64,000 nucleotides of DNA from Geothrix fuzhouensis (GTDB lineage: Bacteria; Acidobacteriota; Holophagae; Holophagales; Holophagaceae). Within the stretch, counting starts at the first letter, position 1. Each line of letters opens with the position of its first letter. The stretch covers positions 124,001-188,000 of the forward strand of contig NZ_JANHMQ010000003.1 of assembly GCF_024609325.1 (NCBI RefSeq), given 5' to 3'. Of the stretch, positions 1 to 64,000 are shown piece after piece. The translations under genes were made by a program, and so were the position numbers. Below the pieces are notes generated by a model. The model saw only the letters and a program-made list of their open reading frames with translations, was not told the DNA's origin and searched no databases.

Positions 1-42
1 CCCACCCTTCTGGTTCGCCAGAGCCACCACCCGGGCGCGCAT
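1..42 (-). CDS. parA: ParA-family chromosome partitioning ATPase (5' end only)
   Basis: Only the first 14 codons lie in the window; the gene runs off the left edge. They read MRARVVALANQKGG, the beta-1 strand and start of the deviant Walker A box (KGGVGKTT) of ParA/Soj/MinD ATPases. The 'ANQKGG' wording is typical of ParA/Soj, which segregates origins together with ParB. An AGGG Shine-Dalgarno-like run lies about 7 nt upstream of the ATG. It is co-directional with dapF, whose stop is about 115 bp upstream. MinD or a plasmid ParA cannot be excluded from so short a piece. Confidence 0.75.
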   Translation of the reverse strand, partial: MRARVVALANQKGG

Positions 43-156
43 CAGGCGGCCCTCATCATTGCGCAGGCGCTCGTCAAACCACGCATCTCGGCATCCCCTT
101 GGGTGTGGAACACGCCAGTCTAGCAGGTCAGGTTCCACGGCAAAGTGCCCGTGTGA

Positions 157-951
157 TCAGGGCCGCAGCGAAGGGTCCGGCTGCACGTGACCCAGCCTCC
201 GCACCGAGCCGGAAAGCCACAAGTCGCGCCAACCGCCACCGCCTTCTGGGGTGAGGGTCACGGAAACGTCCTCGCCCCCCGCGGTATGCAGACGCCAGCG
301 AGTGGGTCCCTCCATGTGGGCCAACCAGGCGGCGGCGACGGCGCAACCGGTCCCGCAGCAGAGAGTCTCCCCTTCGACGCCACGCTCCCAGGAACGGATG
401 CTCGCCTCGCCCGGTGCGATCACTTCGACCACACTCACGTTCGTGCCGCCAGGGAGCGCGGCGTGGTGGCGGAGCGGCGGCGCGAAGACCGGAAGATCGA
501 TCGAGGTCACCGACGGCACGCGCAACACCAGCTGCGGATTCCCGATCCACCCGAACCCTGCCGGATGCGCGGTCGGCATGGGCACGGGACGAAGTCCGAA
601 GCCCTCGCCCTCCGGCATGCGGATGCCGACGCCACCTTTCGCATCGCGTCGGAGGAGGACGGCTTCGCCGCTGGAGATCACCTCGACCAAGTCGCCTTCC
701 GGGGCCCCGGGGACAGCTAGGGCAGCCCTACTACCGTTGGAACAAAAGGACTTGGCACCATCTGTATCCCAGTGCTCCAGGATCCATGGACCCATTCCAG
801 GCCTTTGCATCAAAAAAAGGCCATCTAAACCAAACCCTCGCCCCCTGGGACAGAGGATCCTGGCCCAATCCGAGCCTGGACAATCTTTAGCCTCCTCCCC
901 CCAGAGGTAGCCGAACACGTTGCCAGCGGCAGAGGCGAGGAAGAGATCCAA
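157..951 (-). CDS. dapF: Diaminopimelate epimerase
   Basis: DapF converts LL- to meso-diaminopimelate in the cytoplasm for lysine and peptidoglycan synthesis. The 264-residue product has the two half-sites of the family. An early Cys lies in FCSNGSRA (family form CGNGxRC), and the second catalytic Cys is followed by GTG in CCGTGCAVAA. The N-terminus AAGNVFGYL corresponds to the GLGNDF strand, with the Asn kept and the Asp replaced by Val. I place the start at the TTG at 951, one base after the stop of the FtsB-like gene, because the upstream in-frame codons lie inside that gene. It is separate from the lysine operon elsewhere in the window. The first half-site is looser than usual, so a related racemase is a minor alternative. 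Confidence 0.8.
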   Translation of the reverse strand: MDLFLASAAGNVFGYLWGEEAKDCPGSDWARILCPRGRGFGLDGLFLMQRPGMGPWILEHWDTDGAKSFCSNGSRAALAVPGAPEGDLVEVISSGEAVLLRRDAKGGVGIRMPEGEGFGLRPVPMPTAHPAGFGWIGNPQLVLRVPSVTSIDLPVFAPPLRHHAALPGGTNVSVVEVIAPGEASIRSWERGVEGETLCCGTGCAVAAAWLAHMEGPTRWRLHTAGGEDVSVTLTPEGGGGWRDLWLSGSVRRLGHVQPDPSLRP

Positions 952-952
952 C

Positions 953-1255
953 CTATTTCTCGCGATTCCCGAAGGTGTACACGGTCTCGCCGGGACGCGC
1001 ATAGCCTTGGCGCCGCGCCAGGGCCTCCATCAGCTCCGGGTCCTTGGCGGCGAGGCGCTGGACCTCCTCCAGCAGTTCGCGGTTCCGCCGGTTCAGCTCG
1101 ACCAGGCGGGCGCGGGTCGCGACCAGCTCCCCTTCGCGCTTCCGCAGTTCAGGCAGCCCCCCTTGAGAGAAGAGCAGGGCCATGAGGGACAGGAACCCGG
1201 AGGCTCCAAGCACGCCCCACACGGTGGAGGACTTCAGGAGCCAGTTGGCATTCAT
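953..1255 (-). CDS. FtsB/DivIC-like septum formation protein
   Basis: This 100-residue protein has a short cytoplasmic start, one membrane helix (about residues 12-31) and a Leu/Glu/Arg-rich coiled coil (about residues 35-75), ending in a GETVYTF-like strand. This is the layout of FtsB/DivIC proteins, which bridge FtsL and FtsQ in the divisome and have their coiled coil in the periplasm. The position directly downstream of enolase matches the eno-ftsB order found in many Gram-negative bacteria. A GGAGG ribosome binding site 8 nt before the ATG overlaps the end of eno, so the two genes are probably co-transcribed. The family is short and weakly conserved; the call rests on topology plus neighbourhood. 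Confidence 0.8.
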   Translation of the reverse strand: MNANWLLKSSTVWGVLGASGFLSLMALLFSQGGLPELRKREGELVATRARLVELNRRNRELLEEVQRLAAKDPELMEALARRQGYARPGETVYTFGNREK

Positions 1256-1267
1256 GCCGGGGTCCTC

Positions 1268-2593
<1,326 letters not shown>

Positions 2594-2630
2594 TTAGCCC
2601 GGTTGCGCAGAAGGATTCCGTGGAATCCGT

Positions 2631-3116
2631 CTACTTCTTCGTGGCCTTCTTCACGGCCTTCTTGACGACCTTCTTGGCGGCCGGCTTCTTGGCGGCAGCC
2701 TTCTTCGGCGCGGCCTTCTTCACGACCTTCTTGGCGGCCGGCTTCTTGGCGGCAACCTTCTTCGGCGCGGCCTTCTTCACGGCCTTCTTGACGGCCGGCT
2801 TCTTGGCAACGGCCTTCTTCTTCGGCGCGGCCTTCTTGGCAGCGGCCTTCTTCGGCGCGGCCTTCTTCACGGCCTTCTTGACGACCTTCTTGGCGGCAGC
2901 CTTCTTCGGCGCGGCCTTCTTCACGGCCTTCTTGACGGCCTTCTTAACGGCCGGCTTCTTGGCAGCGGCCTTCTTCGGCGCAGCCTTCTTGGCGGCCGGC
3001 TTCTTGGCGGCAGCCTTCTTCTTCGGCGCAGCCTTCTTCGCAGCCGGCTTCTTGGCGGCGGGCTTCGCGGCCGCGGGGGCGGCAGGGGTGGCGACCATGT
3101 TGGTCAGTTCGGCCAT
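2631..3116 (-). CDS. Histone-H1-like DNA-binding protein (internal in-frame start)
   Basis: This 161-residue product begins MAELTNMVATPAAP and then consists almost only of Lys, Ala, Pro and Val in AAKKPA/AAPKK/VKKAVKK repeats. This resembles eukaryotic H1 tails and bacterial Hc1- or AlgP-like proteins, which bind DNA without sequence specificity. It uses the same frame as the C-terminal third of the TrpC-like gene. I list it separately because the ATG at 3116 has AAAGGAG 6 nt upstream, stronger than the site before the long frame's own start. No stop codon separates the two. It may be the main product, with the long fusion a read-through form or an independent polypeptide. Confidence 0.7.
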   Translation of the reverse strand: MAELTNMVATPAAPAAAKPAAKKPAAKKAAPKKKAAAKKPAAKKAAPKKAAAKKPAVKKAVKKAVKKAAPKKAAAKKVVKKAVKKAAPKKAAAKKAAPKKKAVAKKPAVKKAVKKAAPKKVAAKKPAAKKVVKKAAPKKAAAKKPAAKKVVKKAVKKATKK

Positions 3117-4085
3117 GGGTGGCTCCTTTACGCCCTTTTGGGCGAGGTTGGAAGGGGTCGTGCGGGAAGATGGCTTCCCAGTGGCATCTTTTATGCCAAT
3201 TTGGATCGCGTCTTTCCGCTGGGTGGATATGCGTTCCTTGGCTGCGGCAGCAGCCGCGGGGGGATGCGCCGCATCGGCGGCAGAGCCGGTCTTGCCCTTG
3301 GGCTTCGCGGCTTTTTTCGGGGGCTCAACGCCTGCCAGGATCTGCGCCAGGCGCTTGCCGGGATAGTAGTCATCGAGAAGGGCGTCACCAATCAGGAGTC
3401 CGTGGATTCCCAATGCCTCCATCTCCTTGATTTGATCAAGGTTATGGATACCGCCTTCGACCAGTTTGAGACAGCTTTTGGGGATCTTCTTGACCAGCGA
3501 CACGGCCATGTCCCAGGAGGCTTCCCAGGTGTCGAGGTTGCGGCCCACGGCGCAGATGATGTCGGCGCCAGCCTCCAACGCCCGCTGGAGTTCAGCCTCG
3601 GAGGTCACTTCGACCACCACATCGAGCCCCTTGCTGGTGGCGAACTTGAGCAGCGTCTCCAGCCGGTCCTGGCTAAGCAGGGCAGGCATGAGGTAGATGG
3701 CGTCGGCGCCGAGGATCTTGCTTTCCTCGACCTGGTATTCCTCGAAGATGAAATCCCGGCGGATCAAGGGGAGCTTCACCTGGCTGCGAACCTCGGACAG
3801 GTGCTTGTCCTCGCCGTGGTAAAGGAACTTGTCCGTGGCGATGGACAGGGCTCGGGCCCCGTTTTCGGCCAGACTCTTGGCGTGGGTGGAGGCCTTGTAG
3901 GACTCACGGACCTGACCCCGGCCCGGATCCCCCCCGGCCACTTCACCCAAAATAGTGATTCCAGGCTGGCTGAGCTCTTCCTTCAAGGAGTGGTGACCCT
4001 TGTAGGCATCTTTCACCGCCACAGGGCCCCTCTGCTTCTTGATTTCCACGTCGAGGGCCTTGAAGATGGCGACTTTCTTTAGCAT
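2631..4085 (-). CDS. TrpC-like (indole-3-glycerol-phosphate synthase fold) protein fused in frame to a histone-H1-like Lys/Ala tail
   Basis: The 484-codon frame has three parts. Residues 1-255 follow indole-3-glycerol-phosphate synthase along the whole (beta/alpha)8 barrel, including RRDFIFEEYQV, VVVEVTSEAEL and the phosphate loop GLLIGDALL. Residues 256-323 are a low-complexity linker. Residues 324-484 are about 25 PAKK/AAPKK-type repeats like bacterial H1 proteins. Against well-known IGPS enzymes, Glu48, Glu159, Arg182 and Glu210 are kept, but the catalytic Lys53 position is Ala50, Lys110 is Arg110, Asn180 is Val180 and Ser211 is Gly211. It is therefore probably not a working IGPS, and no other trp gene is nearby. 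The start has GGAG 8 nt upstream. A strong internal ribosome binding site allows the tail to be made alone. Confidence 0.75.
   Translation of the reverse strand: MLKKVAIFKALDVEIKKQRGPVAVKDAYKGHHSLKEELSQPGITILGEVAGGDPGRGQVRESYKASTHAKSLAENGARALSIATDKFLYHGEDKHLSEVRSQVKLPLIRRDFIFEEYQVEESKILGADAIYLMPALLSQDRLETLLKFATSKGLDVVVEVTSEAELQRALEAGADIICAVGRNLDTWEASWDMAVSLVKKIPKSCLKLVEGGIHNLDQIKEMEALGIHGLLIGDALLDDYYPGKRLAQILAGVEPPKKAAKPKGKTGSAADAAHPPAAAAAAKERISTQRKDAIQIGIKDATGKPSSRTTPSNLAQKGVKEPPMAELTNMVATPAAPAAAKPAAKKPAAKKAAPKKKAAAKKPAAKKAAPKKAAAKKPAVKKAVKKAVKKAAPKKAAAKKVVKKAVKKAAPKKAAAKKAAPKKKAVAKKPAVKKAVKKAAPKKVAAKKPAAKKVVKKAAPKKAAAKKPAAKKVVKKAVKKATKK
3123..3129 (-). promoter_or_regulatory. Internal Shine-Dalgarno for the H1-like start
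   Basis: AAAGGAG is followed by a 6-nt spacer and ATG (3116), inside the coding sequence of the TrpC-like frame. This near-ideal site decides the internal start. About 55 nt further upstream, 3182-3198 forms a 6-bp stem with a CTTTT loop in a locally AT-richer stretch, which could hold a promoter. Confidence 0.6.
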
Positions 4086-4574
4086 TTCCCACGCTCCAAA
4101 TCTCAGATACCTCGCTGCTGGCCCTATGGGGAAGATGATCGGTCGTTTTTCCTCTGATTCAACATCAAACCAGTGATTTGGATGAGGTCAACAGAGAAAT
4201 CTTAAAAATCTTCATTTTTTTTGACGCTACCGCCTCGTCTTCCCCCCATTCGTTTCCGACGCCGCGACCATCGCCAAGGGCGAAATCCGATCCCGTGAAA
4301 GCCTCTGCAATCCGGAATTGCCGGGCTGCGCGTCAAGGTCAAGATCGTCGCGAAACCCCGCCATCACTCGATCCGCATCTCTCCGCAAGCCAACCGCGCG
4401 GACCCACTGCGTCTGGATCACGAGCGCGGAATCGCTTCCGTGGAGCCAAGACCGAGCGGGGTGTTCGTGTCCACCATCAAGGGTTCCGCCTGCTACCCTT
4501 TCCTTCGCGCTTCCCGCTCCGGGGCTCAGTGCATGCGGCCTTCAGGGTCCCGCCGGAAGCGACGAGAGGTCCCC
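4086..4574. other. Intergenic region between the TrpC/H1-like gene and upp
   Basis: These 489 bases separate two divergent genes. 4140-4225 is clearly AT-rich for this genome (runs such as CTTAAAAATCTTCATTTTTTTT) and probably holds the promoter of the minus-strand gene. The rest, 4230-4560, has normal GC content. I see no RNA gene and no convincing protein; the frame in phase with upp upstream of its ATG has no family features. Confidence 0.5.
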
Positions 4575-5201
4575 ATGACGATCCAAGTGCTCGACCACCC
4601 CCTGGTGCATCACAAGCTCTCCCTCATCCGCGACCGGAAGACGTCCGGAAGCCTCTTCCGCTCCCTCATCGAGGAGGTCGGCTTGATCCTCGCGACGGAA
4701 TCGACGCGGAATCTCCCTGTGGAGTCCGTGGTCGTGGAGACGCCGCTGGAACGCACAAGCACGCTTCGCTTGAGGGTACTGGATCCCGTGCTGGTGCCGG
4801 TGCTGAGGGCGGGACTCGGCCTCCTCCCCTCCTTCCTCAAGCTGCTGCCGACCGCGAAGGTGGGTCATCTCGGGCTCTACCGCGATCACGATTCCCTCGT
4901 GCCCGTTCCCTACTACCGCAACTTCCCACCCATGCTCGAGGCCCGGCCCGTTTTCGTTCTGGACCCCATGCTCGCCACGGGAGGCAGCGCCTCTGAGGCC
5001 GTGCGCCAGCTCAAGAGCGCGGGTGCGGTGAACCTCACCCTCGTCGCCTTGCTCGCGGCTCCCGAAGGTCTGGAGCGTCTCCAGGCAGACCACCCGGACT
5101 TGGCCATTGTCGTGGGCGCCGTGGACCGCCAGCTCAACGAAAAGGGCTACATCCTCCCCGGCCTCGGCGACGCCGGTGACCGGCTCTTCGGAACAGCCTA
5201 G
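4575..5201 (+). CDS. upp: Uracil phosphoribosyltransferase
   Basis: Upp makes UMP from uracil and PRPP in pyrimidine salvage. Length (208 residues) and motifs match the family: DHPLVHHKLSLIRD at the N-terminus, PVLRAGLG, the PRPP loop VLDPMLATGGSASEA, and the C-terminal GDAGDRLFGT that closes the uracil site. The ATG at 4575 is chosen because the protein then begins exactly like other Upp proteins and has GAGAGG a few bases upstream. It is a single gene that ends 24 bp before a convergent gene. Confidence 0.97.
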   Translation: MTIQVLDHPLVHHKLSLIRDRKTSGSLFRSLIEEVGLILATESTRNLPVESVVVETPLERTSTLRLRVLDPVLVPVLRAGLGLLPSFLKLLPTAKVGHLGLYRDHDSLVPVPYYRNFPPMLEARPVFVLDPMLATGGSASEAVRQLKSAGAVNLTLVALLAAPEGLERLQADHPDLAIVVGAVDRQLNEKGYILPGLGDAGDRLFGTA

Positions 5202-5225
5202 GCGGTGGCGGGGGCTCGTACGCGA

Positions 5226-6674
5226 TCAGCCTTTTTCGCGGCCGAGCATGGCGCGCAGGCGGCCCATGATCCCACTCTCGCCCCGCGCCATTTCGGAACC
5301 GGCCTCGCCGCCATAGTCGGATGGCACCGCTACCGAAGGATCCAGTTCCAGCGCGCGGCGGAAGCAGCCCTGGGCGTTGGCGTGGAAGCCTTTGCGGTGG
5401 TAGAGCTCGCCCATCAGGGCCCAGGGTTCGGCGGCCTGGGGCCGGATGCGCGAGGCCACCTGTAGCGCCTCGACGGCACGAGTGGACCAGGCGGGATTCC
5501 CCAGCCGCAGCCGGCCTAGCAGCAACCACGCCTCGTAGGCTGCCGGGGAATCGCCGTCCAGCTTGATGGCCTGCTCGAGGGCGCGGATGGCCTCGCTGGT
5601 GCGGTTCTGCATCACGTAGGACTTGGCCTTCACCAATAGATGATGGGCCCGTTCCGGGGCTGACAGTGATTCTTCATCGGCCGTGGACTGGAGCAGGGGG
5701 AGGACCGAAGGTGTCGGTTCGGAAAAGGCCCGCTCTATGGCCTCTAGGGGTGGGGGCGGCAAGGAACGCGGCGTGTGGGCCCTGGGAGGAGGACCGTAAT
5801 CCTCCTCGATCAACAGGATCGGCTCTGGATCCGCTTCGAGTTCGAGCACCGGACTGGCCTCGAATACGGGTTCGGGGGTCTCGCTGGATGCGGGGGAGGG
5901 CGCGGCGGATTCCTTGGGCAACAGCGGGAGTTCGCCTCGAACCAGACTCAACCCACCCAGGGCCCACAGCGTCGCCACCAGTCGGGCGGAGTCCGCAGGC
6001 GACATGCCGGAGAGCGAGCCGATGGTCTCGTAGCCGAGGGGTTCGGAGCCCAGCAACGACAGCGCGTAGGCCAGCGTGGGGGTGAGCGGCAGGTCGCTGA
6101 GGGAATTCAGCAGATCCGGTCCGGCTCCCCACCGCCAATCCAGTTCGCTGCGGAACATTTCCACCAACTCATTGTCGATCTTGGCGTTCTGGAAGGTGTC
6201 CCACACGAGCCGGCGATGGTCCAGCCAGAACTGCAGATCCCCGCTGAGGTTGTCTTCCAGCACGCCGGGAATCCAGGTCATCTTCAGGATCGTGTGTTCC
6301 ATGGCGTGCAGCAGCACCGAGCCCAGCAACTCATGCAGGCGCTTGTCCCGTTCGGCCACGGTCATGAGCCCGCTTTGCACCACGCGGTCTCCCATGCGGG
6401 AGCCTTCGCCATCGGCCAGCAAACCCTTCAGGGACGCCATGTCCAGCACGCCGCGCCGGATGAGGAAGTTCCCGAACTGCTCCCCGACGGCATCACTCCG
6501 CAGGTAGACGAGATCGCCTCCGCGCCAGTAGAGCCTGCGGGTGCCATCGTTCTGTTCCAGCACGAGTTCGCCTTCGGCCTGCTGCTGATGCAACGATCCC
6601 ATGAGGGCTGGCAGGAAGTGGCGAAGGCGGACTTCGGGCACCGGTGGCTCCGGAGTGTGAATTCTAGTTTGCAT
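5226..6674 (-). CDS. DUF4388 (PatA-like N-terminal) domain protein with TPR repeats
   Basis: This 482-residue cytoplasmic protein begins with a DUF4388/PatA-type domain: a strand-turn pattern ending in GTRRLYWRGGDLVYLRS, then helices with GNFLIRRGVLD. Such domains occur in bacterial two-component and gliding/motility regulators and are thought to mediate protein contacts. A Pro/Glu-rich linker leads to a C-terminal TPR region with AYEAWLLLGRLRLGN, PWALMGELYHRKG and NAQGCFRRALELDP. The start at 6674 avoids running across the promoter of the divergent kinase. The shared 125-bp intergenic region suggests a functional link with that kinase, which also has a repeat-like tail. The substrate or partner is unknown. 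Confidence 0.7.
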   Translation of the reverse strand: MQTRIHTPEPPVPEVRLRHFLPALMGSLHQQQAEGELVLEQNDGTRRLYWRGGDLVYLRSDAVGEQFGNFLIRRGVLDMASLKGLLADGEGSRMGDRVVQSGLMTVAERDKRLHELLGSVLLHAMEHTILKMTWIPGVLEDNLSGDLQFWLDHRRLVWDTFQNAKIDNELVEMFRSELDWRWGAGPDLLNSLSDLPLTPTLAYALSLLGSEPLGYETIGSLSGMSPADSARLVATLWALGGLSLVRGELPLLPKESAAPSPASSETPEPVFEASPVLELEADPEPILLIEEDYGPPPRAHTPRSLPPPPLEAIERAFSEPTPSVLPLLQSTADEESLSAPERAHHLLVKAKSYVMQNRTSEAIRALEQAIKLDGDSPAAYEAWLLLGRLRLGNPAWSTRAVEALQVASRIRPQAAEPWALMGELYHRKGFHANAQGCFRRALELDPSVAVPSDYGGEAGSEMARGESGIMGRLRAMLGREKG

Positions 6675-6734
6675 GTTCCTCGCCAGGGCGCCAGTCCAAA
6701 CGAGCCTCCTGAATGCCGCATTATCCCAAGTCCC

Positions 6735-6763
6735 TTGGCCCGGAAGAGGACAGGACCTATGCT
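6735..6763 (+). promoter_or_regulatory. Possible sigma-70-type promoter of the kinase gene
   Basis: TTGGCC (6735-6740) and TATGCT (6758-6763) are spaced 17 bp, each matching 4 of 6 consensus bases, about 37 bp before the kinase ATG. This is a by-eye match in GC-rich DNA. Confidence 0.3.
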
Positions 6764-6799
6764 GTCCCTCCATCCTCATCGCATCCAGGGGACCTTCCC

Positions 6800-8452
6800 A
6801 TGTTCGAGAAGCTCGGGAAATTCGAGATCAAGCGTGTCCTCGGGAATGGCGCTATGGGTGAAGTCTACCTCGGTGTCGATCCCTCCATCGGCCGGGAGGT
6901 GGCCATCAAGACCATCCTCCCGGCGGCGGCTCAGGGTGGCGAGGCCAAAGAACGGTTCGCCCGGGAGGCGCGGGCCGCTGGCGTGCTGAACCACCCGAAC
7001 CTCGTCACCATCTATGAATTCGGCGAGGACCAGGGCGTGCTCTACATCGCCATGGAGTTCGTGAAGGGCCACGACCTGGACGAGCTGCTCCAGGATCAGT
7101 CGCTCAGCCGTTCAGAGACCCTTGAAGTCCTGGCCCAGGTCTGCGACGGCCTCGGCTTCGCCCACCGCCAGCAGATCGTCCACCGCGACATCAAGCCCAC
7201 CAACGTCCGTGTCCAGCGCGACGGGCGGCGCCTGCACGCCAAGGTCATGGACTTCGGGGTGGCCAAGATCAGCAACTCGGACATGACCGCCACGGGCATG
7301 GTCATGGGCACGGTGAGCTACATGGCGCCGGAATACATCCGCACCGGCAAGCCTGACCCTCGCAGTGACCTCTTCGCCGTAGGCGTGATGCTGTACGAGA
7401 GCCTGAGCGGCCGGAAACCCTTCTCCGGTGATACCACGCCCACGGTGCTCTACAAGATCGTGAACGAGCCCCCGGATCCCATCGAGACCGAGAAACTCCA
7501 GGGGATCAGCCCCGCCATCCGCACCGTGCTGGACCGTGCTCTGGCGAAGAATCCTGACGAACGCTTCCAGACCGCGGAGGACCTCGCCAAGGCTCTGCGC
7601 GCCGCGAAGGATCCCTCATGGACCGGAGAGTTGGAGGAGGCGACATCGCGGCTTCAGGCCGCCGCGCCCACGGCCCCCGCCCCGGCCCTGCCAGCCGCTT
7701 CCGCCCCCACCATTCAGGCCCCGGCAGTCCTGGTTCCCCCGGTGGCCACCACCCCTCCGACCCGGCCCGCCAGCGGGAAGCGGGGCGTTTGGATCGGACT
7801 CGCGGCCCTGGTCCTCGCAGCAGCTGGAGGCACGGGCTGGTGGGCTCTCCACCGGAATGGCGCTCCGACCGCGGACGTCACGCCCGCCCTCCCAAGCCAG
7901 GTTGATACGAAGACCGATACCTCCCACCCCGCGCCGGAGGGCGCTGCCCCGGCCAACCTGGGCGCTGCGAACCACGGGGACGTGAAGGCGAAGCCTGAGG
8001 CCCTGCGAACGGCCCAGGTGGCGGAAACAGTGACAGCGGAAAGCCGCCCCCAGGAATCCCGGCCGGCAGGCCCCAAGGTCGCTGAACCGCGCGCCATCGA
8101 CCAGCCCGAACTCTATCAACCCGAGAAGCTCGACAAGCTGCAGACCCACGAGCGGCTGAACCTGGGCAATGTGTCCCTGAGTGAAGCCATCCAGCTGGCG
8201 GACAGCCAGCCCGATAAGGCCATCCACGGGTTCCGGCAGGCCATCAAGGCCGATCCCTATAATGTGAACGCGCACGCGTGGTTGGCCGTCGTGCTCCATG
8301 ATCAGGGCCGCTCCGGTGAGTTCGTCCAGGAACTCCGGGAGGCTCGCCGCCAGGGCATCCTGGGGCAGATGGCCACGCGGAACATCCGGTTCCGATCGGT
8401 CCTCAATCAGGCCCGGTTCAACCGGAAGCTCCCCCCGGATCTGGCGGATTGA
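6800..8452 (+). CDS. Membrane-anchored serine/threonine protein kinase (PknB/Hanks type)
   Basis: Residues 8-270 form a Hanks-type kinase: Gly loop GNGAMGEVY, VAIK with Lys37, catalytic loop HRDIKPTN with Asp130, DFGVAK with Asp151, and the MAPEYI activation-segment end. A Pro/Ala-rich linker leads to one membrane helix at about residues 329-350, and then a likely periplasmic part of about 200 residues. The end (QLADSQPDKAIHGFRQAI and after) resembles TPR helices. The ATG at 6800 has AGGGGA upstream and gives a standard kinase N-terminus. It is divergent from a DUF4388 protein and is followed 2 nt after its stop by rnc. Targets cannot be read from the sequence. Confidence 0.93.
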   Translation: MFEKLGKFEIKRVLGNGAMGEVYLGVDPSIGREVAIKTILPAAAQGGEAKERFAREARAAGVLNHPNLVTIYEFGEDQGVLYIAMEFVKGHDLDELLQDQSLSRSETLEVLAQVCDGLGFAHRQQIVHRDIKPTNVRVQRDGRRLHAKVMDFGVAKISNSDMTATGMVMGTVSYMAPEYIRTGKPDPRSDLFAVGVMLYESLSGRKPFSGDTTPTVLYKIVNEPPDPIETEKLQGISPAIRTVLDRALAKNPDERFQTAEDLAKALRAAKDPSWTGELEEATSRLQAAAPTAPAPALPAASAPTIQAPAVLVPPVATTPPTRPASGKRGVWIGLAALVLAAAGGTGWWALHRNGAPTADVTPALPSQVDTKTDTSHPAPEGAAPANLGAANHGDVKAKPEALRTAQVAETVTAESRPQESRPAGPKVAEPRAIDQPELYQPEKLDKLQTHERLNLGNVSLSEAIQLADSQPDKAIHGFRQAIKADPYNVNAHAWLAVVLHDQGRSGEFVQELREARRQGILGQMATRNIRFRSVLNQARFNRKLPPDLAD

Positions 8453-8454
8453 CC

Positions 8455-9162
8455 ATGGCGAAGCGCTCCGATGGACTGGCGGACCTGGAGGTCGGGCTGG
8501 GTTACCAGTTCTCAGACCGGACCCTGCTCCAGGAGGCGCTCACGCACACCTCGGCTGGCAAGGTGCGAGATAACCAGCGGCTGGAATTCCTCGGGGATGC
8601 GCTGCTGAACTTCTCGGTGGCGCTGCTGCTTCACCGGGAGCGGCCGGATTGGCAGGAAGGGCCCATGAGCAAGTTCCGAGGCGTTCTGGTCCGCACGGAT
8701 TCGCTGTATCAGTGGGCCCTGGATCTCGGCCTCGATCAGACTCTGCGCGCCATCCATCCGCGCAAGGCCCCGCCCATGGGGCCCAAGCCCCTGGCCGATG
8801 CCCTGGAAGCCCTGCTGGCGGCGGTCTACCTGGACGCCCAGGCCTCGGGCCGGGACGGGAACGCCGCCGCCATGGCCCTGGTGGAAGCCCGCTTCCTGGA
8901 ACCCATCCGCCAGGCCGATCCGGAGGCTTGGTCTCGGCTGGACCCCAAGACCACCCTTCAGGAAACGGCCGCCCGGCTAGGATTGCCGGCCCCTTCCTAT
9001 GACCAGGTCGCTCAGTCCGGTCCCGGCCACGCTCCCCTCTTTACCGTGCGGGCGGTCGTGGGCCACCTCAGCGTGGAGGCCAGGGGTTCCTCCCGCAAGC
9101 GGGCGGAGAGTGATGCCGCCCGGCAGCTCCTCGACCTGCTCACGGAATCCTCACAGGCCTGA
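8455..9162 (+). CDS. rnc: Ribonuclease III
   Basis: RNase III cuts double-stranded RNA in rRNA maturation and mRNA decay. The 235-residue protein has the nuclease domain with signature NQRLEFLGDALLNF, the second acidic cluster ADALEALLAAVYLD, and a C-terminal dsRNA-binding domain (DPKTTLQETAARLG, then GSSRKRAESDAARQLL). The catalytic Glu/Asp residues of both motifs are present. The ATG lies 2 nt after the kinase stop, so the two are probably translated from one message. Confidence 0.96.
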   Translation: MAKRSDGLADLEVGLGYQFSDRTLLQEALTHTSAGKVRDNQRLEFLGDALLNFSVALLLHRERPDWQEGPMSKFRGVLVRTDSLYQWALDLGLDQTLRAIHPRKAPPMGPKPLADALEALLAAVYLDAQASGRDGNAAAMALVEARFLEPIRQADPEAWSRLDPKTTLQETAARLGLPAPSYDQVAQSGPGHAPLFTVRAVVGHLSVEARGSSRKRAESDAARQLLDLLTESSQA

Positions 9163-9206
9163 CCCTTGCGTTACACTCCCATCTACCGGTCTACCGGGGT
9201 GTCCGC

Positions 9207-9923
9207 TTGAAGATCTACCCAACCTTGAATCTCCAGCATGGCCGTGTCATCCCGACGACGGGACAGGGCGGTCCCTCTGCGGAAGCACCGCTGGACCTCG
9301 CGGCCCGCCTCCTCGATGAGGGCGCCAAACGCATGGCCCTCGTGGATGTGGACGCCGCCCTGGGCAAGGGCAACAACCGCGACCTCATCGCCCAGATCCT
9401 CCAACGCTGCCAGGCCCGGGATCGCAAAGTCTGCATCCAGGTGGCCGGCGGCATCCGCAGCTCCGATCAGGCCCAGTTCTTCATTGATCAGGGCGCGGTC
9501 TGGCTCGTGGCGGGAACGATCCTCCACAAGTCGTCACTCGTCTCGGAACAGCTCATGGCGCGGTTCCAGCCCTTCCTCACCGCGGCCATCGACGCCCGCG
9601 GAGGCCAGGTGCATCGCTCGGGCTGGGTGGACACCGCCAACCTCAGCGCCCTTGACCTCGCCCTGCGGGCCAAGGCTTACGGCTTCAAGCGTCTGCTCTT
9701 CGTGGACATCCCCGAGGTTCCTGGCGCCGATCCCGACTTTGCCACCGCCGAGGCCCTGGCCACGGCCACGGGCCTGCCCCTGGTGATGGGCGGCAGCATC
9801 ACCTCCCTCCGGCATCTGGACGCGGCCCGCGCCCATCTTGGCCTCAAGGGCGCCTTGGTGGACGCCCTGCTCTTCCGCGAAGATCCCGGACTTCTGGCCC
9901 TCCTGCAAGCCGCCTGCGCCTGA
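9207..9923 (+). CDS. HisA-like (beta/alpha)8-barrel protein with altered active site
   Basis: The 238-residue protein aligns over its length with HisA, which isomerises ProFAR to PRFAR in histidine synthesis. VAGGIRS and AIDARGG are clear, and Asp129 matches the second catalytic Asp. The first catalytic Asp, in PALDL of HisA, is Asn8 (PTLNL). The loop DISRDGT is DIPEVPGAD, and the last phosphate-binding turn VGRAL is VDALL. No other his gene is near. A weakened paralogue or a related barrel isomerase with another substrate is more likely than ordinary HisA. Translation starts at a TTG; the next gene begins 11 nt after its stop. Confidence 0.65.
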   Translation: MKIYPTLNLQHGRVIPTTGQGGPSAEAPLDLAARLLDEGAKRMALVDVDAALGKGNNRDLIAQILQRCQARDRKVCIQVAGGIRSSDQAQFFIDQGAVWLVAGTILHKSSLVSEQLMARFQPFLTAAIDARGGQVHRSGWVDTANLSALDLALRAKAYGFKRLLFVDIPEVPGADPDFATAEALATATGLPLVMGGSITSLRHLDAARAHLGLKGALVDALLFREDPGLLALLQAACA

Positions 9924-9934
9924 CCGGAGGGACC

Positions 9935-11719
9935 GTGAAGGAAGCGGAAGGCGCGTTCCTCGCCAGCCTCACGGAACCTGAGCAGATCCACTTCCGCCAT
10001 CTGGCGTTGATCCGCCCCCAGCTGCCCACGGAAAGCCAGGTCTACATGCTGGAGGGCCTGGCCCGGTCCTTGGCCTCCCCCCGGCTGCTGACCCTCATGG
10101 CCCGCACACCCCACTGGCTGGCCCACTGGCCCATCCTCCTCAGCCTGGCCGAGAACGAGGCCACCCCCGAGGCCATCCGCCGCGACTTGGAGATGGTGGT
10201 CTCCCTCTTCGACCAGATGAGGGAGATGGACCAGGCGCCCCCAGCGGATAAGAAGGACCGCTCGGAGGCCGTCAAGGCGCTCTACTCGCAGCTGAATCCC
10301 GACCTGAAACCCGTGGCCAAGCTGCTGGCCAAGCTGATTGCCAAATCCGTCTCCGCCACCGGGAACACCCAGGAACTGCCTCCGCTGCCTGGCGAGGACA
10401 CGGATTGGGAGGCTCTCACGGCCCTGCCGGAAGCCCCGCCGCCCCAGGCCTCGGCCCCCATCCTGCACCGGGGCGACCGTCTCGCCCGAGCCCAGCAGAC
10501 CGCCCAGCCCGATGAACTCCTGGGTTTCCTGGTGGATGCCGACGCCGAGCTGCGGATGGTCGCCCTCCAGAATCCCCTGATTTCCGAGGATCTCATCCGC
10601 CGTGCCCTGGGACTGTGCGCCGTGCCGGAGTTCTTTGAAGAGGTCTACGCCGAGGCTCGCTGGTATTTCCGGGAACCTGTGCGCGAGAGCATCCAGGAGG
10701 CCCCGGGCTGTCCAGCTGGCCTCTCCCGCCGCCTGGCCCTCGCCTCCCACCTGGTGGCGGCGCTGGAACGGGGCGCGGCGCACCCGGCCTCCCTCCGACG
10801 CATCGTGAGCCTCTTCACCCAGCTGGAGGAGGGCGAGTACCAGTACGTCACCTACTGGGCCAAACGGCAGTCCCCACAGCTGCTGCGGGTGGTGAAGTAC
10901 TTCTATGATCGCCTGGTGCGTCAACGGTCTGGGCTTTCGTCGGCCCTGCCTGAGCGCGGCGAGGACGGGCGCTGGGCCAGCATGGAAGAGCGGGTCTTTC
11001 TCGCCACCCAGGCCACGCAGGAGGACCAGATCATCCAGGTGCTCAAGGACCCGGATCCGCAAGTCTTCCGCCTGGCCCTGGAGAATCCGGCGCTCACTTC
11101 CCGGATGCTGGCGTCCACCCTGCCCGCCCTGGACCGTGGCCGGGCTGAGCAAGTGGCCTCCCACGCCAATTGGCAGAAGGATCCACTGGTGGCCGAGACC
11201 CTGATCCACCATCCCCATCTGACGGAAACCACGGCCCTTCGCCTTCTGGCGAACCTGCCGGGCCTCAAGCCCGCCATCGAGATCCTGCGGGACCCCCGGC
11301 TCCAGCACCTGGAGGTCAAGCGCCAGGCCCTGGAAACCCTTCGCACCCTCTACCAGGACATGGATGTGTCCGAGCGGATTGCCGCCCTCCGCGCCTCCGG
11401 TGGCGAGCTGATGCGCCACCTGCCCCAGGAAGTGCTCCAGGACGAGGAGACGCTGCGGCGCATGGTGTCCGACCGCCAGCTGGACCCGGGCATCCTGCTC
11501 CGGTTGGCCCGCAACAAGCTGACCCCGCGCGCCGTACTCGAGCAGATCGCCAGCCACCCGGTCCTGATGGCCCACGCCGCGATCATGTCCGAGCTGTTGC
11601 TGAACCCCAAAACCCCGAAAGAAGCCTCCGCCCGGATCTGGGGGCTGTTATCCGAGGCCGAGCAGCAGCAACTTCTTCGCAGCCCCCACCTTCCCGCGAC
11701 CTTGCGGACCCTCGGGTAA
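9935..11719 (+). CDS. Hypothetical alpha-helical repeat (HEAT-like) protein
   Basis: I do not recognise the family. The 594-residue protein has no signal peptide or membrane segment and is almost entirely predicted helix. Two repeat-rich stretches, about residues 185-290 and 345-590, carry 30-40-residue units of the type 'D..LR..AL.NP.lt...l...L', which resemble HEAT or leucine-rich-variant repeats. Examples are DADAELRMVALQNPLIS and DPDPQVFRLALENPALT. A Pro-rich linker sits near residues 140-175. It starts at GTG 11 nt after the HisA-like gene with GGAGGG upstream. It is probably a protein-binding scaffold. Confidence 0.6.
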   Translation: MKEAEGAFLASLTEPEQIHFRHLALIRPQLPTESQVYMLEGLARSLASPRLLTLMARTPHWLAHWPILLSLAENEATPEAIRRDLEMVVSLFDQMREMDQAPPADKKDRSEAVKALYSQLNPDLKPVAKLLAKLIAKSVSATGNTQELPPLPGEDTDWEALTALPEAPPPQASAPILHRGDRLARAQQTAQPDELLGFLVDADAELRMVALQNPLISEDLIRRALGLCAVPEFFEEVYAEARWYFREPVRESIQEAPGCPAGLSRRLALASHLVAALERGAAHPASLRRIVSLFTQLEEGEYQYVTYWAKRQSPQLLRVVKYFYDRLVRQRSGLSSALPERGEDGRWASMEERVFLATQATQEDQIIQVLKDPDPQVFRLALENPALTSRMLASTLPALDRGRAEQVASHANWQKDPLVAETLIHHPHLTETTALRLLANLPGLKPAIEILRDPRLQHLEVKRQALETLRTLYQDMDVSERIAALRASGGELMRHLPQEVLQDEETLRRMVSDRQLDPGILLRLARNKLTPRAVLEQIASHPVLMAHAAIMSELLLNPKTPKEASARIWGLLSEAEQQQLLRSPHLPATLRTLG

Positions 11720-11761
11720 ACGGGAGCACCACCGCCCCGTAACCCAAGTCCAGGAGCCCTC

Positions 11762-12772
11762 ATGCGCCGCCCCGCCGCCATTCTGATTCCCGCCGCGGTG
11801 GTTGTGCTCTGCCTGCCCTTCGCGGGTTCCTGCCGGCCCAAGCCGCGCGTTCCCGGTTGGGTGGAGGCGGCACCGGCCGATAGCGTGGCGGCCTTTTCCG
11901 GCGAAGCGGCCTGGATGCTCACGCACAAGGAGGTCCAGTCCCTGATTTCCCGGGATCCCATGGTGGAGCGGGCCCTCGACATCTTCCTCCAGAAGGCCCG
12001 CATCAACCCGCGGACCGAAACCGGCCGGGTGACCTTCCATGTCATGGGCGTGCCGCAACAGGGCGAGCAGAACCTTCAGAAGGGCCTTGAGCATGTGCTC
12101 ATCCAACTGAACCAGTTCGCGGATCCAACGGCCCTGGTGGCGGCTCTGGCCGAGTCCTTCCCCCAGGAGGGAAGCCTGCGCCTCCACGGCCGGGACTGGC
12201 CCCTCCACGTGATCCTTGATCTGGAGGCCCAGGGAGCGAAGGCCCATATCCGCGCCGCGAGCGACGAAAAGGGGCAGCTTTGGATCGGGTCACTGGAGGC
12301 CCTCCAGCGCATGGCCGCCAAGGACAGTCTCGCCTCCCAACCGGACGCGGCGCTCGCGGCAGAGTGGATCAGCGCCCGCGCCCCGTTCCAGGGCTACCTC
12401 CAACCCGAGGCCCTGCTGGGCGGCCTGCGCAAGAACCTGCAAGGCAGCTTCGTCCAGGATCTGCCTCAAGGTGTCGACGCGCTCTTCTGGAGCATCACAC
12501 CACCGGCGCAGACGGACCAGCCCATCCGGTTCGAACTGGCCCTCGCGGGCACACCCGAGGGCATCAACCAGGTCACGCCCTGGCTCCAGCGGCTGGTGGC
12601 CGCCGCCAATGCCGTGCAGTCCGCCCCTGGCGCAGCCCCCCAATTGATGCAGGAGAAGCGCCGCGTGGGCCTGCATTGCGCCCTCACCCCAGAGCAGCTC
12701 AAACTGGTCATGGAGAAGCTGGGCCAGCCGGGCTTCTCTTTCAGTCTGCCGACCAGGATCCCCAGGGCATGA
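11762..12772 (+). CDS. Hypothetical exported protein, probable lipoprotein
   Basis: The 336-residue product has a signal peptide (RRPAAILIP then a hydrophobic core) ending in FAGSC, a loose lipobox. The mature part is soluble, with no motif I recognise; it has a hydrophobic-strand/helix pattern such as DSVAAFSGEAAW and HVLIQLNQFADPTALV that recalls substrate-free DUF-type periplasmic proteins. AGGAG lies before the ATG. Its stop overlaps the start of a sigma factor gene by ATGA, so it heads a four-gene unit and may be part of the signal sensed by that system. Confidence 0.6.
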   Translation: MRRPAAILIPAAVVVLCLPFAGSCRPKPRVPGWVEAAPADSVAAFSGEAAWMLTHKEVQSLISRDPMVERALDIFLQKARINPRTETGRVTFHVMGVPQQGEQNLQKGLEHVLIQLNQFADPTALVAALAESFPQEGSLRLHGRDWPLHVILDLEAQGAKAHIRAASDEKGQLWIGSLEALQRMAAKDSLASQPDAALAAEWISARAPFQGYLQPEALLGGLRKNLQGSFVQDLPQGVDALFWSITPPAQTDQPIRFELALAGTPEGINQVTPWLQRLVAAANAVQSAPGAAPQLMQEKRRVGLHCALTPEQLKLVMEKLGQPGFSFSLPTRIPRA

Positions 12773-13362
12773 GCGAGGCCACACCCCAGCCTGCGGGCGC
12801 CCCCGGAGCCCTTCCGTCGGAGACCACGTCCCCTGAGTTCTGGATGGCCCAGCTCAAAGCCGGCCGGGAGGAGGCCCTGGCCCACCTCATGGCCCGCTTC
12901 GAGCGCCCCCTCTGCGCATTCCTCCACCGGCGCCTGCAGGGCGAGGCCGGGGTGGTCCAGGAACTGGTCCAGGAGGTTTTTCTCAAGTGTCTCCAGCATT
13001 GTCAACGTTTCGAGGAGGGCCGGCCCGTGGCCGCCTGGCTTTTTACGCTGGCGGCTAATGCGGCGACGGACCATCTGCGTAGACGAGGGCGAGAGGTACC
13101 CCCTCCCGAGACCTTTGACGCTCCGGACCCCGACCAGGCTTCACCCTGGGAATCCGTGGACCAAAGCCGGCGGATCCAGGCTCTGCGCGGAGCCTTGGAC
13201 GGCCTGACCCCCCGCCAGCGAGCCATGGTGCTCGCTTACTACGTCCAGGAACATCCGGTGAAACGGATCGCCCAGGATCTGGGCTGCGCCGAAGGCACCG
13301 TGAAAGCCACCCTGTTCCAAAGCCTCCAGAAGCTCCGCAAGACCCTTGGACCCCAGCCATGA
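12769..13362 (+). CDS. ECF-type RNA polymerase sigma factor
   Basis: The 197-residue protein has region 2 (about residues 25-100: FLHRRLQG, ELVQEVFLKCLQ, VAAWLFTLAANAATDHLRRRG) and region 4 (about residues 135-190: GALDGLTPRQRAMVLAYYVQ, then the helix-turn-helix IAQDLGCAEGTVKATLFQSL). There is no region 1 or 3, so it is an ECF sigma factor. It would direct polymerase to a small regulon, often including its own operon. It overlaps the lipoprotein gene before it and the membrane protein gene after it by ATGA, which points to fixed stoichiometry. Confidence 0.93.
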   Translation: MSEATPQPAGAPGALPSETTSPEFWMAQLKAGREEALAHLMARFERPLCAFLHRRLQGEAGVVQELVQEVFLKCLQHCQRFEEGRPVAAWLFTLAANAATDHLRRRGREVPPPETFDAPDPDQASPWESVDQSRRIQALRGALDGLTPRQRAMVLAYYVQEHPVKRIAQDLGCAEGTVKATLFQSLQKLRKTLGPQP

Positions 13363-14048
13363 CCCCCGCCCCTCTCCACCGACCTGATCCCCGCCTCCTG
13401 GACGAGGCCCGGGGCTTCGAGCTGCTCGAACAGCCCGAGCTCTGGCCGGAGGATCCCACCCAACAGGCGGAGCTGGCCGAGCTGCTGGAGCTCCATCTGG
13501 CCCTTGGCTGCCACGGCCCCGTCCTGGCCGAGAGCCTGGCCCCCGCCCCTCGTACCCGCTGGACCAGCTCTTGGACCTTGGCCGCGGCCGCCGTCCTCCT
13601 GGTGGCCCTGATCCCTGCCGCTTATACCGTGCAGCACACCCAGAGCCTCCGGGCCCAGGCCCAGGACACCGCCCGCCTCGAGCAGCTGGCTCGCAAGCGC
13701 ACCCAGGACCGCGCCTGGATCGCCTTCTTCCGGCAGAGCTCCAGCCTGCTCCAGGATTTCGAGCAGAACCCGGCCCTGTGCAAGAAGGGCGAGGAGGACC
13801 GCCGTCAGGAGCGCGAGACGGCCTTGGTTCTGCTGGAAGCCAGCCACCAACTCGCCGCCCAGGGCGCGCCCATCCAAGAGGCCGAAGCCACCCGCGCCAA
13901 CCTGCACGCCTGGCTCTCTGAGGTGGCCTTCGAGGATGACTGTCTCAGCGTCGAGCGAGTCCGCGAGCTCCGGCAGTGGGCCGCCGCCCACAACCTGGAA
14001 GGCCAAGCGGAGCGCATGGAGCGTCGCCTGAGGGGAGACGGCGCATGA
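13359..14048 (+). CDS. Putative anti-sigma factor (single-pass membrane protein)
   Basis: The 229-residue protein has a cytoplasmic N-terminal part of about 65 residues, one membrane helix (about residues 70-92, WTLAAAAVLLVALIPAAYTV) and a charged, helical periplasmic part. The position directly after an ECF sigma gene, with an ATGA overlap, and this topology are what an anti-sigma factor shows. I do not see the HxxxCxxC zinc motif of the ZAS class; CHGPV is the only nearby Cys/His pair. The role is inferred from context. Confidence 0.6.
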   Translation: MTPAPLHRPDPRLLDEARGFELLEQPELWPEDPTQQAELAELLELHLALGCHGPVLAESLAPAPRTRWTSSWTLAAAAVLLVALIPAAYTVQHTQSLRAQAQDTARLEQLARKRTQDRAWIAFFRQSSSLLQDFEQNPALCKKGEEDRRQERETALVLLEASHQLAAQGAPIQEAEATRANLHAWLSEVAFEDDCLSVERVRELRQWAAAHNLEGQAERMERRLRGDGA

Positions 14049-14863
14049 CCCTGGCTTTCCTCCTGGCCGCATCGGCCCTGGTGATCCCCGCCGCTCCAAT
14101 GCCTGTCGCGGTTGTGCTGGTGGCCCCGGAGAACCCCGCGGAGGCCCTGTTCCGGCAGGCCCGCGACCTGCGGTACGCTCAGCGCTGGTACCAGGCCGCC
14201 CAGGCCTACCGCACACTGCTCCGGGAATTCCCCGCCTCGTCCCGGGCTGTAGATGCCCGCTACTGGTTGGCCTCCAGCCTCGAGCAGGACCAGCGGTGGG
14301 ATGAAGCCGCCGACGCCTACACCGACTTTCTGGCCAGACATCCGGATCAGCGCATGCTGGGCAAGGAAGCCAAGCTCAACCGTGTGCGCTGCTGGGGCAT
14401 CCGCCAGTGGGACAACCCTGCCGCCCAGGCCGGTCTGGCGGCGGCCCTTTCCGACGAGCGCGAGGAAATCCGCATCGCCGCGGCCCTCCAGCTGGCCAAG
14501 CGCAGGGATGCCCGCGCCGTGCCGGTGCTCCAGGCCGGGCTCCGGGCGGACCTCTCCTCCGAGGCCTGCCGCCTGGCGCTGCAGTCCATGGGTGTCCAGC
14601 CCCTGGCCACCGGGCCCACCCAGGGCCGCTTTCTGGTGATCCGGGTGAAGGAGCGGACCAAGCCTGAGGCCCTGACCGTGCGGCTGACCCTGGGTCTGGC
14701 CCGGGCCGTGGGGGGGTACCTTTCCGATGAGCAGTTGCGCCAGGCCAAGAAGCAGGGGGTGGACCTGGAGCGCCTCATGGACCAGGCCTTGAACGCCCCC
14801 AAGGGCACGGAACTCTTCAGCCTGGATGACGGCAAGAGCACGGTGACGGTGACAGTCGAATAG
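14045..14863 (+). CDS. Exported TPR/HEAT-repeat protein
   Basis: The 272-residue protein starts with a short signal-like segment (LAFLLAASALVIPAAPMPVAVV). Two or three TPR units follow (AEALFRQARDLRYAQRWYQA, then YWLASSLEQDQRWDEAADAY), like BamD or YbgF. A HEAT-like block (EEIRIAAALQLAKRRDARAV) comes next, then a C-terminal domain of unknown type. It overlaps the putative anti-sigma gene by ATGA and closes the unit. It probably works in the periplasm as a binding scaffold, possibly controlled by or sensing for the sigma factor. Confidence 0.6.
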   Translation: MTLAFLLAASALVIPAAPMPVAVVLVAPENPAEALFRQARDLRYAQRWYQAAQAYRTLLREFPASSRAVDARYWLASSLEQDQRWDEAADAYTDFLARHPDQRMLGKEAKLNRVRCWGIRQWDNPAAQAGLAAALSDEREEIRIAAALQLAKRRDARAVPVLQAGLRADLSSEACRLALQSMGVQPLATGPTQGRFLVIRVKERTKPEALTVRLTLGLARAVGGYLSDEQLRQAKKQGVDLERLMDQALNAPKGTELFSLDDGKSTVTVTVE

Positions 14864-14912
14864 CCGACCGTGACGGTAGCGCAGGCCGGACCGGCTAAGC
14901 TGGTCGCTGACC

Positions 14913-16718
14913 ATGTCGCGACTCCTGCGTTTCTTCAACGACCACCTTCGAGCCCATGCCCCCCTTATCGCGGGGGCCTCGCTGCTCCTGCTCCTGGCCG
15001 GCCTTTGCCAGGGCGCCCTCATCGCCTCCATCAAATTCGTGTTCGACGATGGCAAGGCCCACGCCATGGGACTCGCCCAGGGCGGCCTCTTCGGCCAACT
15101 GGAGCACCTGCGCGCCTGGGTCCTGGCCCACCTGCCCGAGGCCTCCGCCCTGCGCACGGGCCTGCTGGTGCCCCTGGTGCTGGTGCTGCTCTTCGCCCTG
15201 AAGGGCCTCTTCACCTACGCCGGCACCCTGCTCATGGTGCGCAGTGGCATCCGCGCCACCCAGGCCTTCCGCGAACGCCTCTTCGCCCACCTGCTGACCC
15301 AGGAGCCGGCCTTCTTCCAGAAGCATCCCGTGGGCGAGCTGATCACGCGCAGCATCAGCGATGTGGGCGCCGTCCAGGGCATCGCCAGCAACCAGCTGGC
15401 GGAGGCTGTGCGCGAGACCTGCGTGGCCGTCACCATGCTGGCCACGGTTCTCTACATGGATTGGAAGCTGAGCCTCACGCTGTTCCTGGCCGGCCCCCTC
15501 GTGGTGCTGCCCGTGAAGCGCCTCAGCCAGCGCATCCGGAAAGTGAACCACCGGAACCAGGAGGCCTCCAGCCGCCTGCTGCAGCGCCTGAAGGAAGTGT
15601 TCAGCAACATCCGTGTGGTCCAGGCCTTCGCCCGGGAATCCTACGAGGTCAGCCGCTTCCAGGTCCAGAACAACGAGCTCTACCGCCTGGGCATGAAGAG
15701 CGCCCGCGCCTCGGCCCTCTCCACCCCGATCATGGAGCTGGTGGGGGGCTTCCTGCTGGCGGGCCTTGCCGCCTATGCCGCGGGACGCTTCAAGGCAGGC
15801 ACGCTCACCACCGAGAACTTCCTCACCTACATCCTGGCCATCTACGCTCTGTACGATCCCCTCCGCCGGCTCACCAAGCTCAACAACGAGATCCAGGTGG
15901 CCTCCGCCAGCCTGGATCGGGTCTATTCCATGCTGGACCGGAAGCCGGAGCTGCCCTTGAGCCCGCATCCGAAGCCCGTGCCCGCAAGACCCGCCCTCCT
16001 GCGCTTCGAAGGCGTGGAGTTCGCCTACGACGACAAGCACCCCGTCCTGCGCGGCATCGACCTCGAGGTGCGCGCCGGGGAGACCGTGGCCCTGGTGGGT
16101 GGCAGCGGCGGGGGCAAGACCACCCTCGTGAACCTGGTACCCCGCTTCTTCGACCCCACCGCCGGGCGGATCACCCTCGACGGCATCGACCTGCGCGACT
16201 TCGATCCCCGCGAACTCCGCAAGATCATCGGCATCGTCACCCAGGAGACCCTGCTCTTCATGGACACCGTCCACGACAACATCGCCTATGGCAAGCAGGC
16301 CAGCCGCGAAGCAGTCATCGTGGCCGCGAAGAAGGCCCACGCCCACGACTTCATCATGGGCCTGCCCCACGGCTATGACACCCCCCTGGCGGAGACAGGC
16401 TCCAGTGTGAGCGGAGGTCAGCGCCAGCGCCTCGCCATCGCCCGGGCCCTGTTGCAGGATCCGCCGATTCTCATCCTCGACGAAGCCACCAGCGCCCTGG
16501 ACACCGAGAGCGAACGCGCTGTGCAGGCCGCCCTGGAAACCCTCATGCAGGACCGCACCACCCTCGTCATCGCCCACCGCCTCAGCACCGTCCAGCGCGC
16601 CACCCGCATCTGCGCCATGAAGCAGGGCCGTATCGTGGAGCAAGGCAACCACGATGATCTGCTTTCCCGCCATGGCGAGTACGCGCGACTGCATCGGCTG
16701 CAGTTCGCCGAAGCGTGA
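14913..16718 (+). CDS. MsbA-like ABC exporter (fused permease and ATPase)
   Basis: The 601-residue half-transporter has six membrane helices in residues 1-320 and a nucleotide-binding domain with Walker A GGSGGGKTT (about residue 396), the signature VSGGQRQRL (about residue 498), Walker B ILILDEATSALD and the switch His in IAHRLS. The membrane domain segment KHPVGELITRSISDVGAVQG is typical of MsbA, the lipid A flippase, and related exporters. With no lipid A genes adjacent, the substrate remains an inference. It precedes queA by 10 nt and probably forms an operon with it. Confidence 0.88.
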   Translation: MSRLLRFFNDHLRAHAPLIAGASLLLLLAGLCQGALIASIKFVFDDGKAHAMGLAQGGLFGQLEHLRAWVLAHLPEASALRTGLLVPLVLVLLFALKGLFTYAGTLLMVRSGIRATQAFRERLFAHLLTQEPAFFQKHPVGELITRSISDVGAVQGIASNQLAEAVRETCVAVTMLATVLYMDWKLSLTLFLAGPLVVLPVKRLSQRIRKVNHRNQEASSRLLQRLKEVFSNIRVVQAFARESYEVSRFQVQNNELYRLGMKSARASALSTPIMELVGGFLLAGLAAYAAGRFKAGTLTTENFLTYILAIYALYDPLRRLTKLNNEIQVASASLDRVYSMLDRKPELPLSPHPKPVPARPALLRFEGVEFAYDDKHPVLRGIDLEVRAGETVALVGGSGGGKTTLVNLVPRFFDPTAGRITLDGIDLRDFDPRELRKIIGIVTQETLLFMDTVHDNIAYGKQASREAVIVAAKKAHAHDFIMGLPHGYDTPLAETGSSVSGGQRQRLAIARALLQDPPILILDEATSALDTESERAVQAALETLMQDRTTLVIAHRLSTVQRATRICAMKQGRIVEQGNHDDLLSRHGEYARLHRLQFAEA

Positions 16719-16728
16719 CGCCAGCCTG

Positions 16729-17796
16729 ATGCTCCGCTCCGACTTCCACTTCGACCTCCCGCCGGAACTCATCGCCCAGCACCCGACGGCCGACCGCGAT
16801 GGGGCGCGGCTGCTGGTGGTGGATGCGCGGACGGGCACCTGGTCTCACCGCGCCATCCGGGAGCTGCCCGGTCTCGTTCCCGCGGGCAGCCTCTGCGTGC
16901 CCAATGATGTGCGGGTGCGCCACGCCCGCCTCTTCCTGCGGCGCGCGGGGGGCGGGGCGGGCGAAGCCCTGCTGTTGCGGAGCCTTGGGGGCGGCACCTT
17001 CGAGGCCCTGGTGAAGCCCGGCGCGCGGCTGAAGCCGGGGGCCTCGGCCACCGTGGTGGATCCCGTCTCCGGCGCGGACCTGGCCCGCCTGGACATCCTG
17101 GCCACCCTGCCCGAGGGCCTGCGTACGGTGCGGGTCCACGCCGACCACGGCCTGGACTGGGACGAGATTGACCGCATCGGCCGTCTGCCCCTGCCGCCCT
17201 ACATCGACCACCTGGCCGACGGCGAGGACGAGACCCGCTACCAGACCGTCTTTGCAGCCAGAGAGGGCGAGGCCGTGGCGGCTCCCACGGCAGGCCTCCA
17301 CTTCACACCGGCGCTTATCGACGCGCTGAAGGCCCGCGGCTGTGGCTGGCATCCGGTGCGGCTCCACGTGGGCCTGGGCACCTTCCGGCCCATGACGGCC
17401 GAACGCCTCGAAGACCACGCCATGCACGAAGAGCGCTTCGAGATCCCGGAGGCCACGGCCGAGGTCCTGGAACCCGTGCTCCGAAACCGAGCACAGCCCC
17501 TGCTCTGTGTGGGCACCACCGCCCTGCGCACCCTTGAAGGGGCCTGGGACGGCTCACGTCTGGCGCGTAGCGGCGCCACCCGCCTCTTCATCACACCCGG
17601 CTATCGCCTGCGCACCGCGGACCACCTGCTCACCAATTTCCATCTGCCGGAAAGCACCCTCTTCGTGCTGGTGTCGACGTTGCTCGGCCTGGACCTGGCC
17701 CAGGCCGCCTACGCCGAGGCCGTGCGCGAGCGCTACCGGTTCTTCAGCTACGGCGACGCGATGCTGATCCTGAATGTCGGACCCAGCCCGGCGTGA
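16729..17796 (+). CDS. queA: tRNA preQ1(34) S-adenosylmethionine ribosyltransferase-isomerase
   Basis: QueA transfers ribose from SAM to preQ1 in tRNA to form epoxyqueuosine. The 355-residue protein begins FHFDLPPELIAQHP and carries GLHFTPALID, HVGLGTFRPM, HEERFEIP, VGTTALRTLE and TNFHLPESTL, all family hallmarks. The ATG at 16729 is chosen because the family N-terminus begins there; upstream in-frame codons lie inside the ABC gene. It ends before a hairpin shared with a convergent gene. Confidence 0.97.
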   Translation: MLRSDFHFDLPPELIAQHPTADRDGARLLVVDARTGTWSHRAIRELPGLVPAGSLCVPNDVRVRHARLFLRRAGGGAGEALLLRSLGGGTFEALVKPGARLKPGASATVVDPVSGADLARLDILATLPEGLRTVRVHADHGLDWDEIDRIGRLPLPPYIDHLADGEDETRYQTVFAAREGEAVAAPTAGLHFTPALIDALKARGCGWHPVRLHVGLGTFRPMTAERLEDHAMHEERFEIPEATAEVLEPVLRNRAQPLLCVGTTALRTLEGAWDGSRLARSGATRLFITPGYRLRTADHLLTNFHLPESTLFVLVSTLLGLDLAQAAYAEAVRERYRFFSYGDAMLILNVGPSPA

Positions 17797-17821
17797 TTCG
17801 CTTCCTGTGGGGCCCCGCTCC

Positions 17822-17844
17822 GTGCGCGACATTCAGTCGCGCAC
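17822..17844. terminator. Hairpin between queA and a convergent gene
   Basis: A perfect 9-bp stem (17822-17830 with 17836-17844) closes an ATTCA loop between two convergent genes. There is no clear T-run on either side. It is placed where a two-way terminator would be. Confidence 0.55.
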
Positions 17845-17866
17845 TCCGCGACCCACATGGGCGCGA

Positions 17867-18214
17867 CTACAGGTAATCCACAAACTGGTGGACCACCGGG
17901 ATGCGGTGTTTCTTGCCCTTGGTGGCCTGGAGGACGCTGGTCACCGACATGCCGAGGCACCAGAGCAGCCAGAGCGGCAGAAAGAAGCGCACCGAGACCG
18001 CCCCGAAGATGGGGAACAGGCCCAGGATGAGCAGGGCCAGAGTCACGGTGCATTCCGCGAAGGCCAGGATGACGCCCTGGCGGGCATGCCAAAGCAGCTC
18101 CGCGTCCTCGCGGTTCCGCATGTAAGGAAGGAAGGCCCAGGGCCCCGCGTAGCACAGGATCAGGTCTCGCAGGCGCTCCCCCACGTAGAGGGGAGTCGGG
18201 GCATCCAGGGACAC
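17867..18214 (-). CDS. Small membrane protein, DUF4870-like
   Basis: The 115-residue protein has three hydrophobic segments, an amphipathic opening (YVGERLRDLILCYAGPWAFL) and a DAELLWHARQGVILA stretch. This resembles DUF4870 (Tic20-like) proteins, where '..WHaKQG..L' precedes the second helix. No enzymatic motif is present. It stands alone between queA (convergent) and a TauE/SafE permease 36 bp upstream in the same direction. The function is unknown. Confidence 0.6.
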   Translation of the reverse strand: MSLDAPTPLYVGERLRDLILCYAGPWAFLPYMRNREDAELLWHARQGVILAFAECTVTLALLILGLFPIFGAVSVRFFLPLWLLWCLGMSVTSVLQATKGKKHRIPVVHQFVDYL

Positions 18215-18249
18215 GGCAACCTCCGGCTCGAGGATAGCGCAAGAGGGGC

Positions 18250-19038
18250 CTAGCGGCCCCGCAACACCACCAGCAGGGCCATGAGGAGCACCACCACGGC
18301 GTAGGTTTGCTTCAGTTTCCCCCCATGCACACGAGTGGCCACGCGGGCACCCGCCAGGGCCCCGGCAGCGAACCCCACAGCCACGCCCGCGATCACCATC
18401 CAGGGCAGGCCACCCTGGGCCTTGGCGTAGACATACACGCCCGGCAGGCCGATGGGCGGCAACAACATGGCGAGGCTCGTAAGTTGGGCTTCATGCTGAG
18501 TCATGCGGAAGCGCGCAGCCAGCAGGGGAATCACCACCACCGCACCGCCCAGTCCTGTGAGCCCCGAGACCACCCCGGCCAGCAGGCCGATGGGCAGCCC
18601 GGCCGTCCAGAGGCCCGAGGAAAGATCCAAGGGCTCCACGGTCCGATCCACAGGTGGCGGCTCGTGGCGGAAGAACGTCTTGAGGGCCAGGAACACCAGG
18701 AAGGCCGCGTAGCCCCAGCGCAGTGGCTCGGAAGGGATGAGGTTGGCCGCCACCGAGCCCCCGTAGATGCCAAAAAGGAAGGCCAGCACCAACACTCCCA
18801 CCAGGCGCAGGCTGGTGTGGATGCCCCGGCTGCGGTACTGGATGACGGCGGGCAGGCCGGTAGGCAGCAGCATGGCGGCCAGCGTGGCGCCTTGCGCGCG
18901 ATGCTGGTCCAGGTGCAGCACCAGACCCAGCAAGGGCACCATCACGACGCCCCCGCCCACACCGAACAGGCCGGACAGCAGGCCGCCACAAAGGCCCGTG
19001 CCCAGGCCCGCCAGCAGGTGGTTTGGATCCAGGCTCAC
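18250..19038 (-). CDS. Sulfite exporter TauE/SafE family permease
   Basis: The 262-residue protein has about eight membrane helices in two homologous halves. Each half opens with a Gly-rich motif typical of TauE/SafE: GLLSGLFGVGGGVVMVPLL near the start, and GVVSGLTGLGGAVVVIPLL in the second half. The family moves sulfur-containing or other small organic anions. I choose the GTG at 19038 because GGAGG lies 5 nt upstream; a longer version would reach into the region used by the divergent gene. The substrate cannot be read. Confidence 0.88.
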   Translation of the reverse strand: MSLDPNHLLAGLGTGLCGGLLSGLFGVGGGVVMVPLLGLVLHLDQHRAQGATLAAMLLPTGLPAVIQYRSRGIHTSLRLVGVLVLAFLFGIYGGSVAANLIPSEPLRWGYAAFLVFLALKTFFRHEPPPVDRTVEPLDLSSGLWTAGLPIGLLAGVVSGLTGLGGAVVVIPLLAARFRMTQHEAQLTSLAMLLPPIGLPGVYVYAKAQGGLPWMVIAGVAVGFAAGALAGARVATRVHGGKLKQTYAVVVLLMALLVVLRGR

Positions 19039-19130
19039 AGTGCCTCCAATGGTTGGGCCTCGAAGCAGGCCCAACCCCCATCACCGGATTCTGGGGCCCC
19101 CTGTGTTCCAATGGAAGGTCGGAGGCTCCC

Positions 19131-19901
19131 TTGCAGGTCAAGCTCAACCCGGATGTGGTGCTGGACAGCCGGCGGGCCGTGTGGCTGCCCCGCCAGAAGA
19201 CACTGGTGCTGGCCGACCTCTTCTTCGGCATGGGCGCTGCCCGCCGCCGCCGCCCGGATCCCCTGCCACCCCCTCAGCAGACGGAGATCTGGGAGCGGGT
19301 GTTCAGCCTCATCGATGATTACGCGCCCGCCCAGATCGCCCTCCTGGGAGATCTCAAGCCCAGCCAGGGCACGGTGGAGGGAGACGAAGCCGAGGAGTTG
19401 CGCACCATCTTCCGGAAGCTCAAGGGGGGTGGACGGCAGGTGGTGCAGGTGGTGGGCCATCCGGACCGCAGCGCTGGCCCAGCCCTGGAGGGCACCGGCA
19501 TCGAACCCGTGGAACAACATCGAGTGGGACCCTTCACCCTGATGCACCGCCGCCGGGTCTTCGTCTACCCCCGCCACGACTCGCCCCAGGGTTTCTGGAT
19601 CAATGGCGGCGTGCACCCCCTCTTCGCCGTGCCCAGCCCGGGCCCCGCGGCAGAGCCGGACTGGATGCGCCTGCCCGCCTTTCTGTACACCGGCTTCGCC
19701 CTGGTCATGCCGCCTTTCGTGAGCTATGCCCAGGGCTTCGAGGTCATCCAAGCCGAGCGCCTGCCCCGCCAGGCCCGTGCGTGGAAGCTGTTGGCGGACC
19801 GCCTGAGCCCCCTGGAACTGGCAGACCTCCCACCCGCTCCTGAGCACCTGCGCACCCTTACCCGCCCGCCCCGCAAGGGCGTGCCCAAAGGCGCTGAATA
19901 G
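19131..19901 (+). CDS. PdeM-like metallophosphoesterase with degenerate metal sites
   Basis: The 256-residue protein follows the layout of PdeM-type calcineurin-fold phosphoesterases: LVLADLFFG, LLGDLKPS, VVGHPDRSAG, INGGVHPLF and the late RLPAFLYTG...LVMPPF. In active members these read DLHLG, GDLxH, GNHD and GHxHP. Here several metal or catalytic His/Asn residues are changed, so activity is doubtful. The TTG start at 19131 has GGAGG 6 nt upstream. None of the usual partners (ligase, exonuclease, helicase) is adjacent. Confidence 0.65.
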   Translation: MQVKLNPDVVLDSRRAVWLPRQKTLVLADLFFGMGAARRRRPDPLPPPQQTEIWERVFSLIDDYAPAQIALLGDLKPSQGTVEGDEAEELRTIFRKLKGGGRQVVQVVGHPDRSAGPALEGTGIEPVEQHRVGPFTLMHRRRVFVYPRHDSPQGFWINGGVHPLFAVPSPGPAAEPDWMRLPAFLYTGFALVMPPFVSYAQGFEVIQAERLPRQARAWKLLADRLSPLELADLPPAPEHLRTLTRPPRKGVPKGAE

Positions 19902-19907
19902 GGCGCG

Positions 19908-20390
19908 CTACTTCTTGCGGGCCTTGGGCAGGGGGGCCCCGCCACGAAGGGTGCGGCCCTCGTCCAGGACGAGTTCCCAGCCCAGCCGGTCGCCCTTCTT
20001 CAATCCGATGCGCTTGAACGTGCCGGCGGCAAATTCGATGAAGTGGCGCGCGGGCACTGTCCCCCCGTAGGTGGGGCAGTCGTCGCCGCGCATGGGGCTG
20101 CACGGGGGCACATGTTCAGCCGTCTCCACCACCCGGCCCTCGGCGTCCACCCAGGCCACGTCCAGAGCGATGAGGCAGTTCTTCATCCAGATGGCATGGT
20201 CGCCATCCTCGCTGTAGACGAAGAACATGCAGCGGTCCTTGGCCAGGCTCTGGCGGTACATCAGGCCCTTTGCCTTTTCCTGGTCCGTGGCCGCCACCTC
20301 GGCCATGAAGGCCGTCTGTTTGAAGGCCACGGTGCCCCCACCGCCCGCCAACAGGGGGAGGGACAGCAGGGCGGCGAACAGCATGCGCAT
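19908..20390 (-). CDS. Exported DUF192 family protein
   Basis: After a signal peptide (about residues 1-20) this 160-residue protein matches DUF192: EVAATDQEKAKGLMYRQSL, MFFVYSEDGDHAIWMKNCLIALDV, a PPCSP turn and a C-terminal IEFAAGTFKRIGLKKGD. The family forms a small beta barrel of unknown function, usually secreted or periplasmic. It ends 6 bp from the stop of the convergent phosphoesterase gene. Confidence 0.87.
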   Translation of the reverse strand: MRMLFAALLSLPLLAGGGGTVAFKQTAFMAEVAATDQEKAKGLMYRQSLAKDRCMFFVYSEDGDHAIWMKNCLIALDVAWVDAEGRVVETAEHVPPCSPMRGDDCPTYGGTVPARHFIEFAAGTFKRIGLKKGDRLGWELVLDEGRTLRGGAPLPKARKK

Positions 20391-20510
20391 GGCAACTCCT
20401 CAGAAGGCCATTATCAATGAAGTGCTTGGAGACGGGCGATGGCTTCTGATAGCGATGATACCTCGCTAGATGTGGCAACATGAGCCGGGACGCTGTGATC
20501 CGGGCCAAGG

Positions 20511-21725
20511 TCAGCTGGCTGATCCGTGGAGCCACGTCGCGATGCGGTCGACATCCGCTTCCGTGTGGAATCCATGGAAGGCGACCCGCAGATAACCCTC
20601 CCGCACGGAGGTGAAGATGCCCCTCTGGTACCCCGTCTGAAGCAGGGTTTGCAGGTGATCCGCTCCCGCCCCCCCATGGTGGAAGGCCAGGAAGGACCCC
20701 AGCCGTCCTGCCATCAGCAGCCTCCGCAAGCGCCTCCCTTCCGCGGCCCAGGTGGTGCCTTCCAGGGCGTCCAAGAGCCGGGCCTGAAGCCCTGCGGCAT
20801 GGGTGGCGATGGCCGCGACTCCCGCCCCGTTGAGCAGGCGGAGGGATTCCAGCAGGGCCGAGGCTTGCAGCAGGTTCGGTCCACCCGGCTCCAGGACCCG
20901 GCCGTCCGGCAGCCAGGCCCGCGCGAAGTCCGTGGAAGGCCGCGAGAAGTCCGTGGCCTGCTCCACCGACAGCCAGGTGCCTGAAGGCGACAGGGACTGT
21001 CTAAACCCTGCTTCCGTCCATAAGAAGCCCATGCCCTGAGGCGCCAGCAGGCCCTTGTGCCCCCCCGTGGCGAAGGCGGAGAGGTCGGTCAACTCCACCG
21101 GCACCGTGCCGGCGGCCTGGATGCCATCCACCACCAGATGGACGCCCCGTTCCCGGCAGGCTTTCCCGAGGCGCTGCAGGTCCAGCTTCAGCCCGTCCTG
21201 GAAGCGCACCCAGGAGACGGCCAGGACGCGGGTGCGGGGACCCAGGGCCGCGATGAGCCGCGCCTCGGGGTCCGCCTCGGCCGTGGGGGGAAGGCTGGAC
21301 CATGCCTCGGCTCCAGCCCGGTGGCCTGTCCACAGGGGCACTTCGCGAAAGGTCACGCCCCGTGCTTTCAGGGCCAGCCAGGGCCAGGCGTTGGAGGGGA
21401 ACTCGCCCAGCGGCGCCAGCACCTCGTCGCCGGGGACCCAGGAGAAACCCTGGGCCACCGTCACCAGACCCGTGGAAGTGCTGGGACTGAGGCTGATGTC
21501 CTCGGCCCGCCCACCCAGCAGGGCCGCTGCCTCGGCGCGCAAAGCGGCCGGAATGCCCTGGAAGTCCTCCTCCCAGCACACCTCCCAGGGGCGCAGCTCC
21601 TTCAACATGAAGGACCGCACCACGCGCAGGGTGGCCCGGGGCACGGGGCCCTCGGAGCAGTGCATGACCCAGAGGTGCTCCTTGTCCAAATGGAACAGGG
21701 CGGGATTGAGGGGCGGCGCGGTCAT
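20511..21725 (-). CDS. Class V aminotransferase family protein (PLP-dependent)
   Basis: The 404-residue protein is a fold-type I PLP enzyme of the class V (cysteine desulfurase/kynureninase-like) group. LVVDGIQAAGTVPVEL contains the cofactor-binding Asp, and the Schiff-base Lys is in ATGGHKGLLAPQG. The N-terminus reads FHLDKEHLWVMHCSEGPVP. The ATG at 21725 overlaps the thyX stop as ATGA and is preferred over upstream in-frame codons. There is no desulfurase Cys loop that I can identify, so the substrate is unknown. Translational coupling suggests the level is tied to ThyX, without showing a shared pathway. Confidence 0.8.
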   Translation of the reverse strand: MTAPPLNPALFHLDKEHLWVMHCSEGPVPRATLRVVRSFMLKELRPWEVCWEEDFQGIPAALRAEAAALLGGRAEDISLSPSTSTGLVTVAQGFSWVPGDEVLAPLGEFPSNAWPWLALKARGVTFREVPLWTGHRAGAEAWSSLPPTAEADPEARLIAALGPRTRVLAVSWVRFQDGLKLDLQRLGKACRERGVHLVVDGIQAAGTVPVELTDLSAFATGGHKGLLAPQGMGFLWTEAGFRQSLSPSGTWLSVEQATDFSRPSTDFARAWLPDGRVLEPGGPNLLQASALLESLRLLNGAGVAAIATHAAGLQARLLDALEGTTWAAEGRRLRRLLMAGRLGSFLAFHHGGAGADHLQTLLQTGYQRGIFTSVREGYLRVAFHGFHTEADVDRIATWLHGSAS

Positions 21726-22402
21726 CCCTTGCCGGAGGTCAGCAGGGCCTTGAGGCCCACGGGGTAGATCGGCTCCACCACCGACCGCACGGCGGCGGCG
21801 TACTGCTGGATCTCCCACTGGGCATGGCTGTCCGTCCGCAGGCGGATGAAGTGGGCCACGGCCTGCAGGCTCACGGTCCAGTAGACCTCGGAGTAGAGCC
21901 CCACGGGCAGCACGCAGCGGGCCTGCTCCCGGCAGACGCCGAGCGAGAGCAGTTCCTTGTAGTGGGCCACGGCACCCCGGCAGCTCGCCAGGTAGCTCTC
22001 CATGGCCCGGGCGCGGTTGGCCTCGTCGATCTCGCCTTCGCTGCCCTGTTTGTTCACCTTGGCCTGCTTCCGGAAGGTCTCGGGCACGAAGAACTCATCC
22101 TCGGGGAACTCCACATAGCGGCCGCTGATCTCATTGAACTCCGACCCGATGCGGTGCTTCATCCACTGGCGGAACACGAAGATGGGTGCCTTCACATGCA
22201 GCGTCAGCGCCGTATGGCGGAAGGGCGAGGTGTGCTCGTGCTCCGCCAGGTAGCCGATCAGCTTCGCATCGCCCTCCTCGAAGGCCTCCTTCCGCTTGCC
22301 GAAGGACACCCGCGCCGCGTTCACCACGGACAGGTCCGACCCCATGTGGTCGATGAGCCGGACGAAGCCTTTGTCCAGCACCTTGATCTCGGGCTTGACC
22401 AT
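21722..22402 (-). CDS. thyX: Flavin-dependent thymidylate synthase
   Basis: ThyX methylates dUMP to dTMP using FAD and NADPH. The 226-residue protein has the ThyX signature region MKHRIGSEFNEISGRYVEF (family RHRxxSxNExSxRY), the substrate segment EQARCVLPVGLYSEVYWT and FIRLRTDSHAQWEI. The ATG at 22402 has GGAGGAAT upstream. The gene is divergent from a large lipoprotein gene with 139 bp between them. Confidence 0.96.
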   Translation of the reverse strand: MVKPEIKVLDKGFVRLIDHMGSDLSVVNAARVSFGKRKEAFEEGDAKLIGYLAEHEHTSPFRHTALTLHVKAPIFVFRQWMKHRIGSEFNEISGRYVEFPEDEFFVPETFRKQAKVNKQGSEGEIDEANRARAMESYLASCRGAVAHYKELLSLGVCREQARCVLPVGLYSEVYWTVSLQAVAHFIRLRTDSHAQWEIQQYAAAVRSVVEPIYPVGLKALLTSGKG

Positions 22403-22541
22403 GGCGCATTCCTCCGCAGTTCCGACAGTGTAGCCTTTCCGGGACCCTCCTATCCCGCCCGGGTCGCCCCCTCTTGCACACCCTCTGATCGGTTGCGGAT
22501 AAGGAAACGGCCTACCATTGTCGAATCCTCCGAGGTCATCA

Positions 22542-24518
22542 ATGGCTGGCACTCCGGCTCACCGGCTTCTTGTTTTCATGTTCACCCTAGTCCTCTTGGG
22601 TTGCGGTGGCGCAGGGGGACAGGACCCGCAGGCGACCCGCACCGGCCCCACCGCGCTGACCGCCAGCATCTATAAGGCTCCCGCCTTGTTCCGGTTGGCG
22701 TGGCTACCACCGGACACGCCCACCACGGGGTTGGAGATCCAGGTCCGCGTCGGGACCGCCCCTTACACCACAATCTACAGCGGTCCGGGCCCCACTTCCG
22801 AGAGCGTGGTGTTCTATGATGCGGGGGCAGACGCTCCGGAGATCACGACCTTTGCATTTCGGATGCGGGCGCTCAATTACGGCACGGCCTCGGACTACAG
22901 CAACGAAGCGACCGCCCGCACCGGACTGCGGCCCCCCACCCTCGGTCCCTTCTCCCACCCGGCGAACGCCATCGGCATCTCTTGGCAGAACAACAGCCTG
23001 ACGGCCGATACCCTCAAGCTCGAACGGGGAAACCAGGTGGGCGCAGACACCGTCTGGACCCCCGTTCCGGGCGTTCCTTTCGGTGTCACCTTCTGGGCCG
23101 ACCGGGACGCCCCGGAAGAGTCCCTGAGCCGCTACCGTGTGACCTACAGCAAGGGCCAGGACTTCGCCCAGGACACCTCCTACGATGGTGCCTACATGCT
23201 CATGCAGTCCCCGGAACAGGTCCGGATCACGCCGCTGCTGGAAGGCGCCCGGATCACCTGGCTCAACCCCAGCAACATCGCCTCGACGGTCGCCATCCTG
23301 AGAGTCTCGGGATTCGATGACGGGCTGGGCGCCCTGGAAACAGAAGTGGCCTCCTTGCCACCCGGAGCCACCTCCTACGACGATCTGCACCTCACGACCG
23401 GCTACTACACCTACCGCCTGGAGAACCGGAAACCCGGGGTGAACCCCGCCTCCTCCCCGTTTGTCCCCATGGCCACCCTGCTCCCTGGATTCGGCTCGAC
23501 CGTCATCCCGTCCACCGTCGTCCTGCCTTCTGCGCGTGCAGTCCGCCGCAGCAGCCAGGGAGCCTGGTACCTGTCGGGGGCTCCGGGAAATATGGAGATC
23601 CAGGTGAACACGCCGGTAGGCGATTCCTGGACCTCCTTCACCCCGGCCAATGCACAGTTCTGGAACACCCCTTACTTTCTGCTGGACAGCCTCGATCAGC
23701 CCCACCTCGTCTATTCCCACCAGGTCGCTCCGGGCGTCCAGGACATCATCAATGAACACGCCTGGAAGGCTTCCAGTGGCTGGCAGACCGAGGAAATGCC
23801 CCAGTCCATCGTGGGCCCCCCGACCTTCTCCCTCGATGCACAGGATCACCTGCACGTCGCCTGGCAGAAGGGACCTCAGGTTCAGGACCTGATGTACGCA
23901 GTCAGGCAATCGGATGGCAGCTATGTGGTTGATGACCTGAGCGGCCTCAACGATTCCACTGCTCTCTATGGTTTCCAGCTGGTCGTCGACCCCACCGGCC
24001 AGCCCCACATCCTGGCCCGAACGCCAGTGAATCTCCTCCACTTGACGCGGGCGAATGGGATCTGGACGGCCGAGACGATCACCTCCGGACGCAACTATGG
24101 CTCCATGGCAGGGTTCGCCCCCGCCCCTGACGCCTTCAGGGCCTTCGTGTCCCGGGACTACACGCCGGACAGCGGCACGACGGAGCTGGTTATGTTCCAG
24201 AAGGAAGCCGGCTCCTGGCTCCCCGAGAAGGTCCTGGCCACAACTTCCTTCCCGGACGCCTTCACGATTTCCTCCCTCGCAGTCACGGGGAGCAGACAAC
24301 GCTTTGCCCTCGCCTACAGTTCCACTTCCACGGGCAACATGTTGAGCGTCTGGAGCTCGGGCACCCTGCTCGGTGTTCCGCTTGGGTATTTCGACCCCAT
24401 TCAGGGTCCACTTCTGGGTTTCGACCCCTCCGACAGGTTTTACCTGCTTCTCCCTCAGATGTATGGCGCACCTGACGGATTGAGTCGCCTCTGGGTGCTC
24501 TACCAGGAGCAGCCCTAG
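22542..24518 (+). CDS. Large lipoprotein with fibronectin-type III-like domains
   Basis: The 658-residue product has a clear lipoprotein signal (HRLLVFMFTLVLLGCGG, lipobox LLGC, acylated Cys near residue 21). The mature part begins with two or three FN3-like beta modules (WLPPDTPTTGLEIQVRV; GISWQNNSLTADTLKLERG), then about 320 residues with repeats of 'DSLDQPHLVYS', 'DAQDHLHVAWQ', 'DPTGQPHILAR', which look like a beta-propeller or sialidase-like Asp-box array. The ATG at 22542 has GAGG 6 nt upstream. It is probably a surface-attached binding protein; I cannot name the ligand. Confidence 0.72.
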   Translation: MAGTPAHRLLVFMFTLVLLGCGGAGGQDPQATRTGPTALTASIYKAPALFRLAWLPPDTPTTGLEIQVRVGTAPYTTIYSGPGPTSESVVFYDAGADAPEITTFAFRMRALNYGTASDYSNEATARTGLRPPTLGPFSHPANAIGISWQNNSLTADTLKLERGNQVGADTVWTPVPGVPFGVTFWADRDAPEESLSRYRVTYSKGQDFAQDTSYDGAYMLMQSPEQVRITPLLEGARITWLNPSNIASTVAILRVSGFDDGLGALETEVASLPPGATSYDDLHLTTGYYTYRLENRKPGVNPASSPFVPMATLLPGFGSTVIPSTVVLPSARAVRRSSQGAWYLSGAPGNMEIQVNTPVGDSWTSFTPANAQFWNTPYFLLDSLDQPHLVYSHQVAPGVQDIINEHAWKASSGWQTEEMPQSIVGPPTFSLDAQDHLHVAWQKGPQVQDLMYAVRQSDGSYVVDDLSGLNDSTALYGFQLVVDPTGQPHILARTPVNLLHLTRANGIWTAETITSGRNYGSMAGFAPAPDAFRAFVSRDYTPDSGTTELVMFQKEAGSWLPEKVLATTSFPDAFTISSLAVTGSRQRFALAYSSTSTGNMLSVWSSGTLLGVPLGYFDPIQGPLLGFDPSDRFYLLLPQMYGAPDGLSRLWVLYQEQP

Positions 24519-24744
24519 CCTGCCGGCCCAAGGCCCTTTCCCGATTAGAGCACGTGCCTGTCGGGCCAATCCCTGAGAAGATGGTTGGCCGTCCAAGGGA
24601 GATTCCTCACGGGTCTTCCTTGACCTTTCTTTCGGGAGCCACGCATGCCGTTCCTCCTCGCCTCTGCGAGGCTCAGGGCCGAAAGAGCCTGAATCCTTCG
24701 GTTGGTCCGTCTCACATTCAACCTCCCGCCTCTACGGAGTTCCC

Positions 24745-25392
24745 ATGCAGTTCTTTATCGACACCGCCAACATAGACGAGATCAAGCGCATCAACGCCCT
24801 GGGTGTGCTGGACGGGGTGACCACCAACCCCAGTCTCATTGCCAAGGAGACGGGCAAGCCCTTCGAGCAGATCATCGCGGAGATCTGCGGCATCGTGGAC
24901 GGCCCCATCAGCGCCGAAGTCATCGGCCTGGAGGCCCCCGGCATGATCGAGGAGGGCCGTCGCCTTTCGAAGATCCACAAGAACGTGGTGGTGAAGCTGC
25001 CGCTCATCGCCGAAGGCCTCAAGGCCTGCAAGGCGCTCAGTGCCGAGGGCATCCACACCAATGTCACCCTCTGCTTCAGCGCCACCCAGGCCCTCATGGC
25101 CGCCAAGGCCGGTGCCACCTACGTCTCGCCCTTCGTGGGCCGCCTGGACGACATCAACCTGGACGGCATGGAGCTGATCCGGGAGATCGTGGCCATCTTC
25201 GACAACTACGGCTTCGACACCCAGTGCCTCGCCGCCAGCATCCGCCAGCCCCGCCACGTTACCGACGCGGCCTTGGCGGGCGCCCACGTGGCCACCATCC
25301 CCACCAAGGTTTTCGACCAGATGCTGAAGCACCCCCTCACGGACAAGGGCGTCGAAGGGTTCTTGGCCGATTGGAAGAAGAGCGGAAGGTAA
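24745..25392 (+). CDS. Transaldolase (TalC/fructose-6-phosphate aldolase-like)
   Basis: The 215-residue length and motifs fit the small transaldolase group: [24 protein letters not shown], the Schiff-base Lys in VVVKLPL, and THVTL-like [10 protein letters not shown]. The group moves dihydroxyacetone units between sugar phosphates in the non-oxidative pentose phosphate pathway. Transaldolase activity is more common in this group than fructose-6-phosphate aldolase; sequence alone does not settle it. A 226-bp leader precedes it and contains small hairpins such as GCCTC-TGC-GAGGC near 24664. A palindromic repeat cluster begins 9 bp after the stop. Confidence 0.92.
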
Positions 25393-25401
25393 CGCATGGT
25401 T

Positions 25402-25577
25402 GGGTCGAATCCATGCGAGCCTCGGCACGAGGCGAACAGAACGACGCGTTCGATACGCTTCGGTGTGTCGAACTCATGTGAGCCTCGGCGCGAGGCGAAC
25501 AGAACGATGCGTTCGATGCGCTTCGGTGGGTCGAACCCATGTGAGCCTCGGCACGAGGCGAACAAGAAGAGCGAACG
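25402..25577 (+). repeat. 63-bp tandem repeat with paired palindromes (REP-like), 2.8 copies
   Basis: Units begin at 25402, 25465 and 25528; the third is cut after about 50 bp by the next gene's start. Each unit contains GCCTCG-GCA/GCG-CGAGGC, a perfect 6-bp hairpin. Units 1-2 and 2-3 are joined by GTTCGA...TCGAAC, a second stem. Differences between units are few (for example GCACG/GCGCG). 63 is a multiple of three, so the array stays open in one frame, but I see no sign that it is translated. It fills the space between the transaldolase and HIT genes. Confidence 0.85.
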
Positions 25578-26054
25578 ATGATTCGCCAGAGCCTGCGGGC
25601 CGCAGTTGCCGTCCTGATCCTTGGCGCTGCGCTGCCAGGCCAGGTTCCGTCCGCCTCGGCCCTGGCTCCGGACTCCGCCACGAACGCTCATCCCGACTGT
25701 GTCTTCTGCCGCATCGTGGCCGGCACCGCCCCCTCGCGAAAGGTGTACGAGAATCAGTTCGTGCTGGCGTTCTGGGACATCCGACCCCGGGCGAAGGTCC
25801 ACCTCCTGGTGATCCCCAAACAGCATGTGGCCAGCCTCAAGGAACTGGATGACCTGTCCGTGGAAGCCCGGGCCGCCCTGCTCAGCGCCTGCGTGAAGGT
25901 GGCCAAGGACCAGGGCATCCTCGAGGATGGGTTCCGGCTCATCTCGAACTCTGGGACCAACGCCAGCCAGAGCGTCTTCCATCTTCACTTCCATGTGGTG
26001 GGCGGCGAACGGCTCCGGGAAGACGCCATCACGAAGGATCCAACCGGCCGCTGA
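25578..26054 (+). CDS. HIT-family protein with N-terminal signal peptide
   Basis: Residues about 38-158 form a HIT domain of the HINT/Hit group: CVFCRIVAGTAPSRKVYEN, WDIRPRAKVHLLVIPKQHV, and the catalytic histidine triad in HLHFHVVGG. These proteins hydrolyse nucleoside phosphoramidates or related nucleotides. Unlike normal HIT proteins (about 110-140 residues, cytoplasmic), this one has a hydrophobic N-terminus (RAAVAVLILGAALPGQVPSA), so it is probably exported. The ATG directly follows the palindromic repeat array and has only a weak ribosome binding site. A start further in would remove the signal peptide; I see no good candidate. Confidence 0.82.
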   Translation: MIRQSLRAAVAVLILGAALPGQVPSASALAPDSATNAHPDCVFCRIVAGTAPSRKVYENQFVLAFWDIRPRAKVHLLVIPKQHVASLKELDDLSVEARAALLSACVKVAKDQGILEDGFRLISNSGTNASQSVFHLHFHVVGGERLREDAITKDPTGR

Positions 26055-26212
26055 GCCCCGAAAAGATCCCCAGACTGGTAGCCAAAGCCTTGTTTCACAG
26101 GGTATCGTTCCTGCATCTGTCCTTTCCTGACTCTTGGGTCCGGACCCGGGTGTGAGCCTCCAGCCTTGTTCGCCTCCTGGTCCAGAGCCTTGCCCTTCAC
26201 CAAGGAGCCTCC

Positions 26213-26839
26213 ATGCGTCTCCGCTCACCCCTCCGATCCCTCCTCCTCTGCGCCGGTCTGATGTCCGGGCTCCTGGCGGCCGATGGCCCCAGCCTGGCCA
26301 CACCCCTGGTGTGGAAGCCCACGTCGAAGCTCCTGGATTCCGTGGGAACCCTCAACCTCACCCCCTTCACGGGCAAGCAGATCGTTTTCCTGCCCATCAC
26401 GGACACCCGCAAGGACAAGACCGTGATCGGCGAGAACCGGGAGAAGGCCCAGGTGCGCTATGTCACCACCTCGGACGATGTGCCGGCCTACCTGACCAAG
26501 CAGCTGGTCGAGCAGTTGCAGGGCGTCGGCCTTCCCATCGTGGACAAGCCCACCGCCGGCAGCCTGGTCGTCAGCAGTGAGCTGGTCCGGTTTTCCGTCA
26601 TCGAGACCGGCACCTACCAAGGTGAGCTGAGGCTCATCCTCCAGGTGAAGGCCGGGGACAAGGTGGTCTGGCGGGGCATGGTGTCGGGCAAGGCCACCCG
26701 CTTCGGCCGGTCCTACAAGCTCGAGAACTATCACGAAGTGCTCAGCGACACCGTGATGGACGTCCTCACCCACCTTCTGACAGACGAAGTCTTCATGAGC
26801 GTCCTGGCCGGCAAGGCCAGGGTCGTGGCCGTTCCCTAA
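26213..26839 (+). CDS. Hypothetical exported protein, YajG-like
   Basis: The 208-residue protein has a signal peptide (RSLLLCAGLMSGLLAADG). The mature part, with IVFLPITDTRKDKTVIGEN, YLTKQLVEQLQGVGLPIV, SLVVSSELVRFSVIETGTY and a final LSDTVMDVLTHLL, resembles YajG-type or transport-auxiliary lipoproteins in strand order, but no lipobox is present. It has AAGGAG before the ATG. It is 39 bp upstream of the first gene of the polyene-type cassette and in the same direction, so it could be its first gene. The function is not known. Confidence 0.55.
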   Translation: MRLRSPLRSLLLCAGLMSGLLAADGPSLATPLVWKPTSKLLDSVGTLNLTPFTGKQIVFLPITDTRKDKTVIGENREKAQVRYVTTSDDVPAYLTKQLVEQLQGVGLPIVDKPTAGSLVVSSELVRFSVIETGTYQGELRLILQVKAGDKVVWRGMVSGKATRFGRSYKLENYHEVLSDTVMDVLTHLLTDEVFMSVLAGKARVVAVP

Positions 26840-26878
26840 GCAGACCTGTTCCCGCCGCCCGGCCCCCGGGACCACCCG

Positions 26879-27580
26879 ATGCCCCATACCTTCAAGATCC
26901 CCCTCCTCAGGGCTTCGGTCTGGTCCCAGGCGGGGCCGGTCAGCCTATCCCCCTTCCTGGACCAGGCCGCGGGTGCCCCAGACGTGGCCTTCCTCGATCC
27001 CCTGATCCGGCGCCGCCTCAGTCCCCTGGGCCGGGGCATGCTGCACTGCGCTCATCGGGCCGTGGGCAACCTGGGGCCCATGCCCTCGGTGTTTTGCTCC
27101 CGACACGGCGAGGCGTCCCGAACCCTGCCCGTACTGGATGATCTGGCCCAGGGCCTCCAGCCTTCCCCTGCGCAGTTCACGATGAACGTCCACAACGCCA
27201 CGGCCGGCATCTGGTCCATCGCGCGCCGAGACCCCAGCCCCTCCCTCTCGCTAGCCGCCGGCCCCGAGACGTTTGCCTGGGGTCTGGTCGAAGCGCACGC
27301 CATCCACACGGCGGGGCCTGATGTTCCCGTGCTCCTCGTTCACGGGGACGCCCCCCTGCCGCCCCTGCTGGCCACCTTCGACGTGGTTCCCCAGCCGCTC
27401 CATGCGTTGGCCTTGTTGATCGGCCTTCCCGCCCGCCACCATCTGGTCCTGACCTGGGCGCCCGAGGCTCGCACGCCAGGCGTCCAGGGCCTGCGGGAGG
27501 GCCCGAGGGCCACCGACTTCGAAGCGCCCGGGGGGCCCTGGTCGAGTGCGGATGGCGCCTGGATCTGGCGCGTGGATTGA
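26879..27580 (+). CDS. Beta-ketoacyl synthase-like protein, chain-length-factor type (ApeC-like)
   Basis: The 233-residue protein resembles the N-terminal-type 'Ketoacyl-synt_2' family found in aryl polyene clusters. SVFCSRHGEASRTLPVLDDL and FTMNVHNATAGIWSIAR match its conserved core, where a thiolase-fold strand carries Asn in place of the catalytic Cys. In the E. coli aryl polyene system such a protein pairs with a full ketosynthase as chain-length factor; the partner here would be the gene at 31354. It opens the cassette; the next start is 4 nt after its stop. Confidence 0.75.
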   Translation: MPHTFKIPLLRASVWSQAGPVSLSPFLDQAAGAPDVAFLDPLIRRRLSPLGRGMLHCAHRAVGNLGPMPSVFCSRHGEASRTLPVLDDLAQGLQPSPAQFTMNVHNATAGIWSIARRDPSPSLSLAAGPETFAWGLVEAHAIHTAGPDVPVLLVHGDAPLPPLLATFDVVPQPLHALALLIGLPARHHLVLTWAPEARTPGVQGLREGPRATDFEAPGGPWSSADGAWIWRVD

Positions 27581-27584
27581 AAGC

Positions 27585-28391
27585 ATGCGCCGGATCATCA
27601 AGATTCCCGCCAGCGCCGCTGGCTTTACCGCGCTGGGGCTCGGCGGCATCCTCTTCTCGCTGATCGGACTGCCCCTGCTGCACCTGTTCCCCGGAGGGCC
27701 TTCCGCGCTGCAGAGACGCACACGGTGGGTCATCCATCGGTTCTTCAAGGCGATGGTCTGGTTCCTCTCCACGGCCGGTCTGTTCCAGATCCGGACCGAG
27801 GGTCTGCCGGAACGCAAGGACCTGGATGGGACCTTGATCCTGGCCACCCACCCGGGTTACCTCGATGTCGTCCTGCTGCTCTCCCTCCTCGAGCAGCTGA
27901 CCTGCGTGGTGAAAATCGGCATCTGGACCAACCCCTTGTTCGGCCGGGTGGTGCGGGCCGCGGGCTACCTCCCCGCGCTGGGCCCTGACTCGGTCATCGA
28001 ATCGGGCGCCCTGGCTTTGGAACGGGGCGAGGCCCTGCTGCTCTTCCCCGAGGGCACCCGTACGGATCCACACCAGCCGCACGCCTTCCACCGGGGGGCT
28101 GCCCATCTGATCCTGCGGTCCCGGCCCCCGGTTCTGCCCCTCCTGCTCACCTGCGCCCCACCCCTGCTGGCCAAGGGTCACAGGTGGTTCGAGATCCCCC
28201 GGGATTCATGCGATTATTGCATTCGAGCCACTGAGCAGCTGGGGGTGCCCTGGTCGGACCTTGAGGGTCTACCGGCGCCTTTGGCCGCTCGAAAGCTGAC
28301 CCGCTGGCTCGAAGGTCGCTTCAACCAGGAAACCACCCATGCAGGACATCACGACGACCGAGATCAAGCACTTCATCATCCGAACCCTTGA
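27585..28391 (+). CDS. 1-acyl-sn-glycerol-3-phosphate acyltransferase-like protein
   Basis: The 268-residue protein has an N-terminal membrane helix (about residues 8-35) and a PlsC-type acyltransferase domain, with the catalytic HxxxxD in ATHPGYLDVV and the substrate motif FPEGTRT. Aryl polyene clusters carry a similar gene, thought to move the finished acyl chain onto a lipid anchor. The ATG at 27585 follows the previous stop by 4 nt. The 3' end overlaps the first acyl carrier gene by 53 nt. Confidence 0.87.
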   Translation: MRRIIKIPASAAGFTALGLGGILFSLIGLPLLHLFPGGPSALQRRTRWVIHRFFKAMVWFLSTAGLFQIRTEGLPERKDLDGTLILATHPGYLDVVLLLSLLEQLTCVVKIGIWTNPLFGRVVRAAGYLPALGPDSVIESGALALERGEALLLFPEGTRTDPHQPHAFHRGAAHLILRSRPPVLPLLLTCAPPLLAKGHRWFEIPRDSCDYCIRATEQLGVPWSDLEGLPAPLAARKLTRWLEGRFNQETTHAGHHDDRDQALHHPNP

Positions 28392-28611
28392 CCTCGAGGA
28401 CATCCAGCCCGAAGAGATCGAAGATGAGCAGCCCCTTTTCAAGGACGGTCTCGGCCTCGACTCCATCGATGCTTTCGAGCTGGGCCTGGCCCTGAAGAAG
28501 GCCTACCGGCTCAATCTCGACAGCGAGGACGTCTCCAGCTTCGCCCACCATTTCCGCACGCCGGCCAGCCTGGCCGCCTTCGTGTCGAGCCACCGCCAGG
28601 TAACCATCTGA
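28339..28611 (+). CDS. Acyl carrier protein (first of two, ApeE-like)
   Basis: This 90-residue acidic four-helix protein carries the phosphopantetheine Ser in GLGLDSIDAFEL. Preceding DEQPLFKDG and the following KKAYRLNLDSEDVSSF match carrier proteins of polyene clusters. It starts inside the acyltransferase gene, with AGGAA before the ATG. Confidence 0.92.
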   Translation: MQDITTTEIKHFIIRTLDLEDIQPEEIEDEQPLFKDGLGLDSIDAFELGLALKKAYRLNLDSEDVSSFAHHFRTPASLAAFVSSHRQVTI

Positions 28612-28627
28612 ATTCCGGAGTACCGCC

Positions 28628-28876
28628 ATGGTGATGACCGAGCAGGACATTTTCAGCAAGCTGCGCGACGTCCTTTCCGATTCTTTCCAGCTGGACCCCG
28701 AGTCCATCCATCTCGACTCCCACCTGTTCAAGGATCTGGACCTGGATAGCATCGACGCCGTCGAGCTCGCGATCCAACTGCAGGAGTTCACGGGGCGCCG
28801 CGTGAGCGCCCAGGAATTCAAGGACGTGCGGACCGTGGGGGACGTGGTGGCGACGCTCCAAAAGATGCTGTCGTGA
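28628..28876 (+). CDS. Acyl carrier protein (second, ApeF-like)
   Basis: The 82-residue protein has the phosphopantetheine attachment Ser in DLDLDSIDAVEL and a FKDVRTVGDVVATL helix 4. It differs widely from the first carrier in sequence, as in aryl polyene clusters, where two carriers serve different steps. CGGAG lies 8 nt before the ATG; a second Met at codon 3 is a possible start. Its stop overlaps the next gene's GTG. Confidence 0.92.
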   Translation: MVMTEQDIFSKLRDVLSDSFQLDPESIHLDSHLFKDLDLDSIDAVELAIQLQEFTGRRVSAQEFKDVRTVGDVVATLQKMLS

Positions 28877-29220
28877 TCCCCTACCCCCAGGCGCTGGAGG
28901 CGCTGCCTTCGGTTCCCGGGGGATACTCACTGCGCGTAGAACCCGGACACCCGGCCTTCTCCGGCCACTTTCCCGGCCAGCCCATCCTCTCCGGCCTCAT
29001 CCAAGTCGACTGGGCCGCTCGCCTCGGGGAAGAGACCTTCGGCCCCCTGGGATGTTTCCGGGGCTTGGAGCACCTGAAGTTCCAGTCCCCCATCCTTCCG
29101 GACGAACCCCTGGAACTGCGCCTGGATTGGGAGCCTGCGGCCAGGCAGTTGCGGTTCCGGTACATCGGGAGCCACGGGCCGAAATCCGGGGGCACCCTCG
29201 TCTACACGCCGGCCCCATGA
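28873..29220 (+). CDS. Hotdog-fold 3-hydroxyacyl-ACP dehydratase-like protein (ApeI-like)
   Basis: The 115-residue protein has the hotdog core HPAFSGHFPGQPILSGLIQ, the region that in FabZ/ApeI enzymes holds the catalytic His and the central helix. It ends at 115 residues, shorter than FabZ. In the aryl polyene system ApeI works as a heterodimer with ApeP; the partner candidate is at 32556. It starts at a GTG inside the carrier gene's end. The AMP-ligase that normally stands just before apeI is absent. Confidence 0.75.
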   Translation: MIPYPQALEALPSVPGGYSLRVEPGHPAFSGHFPGQPILSGLIQVDWAARLGEETFGPLGCFRGLEHLKFQSPILPDEPLELRLDWEPAARQLRFRYIGSHGPKSGGTLVYTPAP

Positions 29221-30944
29221 CCTTCCGCCCCTGTCTCGTGGTGCCGGTCTACAACCCGGGCCCAGCCTTGGGCCGGACGCTCGACGCCCTCCTGACCTGC
29301 GGACACCCCCTCTTCCTTCACGACGACGGCAGCGATGAGGCCACCCGGCTCCAGCTCGAGGCTGTGGCCATGGCCCACCCCGGCCTCCGGTTGTCCCGGT
29401 GGCCTGACAACCGGGGCAAGGGCGCGGCCGTGGTGGAGGCCTTTCGCCGCGCCCAGGCCGAGGGCTTCACCCATGCCCTCCAGGTGGATGCGGACGGCCA
29501 GCACGATGCCGGGGCCATCGCCCCGTTTCTCGCCCTGGGCGCGGCGCGGCCCGACGCGGTGATCGCGGGGGTTCCTGTCTACAACGGTTCTGTTCCAGCG
29601 GCACGCAAGTACGGGCGGTGGTTCACCCACGCCTGGGTCTGGCTGGAGACCCTTTCCTTCGACATCGGAGACTCCCTCTGCGGCTTCCGGCTGTATCCGC
29701 TCGATGCCATGTTTCGGGTCCTTTCGCGCACGACGCTGCCCGCCCGCATGGACTTCGACACTGCGACCATCGTGCGCCTCCACTGGGAGGGCGTACCGGT
29801 GGTGAACGCTCCGGTCAGAGTGATCTACCCGGAAGATGGCGTCTCCCACTTCCACCTGCTCCGCGACAACCTGCGGCTGACCCGGATGCACACTCGGTTG
29901 GTGCTGGGCATGCTCCGCCGCCTGCCGACCCTGGTCGCACGGCGTTGGCGCGGCAATGCCCCCCGCGACCACCAGTGGACCAAGATCCAGGAACGGGGCA
30001 CCGCCCTGGGCCTGCGGGCCGCTCACCTGGTCTTCCGTCTGACCGGCGCGCGCGGCCTCCGTTGGCTCACCGAGCTCTTGGCCGCCTACTTCTTCCTGAC
30101 CGGCCGCTCCGCGCGCCGGGCCTCGGGCCAGTACCTCGATCGCCTCTTCGCGTACGCGGGCCCGCTCGCGGATCTCCCCACGAAACCGGGAATGCGGGCG
30201 CGCTACCGGCACATTCGGACCTTCGCCCTGTCTTATGTGGATCGCTTCCTGGCCTGGATGGACGCCAGTGACGCCGAGGTGGTCTTCCCTGAAGAACAGG
30301 CCTTCCAGACGCTCGTCCACTCCGGCCGAGGCACCCTCTTCCTCAGCGCCCACCTGGGCAACCTCGACATGCTGCGGGGGCTGGGCGCGGCCCGCGGCAT
30401 CTCCGGCCTGAACGCCGTGATCTACTCCGAACACGTCATCCGCTTCCAGGAACTCCTAAGCCGGATCAACCCTGGATACTCGGCGAACCTCATCCACGTG
30501 GCGGAGGCCGGGCCCGAAACCGCCCTGCTGCTGGAGGAGCGCATCGCCCGCGGCGAAAGCCTCTTCATCGTCGGAGACCGCCCCCCCGCCTCCGAGAATG
30601 GGCGCACCCTCGCCATCCCCTTCCTGGGTCGCGAGGCCCCCTTCCCCATCGGACCGCTCTTCCTCGCGCACCTGCTCCAATGCCCCGTCTACCTTTTCTT
30701 CTGTGTCAAAGATGGACCCCGGTACCGGATCCACATGGAGCCCTTCGCCGACCGCGTGGACCTGCCCCGCAAGGGAAGGGAGGCCGCCCTCCGGACCTGG
30801 CTCGAGCGCTATGCCCAGGCGGTCGAGACCCGGTGCCGGGAGACGCCCTTCCAATGGTTTAATTTCTATGACTTCTGGGGAGAGGCGAGCTCCCTTCCGC
30901 CCCTGCCGCCCACCGCAACACCACCGCCTGATCCCCGACCATGA
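29217..30944 (+). CDS. Glycosyltransferase family 2 / lysophospholipid-type acyltransferase fusion (ApeJ-like)
   Basis: The 575-residue fusion has an N-terminal GT2 domain (about residues 1-230): VVPVYNPG, HDDGSDE, GKGAAVVEAF, the DxD-type VDADGQHD, and GDSLCGFRLYP. A C-terminal LpxL-like acyltransferase (about residues 270-560) follows, with FLSAHLGNLDML (HxxxxD variant HLGNLD), GDRPPASENGR and FLGREAPFPIG. This fusion is a marker of aryl polyene clusters and would attach the acyl chain to a glycan or lipid at the inner membrane. ATGA overlaps link it to both neighbours. Confidence 0.87.
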   Translation: MTFRPCLVVPVYNPGPALGRTLDALLTCGHPLFLHDDGSDEATRLQLEAVAMAHPGLRLSRWPDNRGKGAAVVEAFRRAQAEGFTHALQVDADGQHDAGAIAPFLALGAARPDAVIAGVPVYNGSVPAARKYGRWFTHAWVWLETLSFDIGDSLCGFRLYPLDAMFRVLSRTTLPARMDFDTATIVRLHWEGVPVVNAPVRVIYPEDGVSHFHLLRDNLRLTRMHTRLVLGMLRRLPTLVARRWRGNAPRDHQWTKIQERGTALGLRAAHLVFRLTGARGLRWLTELLAAYFFLTGRSARRASGQYLDRLFAYAGPLADLPTKPGMRARYRHIRTFALSYVDRFLAWMDASDAEVVFPEEQAFQTLVHSGRGTLFLSAHLGNLDMLRGLGAARGISGLNAVIYSEHVIRFQELLSRINPGYSANLIHVAEAGPETALLLEERIARGESLFIVGDRPPASENGRTLAIPFLGREAPFPIGPLFLAHLLQCPVYLFFCVKDGPRYRIHMEPFADRVDLPRKGREAALRTWLERYAQAVETRCRETPFQWFNFYDFWGEASSLPPLPPTATPPPDPRP

Positions 30945-31357
30945 CCTTCCTGCAGACCTCCGTGACCCTGGAAATCCCCTTCCACGATGTGGACTCGATG
31001 GGGATCGTCTGGCATGGGCACTATTTGAAGTACTTCGAGATCGCCCGCACCGCCCTCATGCGCCGTGCCGGCCTGGACGTGGCGGACATGCTGGCCACCG
31101 GATGCGCCTGGCCCGTGGTCACCTGCGAGGTGAAGTACATCCGGCCCCTCCGGTACGGGCAGCGGATTCTGGTGGAGGCCTACCTTGAGGAGTACGAGTT
31201 CCGCATCGGCATTGCCTACACCGTGCGGGACGAGACCACCGGCGAGCGCCTCACGCGCGGCCGCACCCGGCAGCTGCCCATCGATTCGGCCACCGGAGAG
31301 CTTTGCCCGGGCACCCCTCCTGGCATGATCGCCGCCATCGAGCGGGCGCTCGGATGA
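30941..31357 (+). CDS. 4HBT/YbgC-like acyl thioesterase (ApeK-like)
   Basis: The 138-residue hotdog protein has the 4-hydroxybenzoyl-CoA thioesterase signature HDVDSMGIVWHGHYLKYFE, with the catalytic Asp. It would release acyl chains from ACP or CoA. In usual aryl polyene clusters, LolA, an MMPL exporter and a DUF3261 gene follow here; instead an ATGA overlap leads directly to a ketosynthase. Confidence 0.87.
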   Translation: MTFLQTSVTLEIPFHDVDSMGIVWHGHYLKYFEIARTALMRRAGLDVADMLATGCAWPVVTCEVKYIRPLRYGQRILVEAYLEEYEFRIGIAYTVRDETTGERLTRGRTRQLPIDSATGELCPGTPPGMIAAIERALG

Positions 31358-32559
31358 CCGCGCTCGCAGCCCCCTGCTACCTCTCGGCCCTGGGCCTCGT
31401 CAACGCACTGGGGCGAGGCAAGCGCGAGGTGGCCGCTGGGCTGCTGCGCGGAGACACCTCGGGACTGGTCGAGGAATCGGGCTGGCTGCCCGAGCGCACG
31501 GCCCGGGTGGGCCGGGTGCGGAGTCCCCTGGAGCCCCTGCCCAGCCGCTTCGCCGCGGACGATTCGCGGAACACCCGCCTGGCCCTGCTCGCCCTGGAGG
31601 AGATCCGCGACGACGTGGACCGGGAGATCCGCCGCCACGGCGCCCATCGCGTCGGCGTGGTGCTCGGCACCAGCACCTCAGGCATCGAAGCCGCCGAGCG
31701 GGCCGTCGCCCATCACCGGCAGCACCAGACCCTTCCCGGCGACTTCCACTACCAGCAGCAGGAGATCGGTCGCCTGGCCCCGTTCCTGGCGGCATACCTG
31801 GGGCTCCAGGGCCCCGCCCTCACCGTCTCCACGGCCTGCACGTCCGGCGGAAAGGCCCTGGTCACCGCCCGGAGCCTGCTCCGCCTCGGCCTCTGCGACG
31901 CGGTGATCACGGGCGGCGCGGACTCGCTCTGCCGGCTGACCCTCAACGGGTTCGCCTCCTTGGAGTCCGTCTCGCCGGCCCCGTGCAATCCCATGAGCCG
32001 GAACCGCGCCGGGATCAATGTGGGGGAAGGTGCGGCCCTGTTCATCCTCCGCCGGGAGCCCGCGGAGATCGCCTTCCTAGGCGCCGGAGCCTCCAGCGAC
32101 GCGTACCACATCTCCTCGCCGGATCCCTCCGGCGCCGGCGCGGAAGCGGCCATGCGCGCGGCTTTGGCCGAGGCGGGTCCAGGTCTGGAGGTGGGCTACC
32201 TCAACCTGCATGCCACGGCCACGGTGAAGAACGATGAAATGGAAAGCCGCGCCACCGCGGCCATCTTCCCTGATGGCGTGGACTGCAGTGGGACCAAGCC
32301 GCTCACCGGGCACCTCCTCGGGGCCGCCGCCGCCACGGAACTGGCGTTCTGCTGGCTCCTGGCCCAGGACGTATGGAACCCCGAGGGCCTTCTGCCTCCC
32401 CACCGCTGGGACGGCCAGGCCGACCCCGAACTCCCGGCCCTCAGGCTCACCCAGAACGGCGCCACCTTCCCCGCCTACCGTGGATCCCGGATCTGCATGT
32501 CCAACGCCTTCGCCTTCGGTGGCAACAACCTCAGCCTGATCCTGGGGCCCGCCCGATGA
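31354..32559 (+). CDS. Beta-ketoacyl-ACP synthase (ApeO-like)
   Basis: The 401-residue KAS II-type enzyme has the full Cys-His-His triad: Cys162 in VSTACTSGGKAL, His in NLHATATVKND and His in KPLTGHLLGAAAA. It extends the acyl chain with malonyl-ACP. It is likely the catalytic partner of the chain-length-factor-like protein at 26879. It overlaps both neighbours by ATGA. Confidence 0.93.
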   Translation: MTALAAPCYLSALGLVNALGRGKREVAAGLLRGDTSGLVEESGWLPERTARVGRVRSPLEPLPSRFAADDSRNTRLALLALEEIRDDVDREIRRHGAHRVGVVLGTSTSGIEAAERAVAHHRQHQTLPGDFHYQQQEIGRLAPFLAAYLGLQGPALTVSTACTSGGKALVTARSLLRLGLCDAVITGGADSLCRLTLNGFASLESVSPAPCNPMSRNRAGINVGEGAALFILRREPAEIAFLGAGASSDAYHISSPDPSGAGAEAAMRAALAEAGPGLEVGYLNLHATATVKNDEMESRATAAIFPDGVDCSGTKPLTGHLLGAAAATELAFCWLLAQDVWNPEGLLPPHRWDGQADPELPALRLTQNGATFPAYRGSRICMSNAFAFGGNNLSLILGPAR

Positions 32560-32984
32560 GCCGGGAACAGCCCACTCCAGAGACGCTGCTCCCCCACCGG
32601 GGGCCGTCCCTTCTCCTGGACAGGATCCTCGAACGATCCGACGAGCACTGCCTCGCCCGCGTCCGCGTGGCACCGGGCGCCTGGTACCTGGATGAACGCG
32701 GCGAGGCCCCGGCGTGGGTCGCCCTTGAGTGGATGGCCCAGGCCGCTTCGGCCTTCAGTGGTTCCCGCCATCTCCGGGCGGGCCGCGCGCCCCGGGTCGG
32801 CTTCCTGCTGGGGACCCGGCGCTTCGAAACGGTGGTACCGGCCTTCCCGGTGGGCACCGAATTCGAAGTCGAAGCCCGACTCATCTTCATCGATGACCTC
32901 GGCCCCAGCGCCTTCGCCTGCCTGGTCCGGGACGGGGCCGACATCCTTGCCCGTGCTACGTTAAAGGCCATCGAAGTCCCATGA
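32556..32984 (+). CDS. 3-hydroxyacyl-ACP dehydratase (ApeP/FabZ-like)
   Basis: The 142-residue hotdog protein begins LLPHRGPSLLLDRIL, the typical opening of ApeP/FabZ-like dehydratases, and has PAWVALEWMAQAASAFSG and GFLLGTRRFETVVPAFPVG. It would dehydrate 3-hydroxyacyl-ACP and, with reduction omitted, leave the conjugated double bonds. Its likely partner is the short hotdog protein at 28873. Confidence 0.85.
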   Translation: MSREQPTPETLLPHRGPSLLLDRILERSDEHCLARVRVAPGAWYLDERGEAPAWVALEWMAQAASAFSGSRHLRAGRAPRVGFLLGTRRFETVVPAFPVGTEFEVEARLIFIDDLGPSAFACLVRDGADILARATLKAIEVP

Positions 32985-33727
32985 ACCCACCCTCCTCCGA
33001 CACCCCCAGGAACGCGCTCGTCACGGGCGGTAGCGGCCGTATCGGCCGGGCCATCGCCCACCGGTTGGCGCGAGATGGGTACCGCGTGACCGTGCACTGC
33101 CGCAGCCGCGTCGATGAGGCCCAAGTGGTGGTGGACGCCATCCGCGCGGCGGGGGGTGAAGCCGACTGGATCGCCTTCGATGTCTCCGACCGGACGGAAG
33201 CCGGGCGCCTCCTTGAGGTGAAGGTCGCCGCCGACGGCCCCTACCACTGCATCGTGTGCAATGCGGGGATCACGCGGGACGGGGCCTTCCCGGCCCTCAG
33301 CGGCGAGGACTGGGACCAGGTTTTGGGTGTGGGCCTCGACGGCTTCTTCAATGTGGTCCAGCCGCTCCTGATCCCCATGATCAAGACCCGCTCGGGAGGA
33401 CGCATCGTGTGCATCTCCAGCGTCTCGGGCGTGGTCGGCAACCGCGGGCAGGTGAACTACAGCGCGGCGAAGGCGGGCCTGATCGGGGCCGCCAAGGCCC
33501 TGGCAGTCGAAGTGGCCAGCCGCGGGATCACCGTGAACTGCATCGCGCCCGGGCTCATCGAATCCGAGCTGGTGGACGAGCTGGTGCTCGAGCATGCCCT
33601 GCAGGCCATTCCCATGAACCGGGTCGGCCAGCCCGAGGATGTGGCCGCCCTCGTCGGCTTCCTCTGTTCGAACTCTGCGGGCTACATCACCCGCCAGGTC
33701 ATCGGGGTGAACGGGGGCATGGTCTGA
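32981..33727 (+). CDS. 3-oxoacyl-ACP reductase (FabG-like, ApeQ-like)
   Basis: The 248-residue short-chain dehydrogenase has the cofactor motif VTGGSGRIGRAIA, the NAGITRDGAF segment, and the catalytic Ser-Tyr-Lys in CISSVSGVVGNRGQVNYSAAKAG. The C-terminal GYITRQVIGVNGGM is typical of FabG. It reduces 3-ketoacyl-ACP with NADPH. An ATGA overlap precedes it and a TGATG overlap follows. Confidence 0.93.
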   Translation: MNPPSSDTPRNALVTGGSGRIGRAIAHRLARDGYRVTVHCRSRVDEAQVVVDAIRAAGGEADWIAFDVSDRTEAGRLLEVKVAADGPYHCIVCNAGITRDGAFPALSGEDWDQVLGVGLDGFFNVVQPLLIPMIKTRSGGRIVCISSVSGVVGNRGQVNYSAAKAGLIGAAKALAVEVASRGITVNCIAPGLIESELVDELVLEHALQAIPMNRVGQPEDVAALVGFLCSNSAGYITRQVIGVNGGMV

Positions 33728-34956
33728 TGCGCCGCGTTGTGGTGACCGGCATGGGGGGCGTCACCCCCTTCGGCGAGACCTGGGAGGCCATCGACCGCGC
33801 CGTATCCACGGGTCGGAATGGCGTGAAGGTCATGCGGCAGTGGGACCAGTATCCCGAGCTTCAGACGCGGCTCGGCGTGCCCATCGAAGGCTTCGAGGTC
33901 CCGGCCCACTACCCGCGAAAGATGGTGCGCTCCATGGGCCGGGTAGCCCTCCTGGGCGTCCGCGCCACGGAACTCGCCCTGCAGGATGCCGGCCTCCTGG
34001 GCGACGCGATCCTGGGGAGCGGGCGGGTCGGCGTGGCGTACGGTTCCTCCTTCGGCAGCGTGGATCCCATCGTGTCCCTGGGCCGCAGCCTGGCGTCGGG
34101 CCGGATCGGCGGCCTCAGCGCCACCGGGTACATCCAGGCCATGAGCCACACGGCCGCCGTCAACATCGGGGTGTACTTCGGCCTCACGGGCCGCGTCATC
34201 CCCACCAGCACCGCCTGCACCAGCAGCAGCCAGGCCATCGGCTACGCCTACGAATGCATCCGGGAGGGCCGCCAGACCATCATGGTGGCGGGGGGGTCGG
34301 ACGAGCTGTCCGTCTTCACGGCGGCCGTCTTCGACACCCTGTACGCCACCAGCCAGCGCAATGACGCCCCCGACCAGTCCCCCCGGCCCTTCGATCGGGA
34401 TCGCGACGGGCTGGTGGTCGGGGAAGGCGGCTGCACGCTCATCCTCGAGGACCGGGAGCATGCCCTGGCCCGTGGCGCCCGCATCCACGCCGAGGTACGG
34501 GGTTTCGGGACCAACTCGGATGGCGCCCACATCACCCAGCCCCAGCGGCCAACCATGGCCGAAACCATGCGCCTGGCCCTGGCCGATGCCGGCCTCCACC
34601 CCGACGCCATCGACTGGGTCAATGCCCATGGTACTGCCACGGAGTACGGGGATATCGCCGAAAGCCACGCCACGCGGGATGTCTTCCAGAGGCGCGTCCC
34701 CATCACCTCCTTCAAAAGCTACATGGGCCACCCCCTGGGCGCCTGCGGTTCCCTCGAAGCGTGGATGGGCATCGAGATGTCCCGAGCCGGGCGCATCGCC
34801 CCCACCCTGAACCTGGTCGAGCCTGATCCCCGCTGTGCCGACCTGGACTACATCCAGTTCGACCACCGCGAGCTGAAAGCGGTCTGCTTCATCTCCAACA
34901 ATTTCGCTTTTGGCGGCATCAACACCTCGCTCGTCTTCCAGTGCGGGGATTCGTGA
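33727..34956 (+). CDS. Beta-ketoacyl-ACP synthase (second, ApeR-like)
   Basis: The 409-residue ketosynthase has Cys164 in TSTACTSSSQAIG and His residues in NAHGTATEYGD and KSYMGHPLGACG, so it is probably active. In aryl polyene systems ApeR is thought to act at early extension steps. It ends the cassette; a GGGCC...GGCCC hairpin follows within 50 bp, before the aspartase gene. Confidence 0.92.
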   Translation: MRRVVVTGMGGVTPFGETWEAIDRAVSTGRNGVKVMRQWDQYPELQTRLGVPIEGFEVPAHYPRKMVRSMGRVALLGVRATELALQDAGLLGDAILGSGRVGVAYGSSFGSVDPIVSLGRSLASGRIGGLSATGYIQAMSHTAAVNIGVYFGLTGRVIPTSTACTSSSQAIGYAYECIREGRQTIMVAGGSDELSVFTAAVFDTLYATSQRNDAPDQSPRPFDRDRDGLVVGEGGCTLILEDREHALARGARIHAEVRGFGTNSDGAHITQPQRPTMAETMRLALADAGLHPDAIDWVNAHGTATEYGDIAESHATRDVFQRRVPITSFKSYMGHPLGACGSLEAWMGIEMSRAGRIAPTLNLVEPDPRCADLDYIQFDHRELKAVCFISNNFAFGGINTSLVFQCGDS

Positions 34957-35017
34957 CCGAATCGTAAAAGGGCCCCGGTAGCATGGCCCCAGGCTCGGAC
35001 CGGGCCGGAGGTCTTTC

Positions 35018-36877
35018 ATGGATGCCATTTCGACTGTCCTTCGCCGCTGCGAAATCTTCTCTGGGCTGTCCGACACGGACCTTGGCCTGATCGCCAAGGA
35101 CGCCCGCTGGCGTGAGGTTCCCGCAGGAACACGCCTCTTCACCCAGGGCGAACCAAGGAAGGGGGCCACGGTCATCGCCGAGGGCCGCGTGGAGATCACC
35201 CGCGATAACGGCGAGGGGGCCGAACCGGTGGTCATCCTTGGACCTGGGGACGTGGCGGGCGAGCAGTCCTTCCTGGCGGCCAGCACCCACACCGCCACGG
35301 GTGAGGCCCTCACCCCGGCCGTGCTGCTGGACCTGGACCGCGAGGCCGTCCTCCAGAGCCTGGGCCAGAACGGGGCCGCGGCTATCGCGGTGCTCAGCAA
35401 GATCGCCAACGTCCTCCATCAGCGCATTCTCTACTCGGCCACGCCGCGCACCGGCCGCGAACAGGCCTACGCCAGTGGCCGGACCCGCCACGAATCGGAT
35501 CTTCTCGGCCCCCTGGACGTGCCTGAAGACGCGCTCTTCGGCGTGCAGACCCTCCGCGCCGTCCACAACTTTCCCATCACGGGCACCCCCACCAGCCATT
35601 TCCCCGCCATGATCCGCGCCCTGGCCATGGTCAAACAGGCGGCGGCCCGGGCCAACGCCCAGCTGGGTTTGCTGGATCTTGCCATCGCGGACGCCATCGA
35701 CCGCGCCTCCCAGGAGATCATCGACGGCCACTGGCACGGCCACTTCCCCACGGACATGGTTCAGGGTGGCGCGGGCACCTCCACCAACATGAACGCCAAC
35801 GAAGTCATCGCCAACCGGGCCCTTGAACTGCTGGGCCACAAGCGCGGGGACTACGCCCACTGCCACCCCAACGACCACGTGAACCTGGGCCAGAGTACCA
35901 ACGACGTCTACCCCACGGCCCTGCGCCTCAGCACCATCTTCATGCTGCGGAACCTGCTCGACGCCATGGAGCGCCTGAAGGCGGCTCTGCACGCCAAGGG
36001 CCGCGAGTTCTCCGATGTCATCAAGATGGGCCGCACCCAATTGCAGGATGCCGTGCCCATGACGCTCGGCCAGGAATTCGAAGCCTACGCCATCACCACG
36101 GGAGAGGACATCCAGCGCCTGCAGGAGACCGCGCGGTTCTTCCTCGAAGTGAACATGGGCGGCACGGCCATCGGCACGGGCATCTGTGCCGATCCCCGCT
36201 ACCCCCAGATCGTGGTGGATGAGCTGCGCAAGGTGACGGGCCTGGAGGTCGTGCTGGCGGAAAACCTGGTGGAGGCTACACCGGATACGGGTGCCTTCGT
36301 CATGTTCTCCGGCGTGGTCAAGCGCGCCGCCGTGAAACTCAGCAAACTCTGCAACGACCTGCGCCTGCTCAGCAGCGGCCCCCGCTGCGGGTTCGGCGAG
36401 CTCAACCTGCCTCCCATGCAGCCCGGCAGCAGCATCATGCCCGGCAAGGTGAACCCCGTGATCCCCGAGGTGGTGAACCAGGTGGCCTTCCAGGTCATCG
36501 GCAACGACCTCACCATCACCCTGGCCGCCGAGGCGGGCCAGCTTCAGCTCAACGTGATGGAGCCCATCCTGGCCTACAGCCTGGCCACCAACCTGCGCAA
36601 CCTCACGGCCGCCGTCCACGTGCTCACCACCAAATGCATCGTGGGGATCACCGCCAACCGCGACCGCTGCCGCGATCTAGTGGAACACAGCATCGGCATC
36701 GTCACCGCCGTCATGCCTGCCATCGGCTACAAACGTGCCACTGAGGTGGCGAAAGAGGCTTTGGAAACCGGCGCGTCTGTGCGCGAGTTGATCCTTCGCA
36801 AGGGTTATCTGACCCCCGCCGAGCTGGATGAAGCCTTCAGCCTGGAGGCCATGACCCAGCCTCGGCCCATCCGGTAG
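35018..36877 (+). CDS. Aspartate ammonia-lyase with N-terminal cyclic-nucleotide-binding domain
   Basis: Residues 1-135 form a CRP/cNMP-binding domain: LRRCEIFSGLSDTDLGLIA, GTRLFTQGEP, a phosphate-cassette-like GPGDVAGEQSFLAASTHTA and the final helix. It contains no DNA-binding helix-turn-helix. Residues about 155-619 are a complete aspartase/fumarase-superfamily enzyme with GQSTNDVYPTA, KMGRTQLQDAVPM and the signature GSSIMPGKVNP near residue 470. Aspartase releases ammonia from aspartate to give fumarate. The fusion suggests control of activity by cyclic nucleotide or another ligand. GGAGG precedes the ATG. Fumarase is less likely, since TPDTGAFVMFSG and overall wording follow AspA. Confidence 0.9.
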   Translation: MDAISTVLRRCEIFSGLSDTDLGLIAKDARWREVPAGTRLFTQGEPRKGATVIAEGRVEITRDNGEGAEPVVILGPGDVAGEQSFLAASTHTATGEALTPAVLLDLDREAVLQSLGQNGAAAIAVLSKIANVLHQRILYSATPRTGREQAYASGRTRHESDLLGPLDVPEDALFGVQTLRAVHNFPITGTPTSHFPAMIRALAMVKQAAARANAQLGLLDLAIADAIDRASQEIIDGHWHGHFPTDMVQGGAGTSTNMNANEVIANRALELLGHKRGDYAHCHPNDHVNLGQSTNDVYPTALRLSTIFMLRNLLDAMERLKAALHAKGREFSDVIKMGRTQLQDAVPMTLGQEFEAYAITTGEDIQRLQETARFFLEVNMGGTAIGTGICADPRYPQIVVDELRKVTGLEVVLAENLVEATPDTGAFVMFSGVVKRAAVKLSKLCNDLRLLSSGPRCGFGELNLPPMQPGSSIMPGKVNPVIPEVVNQVAFQVIGNDLTITLAAEAGQLQLNVMEPILAYSLATNLRNLTAAVHVLTTKCIVGITANRDRCRDLVEHSIGIVTAVMPAIGYKRATEVAKEALETGASVRELILRKGYLTPAELDEAFSLEAMTQPRPIR

Positions 36878-36901
36878 GGGCTTCCGCCATCTGGTCGGTT
36901 A

Positions 36902-36938
36902 AACTGGCAGCAGATCCCCACGAGATCCGCTGCCAGTT
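36902..36938 (+). terminator. 10-bp stem hairpin between aspartase and carboxylase genes
   Basis: AACTGGCAGC (36902-36911) pairs perfectly with GCTGCCAGTT (36929-36938) around a 17-nt loop that itself can pair GATC with GATC. It lies 24 bp after the aspartase stop and 22 bp before the next ATG. No T-run follows, so it may be a terminator or an mRNA-stability element. Confidence 0.5.
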
Positions 36939-36959
36939 CTCTGTACCCCGGGAGTTCCC

Positions 36960-38498
36960 ATGTCCCTCGAAAAGAAGATCGAGATCCTCAAGGCCAAGCA
37001 CGCCCAGGCGCTGGCCGGGGGTGGCGAGGCCCGGATCCAGAAGCAGCACGAGGGGGGCAAACTCACGGCCCGCGAGCGCATCGCCGCCTTCCTGGACGAG
37101 GGCTCGTTTGAGGAAATGGACGCCCTCATGGTCCACCGGGCCTGGGGCGTGGAGAAGATCCCAGGGGATGGCGTGGTGACCGGCTTCGGCCGCGTGGACG
37201 GCCGCCCCGTGGCCATCTTCGCTCAGGACTTCACGGTGTTTGGCGGCTCGCTAAGCGAAGCCTACGCCAAGAAGATCTGCAAGATCATGGACCTCGCCAT
37301 GAAGGTGGGCTGCCCCGTGGTCGGCCTCAACGACAGCGGCGGCGCCCGCATCCAGGAGGGTGTGGTGAGCCTGGGCGGCTATGCCGACATCTTCCTGCGC
37401 AACACCCTGGCCTCCGGGGTCATCCCCCAGATCAGCCTCATCATGGGCCCCTGCGCCGGTGGCGCGGTCTACAGCCCCGCCATCACCGACTTCATCACCA
37501 TGGTGAAGGGCACCAGCTACATGTTCGTGACAGGGCCCGATGTCATCAAGGCCGTCACTCACGAAGAGGTGACGAAGGAGGAACTGGGCGGTGCCAACAC
37601 CCATGCCGCCAAGTCTGGCGTCGCTCACTTCGTCACGCCGAGCGACCTGGCGGCCTTGGCCCACACCCGCGAGCTGCTCTCCTTCCTGCCCAGCAACAAC
37701 CTGGGCGAGGCCCCGCGGCGCGCCCCGAAAAACCAGATGCCCCTGGAGAACCCGGATCTGGACAAGGTGGTGCCGGACGATCCCAGCAAGCCCTACGACA
37801 TCCGGGACATCATCCGGGGCGTGGTGGACGACGCCCACTTCTTCGAGGTGCATGAGGCCTTCGCGCCCAACCTCGTCGTGGGCTTCGCCCGCATCGATGG
37901 CCGCAGTGTGGGCATCGTCGCCAACCAGCCGGCCTTCTACGCCGGCGTGCTGGACATCTCCTCCGCCGAGAAGGGCGCCCGCTTCGTGCGGTTCTGCGAT
38001 GCCTTCAACATCCCGCTGATCACCTTCGAGGACGTGCCGGGCTTCCTGCCAGGCGTCACCCAGGAACACGGCGGCATCATCCGCCACGGCGCCAAGCTGC
38101 TCTTCGCCTTCTGCGAGGCCACGGTGCCCAAGATCACCATCATCACCCGCAAGGCCTACGGCGGCGCCTACTGCGTGATGGCCAGCAAGCACATCCGCAC
38201 CGACTTCAACTTCGCCTACCCCACCGCCGAGATCGCCGTCATGGGCGCCGAGGGGGCCATGAACGTGCTGCACGGCAAGTCCATCGCCAACGCGCCCGAT
38301 CCTGCCGCCAAGAAAGCTGAGTTGGTGGCCGAGTACAACGAGAAGTTTGCCAACCCCTACATCGCCGCCGAGCATGGCTTCGTGGACGAGGTCATCCTCC
38401 CCCGCGAGACCCGCCAGAAGCTGGTCAAGGCCCTCGCCTTCCTCGAAACGAAGCGCGACACCATGCCGCCCAAGAAGCACGGCAACATCCCCCTGTAG
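36960..38498 (+). CDS. Acyl-CoA carboxylase, carboxyltransferase (beta) subunit
   Basis: The 512-residue protein matches propionyl-/methylmalonyl-CoA carboxyltransferases end to end: [53 protein letters not shown], and in the second half [39 protein letters not shown]. It transfers carboxylate between biotin and acyl-CoA. No biotin carboxylase or biotin carrier gene lies next to it, so the rest of the complex is elsewhere; a decarboxylase role is also possible. Confidence 0.93.
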
Positions 38499-38558
38499 GA
38501 GGCCACTCGGAAGTTGGACGGGGAAGTGTCCTATCATGGCGCCACCCCGGGAGTTCCC

Positions 38559-39680
38559 ATGCGTACCGCCCTCCTCGTCTTCGCCACCCTCGCACTCTCC
38601 GCGCAGGACGAACGGGCCTTCATGGCCTCCATGAATCGACTCGAGCGGCAGGATCCCGCCGGCAAGAAGGATCTCGAGGACGCCAGTCCCCTCCGCGCCG
38701 CCGCCCTGGCCATGGATCCCATCAAGGCGAACGAGAGGGACCGCTACGCCGCCGCCACCTGGCTTTGGGCCACCAACTTGATCCGCGGGTTCCAGCACGG
38801 CAAGGATCAGACCTACCTGCAGGCCGCCCGCGGGCAGGCCGATCTCCTGAAGGCCTGGTCCCTGCTCGAAACCGTGGGCGGGGACCTCGCCCGCTCCCGC
38901 GACGACCTGCGGCTGGAAATCGCCTGGCACCTGGTGGACCTCGACCGGATGCGGACGGCCTACCCGGCGGTGGCCGCCCAGCCCAACCTGAATGTCCGCG
39001 AGCTCGTCCACTGCTTCTTCGTCTCCGCCCACCTGGGCGAATGGACTGCCATGAGGAAGTACGCGCAGGCGCTCACGGCCCAGGGTGGGAAGCTGGAAAA
39101 CCTGCACGCCGCGGCCGAGAACACCCTGACGATGTTCGACTATGAGTCGCTGCTCAAGGCGGTGGAGCTTGGCCACCCGGACCCGACCGTGGGCCCCCTG
39201 ATCGTGCGGAGCTACCGGGTCACCAAGCAGCGGATCAAGATCCGGAACGTCTCTGGCGGCGACAAGACCCTCCTGAAGGAATCCGAATCCTGGCCCAAGG
39301 GCTGGGTCGCCAAGCCCGATGGAACCACAGACCTGCTCCAGGTGGGGGCTGCGGCCCATTGGGTCGAGGGCACCGCCCAGCCACCCGTGTCCGGCTTCCT
39401 CGATGCCAGCCGCCTCTACCTGGTCGGGTACCGGGAGACTCAAGGTGAGCCCAACGACTCGGGTCGTCAGGAACAGACCTGGGACATGCGCCCGGACTCC
39501 CGGAACCCAGGCCGTTGGCGCGGAACCAACACCCTCACGGCCTGGCGGGCTGGAACGGAGTCCAAGGCGGGGCCCGCGCTGCAGGTGACCTTCGACGTGG
39601 AGTGGGACCTGCGTCCCACAGAAACCTACCTGGAGGCCCTCTCCGCGGCCCCGGCCACCCCGGTGAAACCTGGTTCGTGA
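38559..39680 (+). CDS. Hypothetical exported protein
   Basis: I do not recognise this 373-residue protein. It has a short signal peptide (RTALLVFATLALSAQ), then a helical region with repeat-like pattern (AAALAMDPIKAN, YLQAARGQADLLKAWSLLE, ELVHCFFVSAHLGEWTAM). The second half is beta-rich (KIRNVSGGDKTLLKESESW; GRWRGTNTLTAWRAG; LQVTFDVEWDLRPTETY). The bases before its ATG, ACCCCGGGAGTTCCC, are identical to those before the upstream carboxylase gene. The next gene starts 19 bp after the stop. Confidence 0.6.
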   Translation: MRTALLVFATLALSAQDERAFMASMNRLERQDPAGKKDLEDASPLRAAALAMDPIKANERDRYAAATWLWATNLIRGFQHGKDQTYLQAARGQADLLKAWSLLETVGGDLARSRDDLRLEIAWHLVDLDRMRTAYPAVAAQPNLNVRELVHCFFVSAHLGEWTAMRKYAQALTAQGGKLENLHAAAENTLTMFDYESLLKAVELGHPDPTVGPLIVRSYRVTKQRIKIRNVSGGDKTLLKESESWPKGWVAKPDGTTDLLQVGAAAHWVEGTAQPPVSGFLDASRLYLVGYRETQGEPNDSGRQEQTWDMRPDSRNPGRWRGTNTLTAWRAGTESKAGPALQVTFDVEWDLRPTETYLEALSAAPATPVKPGS

Positions 39681-39699
39681 CGGGGCCTTCGAGAGCCTT

Positions 39700-40572
39700 A
39701 TGCGCAGGGTGTTCATCGATGACCAAGGCGCCGTGCGCAATGGATGGCGGATTCTCGAATTCGCGGTTCTCCTCGGCGTCGTGGGCTTTGGCACCTCCCC
39801 CCTCACCCGCCTATGGCCGGCGGCCTGGCAGGGCCTGCTTCCGGGCCACTGGTTCGACGTCGCCATCTGCCTTGGGGTCACCTGGCTCTGCGTCCGGACG
39901 GAAGGGACCTGCTTGGCCGAGGTCGGCCTCCGCTTCAATCGGCGTTTCTTCCTGGAGGTCGCCCTGGGCAGCCTGGGCGGGTTTGCGCTGATGCTGGCCA
40001 CTGCGGCGCTCATCCACGGGTCGGGCGCGTTCCATTGGGTCCGCACTCCGGGCACTGGCCCCACGGACCTGGTCAAGGGGGCGTGGTTCTTCCTCGCGGT
40101 GGCCTGCTTCGAGGAACTCCTTTTCCGTGGCTATGCCTTCCAGCGGGCCGTGCGGGGCCTGGGGTTCGCGGCGGCCCAGATCGTGTTCGCCCTGACCTTC
40201 GCGTGGGTGCATTGGGACAACCCGGGCATGGTCGGGGCCACCAAAGCCTGGGCCACGCTGAACATCGCCTTGGCGTCCCTCCTGCTGGCCTTCTGCTGGC
40301 GCCGCACGGGCAGCCTGGCCCTCCCCATCGGCGTCCACCTGGGCTGGAACTGGACCCAGGGCAACCTCCTCGGCTTCGGCGTGAGCGGCACCGAGGCCCC
40401 AGGTTGGTGGACGCCGGTCTTCCACGGCCGCCCGGAGTGGCTCACGGGCGGCGCCTTCGGCCTGGAGGCCAGCGCTGTCTGCGCCCTGGTGTGTGGCGCG
40501 GCCCTGCTCGGACTGTGGCGGTGGAAAGGTGCGGTGCCTAGCGGCGGTTCTTCCACAGCTTCGGGGTCTTGA
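39700..40572 (+). CDS. CPBP-family intramembrane metalloprotease (CAAX protease-like)
   Basis: The 290-residue protein has about eight membrane helices and the CPBP motifs: EELLFRGYAFQ (catalytic Glu-Glu and Arg), FAWVHW (His) and a final GVHLGWNWTQGN (His, Asn). These proteins cleave or process substrates in the membrane; bacterial members are often tied to bacteriocin immunity or protein sorting, but no such genes are near. Its 3' end overlaps a convergent acetyltransferase gene by 35 bp. Confidence 0.87.
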   Translation: MRRVFIDDQGAVRNGWRILEFAVLLGVVGFGTSPLTRLWPAAWQGLLPGHWFDVAICLGVTWLCVRTEGTCLAEVGLRFNRRFFLEVALGSLGGFALMLATAALIHGSGAFHWVRTPGTGPTDLVKGAWFFLAVACFEELLFRGYAFQRAVRGLGFAAAQIVFALTFAWVHWDNPGMVGATKAWATLNIALASLLLAFCWRRTGSLALPIGVHLGWNWTQGNLLGFGVSGTEAPGWWTPVFHGRPEWLTGGAFGLEASAVCALVCGAALLGLWRWKGAVPSGGSSTASGS

Positions 40573-41038
40573 TCCCAGCGCCCATCACCAGGCGCATCTC
40601 GCTGGTGGGCACGAAACCCATGCGCTGGTAGAGGCCTTCGGCTTCCAGGCTCGCGTGCAGTTCCATGACCTCCAACCCGATGTCCCGGGCCAGGTCCAAG
40701 GCCGCGTCCGTGAGGCGCGCGGCGAGGCCCTGGCGGCGATGCGAAGGTTCCGTGTAGATGTTGAACAGGTAGCCCCGCACCGAGAGCGGCGTCACCGGGG
40801 TGGGGAGGGTTTCACGCATGAGCATCAGCACGCCGGCCACGGGACGGCCATCATCTTCCATGAGGAAGCCCCGGCACTGGCCCGCTACCAGCCAGTTCCG
40901 CAACTGGACCCGGAAGGTGTCAGCCATGCGCCGCAGCCCTTCTTCGGAACCAGCCTCCAAGTCACGGAACAGGGCCAGGCGGTGGGCCACATGGGTCTCG
41001 AGGTCGGCGGTCGTGGAGGCGCGGAGAGAGAGCTTCAT
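40538..41038 (-). CDS. GNAT-family N-acetyltransferase
   Basis: The 166-residue protein shows the GNAT fold: YLFNIYTEPSHRRQGLAARLTDAAL contains the acetyl-CoA pyrophosphate loop RRQGLA, followed by GLEVMELHASLEAEGLYQRMGF. The substrate cannot be read. The ATG at 41038 is chosen because the protein then begins MKLSLRAST; a start at 41068 would overlap the start of the divergent gene. Neither has a good ribosome binding site. Confidence 0.85.
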   Translation of the reverse strand: MKLSLRASTTADLETHVAHRLALFRDLEAGSEEGLRRMADTFRVQLRNWLVAGQCRGFLMEDDGRPVAGVLMLMRETLPTPVTPLSVRGYLFNIYTEPSHRRQGLAARLTDAALDLARDIGLEVMELHASLEAEGLYQRMGFVPTSEMRLVMGAGIKTPKLWKNRR

Positions 41039-41066
41039 GCGGTCAGTGTAGGCGCTATCCTGGGCC

Positions 41067-41846
41067 ATGCACTACGCGGCCCTGGCCTCCGGTTCCAAGG
41101 GGAACTGCCATGCCCTTTCCGAGGGCGGCCGGACGCTGCTCATTGATGCCGGCATCTCCCTGCTCCAGATCCGTCGCCGCATGGAGATCCTGGGTCTGGA
41201 TTCCGGAACCGTACGCGCCCTGGCCCTCACCCACGAGCACTCGGACCATATCGGCGCGGTGGGCGTGATTCTCCGCAACACGGACTGGGCCATCCTCGCC
41301 ACCGCCGCCACCCGCATCGCCGTGGAGCGGATCCAGGGCATCACCATTTCACCGTCCCGTTGGATCGAGGTGGAGGCCGGCCGACCCAGCGACTGGTGCG
41401 GCTGGCGCCTGCTGCCCTTCGCGTTGCCCCATGATGCAGAGGATCCCGTGGCCTACCGGATCGAGGCCGGGGGAACCGCCGCCGCCGTGGTGACGGACCT
41501 GGGGCACCCCACGGCCCTGGTGGCCGACCACCTCCAGGATCTGGACTTGCTGGTGCTGGAGGCCAACCATGACGTGGACATGCTGCGCGAGGGGGACTAC
41601 CCCCCCCAGCTCAAGGCCCGCATCCTGAGTCGCGTCGGCCATCTGAGCAACGCCGCCATGGCCGACCTGCTGGGCCGGGCGCTTTCCTCGCGGTTGAAGC
41701 AGGTGGTCCTGGCCCACTTGAGCGAATCGAACAACGACCCCGGCCTGGCCCGCTTCGCCGCCGAGGAGATCCTCCGGGGAACCGCGGTGGCCTTGCATGT
41801 GGCTCACCAACGGGAACCCCTCGCCATCACCCCGGCCGTGGCCTAA
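41067..41846 (+). CDS. MBL-fold metallohydrolase (WalJ/YycJ-like)
   Basis: The 259-residue protein has the metallo-beta-lactamase metal motif THEHSDHIGA, the opening LASGSKGNCHALSEGG typical of YycJ/WalJ, VTDLGHP, and LLVLEANHDVDML. WalJ-type enzymes are 5' exonucleases linked to DNA repair and cell-wall coordination in Firmicutes; in Gram-negatives the role is less clear. It starts near the divergent acetyltransferase gene and ends 8 bp before a LolA-like gene. Confidence 0.88.
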   Translation: MHYAALASGSKGNCHALSEGGRTLLIDAGISLLQIRRRMEILGLDSGTVRALALTHEHSDHIGAVGVILRNTDWAILATAATRIAVERIQGITISPSRWIEVEAGRPSDWCGWRLLPFALPHDAEDPVAYRIEAGGTAAAVVTDLGHPTALVADHLQDLDLLVLEANHDVDMLREGDYPPQLKARILSRVGHLSNAAMADLLGRALSSRLKQVVLAHLSESNNDPGLARFAAEEILRGTAVALHVAHQREPLAITPAVA

Positions 41847-41854
41847 GGAGTCCG

Positions 41855-42553
41855 ATGTTACGACGCACCCTGATCCACCTTGTTCTCCTGACTCTGCCAG
41901 CCTTGATCCCGACCCTGAGCGCTCAGGGCGCTCCGCCCTCTCTGCGCGAGGCCGTGGAACGCTTCGACGCCGCCCAGGCGCAGGTCCAGACCCTGCAATG
42001 CCCCTTCACCTTGACCTTGCGGCGAGCCCTCCTGAAAACGCCCTCCGTGACGAAAGGAACCCTCTACCTCCAGGGTTCCGACTTTGTCCACTTCGTCTTC
42101 CTGCCACCCGAGGACCTGATCCTGCACCTCACCCCCAAGGCGCTCATCTCCTACAGCCCCGAGGCCCGGTCCGGGGAGTTGATGAAGATTGGCATCATCA
42201 AGAATGCCAATCGTAAGTTCCTGGGGCTCGGTCAGAAGCTCAGCTACCTGTCGGAATACTTTCAGATCCACCTGAGCGAATCGAAGGACCTGCCGGGTAC
42301 CTGGCTGCTGGCCATGACGCCCCGCACCTTGTCCATGCGCAAGCGGATGCAGAATCTCAACCTCTGGGTGGATCGTGAGAGCTGGCTGCCCCGGCAGATC
42401 CAGTGGATCGAACGCAGCGGGGATTCCTGGCTGGTGGAACTGGGGGCCCTCCGGATCAATCAGCCCCTGCCTCCCGCCGTGACCGGCTTCAAGCTTCCCG
42501 AGGGCATCCCCTTGCAAAGCGACTTCAGCTTCTTCGCCACCCGGAAGAAGTAG
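41855..42553 (+). CDS. LolA-like outer membrane lipoprotein carrier protein
   Basis: After a signal peptide (TLIHLVLLTLPALIPTLSAQG) this 232-residue periplasmic protein has the LolA pattern: early helix LREAVERFDAAQAQV, strands YLQGSDFVHFVFLPP, and late NLNLWVDRESWLPRQIQWIE. LolA carries lipoproteins across the periplasm; shorter relatives occur in aryl polyene clusters. This copy is 7 kb from the polyene-type cassette, so a direct link is a guess. AAGGAG precedes the ATG. Confidence 0.8.
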   Translation: MLRRTLIHLVLLTLPALIPTLSAQGAPPSLREAVERFDAAQAQVQTLQCPFTLTLRRALLKTPSVTKGTLYLQGSDFVHFVFLPPEDLILHLTPKALISYSPEARSGELMKIGIIKNANRKFLGLGQKLSYLSEYFQIHLSESKDLPGTWLLAMTPRTLSMRKRMQNLNLWVDRESWLPRQIQWIERSGDSWLVELGALRINQPLPPAVTGFKLPEGIPLQSDFSFFATRKK

Positions 42554-42587
42554 CGGTAGACTGCATGAGAGATCCCACGGGGGCCCG

Positions 42588-43220
42588 ATGATTGTGGTGT
42601 GCCCGGCCTGCCAGGCCCGCTTCCAGTACGACGACAGCCGGTTCGGTCAAGCCCGAGCCAAGCGGTTCAAGTGCCCGAAGTGTGCCCACCTGTTCGAGGT
42701 GGCGAACCCGGCGGTGACAGCCCTTCCGCCCGCCCAGGCGGCTCCGGTGCCGCTCACGATGCCGCTGACGATGCCGGTGCCCATGCCTGAGCAGGATCCT
42801 GCCTCCGAATCCACCATGGCCTCCGCGTTCACCACAGCCCGCCGGGACAGAGATTCCATCCTGGTGGCCGCAGGCCTTCAGGGGGCCGGCCTGCCGGCGG
42901 GGTTCAAGTTCAGCTTGGCCTTCCTCACGGGCCCCCAGGCCTCCACCGTGCAGGTGCTTGAGCGGCCTCTGATCGTCATCGGCCGCGAGGAGGGCGATGT
43001 CATCACCCAGGATCCCGAGACTTCCCGCCGCCACGCGGTGCTGGAAATTCGGGGAGACGGGACCGTGTGGATCACCGACCAGGAATCCACCAACGGCACC
43101 CAGGTCAATGGCGAACGCATTACGGGTCCGGTCCAGCTCCTCAGCCAGCAGGAGTTCATCTGCGGGAACAGCACCTTCATGCTGCTGATCCGCAATACCA
43201 ACGAATACCCCCTGCACTGA
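42588..43220 (+). CDS. Zinc-ribbon and FHA domain protein
   Basis: Residues 1-40 form an MJ0042-type zinc ribbon (CPACQARFQYDDSRF, then FKCPKCAHLFEV). A Pro/Met-rich linker leads to an FHA domain at about residues 110-205: VIGREEGDVITQDPETSRRHAVLE and ITDQESTNGTQVNGERI, with the phosphothreonine-binding Arg, Ser-Arg-Arg-His and Asn-Gly-Thr residues. FHA domains bind phosphothreonine, so a Ser/Thr kinase such as that at 6800 could supply the ligand. The next gene, a TPR protein, begins 37 bp later. Confidence 0.88.
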   Translation: MIVVCPACQARFQYDDSRFGQARAKRFKCPKCAHLFEVANPAVTALPPAQAAPVPLTMPLTMPVPMPEQDPASESTMASAFTTARRDRDSILVAAGLQGAGLPAGFKFSLAFLTGPQASTVQVLERPLIVIGREEGDVITQDPETSRRHAVLEIRGDGTVWITDQESTNGTQVNGERITGPVQLLSQQEFICGNSTFMLLIRNTNEYPLH

Positions 43221-43257
43221 GCCCCGCGATTCCACCGACCCGAACCCGAGCGACGCC

Positions 43258-45069
43258 ATGACGCCAGACCCCTATGCGCCCCACCTCCGCCAGGCGGATC
43301 AGCTGTTCGCCCAAGGGGAGGTCATCAAGGCGGGGCAGATCTGGCAGGCCATCCTCAAGCAGCAACCGGGTCATGCCGAAGCTCGTGAACGCCTGGTGGC
43401 CTTGCGGGGGTACCTGCAGGCCCAACGGGAGGCTGCGGCCGCCGCAGCTCCCCCGGCGGCATCGCCCGCCCCTGAACCCATTCCAGAACCCGTTCCCGTT
43501 ACGATGGCGGCACCACCACCCCCCACGCCGGCCCCGATTCCTCCGCCAGGCCCCGCCGCCCCCCCAGCGCCGGCCCCAGCGTCAGTTCCCGTGCCAGCTC
43601 CGGTCCTCGCATCGATGGAGCCCGATCGGCTGCTGATCGAAGGCTGCACGCTCTATGACATGGGCCAGGTGCCCGACGCCCTCCAGAAATGGGAACAGGT
43701 GCTGGCCATCGACCCCACCCACAGCCTGGCCCTGGGCTACGCCAACGGCGCCCGCCGCGAGCTGGGCCTTTCACCCCTCCAGACGTCCGCCTCCGCGGCA
43801 CCCACGGAGGAACCAGCTCCCGCCGCCGAAGAAGACGTGGACAAGCTGCTCCGGGAAGCCGTCCAGCTCTACGACATGGGACTGACGGAAGAGGCCATTT
43901 CCAAATGGGAACATGTACTTGTCCTGGAACCCCACCGGGAAGAGATCCAGAGCTACCTGCGCATGGCCCGACAGGAACTGACGCTGCCGGGGGCGCAGAC
44001 CTCGACCCAGGCTCCAGCCTTGCCCTCCGCGCCAACCCCTGCGCCAGGCCCCGCTGCGACTCCCGACGAAGAGGCCCTGGCCCTGAAGCTCCGGCAGGCG
44101 GAACACCTGCTGTCGCTCCAACGTCACGACGAGGCGGCCTTCACCTACCAGCAGGCCCTCCAACTGGCCCCAGGGCATCCGGAAGCCTTGGCGGGCCTCG
44201 AACGTTGTCGCCGGCCCCAGGCCTCCATGTCGCCTACGGCGCATGGCATCACACTGGATACTCGAGGCCCCATCACCCTGATGGAAGAGGACGCCACCCT
44301 GATCATGCCGAGTTCCGCCCAGGTGGAACCCCCCGCCTCCATGACCCGGACCGCCTCGGCGCCCCGGGAGGGGATCAGCCTTCCGGACCGCCTGCAGAAG
44401 GCCTCCGTCAACCTCCCCTGGCTGCGGGAGCCCAAGGTCTGGGCCATGACCGGAGGGGGCATCCTGGTGCTGGCGGGAAGCCTCTACGCCCTCCATACCT
44501 ACCGCCAGGACCAGGAGCTGAAGGAGGCCGTCAAGGCTGCGCGCCAGGCGGCTGTGGCCCCCGTGCTCCAGCAGGCCCAGTCGCCCGATCTCTCCGAAAC
44601 GCCCGCGGCGATCCTCCACGAAGGGGAACGCATCCTTGACAGAGACCCGCTGCGGGCCTACTTCCGGGCCCAGACCGTGCTGGCCCAGAACCCCGGCGAC
44701 GCCGCGGCGGCGCAGCTGCTCGAGAAGGCCCGGGCTGCCCTGCCCGGAGGTGCCACAGGGGCGAGCCTCCTGGAATTTCAGAAACACCTGCAGGACGGTG
44801 ATCTGGACGCTGCGGCCAAGGTCATGGACGCCCTCCTGCGGGCCCAACCCGATGACCCCGGCCTTCGGTCCCGGGCGGCCCGGCTGTACCTGACCTTATG
44901 CGGGGCCCATGCCGGCCAGGCCAAGTGGGATGAGGCCGCCGAAGATCTGCGCCAGGGTCGGGCGATTTCTCCCAGCGACAAATCCTGGCAGGCCCGGCTC
45001 AAACTCCTTGAGCGCTTGAAGACCCTGCCCAAATCCCAGCAGGCCGCCTGGCTTCCCCTGCTCGGCTAG
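43258..45069 (+). CDS. TPR-repeat membrane protein
   Basis: The 603-residue protein has three N-terminal TPR blocks (HLRQADQLFAQGEVIKAGQIW; CTLYDMGQVPDALQKWEQVL; VQLYDMGLTEEAISKWEHVL) separated by Pro/Ala-rich linkers. A fourth TPR, one membrane helix at about residues 396-418 (VWAMTGGGILVLAGSLYAL) and C-terminal TPR-like helices follow. There is no catalytic motif. Position after the FHA protein suggests a shared signalling or assembly role. Confidence 0.75.
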   Translation: MTPDPYAPHLRQADQLFAQGEVIKAGQIWQAILKQQPGHAEARERLVALRGYLQAQREAAAAAAPPAASPAPEPIPEPVPVTMAAPPPPTPAPIPPPGPAAPPAPAPASVPVPAPVLASMEPDRLLIEGCTLYDMGQVPDALQKWEQVLAIDPTHSLALGYANGARRELGLSPLQTSASAAPTEEPAPAAEEDVDKLLREAVQLYDMGLTEEAISKWEHVLVLEPHREEIQSYLRMARQELTLPGAQTSTQAPALPSAPTPAPGPAATPDEEALALKLRQAEHLLSLQRHDEAAFTYQQALQLAPGHPEALAGLERCRRPQASMSPTAHGITLDTRGPITLMEEDATLIMPSSAQVEPPASMTRTASAPREGISLPDRLQKASVNLPWLREPKVWAMTGGGILVLAGSLYALHTYRQDQELKEAVKAARQAAVAPVLQQAQSPDLSETPAAILHEGERILDRDPLRAYFRAQTVLAQNPGDAAAAQLLEKARAALPGGATGASLLEFQKHLQDGDLDAAAKVMDALLRAQPDDPGLRSRAARLYLTLCGAHAGQAKWDEAAEDLRQGRAISPSDKSWQARLKLLERLKTLPKSQQAAWLPLLG

Positions 45070-45180
45070 GCCGCAGACCGCCACCTATTTCGCGGCAAGA
45101 ACCGGGTCGCCCGGGGCCCCCGGTGCGCCGGATCCTGGGCCCACGGGAGCCGTTTCCGCCTCCCGCCTGGGAGGTGCGCC

Positions 45181-45810
45181 ATGCACAAGGTCGTCCGTCC
45201 GAAGATGCTGTACTTCGGGACCCCGGTGGTCCTCATCAGCACGCTGAATCCCGATGGCTCGCCCAACCTGGCGCCCATGTCCTCGGCCTGGTGGCTGGGG
45301 GACACCTGCCAGCTGGGGATGAGCAGCCGGTCACGGACCGTGGAGAACCTCGCCCGCGAGGGGGAGTGCGTCCTCAACCTCCCTTCCCAGGCGCTGGTGG
45401 CCGCCGTGGACCGCTTGGCCCTCCTCACGGGGAGCGATCCCGTGCCGCCCTACAAGGCCGCCCTGGGCTACCGGTACGAGGCCCGGAAGTTCGAGGCCGC
45501 GGGCCTGACCCCGGTCCCCGCGGACCTGGTGAAGCCCCCGAGGGCGCTGGAGTGCCCCGTCCACCTGGAGGCCCGGGTCCGCGGGATTCGCCGGATCGGC
45601 GACGAGGACAGCCACCTGGCCGCCATCGAGACCCAGGTGGTGCGCGTCCACATCGACGAGGCCCTGATGCTGCCGCGGGAAGGGGACTATATCGACCCCC
45701 AGCTCTGGCAGCCCCTGATCATGAGCTTCTGCGACTTCTTCGGCCTGAGCGGGACGCCCCTCCTGCCGTCCCGGCTGGCCCGGGCCTGGCGCCCGCCCGT
45801 AGCCTCCTGA
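45181..45810 (+). CDS. Flavin reductase-like (FMN-binding split barrel) protein
   Basis: The 209-residue protein has the split-barrel core of the flavin reductase-like family: PVVLISTLNPDGSPNLAPMSSAWW and GMSSRSRTVENLAREGECVLNL, followed by a second strand set ECPVHLEARV. These proteins bind FMN and reduce flavins or organic substrates. GGAGGT stands 6 nt before the ATG. The stop is 2 bp from that of the convergent alkyltransferase gene. Confidence 0.82.
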   Translation: MHKVVRPKMLYFGTPVVLISTLNPDGSPNLAPMSSAWWLGDTCQLGMSSRSRTVENLAREGECVLNLPSQALVAAVDRLALLTGSDPVPPYKAALGYRYEARKFEAAGLTPVPADLVKPPRALECPVHLEARVRGIRRIGDEDSHLAAIETQVVRVHIDEALMLPREGDYIDPQLWQPLIMSFCDFFGLSGTPLLPSRLARAWRPPVAS

Positions 45811-45812
45811 AT

Positions 45813-46649
45813 TCAGGCCGTCCTCGCCCGCTCGAAGGCGAGGATGGCCTGCTTCCGCGCGGCGCCCCAGTGGTACTGGCCCAGGGCCCCGGTGGCCTGG
45901 ATCACGCGGTGGCACGGGATGAGCCAGGCGATGGGGTTCTGCCCCACGGCCGTGCCCACGGCGCGCACGGCGTCCGGGGCGCCGGACAGGGTGGCCAGGT
46001 CGCGGTAGGACACGGCCTGGCCCGGGGGAACCCGCAGGAGGGCCTCCCAGGCCCGGAGCTGGAAGGGCGTGCCCTTGAGGACGAGGCTGAGGGGTTGGCC
46101 CACGCCATCCCGCAGGCGCGCCTGAAAGGCCTCCGCATAGGGGCGGATGAGGGCGTCCCCTCGCTCCAGGCGTGCCCCGGGCCAGCGGGCCTGGAGCTCG
46201 GCCAGGGCGCCGTCGCGGCCCTCCTCGCCGAGGAAGGTCAGGCCGCAGAGGCCCCGGTCGAGGGCCGCGAAGAGCGCCGGGCCGAAGGGCGTCTCCTCCA
46301 GGCCCCAGTGGACCGTGAGACCTCCAGCCTGGGCCTTGTACTCCCCTGGGGTCATCCGCTCAAGGGAGAGGAAGAGGTCGTGCAGGCGGCCGGGGCCCGA
46401 GAGGCCCACCGCGTGGCTCACCTCGAGCAGGCTCCGGGATTCGGCGAGCATGCGCTTCGCCTCCGCCAGGGTCAGGACCTGGAGGAAGCGCTTGGGGCTC
46501 ACCCCCGCCCACCGCTGGAAGAGCCGCTGGAAGTGGAAGGGGCTGAGGCCCACCTCCTCCGCCACCTGCTCCAGGCTCGGCTGCTCCTCCGCGTGATCGG
46601 CGAGGAAGCGGATGGCCCGCTCCACCCGGCTGTAGTCGCTGCTAGACAT
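45813..46649 (-). CDS. AraC-type regulator fused to methylated-DNA-protein-cysteine methyltransferase (Ada-like)
   Basis: The 278-residue protein has an AraC helix-turn-helix pair at the N-terminus (SLEQVAEEVGLSPFHFQRLFQRW; KRMLAESRSLLEVSHAVGLSG) and a C-terminal O6-alkylguanine transferase domain with the acceptor Cys in PCHRVI and VSYRDLATLSG before it. It lacks the N-terminal zinc/phosphotriester domain of E. coli Ada. It repairs O6-alkylguanine and may regulate its own gene. The ATG at 46649 has GGAGGTCC upstream. Confidence 0.93.
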   Translation of the reverse strand: MSSSDYSRVERAIRFLADHAEEQPSLEQVAEEVGLSPFHFQRLFQRWAGVSPKRFLQVLTLAEAKRMLAESRSLLEVSHAVGLSGPGRLHDLFLSLERMTPGEYKAQAGGLTVHWGLEETPFGPALFAALDRGLCGLTFLGEEGRDGALAELQARWPGARLERGDALIRPYAEAFQARLRDGVGQPLSLVLKGTPFQLRAWEALLRVPPGQAVSYRDLATLSGAPDAVRAVGTAVGQNPIAWLIPCHRVIQATGALGQYHWGAARKQAILAFERARTA

Positions 46650-46711
46650 GAGGACCTCCCAGGCCAAGATGCGATCACGGACGACCCGCACCCACCCGGA
46701 TCTTGCGGGGA

Positions 46712-47863
46712 TCAGCCCGCCACCCAGACCTCCGGCGGCACCGGGTGGCTCAGGAAGTGGGTCATGCCCTCGTTCAGGCCGTAGGCACCGGTGGTGCCGA
46801 AGGCCAGCAGATCCCCCGCCGCCAGCTCCGGCAGGCGCACCTCGCCCAGGCGGTCCAGGCTGGTGCAGAGGGGCCCCGCCAGGGTGTAGGGCACATTTCC
46901 CTCGCCTTTTCCCACGGCCTTCACCGGGAAGGGCTGGCCTGTGAGGAGAGGCCGGATGAGGTGGTTGATGCCGCCCTCCAGGATGGCGAAGCGGGTGCCG
47001 CGGCTCTCCTTGAGGCGCACCACCCGGGCCAGGTAGATGCCGCAGGGGCCGGCCAGGAAGCGGCCCGGCTCCAGGATCAGCTCGCCCTTGAACCAGGCGT
47101 GTCGTGTCAGCAGATCGGACAGTCCTTGTCCAAAATCCGTCAGGTCCAGGGGCGCTTCGTCCGGCGCATACGGCACGCCCAGGCCGCCGCCCAGGTCGAT
47201 CTGCTCGAAGGCCAGCCCGTGGGCCTCGTGCAGGCGCTTCGCCAGGTCCAGCACCGCGCCGTGGATGGCCTTCAGCTTGGCGGCATCCCGCTGGTTGCTG
47301 GCGGCGAAGACGTGGAGGCCCTTGATGCGCACATGCGTCAGCCTGGCCGCCTTCTCCATCAGCGCCGGCACGTCCTCCTCGTCCACGCCGAAGGCCGAGG
47401 GCCCGCTGCCGCCGATGATGCGGTTGCCCTCATCGATGTCGAAGGCCGGGTGCACCCGCAGGTTCACCGCCGTCTCCCGGGTGGCCATGGCGTCGATGCG
47501 GGCCAGGTCCTCGAAGCCCTCGGCCTGCACGCGGACACCCATGTACAGGGCCTTCTGCAGCTCGGGCCCCCGCTTGCCGGGCCCGGCAAAGAAGGTGCGT
47601 CCCGCTGGCAGGTTCAGCGCCTCCACCCGCTCCAGCTCCCCGATGGACGCGCAGTCGAAGCTGGCGCCCAGGGCGTCGAAACACCTCAGCAGGTCCGCGT
47701 GCGGGTTGGCCTTCACCGCATAGGCGATCCGCACCCGCTCCGGCAGGGCCGCGCGCAGCGCCCGGAAGCCCGCCTCCGCCACTGCTCCCGAATAAGCAAA
47801 ACAGGGCGTGCCGTGGGTCTCGGCGAGGGATTGGCATTGAGCATCATCGAGCGCGAATAGCAT
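46712..47863 (-). CDS. lysA: Diaminopimelate decarboxylase
   Basis: LysA removes CO2 from meso-diaminopimelate to give lysine. The 383-residue fold-type III PLP enzyme has the Lys in RIAYAVKANPH, the His-rich LHVFAAS strand, GGGLGVPY, EPGRFL, and the substrate Cys-x-Ser-x-Asp in GPLCTSLDRLG. Related polyamine or sorting-associated decarboxylases share these, but the last place in a lysine operon makes LysA the best call. Its start is 30 bp after the aminotransferase stop. Confidence 0.9.
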   Translation of the reverse strand: MLFALDDAQCQSLAETHGTPCFAYSGAVAEAGFRALRAALPERVRIAYAVKANPHADLLRCFDALGASFDCASIGELERVEALNLPAGRTFFAGPGKRGPELQKALYMGVRVQAEGFEDLARIDAMATRETAVNLRVHPAFDIDEGNRIIGGSGPSAFGVDEEDVPALMEKAARLTHVRIKGLHVFAASNQRDAAKLKAIHGAVLDLAKRLHEAHGLAFEQIDLGGGLGVPYAPDEAPLDLTDFGQGLSDLLTRHAWFKGELILEPGRFLAGPCGIYLARVVRLKESRGTRFAILEGGINHLIRPLLTGQPFPVKAVGKGEGNVPYTLAGPLCTSLDRLGEVRLPELAAGDLLAFGTTGAYGLNEGMTHFLSHPVPPEVWVAG

Positions 47864-47893
47864 GGGAACCTCGAACCGCGGAGAACGCCCTCG

Positions 47894-49009
47894 TCAGGGC
47901 TTCCAGTACGTCGCCAGCCGCCGCACGCCTTCCCTTAGCTGCTCGGGGGTGGCAGCGAAGCTGAGGCGGGCGTGGCCGCGGCCGCCCTCGCCGAAAGCCA
48001 GGCCCGGGATGAGCACCACCTTGGCCTCGTCGCGCAGCTTCAGGCAGAAAGCCACGGGATCCGCATGGGCCGCCTCGGGCAGGGCCATGAAGTGGTAGAA
48101 GGTGCCGTCCGGGGGTGTCACGACCTGACCCAACTCCTCGCGCAGGGCTGCGGCCAGGGCCTGCCAGCGCTCGCCCGCGGCCGCGCGGGCCTCGGCGAGC
48201 ACCGTGTCGGAGTGTTCGATCAAGGCCAGCGCCGCCCATTGCGCGGGCGTGGCCGTGCCCGTCACCGCGTAGCCGTGCACCGTGCGGGCGGGAAGGAGCC
48301 AGGCGGGATCGCCCACGGCCCAACCCACGCGCAGGCCCGGGGCGCCCCAGCCCTTGCTGACGGAGCTGGTCACCACGCCGCGGTCCGTCACGTCCCGCAG
48401 GCTGGGGCAGCGGGTGCCGAAGTGCAGGTCACGGTAGACCTCGTCGGAGATGAGCAGCACGCCGCGGGCGATGCAGGCGTCGGCCACGCGCTTGAGGGCC
48501 TCCAGGCTCCCGCCGCCGCCCGTGGGGTTCGAGGGCAGGTTGAGGACCACCGCGGACACGTCCGGGGTGGCGTCCAACACGCGGATCAGGGCCTCCGCAT
48601 CCAAGCGGAAGCGGTCCTTGGACAACGGATAAGGCACGGCCTCGGCGCCCGCCATCAGCGCGAGGGCCGGATAAGCCACGAAGCCGGGATCAGGCACCAG
48701 CACCTTCGTGCCCGGCTCCACCCAGGCCTGGAAGAGCGAGAATAGCGCCCCCTGGGAGCCGGTGGTGATGAGCACCTCGTCCACGTGAGCGCCGTGGAAG
48801 GCGGCCACCGCCTTCCGCAGGTCCAGCAGGCCCACGTGGGGCACATAGGGACAGGGGCCCGGGTTCCGCAGCAGGGCCTTCCGGCCCACCTCCGGCAGGT
48901 CCCAGGTGGGCTCGCCCAGGCCCAGGGGGATGGCCCCGGGCGGCGTGCCGTCCGTGATGGCGCGGATGGGTGAGGGCTTGAGCAGCGATAGGCGGGAGGC
49001 GGGTCGCAC
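47894..49009 (-). CDS. Class I/II aminotransferase, probable N-succinyl-diaminopimelate aminotransferase
   Basis: The 371-residue fold-type I PLP enzyme has GLGEPTWDLP, LITTGSQGALFSLFQ, the NPTG segment in LNLPSNPTGG, ISDEVYRDL, and the Schiff-base Lys in TSSVSKGWGAPGLRVGW. The place between dapD and lysA is the step that DapC performs (transamination of N-succinyl-2-amino-6-ketopimelate), so DapC is inferred from context; the family alone would fit several substrates. It starts at GTG with GAGGA 5 nt before. Confidence 0.82.
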   Translation of the reverse strand: MRPASRLSLLKPSPIRAITDGTPPGAIPLGLGEPTWDLPEVGRKALLRNPGPCPYVPHVGLLDLRKAVAAFHGAHVDEVLITTGSQGALFSLFQAWVEPGTKVLVPDPGFVAYPALALMAGAEAVPYPLSKDRFRLDAEALIRVLDATPDVSAVVLNLPSNPTGGGGSLEALKRVADACIARGVLLISDEVYRDLHFGTRCPSLRDVTDRGVVTSSVSKGWGAPGLRVGWAVGDPAWLLPARTVHGYAVTGTATPAQWAALALIEHSDTVLAEARAAAGERWQALAAALREELGQVVTPPDGTFYHFMALPEAAHADPVAFCLKLRDEAKVVLIPGLAFGEGGRGHARLSFAATPEQLREGVRRLATYWKP

Positions 49010-49043
49010 GGAATCCTCAAGAAAAGATCAAAAGCAACAGATC

Positions 49044-49109
49044 ACCACCAAGTCACCAAGTAAGGACAAAAGCCTTTTGCAGTTCTTGGCGCCTTGGCGT
49101 CTTGGTGGT
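49044..49109. repeat. Imperfect inverted repeat between dapD and the aminotransferase gene
   Basis: ACCACCAAGTCACCAAG (49044-49060) can pair with CTTGGCGTCTTGGTGGT (49093-49109), with two mismatches in 17. The intervening 32 bases are AT-richer. The 'ACCACCAAGacgCCAAG' wording is a common dispersed intergenic repeat in many bacteria. It is the only long gap inside the operon downstream of lysC. Confidence 0.7.
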
Positions 49110-49128
49110 TTGCATTTCGTTGATACCT

Positions 49129-49950
49129 CTACCTCAGCGCTTGCTCAAGGGCAGTCGCCGCGTCGGTCCGGTCGTCGCGGTACTTCACGATACAGGGGGC
49201 GGACACCTGGAGTCCGTGCGCCTTGGCATAGTCGCCCGAGGCCGGGCGGGACCCCGGCACCACCACGGCGCCTTCGGGCACCTCCTGGCGCAGCTCCCGG
49301 CCGTGCACCAGGTCGTAGATCACGGTGCTGCCCGTGATGACCACGCCCGAGGCCAGCACCGCCCGCTTCCGCACGACGATGCCCTCGAACAGGCCCACGA
49401 GGCCACCCACGAAGGCGTCGTCCTCCACCACCACGGGCCGGGCGCCCGCGGGCTCCAGCACGCCGCCGATCTGGGCGGCAGCGGAGAGGTGCACCCGCTT
49501 GCCGATCTGAGCGCAGCTGCCCACCAGGGCGTGGCTGTCCACCATGGTGCCCTCGTCCACGAAGGCGCCCACGTTGACGTAGGCCGGGGGCATGATCACC
49601 ACCCCCTTCGCGATGTGGGCGCCGCGGCGCACGGAGGAGCCGCCAGGCACGAGGCGCACCCCGTCCTCCAGGCCGAAGTGGCGGGCCGGGTAGGCGGTCT
49701 TGTCGAACATGGGAAAGCCGGGCCCGGGCATCTCCACGAGGCTGGTGCGGCGGAAGCCGCAGAGGATGGCCTGCTTCACCCACGGGTTGGCCTGCCAGCT
49801 GCCGTCCGACCGCTGTTCGGCGGCCCGCACGATCCCGCTCTCCAGGGCGGAGAGGAGCACCTGGTGCATGGCGGGCGCTTCGGGATCAGTCGTCAGTTCC
49901 TCCGGGGAACGGCTGAAGAAGCGGTGGACGGTATCCAGATCGACGACCAT
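49129..49950 (-). CDS. dapD: 2,3,4,5-tetrahydropyridine-2,6-dicarboxylate N-succinyltransferase
   Basis: DapD succinylates tetrahydrodipicolinate in the succinylase route. The 273-residue protein has a left-handed beta-helix of hexapeptide repeats (GGSSVRRGAHIAKGVVIMPPAYVN-type runs, VGSCAQIGKRVHLSAAAQIGG) and PVVVEDDAFVGG. The N-terminus LDTVHRFFSRSPEEL is family-like. Its ATG overlaps the dapA stop as TGATG. Confidence 0.95.
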   Translation of the reverse strand: MVVDLDTVHRFFSRSPEELTTDPEAPAMHQVLLSALESGIVRAAEQRSDGSWQANPWVKQAILCGFRRTSLVEMPGPGFPMFDKTAYPARHFGLEDGVRLVPGGSSVRRGAHIAKGVVIMPPAYVNVGAFVDEGTMVDSHALVGSCAQIGKRVHLSAAAQIGGVLEPAGARPVVVEDDAFVGGLVGLFEGIVVRKRAVLASGVVITGSTVIYDLVHGRELRQEVPEGAVVVPGSRPASGDYAKAHGLQVSAPCIVKYRDDRTDAATALEQALR

Positions 49951-50852
49951 CAGATCACTCCGGGGAAGGTGCCCTCGGTGGAGAGGCAGAGGGCTTCGGC
50001 CAGGCGGGTGCGGGTGGCCGCGACCGCGGGGACCAGGGGCAGACGCAAGCCATCCCCGCAGAGCCCCAGCATCTTCAGAGCCGCCTTCAGGGGGATGGGA
50101 TTGCTCTCGACGAACAGGGCGTCCATGAGGGGCAGCAGCTGCTGGTGGAGGCGGAGCGCCTCGGCCCGGTCGCCCCGGCGGGCGGCGGCGACCAGGGCAG
50201 CGGTCTCCCGGGGCAGGGCGTTGCCCAGCACCGAGATCAGGCCCGAGGCCCCCACGGCGATGGCGGCCAGGGCCAGGTTGTCGTCCCCCGACAACAGGAC
50301 CTTCCCCCGCGGCAGCTGGCGGACGATCTCCGCGATCTGGGCGAGGTTGCCGCTGCTCTCCTTCACGGCCACCACCTGGGGGTTCTCCCAGAGCCGCGCC
50401 AGAACGGGCGGCGTCACGTTCAACCCGGTGCGGCCCGGCACGTTGTAGGCGATGAGCGGGAATCCGGGCGCCGCCTCGGCCACAGCGGCGAAGTGTGCCA
50501 CCAGGCCATCGGGCGTGGGCTTGTTGTAGTAGGGCGTGACCACCAAGGCGCCCTGGGCGCCGAGGGCCTGGGCCCGTTTCGTCATCGCCGCGGCTTGGCG
50601 GGTGGCGTTGTGGCCCGTCCCCACGACCACGGGGCGGCCGCTGCTTTCCTCCAGGCAGGCGGTGATGAGGATGTCGCGCTCGACTTCGACGATGGTGGCG
50701 GCCTCGCCCGTGGAGCCCAGGGGTACGAGGAAGTCCACACCGCCGGCCACTACGTGGCGCACCAGCTTCCGGAAGGCGGGCAGGTCCACCTCGCCCGAGG
50801 CCTTGAAGGGCGTGGCCAGGGCGACAGCGAGGCCGGAGAGATCAAGGGTCAT
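49950..50852 (-). CDS. dapA: 4-hydroxy-tetrahydrodipicolinate synthase
   Basis: DapA condenses pyruvate with aspartate semialdehyde. The 300-residue barrel has LVPLGSTGEAATI with the substrate Thr, the catalytic Tyr region VVTPYYNKPT, the second loop IAYNVPGRTG, and the Schiff-base Lys in VVAVKESSGNL. ATGA overlap joins it to dapB upstream and TGATG to dapD downstream. Confidence 0.96.
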   Translation of the reverse strand: MTLDLSGLAVALATPFKASGEVDLPAFRKLVRHVVAGGVDFLVPLGSTGEAATIVEVERDILITACLEESSGRPVVVGTGHNATRQAAAMTKRAQALGAQGALVVTPYYNKPTPDGLVAHFAAVAEAAPGFPLIAYNVPGRTGLNVTPPVLARLWENPQVVAVKESSGNLAQIAEIVRQLPRGKVLLSGDDNLALAAIAVGASGLISVLGNALPRETAALVAAARRGDRAEALRLHQQLLPLMDALFVESNPIPLKAALKMLGLCGDGLRLPLVPAVAATRTRLAEALCLSTEGTFPGVI

Positions 50853-51571
50853 GGTCTTCCTCCAAACACAAAGAGGGGGTCGAGCAGATCGGCGGCCAGG
50901 TCATCCATGGTGAAGACGCCCTTGCGGCCATGAACCCAGCGGGCGGCGACCAGGGCGCCTTGCGCGAAGGGGGCGCGGGACCGGGCCCGGTGCGTCAGCT
51001 CCAGCACCTCGGCCGGGGCATCGATCCCCACGGTGTGCGTGCCGAACTCGGCCCCGGCCCGCACCACGCCGACGCTCAGCTGGTGCGGCGCCGGGGTGCC
51101 GAGGGTCCATTCCGTTTTGCGGGGACAGCCCACCATCAGGGCCGCCGCCAGGGTCTTGGCCGTGCCCGAGGGGGCGTCGACCTTGAGGCGGTGGTGATGC
51201 TCCACCAGGTAGGGGTCTCGTGCCGGATCGAGGGCGGCGAAGCGGCCCAGTACCGTGGCAAAGCGCGCCATGAGGGCCACGGAAATCGAGAAGTTTGAGG
51301 CCGAGAGCACGCCGATGCGGCCTGCCACGCGGGCCTCAAGTTCCGGAATGGCCCAGCCCGTGGTGCCGATCACCAGATCCGTCCCCGTCGCCAGGGCCCA
51401 GGCCAGGTGCGCTTCCACCGCCTCGGCCACGCTGGCGTCGATGGCCACGTCGGCCTTGGCTTCCGGGGTGTCGCCACGGCCCACCTGCCAGGTCAGGGAC
51501 TCCGCGGCTACCGCGGCGATGGCGGCCCCCAGACGGCCCTTTCCGAACAGACCGATGCGGAAGGGCGTCAC
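50849..51571 (-). CDS. dapB: 4-hydroxy-tetrahydrodipicolinate reductase
   Basis: The 240-residue NAD(P)H enzyme has the nucleotide loop GLFGKGRLGAAIA, GTTGW, SNFSISVALM, and the signature EHHHRLKVDAPSGTAK with the catalytic His and Lys. It starts at a GTG whose last two bases are the first two of the lysC stop (GTGA). Length is slightly under the usual 265-270, because the N-terminal Rossmann half is compact. Confidence 0.95.
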   Translation of the reverse strand: MTPFRIGLFGKGRLGAAIAAVAAESLTWQVGRGDTPEAKADVAIDASVAEAVEAHLAWALATGTDLVIGTTGWAIPELEARVAGRIGVLSASNFSISVALMARFATVLGRFAALDPARDPYLVEHHHRLKVDAPSGTAKTLAAALMVGCPRKTEWTLGTPAPHQLSVGVVRAGAEFGTHTVGIDAPAEVLELTHRARSRAPFAQGALVAARWVHGRKGVFTMDDLAADLLDPLFVFGGRP

Positions 51572-52908
51572 GGCGTCCCTCCCACCAGCACGTGGTGGAG
51601 TCGGCGCAGGGCCTCATCGCCCTGTTCCTGGCGCACCACGAGGCTCAGGTTGATCTCGTTGGCGCCCATGCTGATCATTTCCACGTTGATGTCACCCAGC
51701 GAGGAAAGCAGACGGGCACCCAGGCCAGGCGTGGACTTCAGGCGTTCTCCCACGGCGGCGATGATCGCCCGGCCCTCGTTCACCTCCACCGTGGCGAAAG
51801 CCGAGAGGTCCTTGATCAGCGCCTTCAGCGGCATGCCCGCCTCCACGGTGAGGGACACGCTCACCTCGGCGGTGGCCACCAGATCCACGCTCACCCCGCG
51901 GCGGCCAAACACCTCGAAGAGGCGCGCCAGGAAGCCGCTCTGGGCCAACATGCGGGAGCTGCTCACGGTGAGCACCGTCACCGGGCCGCGACTGGCCAGG
52001 GCCGTGATGGGGCGGCCGGTTCGGACCTCGGCCGAAATGGTGGTGAAGCGGCCCTCGGGTTTTTGCGTATGCCGGACAGTGACGGGGATGCGGGCCTCGA
52101 CGGCGGGCTGGATGGTCGCCGGATGGAGGACCTTGGCCCCGAAGGCCGCCAGCTCCGCCGCCTCCGCGAAGCTCAGCTCGGGAATGGGCAGGGCCTCGGG
52201 GACGATGCGGGGATCGGCGGTGAGCACGCCTTCGACATCGGTCCAGATCTGCACCTCCGCCGCGCCCAGGGCCGCGCCGAAGAGGGCCGCCGAGAAATCA
52301 CTGCCGCCGCGACCCAGGGTGGTGGTGAGCCCATCCTCCGTGGCGCCGATGTAGCCCTGGGTGACCACGGCTCGGCCGGGCCCCAGCAGCGGCTGCAGGT
52401 GTTCTGCGGCCAGGGAGCGGATGGCGTCCTGCTGGGGCGCGGCCTCGCCGAACACGGCATCCGTGCGCAGCACGGTCCGAGCGTCCACCCAGGCGCCGCC
52501 TACATAAGCCGAGAAGATTCGCGTGGACAGCCGCTCGCCCAGAGAGGCGATGGCATCCATGCTGCGGGGGCTCAGCTCGCGCAGCATGGCCACGCCGCGG
52601 AGCAGGAGCTCCAGCTCCCCGAAGAGGTCCGTGAGCGCCACATCCAGTTCCTCGGGCACCTCGCCGGCGAAGAGGTCCTCCGCCGCCTTCCGGTGGGACG
52701 CCATGAGCTTCCGCTGGCGCTCCATGGCGCCACCAAGGTCCCCGGCCTCCGCCGCCTTCGCCGCCTCGAAGAGACCGTTGGTGGTCTTGCCCATGGCGGA
52801 CAGCACCACCAGGGGCGACTGGGGCAGGGCCGCCTTCACCAGGCCCGCCACCTGCCGCATGCAGGCCGCATCGGCCACGCTGCTGCCACCGAACTTGAGG
52901 ACGATCAT
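51568..52908 (-). CDS. lysC: Aspartokinase
   Basis: LysC phosphorylates aspartate, the entry step for lysine, threonine and methionine. The 446-residue protein has KFGGSSVADAACM at the start, LSAMGKTTNGL, LGRGGSDFSAALFGAALGA, the EVQIWTDVEGVLTADPR segment, and two C-terminal ACT domains for feedback control (VSVSLTVEAGMPL; LLSSLGDINVEMISMGANE). The ATG at 52908 begins the family N-terminus and overlaps, as ATGA, the stop of a mini reading frame built from a copy of the asd 3' end. Confidence 0.97.
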   Translation of the reverse strand: MIVLKFGGSSVADAACMRQVAGLVKAALPQSPLVVLSAMGKTTNGLFEAAKAAEAGDLGGAMERQRKLMASHRKAAEDLFAGEVPEELDVALTDLFGELELLLRGVAMLRELSPRSMDAIASLGERLSTRIFSAYVGGAWVDARTVLRTDAVFGEAAPQQDAIRSLAAEHLQPLLGPGRAVVTQGYIGATEDGLTTTLGRGGSDFSAALFGAALGAAEVQIWTDVEGVLTADPRIVPEALPIPELSFAEAAELAAFGAKVLHPATIQPAVEARIPVTVRHTQKPEGRFTTISAEVRTGRPITALASRGPVTVLTVSSSRMLAQSGFLARLFEVFGRRGVSVDLVATAEVSVSLTVEAGMPLKALIKDLSAFATVEVNEGRAIIAAVGERLKSTPGLGARLLSSLGDINVEMISMGANEINLSLVVRQEQGDEALRRLHHVLVGGTP

Positions 52909-53021
52909 CGGAGGTACCCCTTCGCATGGGCGAGTTCCGCATTGAGGATGCTGCCGCCCGCCGCGCCCGATCGCGGGCTGCCAGACAACACGTGCGAGAG
53001 GCGGTTCGAGGAACGGATCAT
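52905..53021 (-). CDS. Mini-ORF 2 ending in a copy of the Asd C-terminus
   Basis: This 38-codon frame starts with ATG overlapping the stop of mini-ORF 1 and ends with TGA overlapping the lysC ATG. Its last 20 residues, GAAGGSILNAELAHAKGYLR, equal the Asd C-terminus. The codons for the last 15 residues differ from those in asd at five places, all synonymous. The first 18 residues (MIRSSNRLSHVLSGSPRS) have no known match. It may be translated to keep ribosomes coupled from asd to lysC, or it may be a relic of the original asd end. Confidence 0.5.
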   Translation of the reverse strand: MIRSSNRLSHVLSGSPRSGAAGGSILNAELAHAKGYLR

Positions 53022-53203
53022 CGGAGGTACCCCTTCGCATGCGCCAGTTCGGCGTTCAGGATGCTGCCGCCCGCCGCGCCCGCTCGGGGGGGCCCCGCTC
53101 TGCGATCCCGCGCAGCGGGGAGCATGAGGACATGCCTTGATGGCATGTCCGATCGCGGGCTGCCAGACAACACGTGCGAGAGGCGGTTCGAGGAACGGAT
53201 CAT
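53018..53203 (-). CDS. Mini-ORF 1 ending in a copy of the Asd C-terminus
   Basis: This 61-codon frame starts with ATG overlapping the asd stop (ATGA) and ends with TGA overlapping mini-ORF 2's ATG. It shares its first 18 and last 20 residues with mini-ORF 2; a 23-residue insert between them (DMPSRHVLMLPAARDRRAG and so on) is encoded by the hairpin-rich 69 bp. The last 20 residues match Asd with identical codons. Whether it is a real peptide is open. Confidence 0.45.
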   Translation of the reverse strand: MIRSSNRLSHVLSGSPRSDMPSRHVLMLPAARDRRAGPPRAGAAGGSILNAELAHAKGYLR

Positions 53204-54255
53204 CGGAGGTACCCCTTCGCATGCGCCAGTTCGGCGTTCAGGATGCTGCCGCCCGCCGCCCCTCGCTCAGTGTTGTGGCCAAGGAGGGCGAACTTCACGC
53301 CGAGGATGGGGCAGGCCCGAAGGCGGCCCACGTGGACACTCATGCCCTCGTCCCGCTCCACATCGCGGCGCACCTGGGGGCGATCCTCCAGCGTGTGGAC
53401 ATGGATGGGAATGGGCGGGGCCGAAAACAGCTTGAGCCTCTGAGGCTCGGGCCTCCAGGCCAGCCAGGCGTCACGCACGGCCTCCAAGGAGGGGTTGCCC
53501 TTCAGCTTCACGCTCACGGCCTCCGTGTGGCCCTCGATGACAGGCACGCGGTGGCAAAGGGCACTCACCAGCATGGGGGCCAGTTCCACTTCCTTGCCCG
53601 TGAAATGGCCGAGCATCTTGGGGGTCTCCTCCTCCACTTTCGGCTCCTCATTGCGGATGAAGGGGATGACGTTGCCCAGGATGTCCAGGCTGGCCACGCC
53701 GGGATAGCCCGCCCCGCTGATGGCCTGCATGGAGGTCATCATCACGGCCTCCACGCCGAAGGCCTGGTGCAGCGGCGCCAGGGCCATCACCAGCACGGTG
53801 GAGGTGCAGTTGGCGTTGGTGATGATGCCGCCGCTCCACCCATGGTGGTGGCGCTGGACATCCAGCAGGCCCAGATGGTCCGCGTTGACCTCCGGCACCA
53901 GCAGCGGCACTTCCGGCGACATGCGGTAGGCCGCGGCGTTGGAAAACACCATCGCCCCGGCGCGAGCGAAGGCAGGTTCGAGATCCTTGGCGGGTCCCGT
54001 GTCCAAGGCGCTGAAGATCACCGGCGAGAGGGCGAACTCCGGGGTGCCCTCGGCCATCACCTGGTCGCCCAGGCCCCCGTAGGGCTCGCCGTCCAGGCGC
54101 CAGGCGCAGGCATCGCGGTAGCGCTTGCCGGCGCTGCGTTCGCTGGCGGCGAGGTGCTCGACGCGGAAGAGGGGATGGTTGGCCAACCGGCGCACGAAGC
54201 GCTGGCCGACGACGCCAGTGGCGCCCAGGACGGTGACAGGAATTCTGGTGGTCAT
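53200..54255 (-). CDS. asd: Aspartate-semialdehyde dehydrogenase (fungal/archaeal type)
   Basis: Asd reduces aspartyl phosphate to the semialdehyde. The 351-residue protein has VTVLGATGVVGQRFVRRL, SNAAAYRM, the catalytic Cys in ITNANCTSTVLVMALAP, the His of HTEAVSVKLKG, and the C-terminal GAAGGSILNAELAHAKGYL. The length and motifs fit the branch found in archaea, fungi and some bacteria. dapE ends 3 bp upstream. The 3' end is duplicated downstream. Confidence 0.96.
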   Translation of the reverse strand: MTTRIPVTVLGATGVVGQRFVRRLANHPLFRVEHLAASERSAGKRYRDACAWRLDGEPYGGLGDQVMAEGTPEFALSPVIFSALDTGPAKDLEPAFARAGAMVFSNAAAYRMSPEVPLLVPEVNADHLGLLDVQRHHHGWSGGIITNANCTSTVLVMALAPLHQAFGVEAVMMTSMQAISGAGYPGVASLDILGNVIPFIRNEEPKVEEETPKMLGHFTGKEVELAPMLVSALCHRVPVIEGHTEAVSVKLKGNPSLEAVRDAWLAWRPEPQRLKLFSAPPIPIHVHTLEDRPQVRRDVERDEGMSVHVGRLRACPILGVKFALLGHNTERGAAGGSILNAELAHAKGYLR

Positions 54256-54258
54256 GGT

Positions 54259-55293
54259 TCAGTCTCCCAGGAAGTGCAAGGCCAATCGGCGGTTGAGTTC
54301 CACGCCCTCCTCCAAATCGGCGAGGGTAAGGCGCTCCTCCAGCGTGTGTGCCACGCGGATGCTGCCCGGCCCGGCCAGCACCACCGTGCGGTCGGGCACC
54401 AGGGCACGCAACGTGGGGGCGTCGGAGCCGAAGGGCATGGCGGCATAGTCGAAGCCGGGAATCTCGGGATAGCGGTCCGGCGCTTCGTCGAGGGTGAGGG
54501 CCACCGAACCCTCGGGCGGGGCCAGGCGGCGGGCTTCCACGACAAAGGTGCTGTCGGGCAGGGTGCGGGCCATGATCCGGGCCTCCGCCGAGGCCGGCAC
54601 GGAGTTGAGGGCCTCGCCGGCCCGAAGCAGGCCCAGGTTCCAGACCTCAGGCCCCAGGGCGGAATCGACGGGGCGCGGCTGCTCGCGCAGGCGCTGGAGC
54701 CAGTCCAGCAGGGGCCAGGTCGCGTCGTGGCCCAGCTCGGGGCTGCCGCTGTGGGCGGCCCGGCCCCTGCAGTGGAGGCGCAGGTGCTGGGCGCCCCGTT
54801 GGCCCGTGGCCAGCTTCAGGTCCGTGGGCTCGCCATTGACGAGGACGCGCAGCTCCCGCAACCGGCCCGCCAGGCCCAGGGCCGCCGAGGCTCCGGCGCT
54901 ATCCGTCTCCTCGCCCACCACCCCCAACCAGGCCAGATGTTCGTGACCCTCCGCCAGCAGGGTCCGGATCGCCCCGAGCTGGGCCGCGATCTGGCCCTTG
55001 GCATCGCAGGTGCCGCGGCCCAGGAAGACCTCACCCTCCAGCCGTGGCGGCAGATAGGGCGGCACCGTATCGAGGTGGGTAGAGAAGAGCACGCGCGGGT
55101 TGCCCCAGAGGGCCAGGACATTGGTGCGGCCCTCCGCCACGGGCTGCTCGATGACCTTCGCGCCGAGTGCCAACAGGAGGGTCCGCAGCTCCGGCTTCCC
55201 CGCGTCCTCCTGGCCCGAGGTGGTCTCGCAGGCGCACAACCGCTGGAGGCTGCCGGTGAGCCAGCGTCGGAGATCAGCGGTGGTGGCGTTCAT
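54259..55293 (-). CDS. dapE: Succinyl-diaminopimelate desuccinylase (M20 family)
   Basis: The 344-residue M20 metallopeptidase has the metal ligands in LFSTHLDTVPPY, GRGTCDAKGQI and GVVGEETDSAG, and a lid/dimer domain with RGRAAHSGSPELG. ArgE is the main alternative, but its place at the head of a dap operon with dapD indicates DapE. GAGG lies 6 nt before the ATG. Confidence 0.85.
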   Translation of the reverse strand: MNATTADLRRWLTGSLQRLCACETTSGQEDAGKPELRTLLLALGAKVIEQPVAEGRTNVLALWGNPRVLFSTHLDTVPPYLPPRLEGEVFLGRGTCDAKGQIAAQLGAIRTLLAEGHEHLAWLGVVGEETDSAGASAALGLAGRLRELRVLVNGEPTDLKLATGQRGAQHLRLHCRGRAAHSGSPELGHDATWPLLDWLQRLREQPRPVDSALGPEVWNLGLLRAGEALNSVPASAEARIMARTLPDSTFVVEARRLAPPEGSVALTLDEAPDRYPEIPGFDYAAMPFGSDAPTLRALVPDRTVVLAGPGSIRVAHTLEERLTLADLEEGVELNRRLALHFLGD

Positions 55294-55567
55294 GGAAACC
55301 TCGGCGGGCCGACGGTGCCATCAGGAACGCGGTGGGTGGGGTCCCGCCGCCGCGCCTCAGGCCCTCCGCGCCGGGTGACCGGCACGACAGCCGCCGGGCT
55401 TTCGCCTCGACGTCCAGGGGCCACGCTGATGATTCGTGAACCCTTCGGCGATCCTCCCCTTTCCCGCCGGGTCATCGGGTTCATCGCCCTCGCCGTCGGT
55501 ACTGATGGGGATCGCTCCTCCATCGGAAGGTCCACCTTCCCATGCCAGGGGCCCATTCTGCAACCGG
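55294..55567. other. Region upstream of dapE
   Basis: These 274 bases hold no gene I can support. GGAAGG-TCCA-CCTTCC (55525-55540) is a 6-bp hairpin 28 bp after the stop of the minus-strand hydrolase gene and may end its message. The promoter of the lysine operon should lie here or further upstream; I see no clear -35/-10 pair and no lysine riboswitch that I can recognise. Confidence 0.5.
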
Positions 55568-56092
55568 CTAGCTTAATTCTGTTAGCAGCGCCTCGCCCCG
55601 GGGCCAGGGTCCGTGGCCCGAGGCCAGGTTCAGGTGCCCACAGCGGCCCAGGTCCACGAAGCGGGCCCCCCAATCCGCCGCCAGGGACCGGGCCCGGGAG
55701 AGGCTCAAGTAGGCATCGTCCGCCGAGGCGGCCAGGATGGCCTCGAAGGGCAACCGCACCCTGGGGATCGGGGCGAAGCCCCGGATGGCCGGCAGGGCTT
55801 CCGGCCGCTCTGGATCCACCGGGGTCGCCAGCAGCGCGCCCTTGATCTCGCGATCGTGGTCTTCCGCCCAGTGCGCGATGACCAGGCAGCCCAGCGAATG
55901 ACCCACCAGCAGGGGTGGCTCCGTGCAGTCGGCGATGGCCTCGTCCAGGGCCTCCACCCACTCCACCTTGCGGGGGAAGTCCCAGTTGGGCATCTCCACC
56001 CGCTTCGCATCCCGGAGGCTCCCCTCCCACAGGCTCTGCCAATGGCCAGGGCCCGAATTCTGGTAGCCGGGGACGATCAGGATGGCGGCCAT
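55568..56092 (-). CDS. RBBP9/YdeN-like alpha/beta hydrolase
   Basis: The 174-residue protein has the family opening ILIVPGYQNSGPGHWQSLWE, the nucleophile elbow VGHSLGCLVIAHW (Ser), a late Asp region in LLATPVDPERPEA and the final His in GRCGHLNLASGHG. RBBP9/YdeN proteins are serine hydrolases of mostly unknown substrate. It lies between the lysine operon and a TetR gene, all on the minus strand. Confidence 0.88.
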   Translation of the reverse strand: MAAILIVPGYQNSGPGHWQSLWEGSLRDAKRVEMPNWDFPRKVEWVEALDEAIADCTEPPLLVGHSLGCLVIAHWAEDHDREIKGALLATPVDPERPEALPAIRGFAPIPRVRLPFEAILAASADDAYLSLSRARSLAADWGARFVDLGRCGHLNLASGHGPWPRGEALLTELS

Positions 56093-56138
56093 GGATCACC
56101 GTGGGATGGCTCCATGGAACGCCTTCGGGCGCCGGAGT

Positions 56139-56744
56139 TCAAGCCTTCCGTGGAGATCGCGCCGGCACCAGGGCGTCCGCCAGCTGGTGCACGTACCCGC
56201 TGAGGTCCGTCACCTCCTTCACGGCCTTGGGCGTCGCACGCAGCAGCTGGAAGTAGCCTGTGTAGGCCGCGTAAGCCAGCAGAGCCCGCTGGCGGGCCTC
56301 CGCCTCCGATAGGCCCAGGGCCATGAAGGCCTCCGCGCCGAAGGCCAGGCGGCGTTCCGTGGCGCGCCGAAGGAAGGGGGCCACGCGGGGATCTTCGCCG
56401 GACAGCGCCAGGGCCGCAAAGAAGAGCCCGTTCTCCACATCCTCGAACGCCGCGAAAAGCAGCACGCGCAGGCGCCGCCGCGGGTCGGCGATGCCCCCGT
56501 AGCGTGTCACCACGTCGGCGCTCTGATCCTGCTCCCAGTCAGCCAGCGCAGCCTTGATGAGGGCGTCCCGGCTATCGAAGTGCCAGTAGAAACTTCCCTT
56601 CGTGACCCCCAGTTCATGCGCCAGGGGTTCCACCGCCACGGACGAGACTCCTTCCCGGATGATGAGGGCCTGCGCCGCCTTCACCCAGGCCTCGGGGGAC
56701 AGCGGCGTGGCAGGGCGAGGGAGGTTCTTGCGGGGCGTGGGCAT
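56139..56744 (-). CDS. TetR-family transcriptional regulator
   Basis: The 201-residue protein has a TetR helix-turn-helix (ALIIREGVSSVAVEPLAHELGVTKGSFYWHF, read in parts) and a helical ligand-binding C-terminus. It is divergent from the rhombotarget/rhombosortase genes, with two palindromes between the starts, so it likely represses them and itself. The ligand is unknown. Confidence 0.9.
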   Translation of the reverse strand: MPTPRKNLPRPATPLSPEAWVKAAQALIIREGVSSVAVEPLAHELGVTKGSFYWHFDSRDALIKAALADWEQDQSADVVTRYGGIADPRRRLRVLLFAAFEDVENGLFFAALALSGEDPRVAPFLRRATERRLAFGAEAFMALGLSEAEARQRALLAYAAYTGYFQLLRATPKAVKEVTDLSGYVHQLADALVPARSPRKA

Positions 56745-56751
56745 GACCGCC

Positions 56752-56779
56752 TTGACAGGTGACCGGGTCAGCTTACCAT
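56752..56779 (+). promoter_or_regulatory. Probable promoter of the rhombotarget operon
   Basis: TTGACA (56752-56757, perfect -35) and TACCAT (56774-56779, 4 of 6) are spaced 16 bp. The first operator palindrome begins 2 bp after the -10, so repressor binding would block transcription. Confidence 0.5.
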
Positions 56780-56780
56780 A

Positions 56781-56793
56781 CCATACCGTATGG
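56781..56793. promoter_or_regulatory. Operator-like palindrome 1
   Basis: CCATAC-C-GTATGG is a perfect 6+6 palindrome between the TetR gene and the lipoprotein operon. It is preceded by two further ACCATA half-sites. Confidence 0.55.
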
Positions 56794-56798
56794 CAACC

Positions 56799-56812
56799 AT
56801 ACGCATGCGTAT
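56799..56812. promoter_or_regulatory. Operator-like palindrome 2
   Basis: ATACGCATGCGTAT is a perfect 14-bp palindrome, 5 bp after the first. It shares the CATACG/CGTATG half-site type, and the two probably bind TetR dimers side by side. Confidence 0.55.
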
Positions 56813-56827
56813 TGATTCGGAGGCCCC

Positions 56828-57646
56828 ATGCGAACCTCGCTCCTCCCCCTGCTCGCAGTCCTTGCCTTGGTCTTCACCGGCTGCGCCACGCCCGAAACCG
56901 TCCAGCGTCGCAGCAGCCTGACCGCCTACTTGGGGGCCCGGGAGGCCCCCACCGCCACGGAAGCCACCGGGCCGGCCCGCTTGCAGTTGCCCCTCCGCCT
57001 CGGCATCGCCTTCGTACCGAAGGAAGCGACAGTACGAAAGGGGCACGGTGGCGGGCTGGGCGAAGGGCCCGATGGATTGTTCTCACCCGAGCAGGAGCTC
57101 CTCCAGGAACAGAAGGTGGCGGAAGTCTTCCAGGCGAAGCCGTGGACCGCCTCCTTCAAGGTGATCCCCAGCCATTACCTCACCCAGGGCGGTGGGTTCG
57201 CCGACCTGGATCAGGTCGGCCGGACCTTCGGGGTGGAGGTGGTGGCCCTCGTGAGCGTGGACCAGGTCCAGTTCAGCAGCCCCCGGTGGTACTCGTGGAC
57301 CTACTGGACCCTGGTGGGGGCCTACATGGTGAAGGGCGACAAGAACGACACCACCACCCTGGTGGACGCCGCCGTCTACCACGTGCCCTCCCGCACCTTC
57401 CTGTTCCGGGCCGGGGGCGTGGGCACCATCAAGGGCAGCTCCACCTGGTCCGGCCGGGAGGAAGCCTTCCGGCAGCAGGCCCGGGACAGCCTCGCCCTAG
57501 CCATGACCCAACTCTCCACCTCCCTTGATCAGGGAGTCGCGGCGTTCAAACAGGACATCCTCCAGGGGGCCCGGAAGGATGTGCAGCTGATCGACAAGGC
57601 CGGGAACCCGCTGGGCAGCGCTGCCTATGACCCCACCCGCCGCTGA
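56828..57646 (+). CDS. Rhombotarget-like lipoprotein lacking the GlyGly-CTERM tail
   Basis: The 272-residue lipoprotein (lipobox FTGC, Cys about residue 19) is a clear paralogue of the next gene: both have PETVQRRSSL/PETHVRRSSL, LRLGIAFVP, the VDQVQ segment VVALVSVDQVQFSSPRWYS and the GTIKGSSTW part. It ends GSAAYDPTRR with no C-terminal membrane helix, so rhombosortase should not process it. The promoter and operators stand just upstream; the next gene follows after 22 bp. Confidence 0.8.
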   Translation: MRTSLLPLLAVLALVFTGCATPETVQRRSSLTAYLGAREAPTATEATGPARLQLPLRLGIAFVPKEATVRKGHGGGLGEGPDGLFSPEQELLQEQKVAEVFQAKPWTASFKVIPSHYLTQGGGFADLDQVGRTFGVEVVALVSVDQVQFSSPRWYSWTYWTLVGAYMVKGDKNDTTTLVDAAVYHVPSRTFLFRAGGVGTIKGSSTWSGREEAFRQQARDSLALAMTQLSTSLDQGVAAFKQDILQGARKDVQLIDKAGNPLGSAAYDPTRR

Positions 57647-57668
57647 GTCTGTCTTCCAAGGAGAACCC

Positions 57669-58529
57669 ATGCCCTGCCGCCCCCTCCTCGCCGCCACCTT
57701 GGCCCTGATGGCCGCTGTCGGCTGCAACACGCCAGAGACCCACGTCCGTCGCAGCAGCCTCATGGACTACCTCTACCCCAAGGAGAAAGCCGCTCCCGTG
57801 CCGAACCCCGCCGGGGCCCGCCTCAAGCTGCCCCTGAAGCTGGGCATCGCCTTCGTTCCCGGCGGCAACGCGTCCTGGCGGGTCCAGAACCTCCTGGCTC
57901 CGGGCCAGGAGAAGCAGCTGCTGGATGTGGTGAAGCAGAGCTTCAAGGACCGGCCCTGGATTTCCGAGATCAAGCCCGTACCCAGCGCCTACCTCCGCAG
58001 CAGCGGCGGGTTCGAGAACATGGACCAGGTGGCCCGGATGTACGGTGTGGACGTCATGGCCCTGGTGAGCGTGGACCAGGTGCAGAACACCGATCCCCGC
58101 TGGTACAGCTTCACCTACCTTTCCATCGTGGGCGCCTATGTGCTGCCCGGCGATGCCAACGACACGAACACCCTCATCGACGCCGCCGTCTACGACGTGG
58201 CCAGCCACACCTTCCTGCTGCGCGCCCCCGGCCAGAGCCAGGTCAAGGGCAGCTCCACCTGGGCCAACCGCGAGAAGCAGCTCCGGGAACACTCGGCGAA
58301 GGGCCTGCAGCTGGCCATGGCGGATCTGGCCAAGAACCTGGACGCCGAGGTGGGCGCCTTCAAGGCCGAGGTGGCCCGGGGCGAGCGCAAGGATGTGGAT
58401 GTGGTGGACCGCCAGGGCGTGTCCCTGCGCCAGAGCGGTGGGCGGAACTTCGGCGGCAGCACCAGCTGGATCGAAGTCCTGGGCGCCCTCGTCCTGCTCG
58501 GCTTCGCCCTGAGGTTCCGGCGGGCCTGA
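57669..58529 (+). CDS. Rhombotarget lipoprotein with GlyGly-CTERM sorting signal
   Basis: The 286-residue protein has a lipoprotein signal (LALMAAVGCN) and a C-terminus made of a Gly-Gly motif, a hydrophobic helix and a basic end (SGGRNFGGSTSW, then WIEVLGALVLLGFALRFRRA in part). This is the GlyGly-CTERM signal cut by rhombosortase, and the next gene encodes that protease. AAGGAG lies 6 nt before the ATG. Its biochemical role is unknown; the family is defined by this pairing. Confidence 0.88.
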   Translation: MPCRPLLAATLALMAAVGCNTPETHVRRSSLMDYLYPKEKAAPVPNPAGARLKLPLKLGIAFVPGGNASWRVQNLLAPGQEKQLLDVVKQSFKDRPWISEIKPVPSAYLRSSGGFENMDQVARMYGVDVMALVSVDQVQNTDPRWYSFTYLSIVGAYVLPGDANDTNTLIDAAVYDVASHTFLLRAPGQSQVKGSSTWANREKQLREHSAKGLQLAMADLAKNLDAEVGAFKAEVARGERKDVDVVDRQGVSLRQSGGRNFGGSTSWIEVLGALVLLGFALRFRRA

Positions 58530-59011
58530 TGGACGCCTTCGCCCTCACCGCCGAGGCCCTCCGGGAGCCCTGGCGCCTTTGGACCGGCCATCTGGTTCAC
58601 TTCGGCTGGGAGCACGCCCTGGCCAACGCCGTGGCCTTGGCCGTGCCCTGGATCCTGGCCCCGCCCGGGGATCGGCGGCGGCTGGCCCTGGCGCTGCTCG
58701 TCCTTCCGCCCCTGCTGAGCCTGCTCCTCCTGCCATCCCTGGGCGCCAGCGAATACCGCGGCGCCTCGGGCTTGGCCTGCGCCCTCTGGGCCTTGGTGGG
58801 CCTACGCCTGGCGGGGCGACAAGGCTCCCTACCCCTCGGTCTGTTGATGCTGGGGGGTCTCCTGCTGAAACTGGGGGCCGAAACGGTCCTTGGCAGGGGC
58901 TTCCTGCTTCACCCGGAAGGTTGGCGGACCCTGCCCGCCGCCCACCTCTGGGGGGCGCTCCTGGGCTTCGCTTCCGCGCTGCCGCCCCGGCCCCGCCCCC
59001 ATCCCGCCTGA
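58529..59011 (+). CDS. Rhombosortase (rhomboid-family GlyGly-CTERM protease)
   Basis: The 160-residue protein has about five membrane helices and the rhomboid pair: Ser80 in EYRGASGLAC and His139 in AAHLWGALLG. The N-terminal WRLWTGHLVHFGWEHALANA is typical. It cuts GlyGly-CTERM proteins at the inner membrane before their surface release or lipid attachment. Its ATG overlaps the target gene's stop (TGATG). Confidence 0.88.
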   Translation: MDAFALTAEALREPWRLWTGHLVHFGWEHALANAVALAVPWILAPPGDRRRLALALLVLPPLLSLLLLPSLGASEYRGASGLACALWALVGLRLAGRQGSLPLGLLMLGGLLLKLGAETVLGRGFLLHPEGWRTLPAAHLWGALLGFASALPPRPRPHPA

Positions 59012-59034
59012 TCGCCACCTCTTGAGGAGGTCCC

Positions 59035-59706
59035 ATGAGAAGGCTGCTCTGCACCCTGCTTGTGATCATAGGAGGCCTGGGTTGCGCCCGGATCTACCGG
59101 CCGGTGGCCCTCGCCACGCCACCTGCCAGTGTTCGCGGTGACGGGCTTGCGGGGCAAGTCGTGGTGCAGCCCTGGGGGGACAACTCAAGGTACGAGCGGA
59201 AGGCCCTTCAGGCGAACCTGCGCGTCTTCGTGCTGACCCTCGAGAACACCTCGCCGGCTGACCTCGAGATTCTGCGCCTGGACCTCCCGGAGGGAGCCAC
59301 CGCCCTGCCGCCCGAGGCCGCAGCAAGCCTTGTGAAACAGCAGAGCCTCGCCTACATCCTCTATCCCCTGCTCCCGGGCCTGGCCAGTCTGGGGGCCGCG
59401 GACAAGGCCGCCAGCGGTTCCGTGGGCCCTTCGGATCAAGCCATCTTCCAGGGTCTGGCCATCGTCGGTGCCTGCATCGGGATCCCCAACGCCGTCATCG
59501 CGGCCCGGAGCAACCGACGCCTGGAGGCCTTCTTTCGAGACCAGGCCTGGTCTCCGGGAGCACTGAGGGCCGGCCAGACTCGGCGGGGGCTGGTGTTCCT
59601 GCGGGCCCCGGATCCCTATGCGCCCCTGCCCCTGCAGATCCTCTACCGGGATCAGGCCAGGGAACGGACCTTGGCGCTGGTTGGTCCGGGCGCGCGGCCC
59701 CTCTAG
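59035..59706 (+). CDS. Hypothetical lipoprotein
   Basis: The 223-residue protein has a lipoprotein signal (LLCTLLVIIGGLGCARIYRP, lipobox LGC). It has an Ig-like strand part (ANLRVFVLTLENTSPADLEIL) and a possible second membrane segment (AIFQGLAIVGACIGIPNAVI). GAGGAGG precedes the ATG, 23 bp after the rhombosortase stop, so it probably belongs to that operon. I do not recognise the family. Confidence 0.6.
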   Translation: MRRLLCTLLVIIGGLGCARIYRPVALATPPASVRGDGLAGQVVVQPWGDNSRYERKALQANLRVFVLTLENTSPADLEILRLDLPEGATALPPEAAASLVKQQSLAYILYPLLPGLASLGAADKAASGSVGPSDQAIFQGLAIVGACIGIPNAVIAARSNRRLEAFFRDQAWSPGALRAGQTRRGLVFLRAPDPYAPLPLQILYRDQARERTLALVGPGARPL

Positions 59707-59747
59707 GCAGAGGCCGGCGGGGCTAGACTGGAGATTCGGAGCGCGCC

Positions 59748-60524
59748 ATGTCCCTCGTCATCGCCGGCAAGACCTTCAGCAACCGCCTCGTCCTCGGCAC
59801 GGGCAAGTACAAGGACTTCGCCACCATGCAGGCCTGCTACCGGGCCGCGCGGGTGGAGATGATCACCCTGGCCGTGCGTCGCTTCGACCTGGGGGCCAAG
59901 GGCGAGGACAACATCCTCAACTGGATCCCCAAGGACATCGCCCTGCTGCCCAACACCGCCGGCTGCTACACCCGTGAGGAGGCCCTGCGCGTGGCCCGCC
60001 TGGCCCGCGAGGCCTTGAACACCGACTGGGTGAAGCTGGAGGTCATCGGGGACCAGAAATCGCTCTACCCCGACAACGAGGAAACCCTGGAGGCCGCGAA
60101 GATCCTCGTGAAGGAGGGCTTCACGGTGCTGCCCTACGTGAACGCCGATCCCATCCTGGCCAAGAAGCTCTGCGACGCGGGCTGCGCCGCCGTCATGCCC
60201 CTGGGCAGCGCCATCGGCTCGGGCCTGGGTGTGCAGAACCCCATGACCCTTCTGCTCATCAAGGAGGTCGTGGAAGCCTACCAGCTGCCCATGATCGTGG
60301 ATGCCGGCGTGGGCACGGCTTCCGATGCCGCGCTCGCCATGGAGCTGGGTGCCGATGGCGTGCTGCTCAACACCGCCGTGGCCGAGGCCGGCGAGCCCAC
60401 CAAGATGGCCCAGGCCATGGATCACGCCGTCATCGCCGGCCGCCTGGCCTTCGAGAGCGGCCGCATGCCCAAGCGCCTCTATGCCAGCGCCAGCAGCCCC
60501 GTGGCGGGCGTGGTGGGACGCTAG
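59748..60524 (+). CDS. thiG: Thiazole synthase
   Basis: ThiG forms the thiazole phosphate of thiamine from deoxyxylulose phosphate, dehydroglycine and ThiS thiocarboxylate. The 258-residue barrel has [20 protein letters not shown], the catalytic Lys in [10 protein letters not shown], and the phosphate segments [12 protein letters not shown] and [13 protein letters not shown]. No other thi gene or TPP riboswitch is next to it; a 41-bp gap precedes it. Confidence 0.96.
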
Positions 60525-60531
60525 GCGCACC

Positions 60532-61164
60532 GTGCCCGACTTCGAGCTCGCCCCCTTCGAATGCCGCGTGCTGGGTTGCCTGCTGGAGAAGCAGCTCAGC
60601 ACGCCAGACATCTATCCCCTGTCCTTGAACGCCCTGGTGAACGCCTGTAACCAGTCCAGCAACCGCGAACCCGTCCTGGCAATGACCGAAGCCGAGGTGC
60701 AGGCAGCGGTGGATGCTCTGATCGCCCGCGGCCTGGCGGAACCTTGGCCGGGCCGGGTGCTGAAGGTTGCCCACACCGCCAAGCCCACCTGGAACCTCTC
60801 GGTCCAGGAGGCGGCCCTCCTGGCCGAGCTGCTGCTGCGCGGCCCGCAAACACCCGGTGAACTGCGCACGAACACCCGTCGCATGTACGTCTTCCCCGAC
60901 CTGGCTGAACTGGAGAGCTGCCTTACGGCCTTGATGGAGGCCGAGCCACCCCTGGCCCTGCGCCTGCCCCGTGCCCCCGGTGCACGAGAGGCGCGAACGG
61001 CACACCTGTTAAGTGGCCCTGTGGCCCCAGAGACGGCCCCACAGGGCCCCACGGTACCCCTGGCCCCGGGTCGGATGGACCAACTCGAGGCCGAAGTCTC
61101 CACCCTCCGCGAAGAACTCGCAGAACTGCGCGAAGCCTTCGAGGCCTTCAAGGCCCAGTTCTAG
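60532..61164 (+). CDS. YceH/DUF480-family protein
   Basis: The 210-residue protein has two winged-helix-like repeats: FECRVLGCLLEKQLSTPDIYPLS and a second with AALLAELLLRGPQTPGELR (read in parts), plus a coiled-coil C-terminus (AEVSTLREELAELREAF). YceH/DUF480 proteins are conserved with unknown function. It starts at a GTG 7 bp after the thiG stop. Confidence 0.88.
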   Translation: MPDFELAPFECRVLGCLLEKQLSTPDIYPLSLNALVNACNQSSNREPVLAMTEAEVQAAVDALIARGLAEPWPGRVLKVAHTAKPTWNLSVQEAALLAELLLRGPQTPGELRTNTRRMYVFPDLAELESCLTALMEAEPPLALRLPRAPGAREARTAHLLSGPVAPETAPQGPTVPLAPGRMDQLEAEVSTLREELAELREAFEAFKAQF

Positions 61165-61181
61165 CGTCTGTTCTTGGTCCT

Positions 61182-61640
61182 TCACAGATCCCGGAAGGTC
61201 ACCGTCAAGGCGCGAAGGCCCTCGACCAGGTTCGCGCGTCGGGCGGGTTCTACCTGGAGCACGAGGTGGAACGGCTGGGGGGCCAGATCCTCGGCCACGT
61301 CCGAGAGCACCGCCATCAGGGTGGTCCCGTCCTCCGGCGGGGCATCCTGGAGCAGCTGGTCCGCCTCCAGGATCAGGAAGGCCCCGCCTTCAGGCAGGTC
61401 CGAGAGGCAGTCCCGCAGGCTGTCCCAGGTGCCGCCGAAGTGGGGCGGGAACTGGGCCGCGGCGGCCCATTCGTCCATGAGCCCCTGGCGGGTCCGCATG
61501 CGGCTGCCTCGCAGCCAACGGAGCATGCGGGCGCCCTCGGCTGGGGCCTCGTCCACCAGGTCGGAAGCGGAGCCGGACCACACGTGGACCCGCGGCCGCT
61601 GAGTCGAGGCCAGGAAGGACCAGTCCACCCCTCCGGCCAT
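61182..61640 (-). CDS. Barstar-family ribonuclease inhibitor
   Basis: The 152-residue protein contains the barstar core: DEWAAAAQFPPHFGGTWDSL with the Gly-Asn/Gly-Thr-Trp-Asp turn used to bind barnase, and DCLSDLPEGGAFLI. It is cytoplasmic and protects the cell from the RNase gene before it. The ATG overlaps the RNase stop (TGATG) with GAGGTG 5 nt upstream, so both are made together. Confidence 0.88.
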   Translation of the reverse strand: MAGGVDWSFLASTQRPRVHVWSGSASDLVDEAPAEGARMLRWLRGSRMRTRQGLMDEWAAAAQFPPHFGGTWDSLRDCLSDLPEGGAFLILEADQLLQDAPPEDGTTLMAVLSDVAEDLAPQPFHLVLQVEPARRANLVEGLRALTVTFRDL

Positions 61641-62050
61641 CACTTCACCTCAAGGAAGGTGCGGTAGTGGTCCGCGCTGTACCAGGCCCGGCCGTCGCTG
61701 CCCGTGACCAGACGCTCGGCGCCGCGATTGCGCCCCTCCGCCTTGGGATGCACATCCCATTCCCGGTAGACGATCCGTCTGCGGCGGGCGTCGTAGCGAG
61801 GCAGGGCGCCTTCGTAGTTCCCGAAGACGCGCCCGCCCACATAGCCCGGCGGGGCGTAGCCGTGCTGGCGGATGTAGGCCAGGGTTTCGCGGGCATGCGG
61901 GGGTATCGCATCTTGCGGTGTCGACTGCACCTGGGCTGGAGGTTGCGTCGGGGGCGCCGCCTCGGGACCGCAGGCCACCGGCATCAGCAGGGCGGCCAAG
62001 GCGACCAAGCCCCCGGCCAGGTGCGCGAGGGTTCTCCGCCAAGGGGTCAT
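61640..62050 (-). CDS. Barnase-like secreted guanyl-specific ribonuclease
   Basis: The 136-residue protein has a signal peptide ([19 protein letters not shown]) and a Pro/Gln linker, then a barnase domain from about residue 50. The catalytic residues are present: Glu97 in YREWDV (Glu73 in barnase), Arg113 in ERLVTG (Arg87) and His128 in ADHYRTF (His102). It cuts RNA outside the cytoplasm; the barstar gene follows. The cleavage site reads PVAC, so it could be a lipoprotein, though the lipobox is poor. GGGAGG precedes the ATG. Confidence 0.9.
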
Positions 62051-62090
62051 TGGGCCTCCCAAAACCGGTCCCAGTCTACTCTCGCCGGGC

Positions 62091-63413
62091 TCACCCCCGG
62101 GGGGAGGATCCGGCCTCAAGCACGCCGCCATGTCGCTTGTCGGAGCGCAGGAGCAGGAAGGCGAAGACCAGGCCCACCACGCCCAGGCCCGAGAACATGA
62201 CTTGGGTGGAGGTGTAGGTTCCGGTCTTGTCCCGCAACCAGCCGTTGAGGACGGGGAACAGGGCCAGTCCACCATTCTGGATCATGGTCATCAGCCCGAA
62301 GGCCGTGCCTACCCTCTTCTCCTCGACCACCAGGGGTACCGAAGGCCACATGGCGGCGGGCACCAGCACGAAGGACACTCCGAGCACGGCCATCATGGGG
62401 ATGGGGTTCCAGCGGGTGATGCCCATGAGCAGGTGCGCGGGGATCATGAGCAGGGACCCCACCACCATCAGGGAGGCGCGACGGCCGATGCGGTCCACCA
62501 GCCCGCCCGCGAAGGGCGCGAAGAGCATGGAGGCCGCGATGGTGATGCTGGTGATGCCCGGCGCCGTGCTGAACATGTGGGTGAAGTTGAAGAAGACCTT
62601 GGTCATGAAGCCCCCGGTCATCTCATGCACCGAGGCAATGCCCCACTTGTCGTGGAACATGTCCGTGGAGAGCGCCGTGAAGGGGAAGATGGCGCTATAG
62701 AAGGTCACGCAGAGCAGCACCACAAACCAGTACGAGGACGTGAACTTCTTGATGTCGGCGAAAACGATCGTGTCCCCGGCCGCGGCCTTGGGCAGGGACA
62801 GCTCCCGCTCGCCGTGGCGGTCCATGGCGATGAAGACGAGGTTGCAGAGGACCGAGAAGAGGCAGAGCAGGGCCGCAGCCCATAGGGCGGCGCGGAAGCT
62901 GTGGAAATGGGCCGCGATGAGCTCCTCGGTGTTGAAAGCGAACATCGTGCCCACCCGGCTGAGGGTGAGGGCGATGCCGAAGGCCATGGCCATCTCCTTG
63001 CCTTTGAACCAGCGACTGATGATGGCGCTTTGGACCACGATGAGGGATTCCGAGCCCGCCCCGAAGATCAGGCGGCCGAAGATCAGCATCCACTTGCCCT
63101 GAGCGACTGCCACGACGGCCGCCCCCACGAAGACCAGGAGACTGAAGAGCAGGCTGGCCTTCCGAGGCCCCAGCCGGTCATAGAGCATGCCGCCGAAGAA
63201 CACGATGAAGATGGCCGCGATCGAATAGGCCGCGTAGAGCGTCCCGATGGTGCTGCGGTCCAGATGCAGCTCGACCATCAGGGTGTTCTCGAGGGCGCCG
63301 ATGCTGTCGTAGGCGAAGTAGCTCCCGAGCACCAGCAGGCTGATGAAGATCAGGATGGTGAATCGGTAGAGCCGGGTACTCGGATGGAAGGCGCCGGGGA
63401 TCGCGGTGGTCAT
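62091..63413 (-). CDS. MFS-family transporter
   Basis: The 440-residue permease has 12 predicted membrane helices and the MFS loop motifs [14 protein letters not shown] (after helix 2) and [14 protein letters not shown] (after helix 8). It resembles the nitrate/oxalate-formate-like and MFSD1-like groups in overall wording; the substrate is unknown. AAAGGA is 7 nt before the ATG. Confidence 0.9.
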
Positions 63414-63516
63414 CGGGGGGTCCTTTTTTTGGGCCGGGCGTCACCAGGTATCTGGGGTGGGACCTCCATGGCCCCAAAACCCCGATGGTGACAGGGCGGG
63501 CTTCCAACTCTCAAAT

Positions 63517-63528
63517 AGAATTGATTCT
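63517..63528. promoter_or_regulatory. AT-rich palindrome upstream of two divergent genes (possible metal-regulator box)
   Basis: AGAAT-TG-ATTCT lies in an AT-rich stretch (63510-63560) that is the clearest AT island after that at 4140-4225. The surrounding ATTGATTCTCATAAA resembles a Fur-type box, but only loosely. It probably serves the MFS gene and/or the protease gene. Confidence 0.35.
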
Positions 63529-63650
63529 CATAAAAATTCATAACTCTTAACAGGGGTTTTTTGCCTTCTGGCACCTAGCATTCATCCACGCACCTCAATC
63601 CTTGTCATCCCCATCCACCCATCTGGAGCTCAAGCTCCCTGGAGGTCACC

Positions 63651-64000
63651 TTGCCATCCCGTCTCGCCCTTCGCCTTGCCGCCGCCGCCGTCCTGATGGT
63701 TCCGGCTTTTGCCGCCCGTCCCGTGGATAGCGCCATTGCCGACGAGGCCCGTCGTCACCTGGACGCCCGCGTCTTCCAGCTGGGCCTGGACCGGAACGCC
63801 GGTTTCGCCACCAAGAACGTATTCGAGGAGGCCACCGGCGAGGCCCACGTCCGCATGAACCAGTTCTACAAGGGCGTCCGCGTCTTTGAAGGCGAGACCA
63901 TCGTGCACATGAAGGGCGGCGCCATCACCGGCCGCACGGATGCGCTGGTCCGTGGCCTCAACCTGAACGTCACCCCCACCCTCGGTGCCTCGGAAGCCCT
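63651..64000 (+). CDS. Secreted metalloprotease, thermolysin-type propeptide (5' end only)
   Basis: The frame starts with TTG and has GGAGG 5 nt upstream; it runs off the right edge after 116 codons. It begins with a signal peptide (LALRLAAAAVLMVPAFA). A FTP-like propeptide follows: ATGEAHVRMNQFYKGVRVFEG and ETIVHMKGGAITG. This matches the propeptide of M4 (thermolysin/elastase) proteases. The catalytic domain is outside the window, so other FTP proteins are possible. Confidence 0.75.
   Translation, partial: MPSRLALRLAAAAVLMVPAFAARPVDSAIADEARRHLDARVFQLGLDRNAGFATKNVFEEATGEAHVRMNQFYKGVRVFEGETIVHMKGGAITGRTDALVRGLNLNVTPTLGASEA

What the first reader, a model, noticed from the sequence alone, without database searches (positions are those of the whole stretch)
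52905..53260. asd 3' end repeated three times, forming two mini-ORFs that link asd to lysC by ATGA overlaps
The sequence shows three tails encoding GGSILNAELAHAKGYLR, ending at 53200, 53018 and 52905. Each ends in TGA overlapping the next ATG, so asd, mini-ORF 1 (61 aa), mini-ORF 2 (38 aa) and lysC form one continuous coupled chain. The tail next to lysC differs from the asd tail at five codons, all synonymous. I infer that tail is the original asd end, and the present asd with its tail came from a related allele or a duplication that kept coupling. Alternatively, the peptides or repeated stop-start sites tune LysC level.
Basis: partly seen in the sequence, partly recalled or inferred. Interest (0 to 1): 0.75.

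Follow-up and report, generated by a model that had tools for sequence, protein, structure and literature searches.

The report
Repeat element between asd and lysC
The repeated end of the asd gene is the footprint of a small folded DNA element that sits at many gene edges in Geothrix bacteria, usually between two copies of the gene's edge, so that the genes on both sides stay intact.

Summary
In detail: three asd tails, two mini-ORFs (61 and 38 aa) and an unbroken ATGA chain from asd to lysC. Its cause is not a plain duplication of the asd end. Between the first two tails lies a roughly 110-bp element (core 53168-53087, minus strand) that folds as a three-way junction. The family matches in 38 of 47 Geothrix genomes and in four related genera, at 16 named gene edges. 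Of 98 places tested, 92 are bracketed by a direct repeat of the gene's edge (median 65 bp); the second copy usually begins right at the element's 3' end.

The window holds a two-unit array whose second element lost its hairpins. Of 43 Geothrix asd junctions read, 9 carry the insert and 32 are plain ATGA overlaps. All 9 keep the coupled frame, in four unit lengths. At other loci length variants ignore frame (20 of 22 are not multiples of 3, against 0 of 3 at asd; p=0.004, uncorrected for phylogeny).

How the element spreads is unknown: no reverse transcriptase or Y1 transposase family was found in this genome. An effect on LysC level is untested.

The parts
53200..54255 (-). asd (aspartate-semialdehyde dehydrogenase), intact
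   Evidence: ORF; Pfam PF01118, PF02774
53198..53268 (-). edge copy 1 (U): the asd tail with stop and overlapping ATG
   Evidence: repeat; boundary from local alignment, approximate by a few nt
53087..53197 (-). full element: 5' part about 53197-53169, conserved three-way-junction core 53168-53087
   Evidence: covariance model R2, 83.7 bits, E 1.9e-13; structure
53016..53085 (-). edge copy 2 (D1): second asd tail with ATGA
   Evidence: 1 difference in 60 nt from copy 1
53018..53203 (-). mini-ORF 1, 61 aa, made of element plus tail; ATGA overlaps at both ends
   Evidence: no Pfam family
52967..53015 (-). truncated second element: 5' part and stub GTCTGGCAGCCCGCGATCGG (52986-52967); hairpins missing
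   Evidence: unit 113 nt instead of 182; same 113-nt form in G050
52905..52966 (-). edge copy 3 (D2): asd tail next to lysC, five synonymous codon differences in GGSILNAELAHAKGYLR
52905..53021 (-). mini-ORF 2, 38 aa, stop overlapping the lysC start
   Evidence: no Pfam family
52917..52922 (-). AAGGGG, possible ribosome-binding site of lysC, inside the duplicated tail (the same letters precede the other two ATGAs)
   Evidence: read; function inferred
51568..52908 (-). lysC (aspartate kinase), intact
   Evidence: Pfam PF00696 and PF22468

Best explanation
The repeats mark a small, non-autonomous, structure-forming dispersed element of Holophagaceae that lies between the overlapping genes asd and lysC, between two copies of a roughly 65-bp piece of the asd edge. 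SHOWN: the element family; the edge duplication at most sites tested; empty sites; grouping of elements by locus; edge copies more alike within than between genomes at 11 of 13 loci compared; tandem arrays; frame conservation at asd-lysC but not at other loci. INFERRED: the element arrived by a process that copies the target edge, in effect a very long target duplication. One copy keeps the asd C-terminus, the other gives lysC back its ATGA and probable ribosome-binding site, so the insertion is nearly neutral. Recombination between the direct repeats then expands the unit (here to two), homogenises the tails and often removes the element cleanly. The second element here lost its hairpins by an in-frame loss of 69 bp. 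Selection keeps ribosomes passing from asd through the mini-ORFs into lysC.
For: 43 junctions read: 9 with insert, 32 plain ATGA, 2 disturbed or different. Same core at other genes, each with its own edge repeated. 92 of 98 tested places have a flanking repeat scoring above all 492 controls, 86 of these 92 with the second copy starting within -5 to +6 nt of the model end. 34 of 41 further places from a second search pass the same score, including other genera. Covarying three-way junction. Elements group by locus. Within-genome edge copies closer than between-genome in 11 of 13 clusters. Frame: 9 of 9 chains open; Fisher p 0.004.
Against: No transposition was seen and no partner enzyme found (sought only two families). 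At asd all elements look like one old insertion, so its original duplication length is unknown. Six of 98 and seven of 41 tested places lack the repeat. In 2 of 13 clusters (5 and 9) the edge copies are not closer within genomes. The frame test has only 3 length variants at asd and is not corrected for phylogeny. At rsmI, genomes without the element often already carry CTGCCAGA before the start codon (13 of 16 by my reading), so part of what I call the element may there be native.
Confidence: 0.72

Rival explanations
1. Local tandem duplication of the asd tail by slippage or allele exchange, with no mobile element; the hairpin sequence between the tails is incidental.
For: Tails and units are tandem and recombine; the lysC-proximal tail resembles tails of other species.
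Against: The sequence between the tails is a covarying family at 16 named gene edges with the same edge duplication.
Confidence: 0.08
2. Regulatory reading: mini-ORFs, or the folded element, set the level of LysC.
For: Frame and ATGA chain kept in 9 of 9 genomes; conserved structure.
Against: 32 of 43 genomes do without it; the same element sits at unrelated genes, at some in antisense; no Rfam match; one Lys codon in mini-ORF 1.
Confidence: 0.1
3. Retroelement-like copying, by target-primed reverse transcription or a diversity-generating retroelement, made the edge copies.
For: Sharp 3' junction with variable 5' junction and long flanking repeats.
Against: No RVT_1 match in G000 or in the element-rich G018, G001, G016. 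Differences between copies are not adenine-biased. G.U pairs are rare on the strand as written.
Confidence: 0.08
4. Assembly artefact from short tandem repeats.
For: Several genomes are fragmented drafts.
Against: The architecture recurs in many assemblies, including the one-contig genome G058; the copies differ by synonymous changes.
Confidence: 0.02

Closest known systems
MIRU, mycobacterial interspersed repetitive units
   Same: Short repeats that appear mobile and insert at start codons so that an ORF in the repeat is coupled to the gene at -4 nt; insertion then has little effect on expression (passage of PMC12548453).
   Different: Here the host gene's own edge is duplicated beside the element, the element folds as a covarying three-way junction, and it also sits at gene starts in antisense. 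Sequence identity with MIRU was not tested.
REP elements and REP clusters (GTAG/CGTC families)
   Same: Small palindromic extragenic repeats; [quoted passage not shown]
   Different: Low copy number here (9 matches in this genome), larger three-helix fold, no constant GTAG or CGTC tag in alignment A3 (read by eye), no Y1_Tnp match in 42 of 47 genomes including this one.
Integrative elements that use a gene's 3' end as attachment site (recalled)
   Same: Gene kept intact on one side, a copy of its end on the other.
   Different: Element too short for an integrase; many unrelated gene edges rather than one attachment site.
Diversity-generating retroelements (recalled)
   Same: A copy of a gene's 3' end lies downstream.
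   Different: No reverse transcriptase match in this genome; copy differences not adenine-biased.

Membership tests
MIRU | Insertion at overlapping stop-start codons with an in-frame small ORF | tested here: met
   asd-lysC only: 9 of 9 genomes; not so at other loci
MIRU | Sequence of the mycobacterial repeat | not tested
   no MIRU sequence was compared
REP/RAYT | Resident REP-associated tyrosine transposase (Y1_Tnp, PF01797) | tested here: not met
   0 matches in G000; 5 of 47 genomes have one
Diversity-generating retroelement | Reverse transcriptase in the genome | tested here: not met
   0 RVT_1 matches in G000; 14 of 47 genomes have one
Diversity-generating retroelement | Adenine-specific differences between the copies | tested here: not met
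   A, T, G and C all change; U and D not polarised
Group II intron | Match to intron domain models | tested here: not met
   no intron match in 10 element loci at E up to 10; two f5 matches lie inside introns as an extra stem
Lysine riboswitch or other Rfam cis-regulator | Rfam covariance model match | tested here: not met
   0 matches up to E 1 in window 52500-53600
Transposable element in general | Filled and empty sites with target duplication | tested here: met
   asd and yebC; rsmI less clear
Transposable element in general | Partner enzyme or observed movement | tested here: inconclusive
   two enzyme families sought; movement not testable here

The most novel reading that the evidence does not exclude
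A new class of bacterial mobile element: a gene-less module of about 110-140 bp folding as a three-way junction, probably on the strand opposite to the one written, which enters gene edges by a mechanism that copies tens to over a hundred bases of the target next to its sharp end. It thus spares the gene it hits, can even enter a translationally coupled overlap, and persists as recombining arrays of edge plus element: a bacterial counterpart of a SINE with built-in repair of its target.
Probability: 0.35. Interest if true: 0.85.

Novelty: new variant of a known kind. Interest (0 to 1): 0.68.

Why it matters
Overlapping genes in an operon should resist insertions. Here a repeat comes with a copy of just the piece that makes an insertion harmless: the C-terminus and stop of one gene and the start signal of the next. 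The family offers 16 named gene edges, with filled, empty and decayed alleles in related genomes, so the way it spreads, the cost of entering a coupled junction and the homogenisation of short direct repeats can be tested. I found no Rfam family for it and no paper describing it in the searches (listings only; the library lacks most subscription journals).

Tried and rejected
Viral contigs with the core pattern: 16 stretches; the model gave 3 weak matches (best E 0.061), none at the core pattern itself, so judged chance. Plasmids and phages: no match to the asd element.

Leader peptide, riboswitch: no support. Mini-ORFs: no Pfam family. DGR and REP/RAYT: partner families absent from this genome and spectrum wrong for a DGR.

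Model R1 (12 sequences, RNAalifold fold) was replaced by R2 with a hand-drawn junction on 77 sequences. The 77 were chosen from 87 unique elements: I left out four tandem copies and six divergent ones. Before that I had left out L068, L079, L080, L112, L126 and L132-L134 as divergent, cut short or duplicate. This selection favours a clean structure.

Group II intron origin: not adopted. The original MIRU paper did not come up in the library; MIRU is described from one review passage.

Dropped or unread: 4 of the 103 R1 matches were not fetched and 1 was too near a contig end; one place had been entered twice, hence 93 of 99 rows but 92 of 98 places. asd tree: 41 of 43, G052 and G063 too short. 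No asd hit in 4 genomes. Junctions read at rsmI 30 of 45 hits, at yebC 30 of 46; the rsmI label E+ is a loose pattern that includes remnants.

Full report
OBSERVATION. The minus strand of the window reads M20 peptidase, asd, lysC, dapB, dapA. Five codons differ between the first and the last tail in GGSILNAELAHAKGYLR, all synonymous; a sixth lies just upstream.

WHERE IT COMES FROM. The genus is Geothrix, family Holophagaceae: the title of L052 names G. terrae, and its junction sequence is that of G018, a same-genus genome. The junction was read in 43 of 47 genomes of the genus. In 32 asd and lysC simply overlap by ATGA. In 9 an insert of 113 to 295 nt is present. G051 has another junction and the measurement in G012 is disturbed. 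The insert's core is nearly identical even in G019, whose Asd protein is 83% identical to this one. On the asd tree (41 rows) the insert needs 7 changes of state, at least 6 of them forced by well-supported branches, and is no more clustered than shuffled labels.

A DISPERSED FAMILY. The core pattern was found at other genes, with that gene's edge repeated on both sides. A covariance model from 12 copies gave 103 matches in 38 of 47 genomes at E up to 0.1. I fetched 99 places and could test 98. In 92 a flanking direct repeat scores above every one of 492 control positions from the same loci; the six without are L068, L093, L103, L126 and two of L112. In 86 of the 92 the second copy starts within -5 to +6 nt of the model end, in 63 at -1. 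For those 86 the repeat is 29-166 bp long, median 65.

A model from 77 copies (R2) gave 9 matches in this genome, two of them in the window (the full element, E 1.9e-13, and the truncated one, E 0.0085; for the window), and matches in 28 of 297 sampled genomes of the phylum: 21 Geothrix, four genomes of four other genera of the same family, three of another family, f5 (at most 15 candidates per genome were scored). Of 41 further places from that list, 34 have a flanking repeat of the same score, 30 of them with the second copy within -8 to +3 nt of the model end; both f5 places examined lack it. Some of these 41 are known loci in further genomes, so they are new places rather than all new target genes.

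TARGETS. On the element's 5' side the intact gene matches Pfam families of YebC, RF-1 (prfA), GFO/IDH/MocA, MoaE, a TP methylase (rsmI, recalled), DUF6677, UvrD, 2-oxoacid dehydrogenase E2, an alpha/beta hydrolase, a HATPase (mutL, recalled), an AAA-associated C domain, T2SSE, Dus and RidA; one ORF tested (L094) had no Pfam family. At gene ends the element lies in the sense direction; at gene starts (rsmI, GFO/IDH, mutL-like, hydrolase, Dus) it lies antisense. The order is intact gene, element, partial copy pointing outward. One locus, an ABC ATPase end seen in three genomes, is reversed.

STRUCTURE. On 77 chosen copies a three-way junction fits: a closing stem P0/P1 and hairpins HP1 and HP2. 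94.2% of cells form standard pairs; the covariation score is 0.411 against 0.125 in shuffles and at most 0.079 with slid partners. 12 of 21 pairs change on both sides, but that count and the number of pair types are not above shuffles (59 and 237 of 500 as high). The closing pair 13-82 occurs as G-C, U-A, A-U and C-G. RNAalifold alone finds P1, HP1 and HP2 with fewer pairs. Mismatches are A.C rather than G.T on the strand as written: 66 to 5 cells, 19 to 5 without the two dominant columns; counted once per locus 33 to 5, or 16 to 5 without those columns (the 16 is my count from the printed list). A.C on one strand is G.U on the other, so I infer that the complementary strand is the one that folds, as RNA or single-stranded DNA.

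EVOLUTION AT A LOCUS. Elements group by locus: 12 label changes for 11 groups, the least possible being 10, shuffled mean 52.8. One old insertion per locus, then descent and loss, fits this best. Yet in 11 of 13 clusters the two edge copies are more alike within a genome than between genomes, e.g. 3.2% against 13.9% difference at prfA and 0.9% against 7.0% at the DUF6677 gene; clusters 5 (moaE) and 9 (UvrD) do not show it. Ongoing recombination between the direct repeats would explain this, the eight tandem arrays of two or three units in the list, and clean empty sites. At yebC, of 30 loci read 9 have the element, one is masked and one cut short; two of the rest (G002, G047) keep only the 5' part and a TCTGGC stub.

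THE WINDOW. The array is tail, full element, tail, truncated element, tail. The truncated unit is 113 instead of 182 nt, and G050 has the same form. The lysC-proximal tail is nearest to the asd tails of G052, G018 and G048 (2, 3 and 3 differences in 60 nt; 6 from its own asd), the asd tail to those of G017 and G047 (2 each). So which tail is ancestral stays open.

COUPLING. In 9 of 9 genomes the mini-ORF chain is open and joined to lysC by ATGA, with unit lengths 113, 167, 182 and 185. Elsewhere the distance between edge copies varies without regard to frame: 20 of 22 length variants are not multiples of three, against 0 of 3 at asd (Fisher p 0.004; each variant counted once per locus, loci with three or more rows, no correction for phylogeny). 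Lack of stops alone is weak evidence, because other frames are often open too. Between asd tail and last tail, summed over the 9 genomes, 33 codon differences are synonymous and 8 are not; both tails may have changed, so this too is only suggestive. In the window each tail carries AAGGGG eight bases before ATG, a possible ribosome-binding site, so the edge copy returns to lysC its start signal (inference).

MECHANISM AND PLACE AMONG KNOWN THINGS. A process that copies the target edge next to the element's sharp end is the simplest reading; the enzyme is unknown. Reverse transcriptase and Y1 transposase families have no match in G000, G018, G001 or G016 at E up to 1e-5; other enzymes were not sought. 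The closest published parallel I saw is MIRU, in one passage of PMC12548453. For REP clusters and repeat-flanked variable segments I saw passages of PMC3733652 and PMC2884548. Searches for a description in Geothrix or Acidobacteriota gave nothing fitting (listings only).

Noticed in passing
window 49950-55293: Compact lysine-pathway operon on the minus strand: M20 peptidase, asd, lysC, dapB, dapA; lysC-dapB and dapB-dapA also overlap by 4 nt.
   Followed up: partly
L181-L209, upstream of rsmI: 13 of 16 genomes labelled empty carry CTGCCAGA just before the rsmI start codon (read by eye); it may be native, a promoter part, or a scar left by the element.
   Followed up: partly
L263 and L282 (family f5): Element-like stem inside or beside a group II intron domain I, as an extra stem, without a flanking repeat.
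   Followed up: partly
L112 (G057 contig C63): At least three tandem units of an element-like hairpin after a T2SSE-type gene, with no repeat of the gene edge.
   Followed up: no
L256 and L259 (G071): Element copies beside tRNA genes; in L256 a repeat of 62 nt includes tRNA-like sequence.
   Followed up: no
L132-L134: The one target, an ABC ATPase end, where the element is reversed relative to the intact gene.
   Followed up: partly
L226 and L232 (G002, G047), downstream of yebC: Decayed alleles that keep only the 5' hairpin part and a TCTGGC stub.
   Followed up: no
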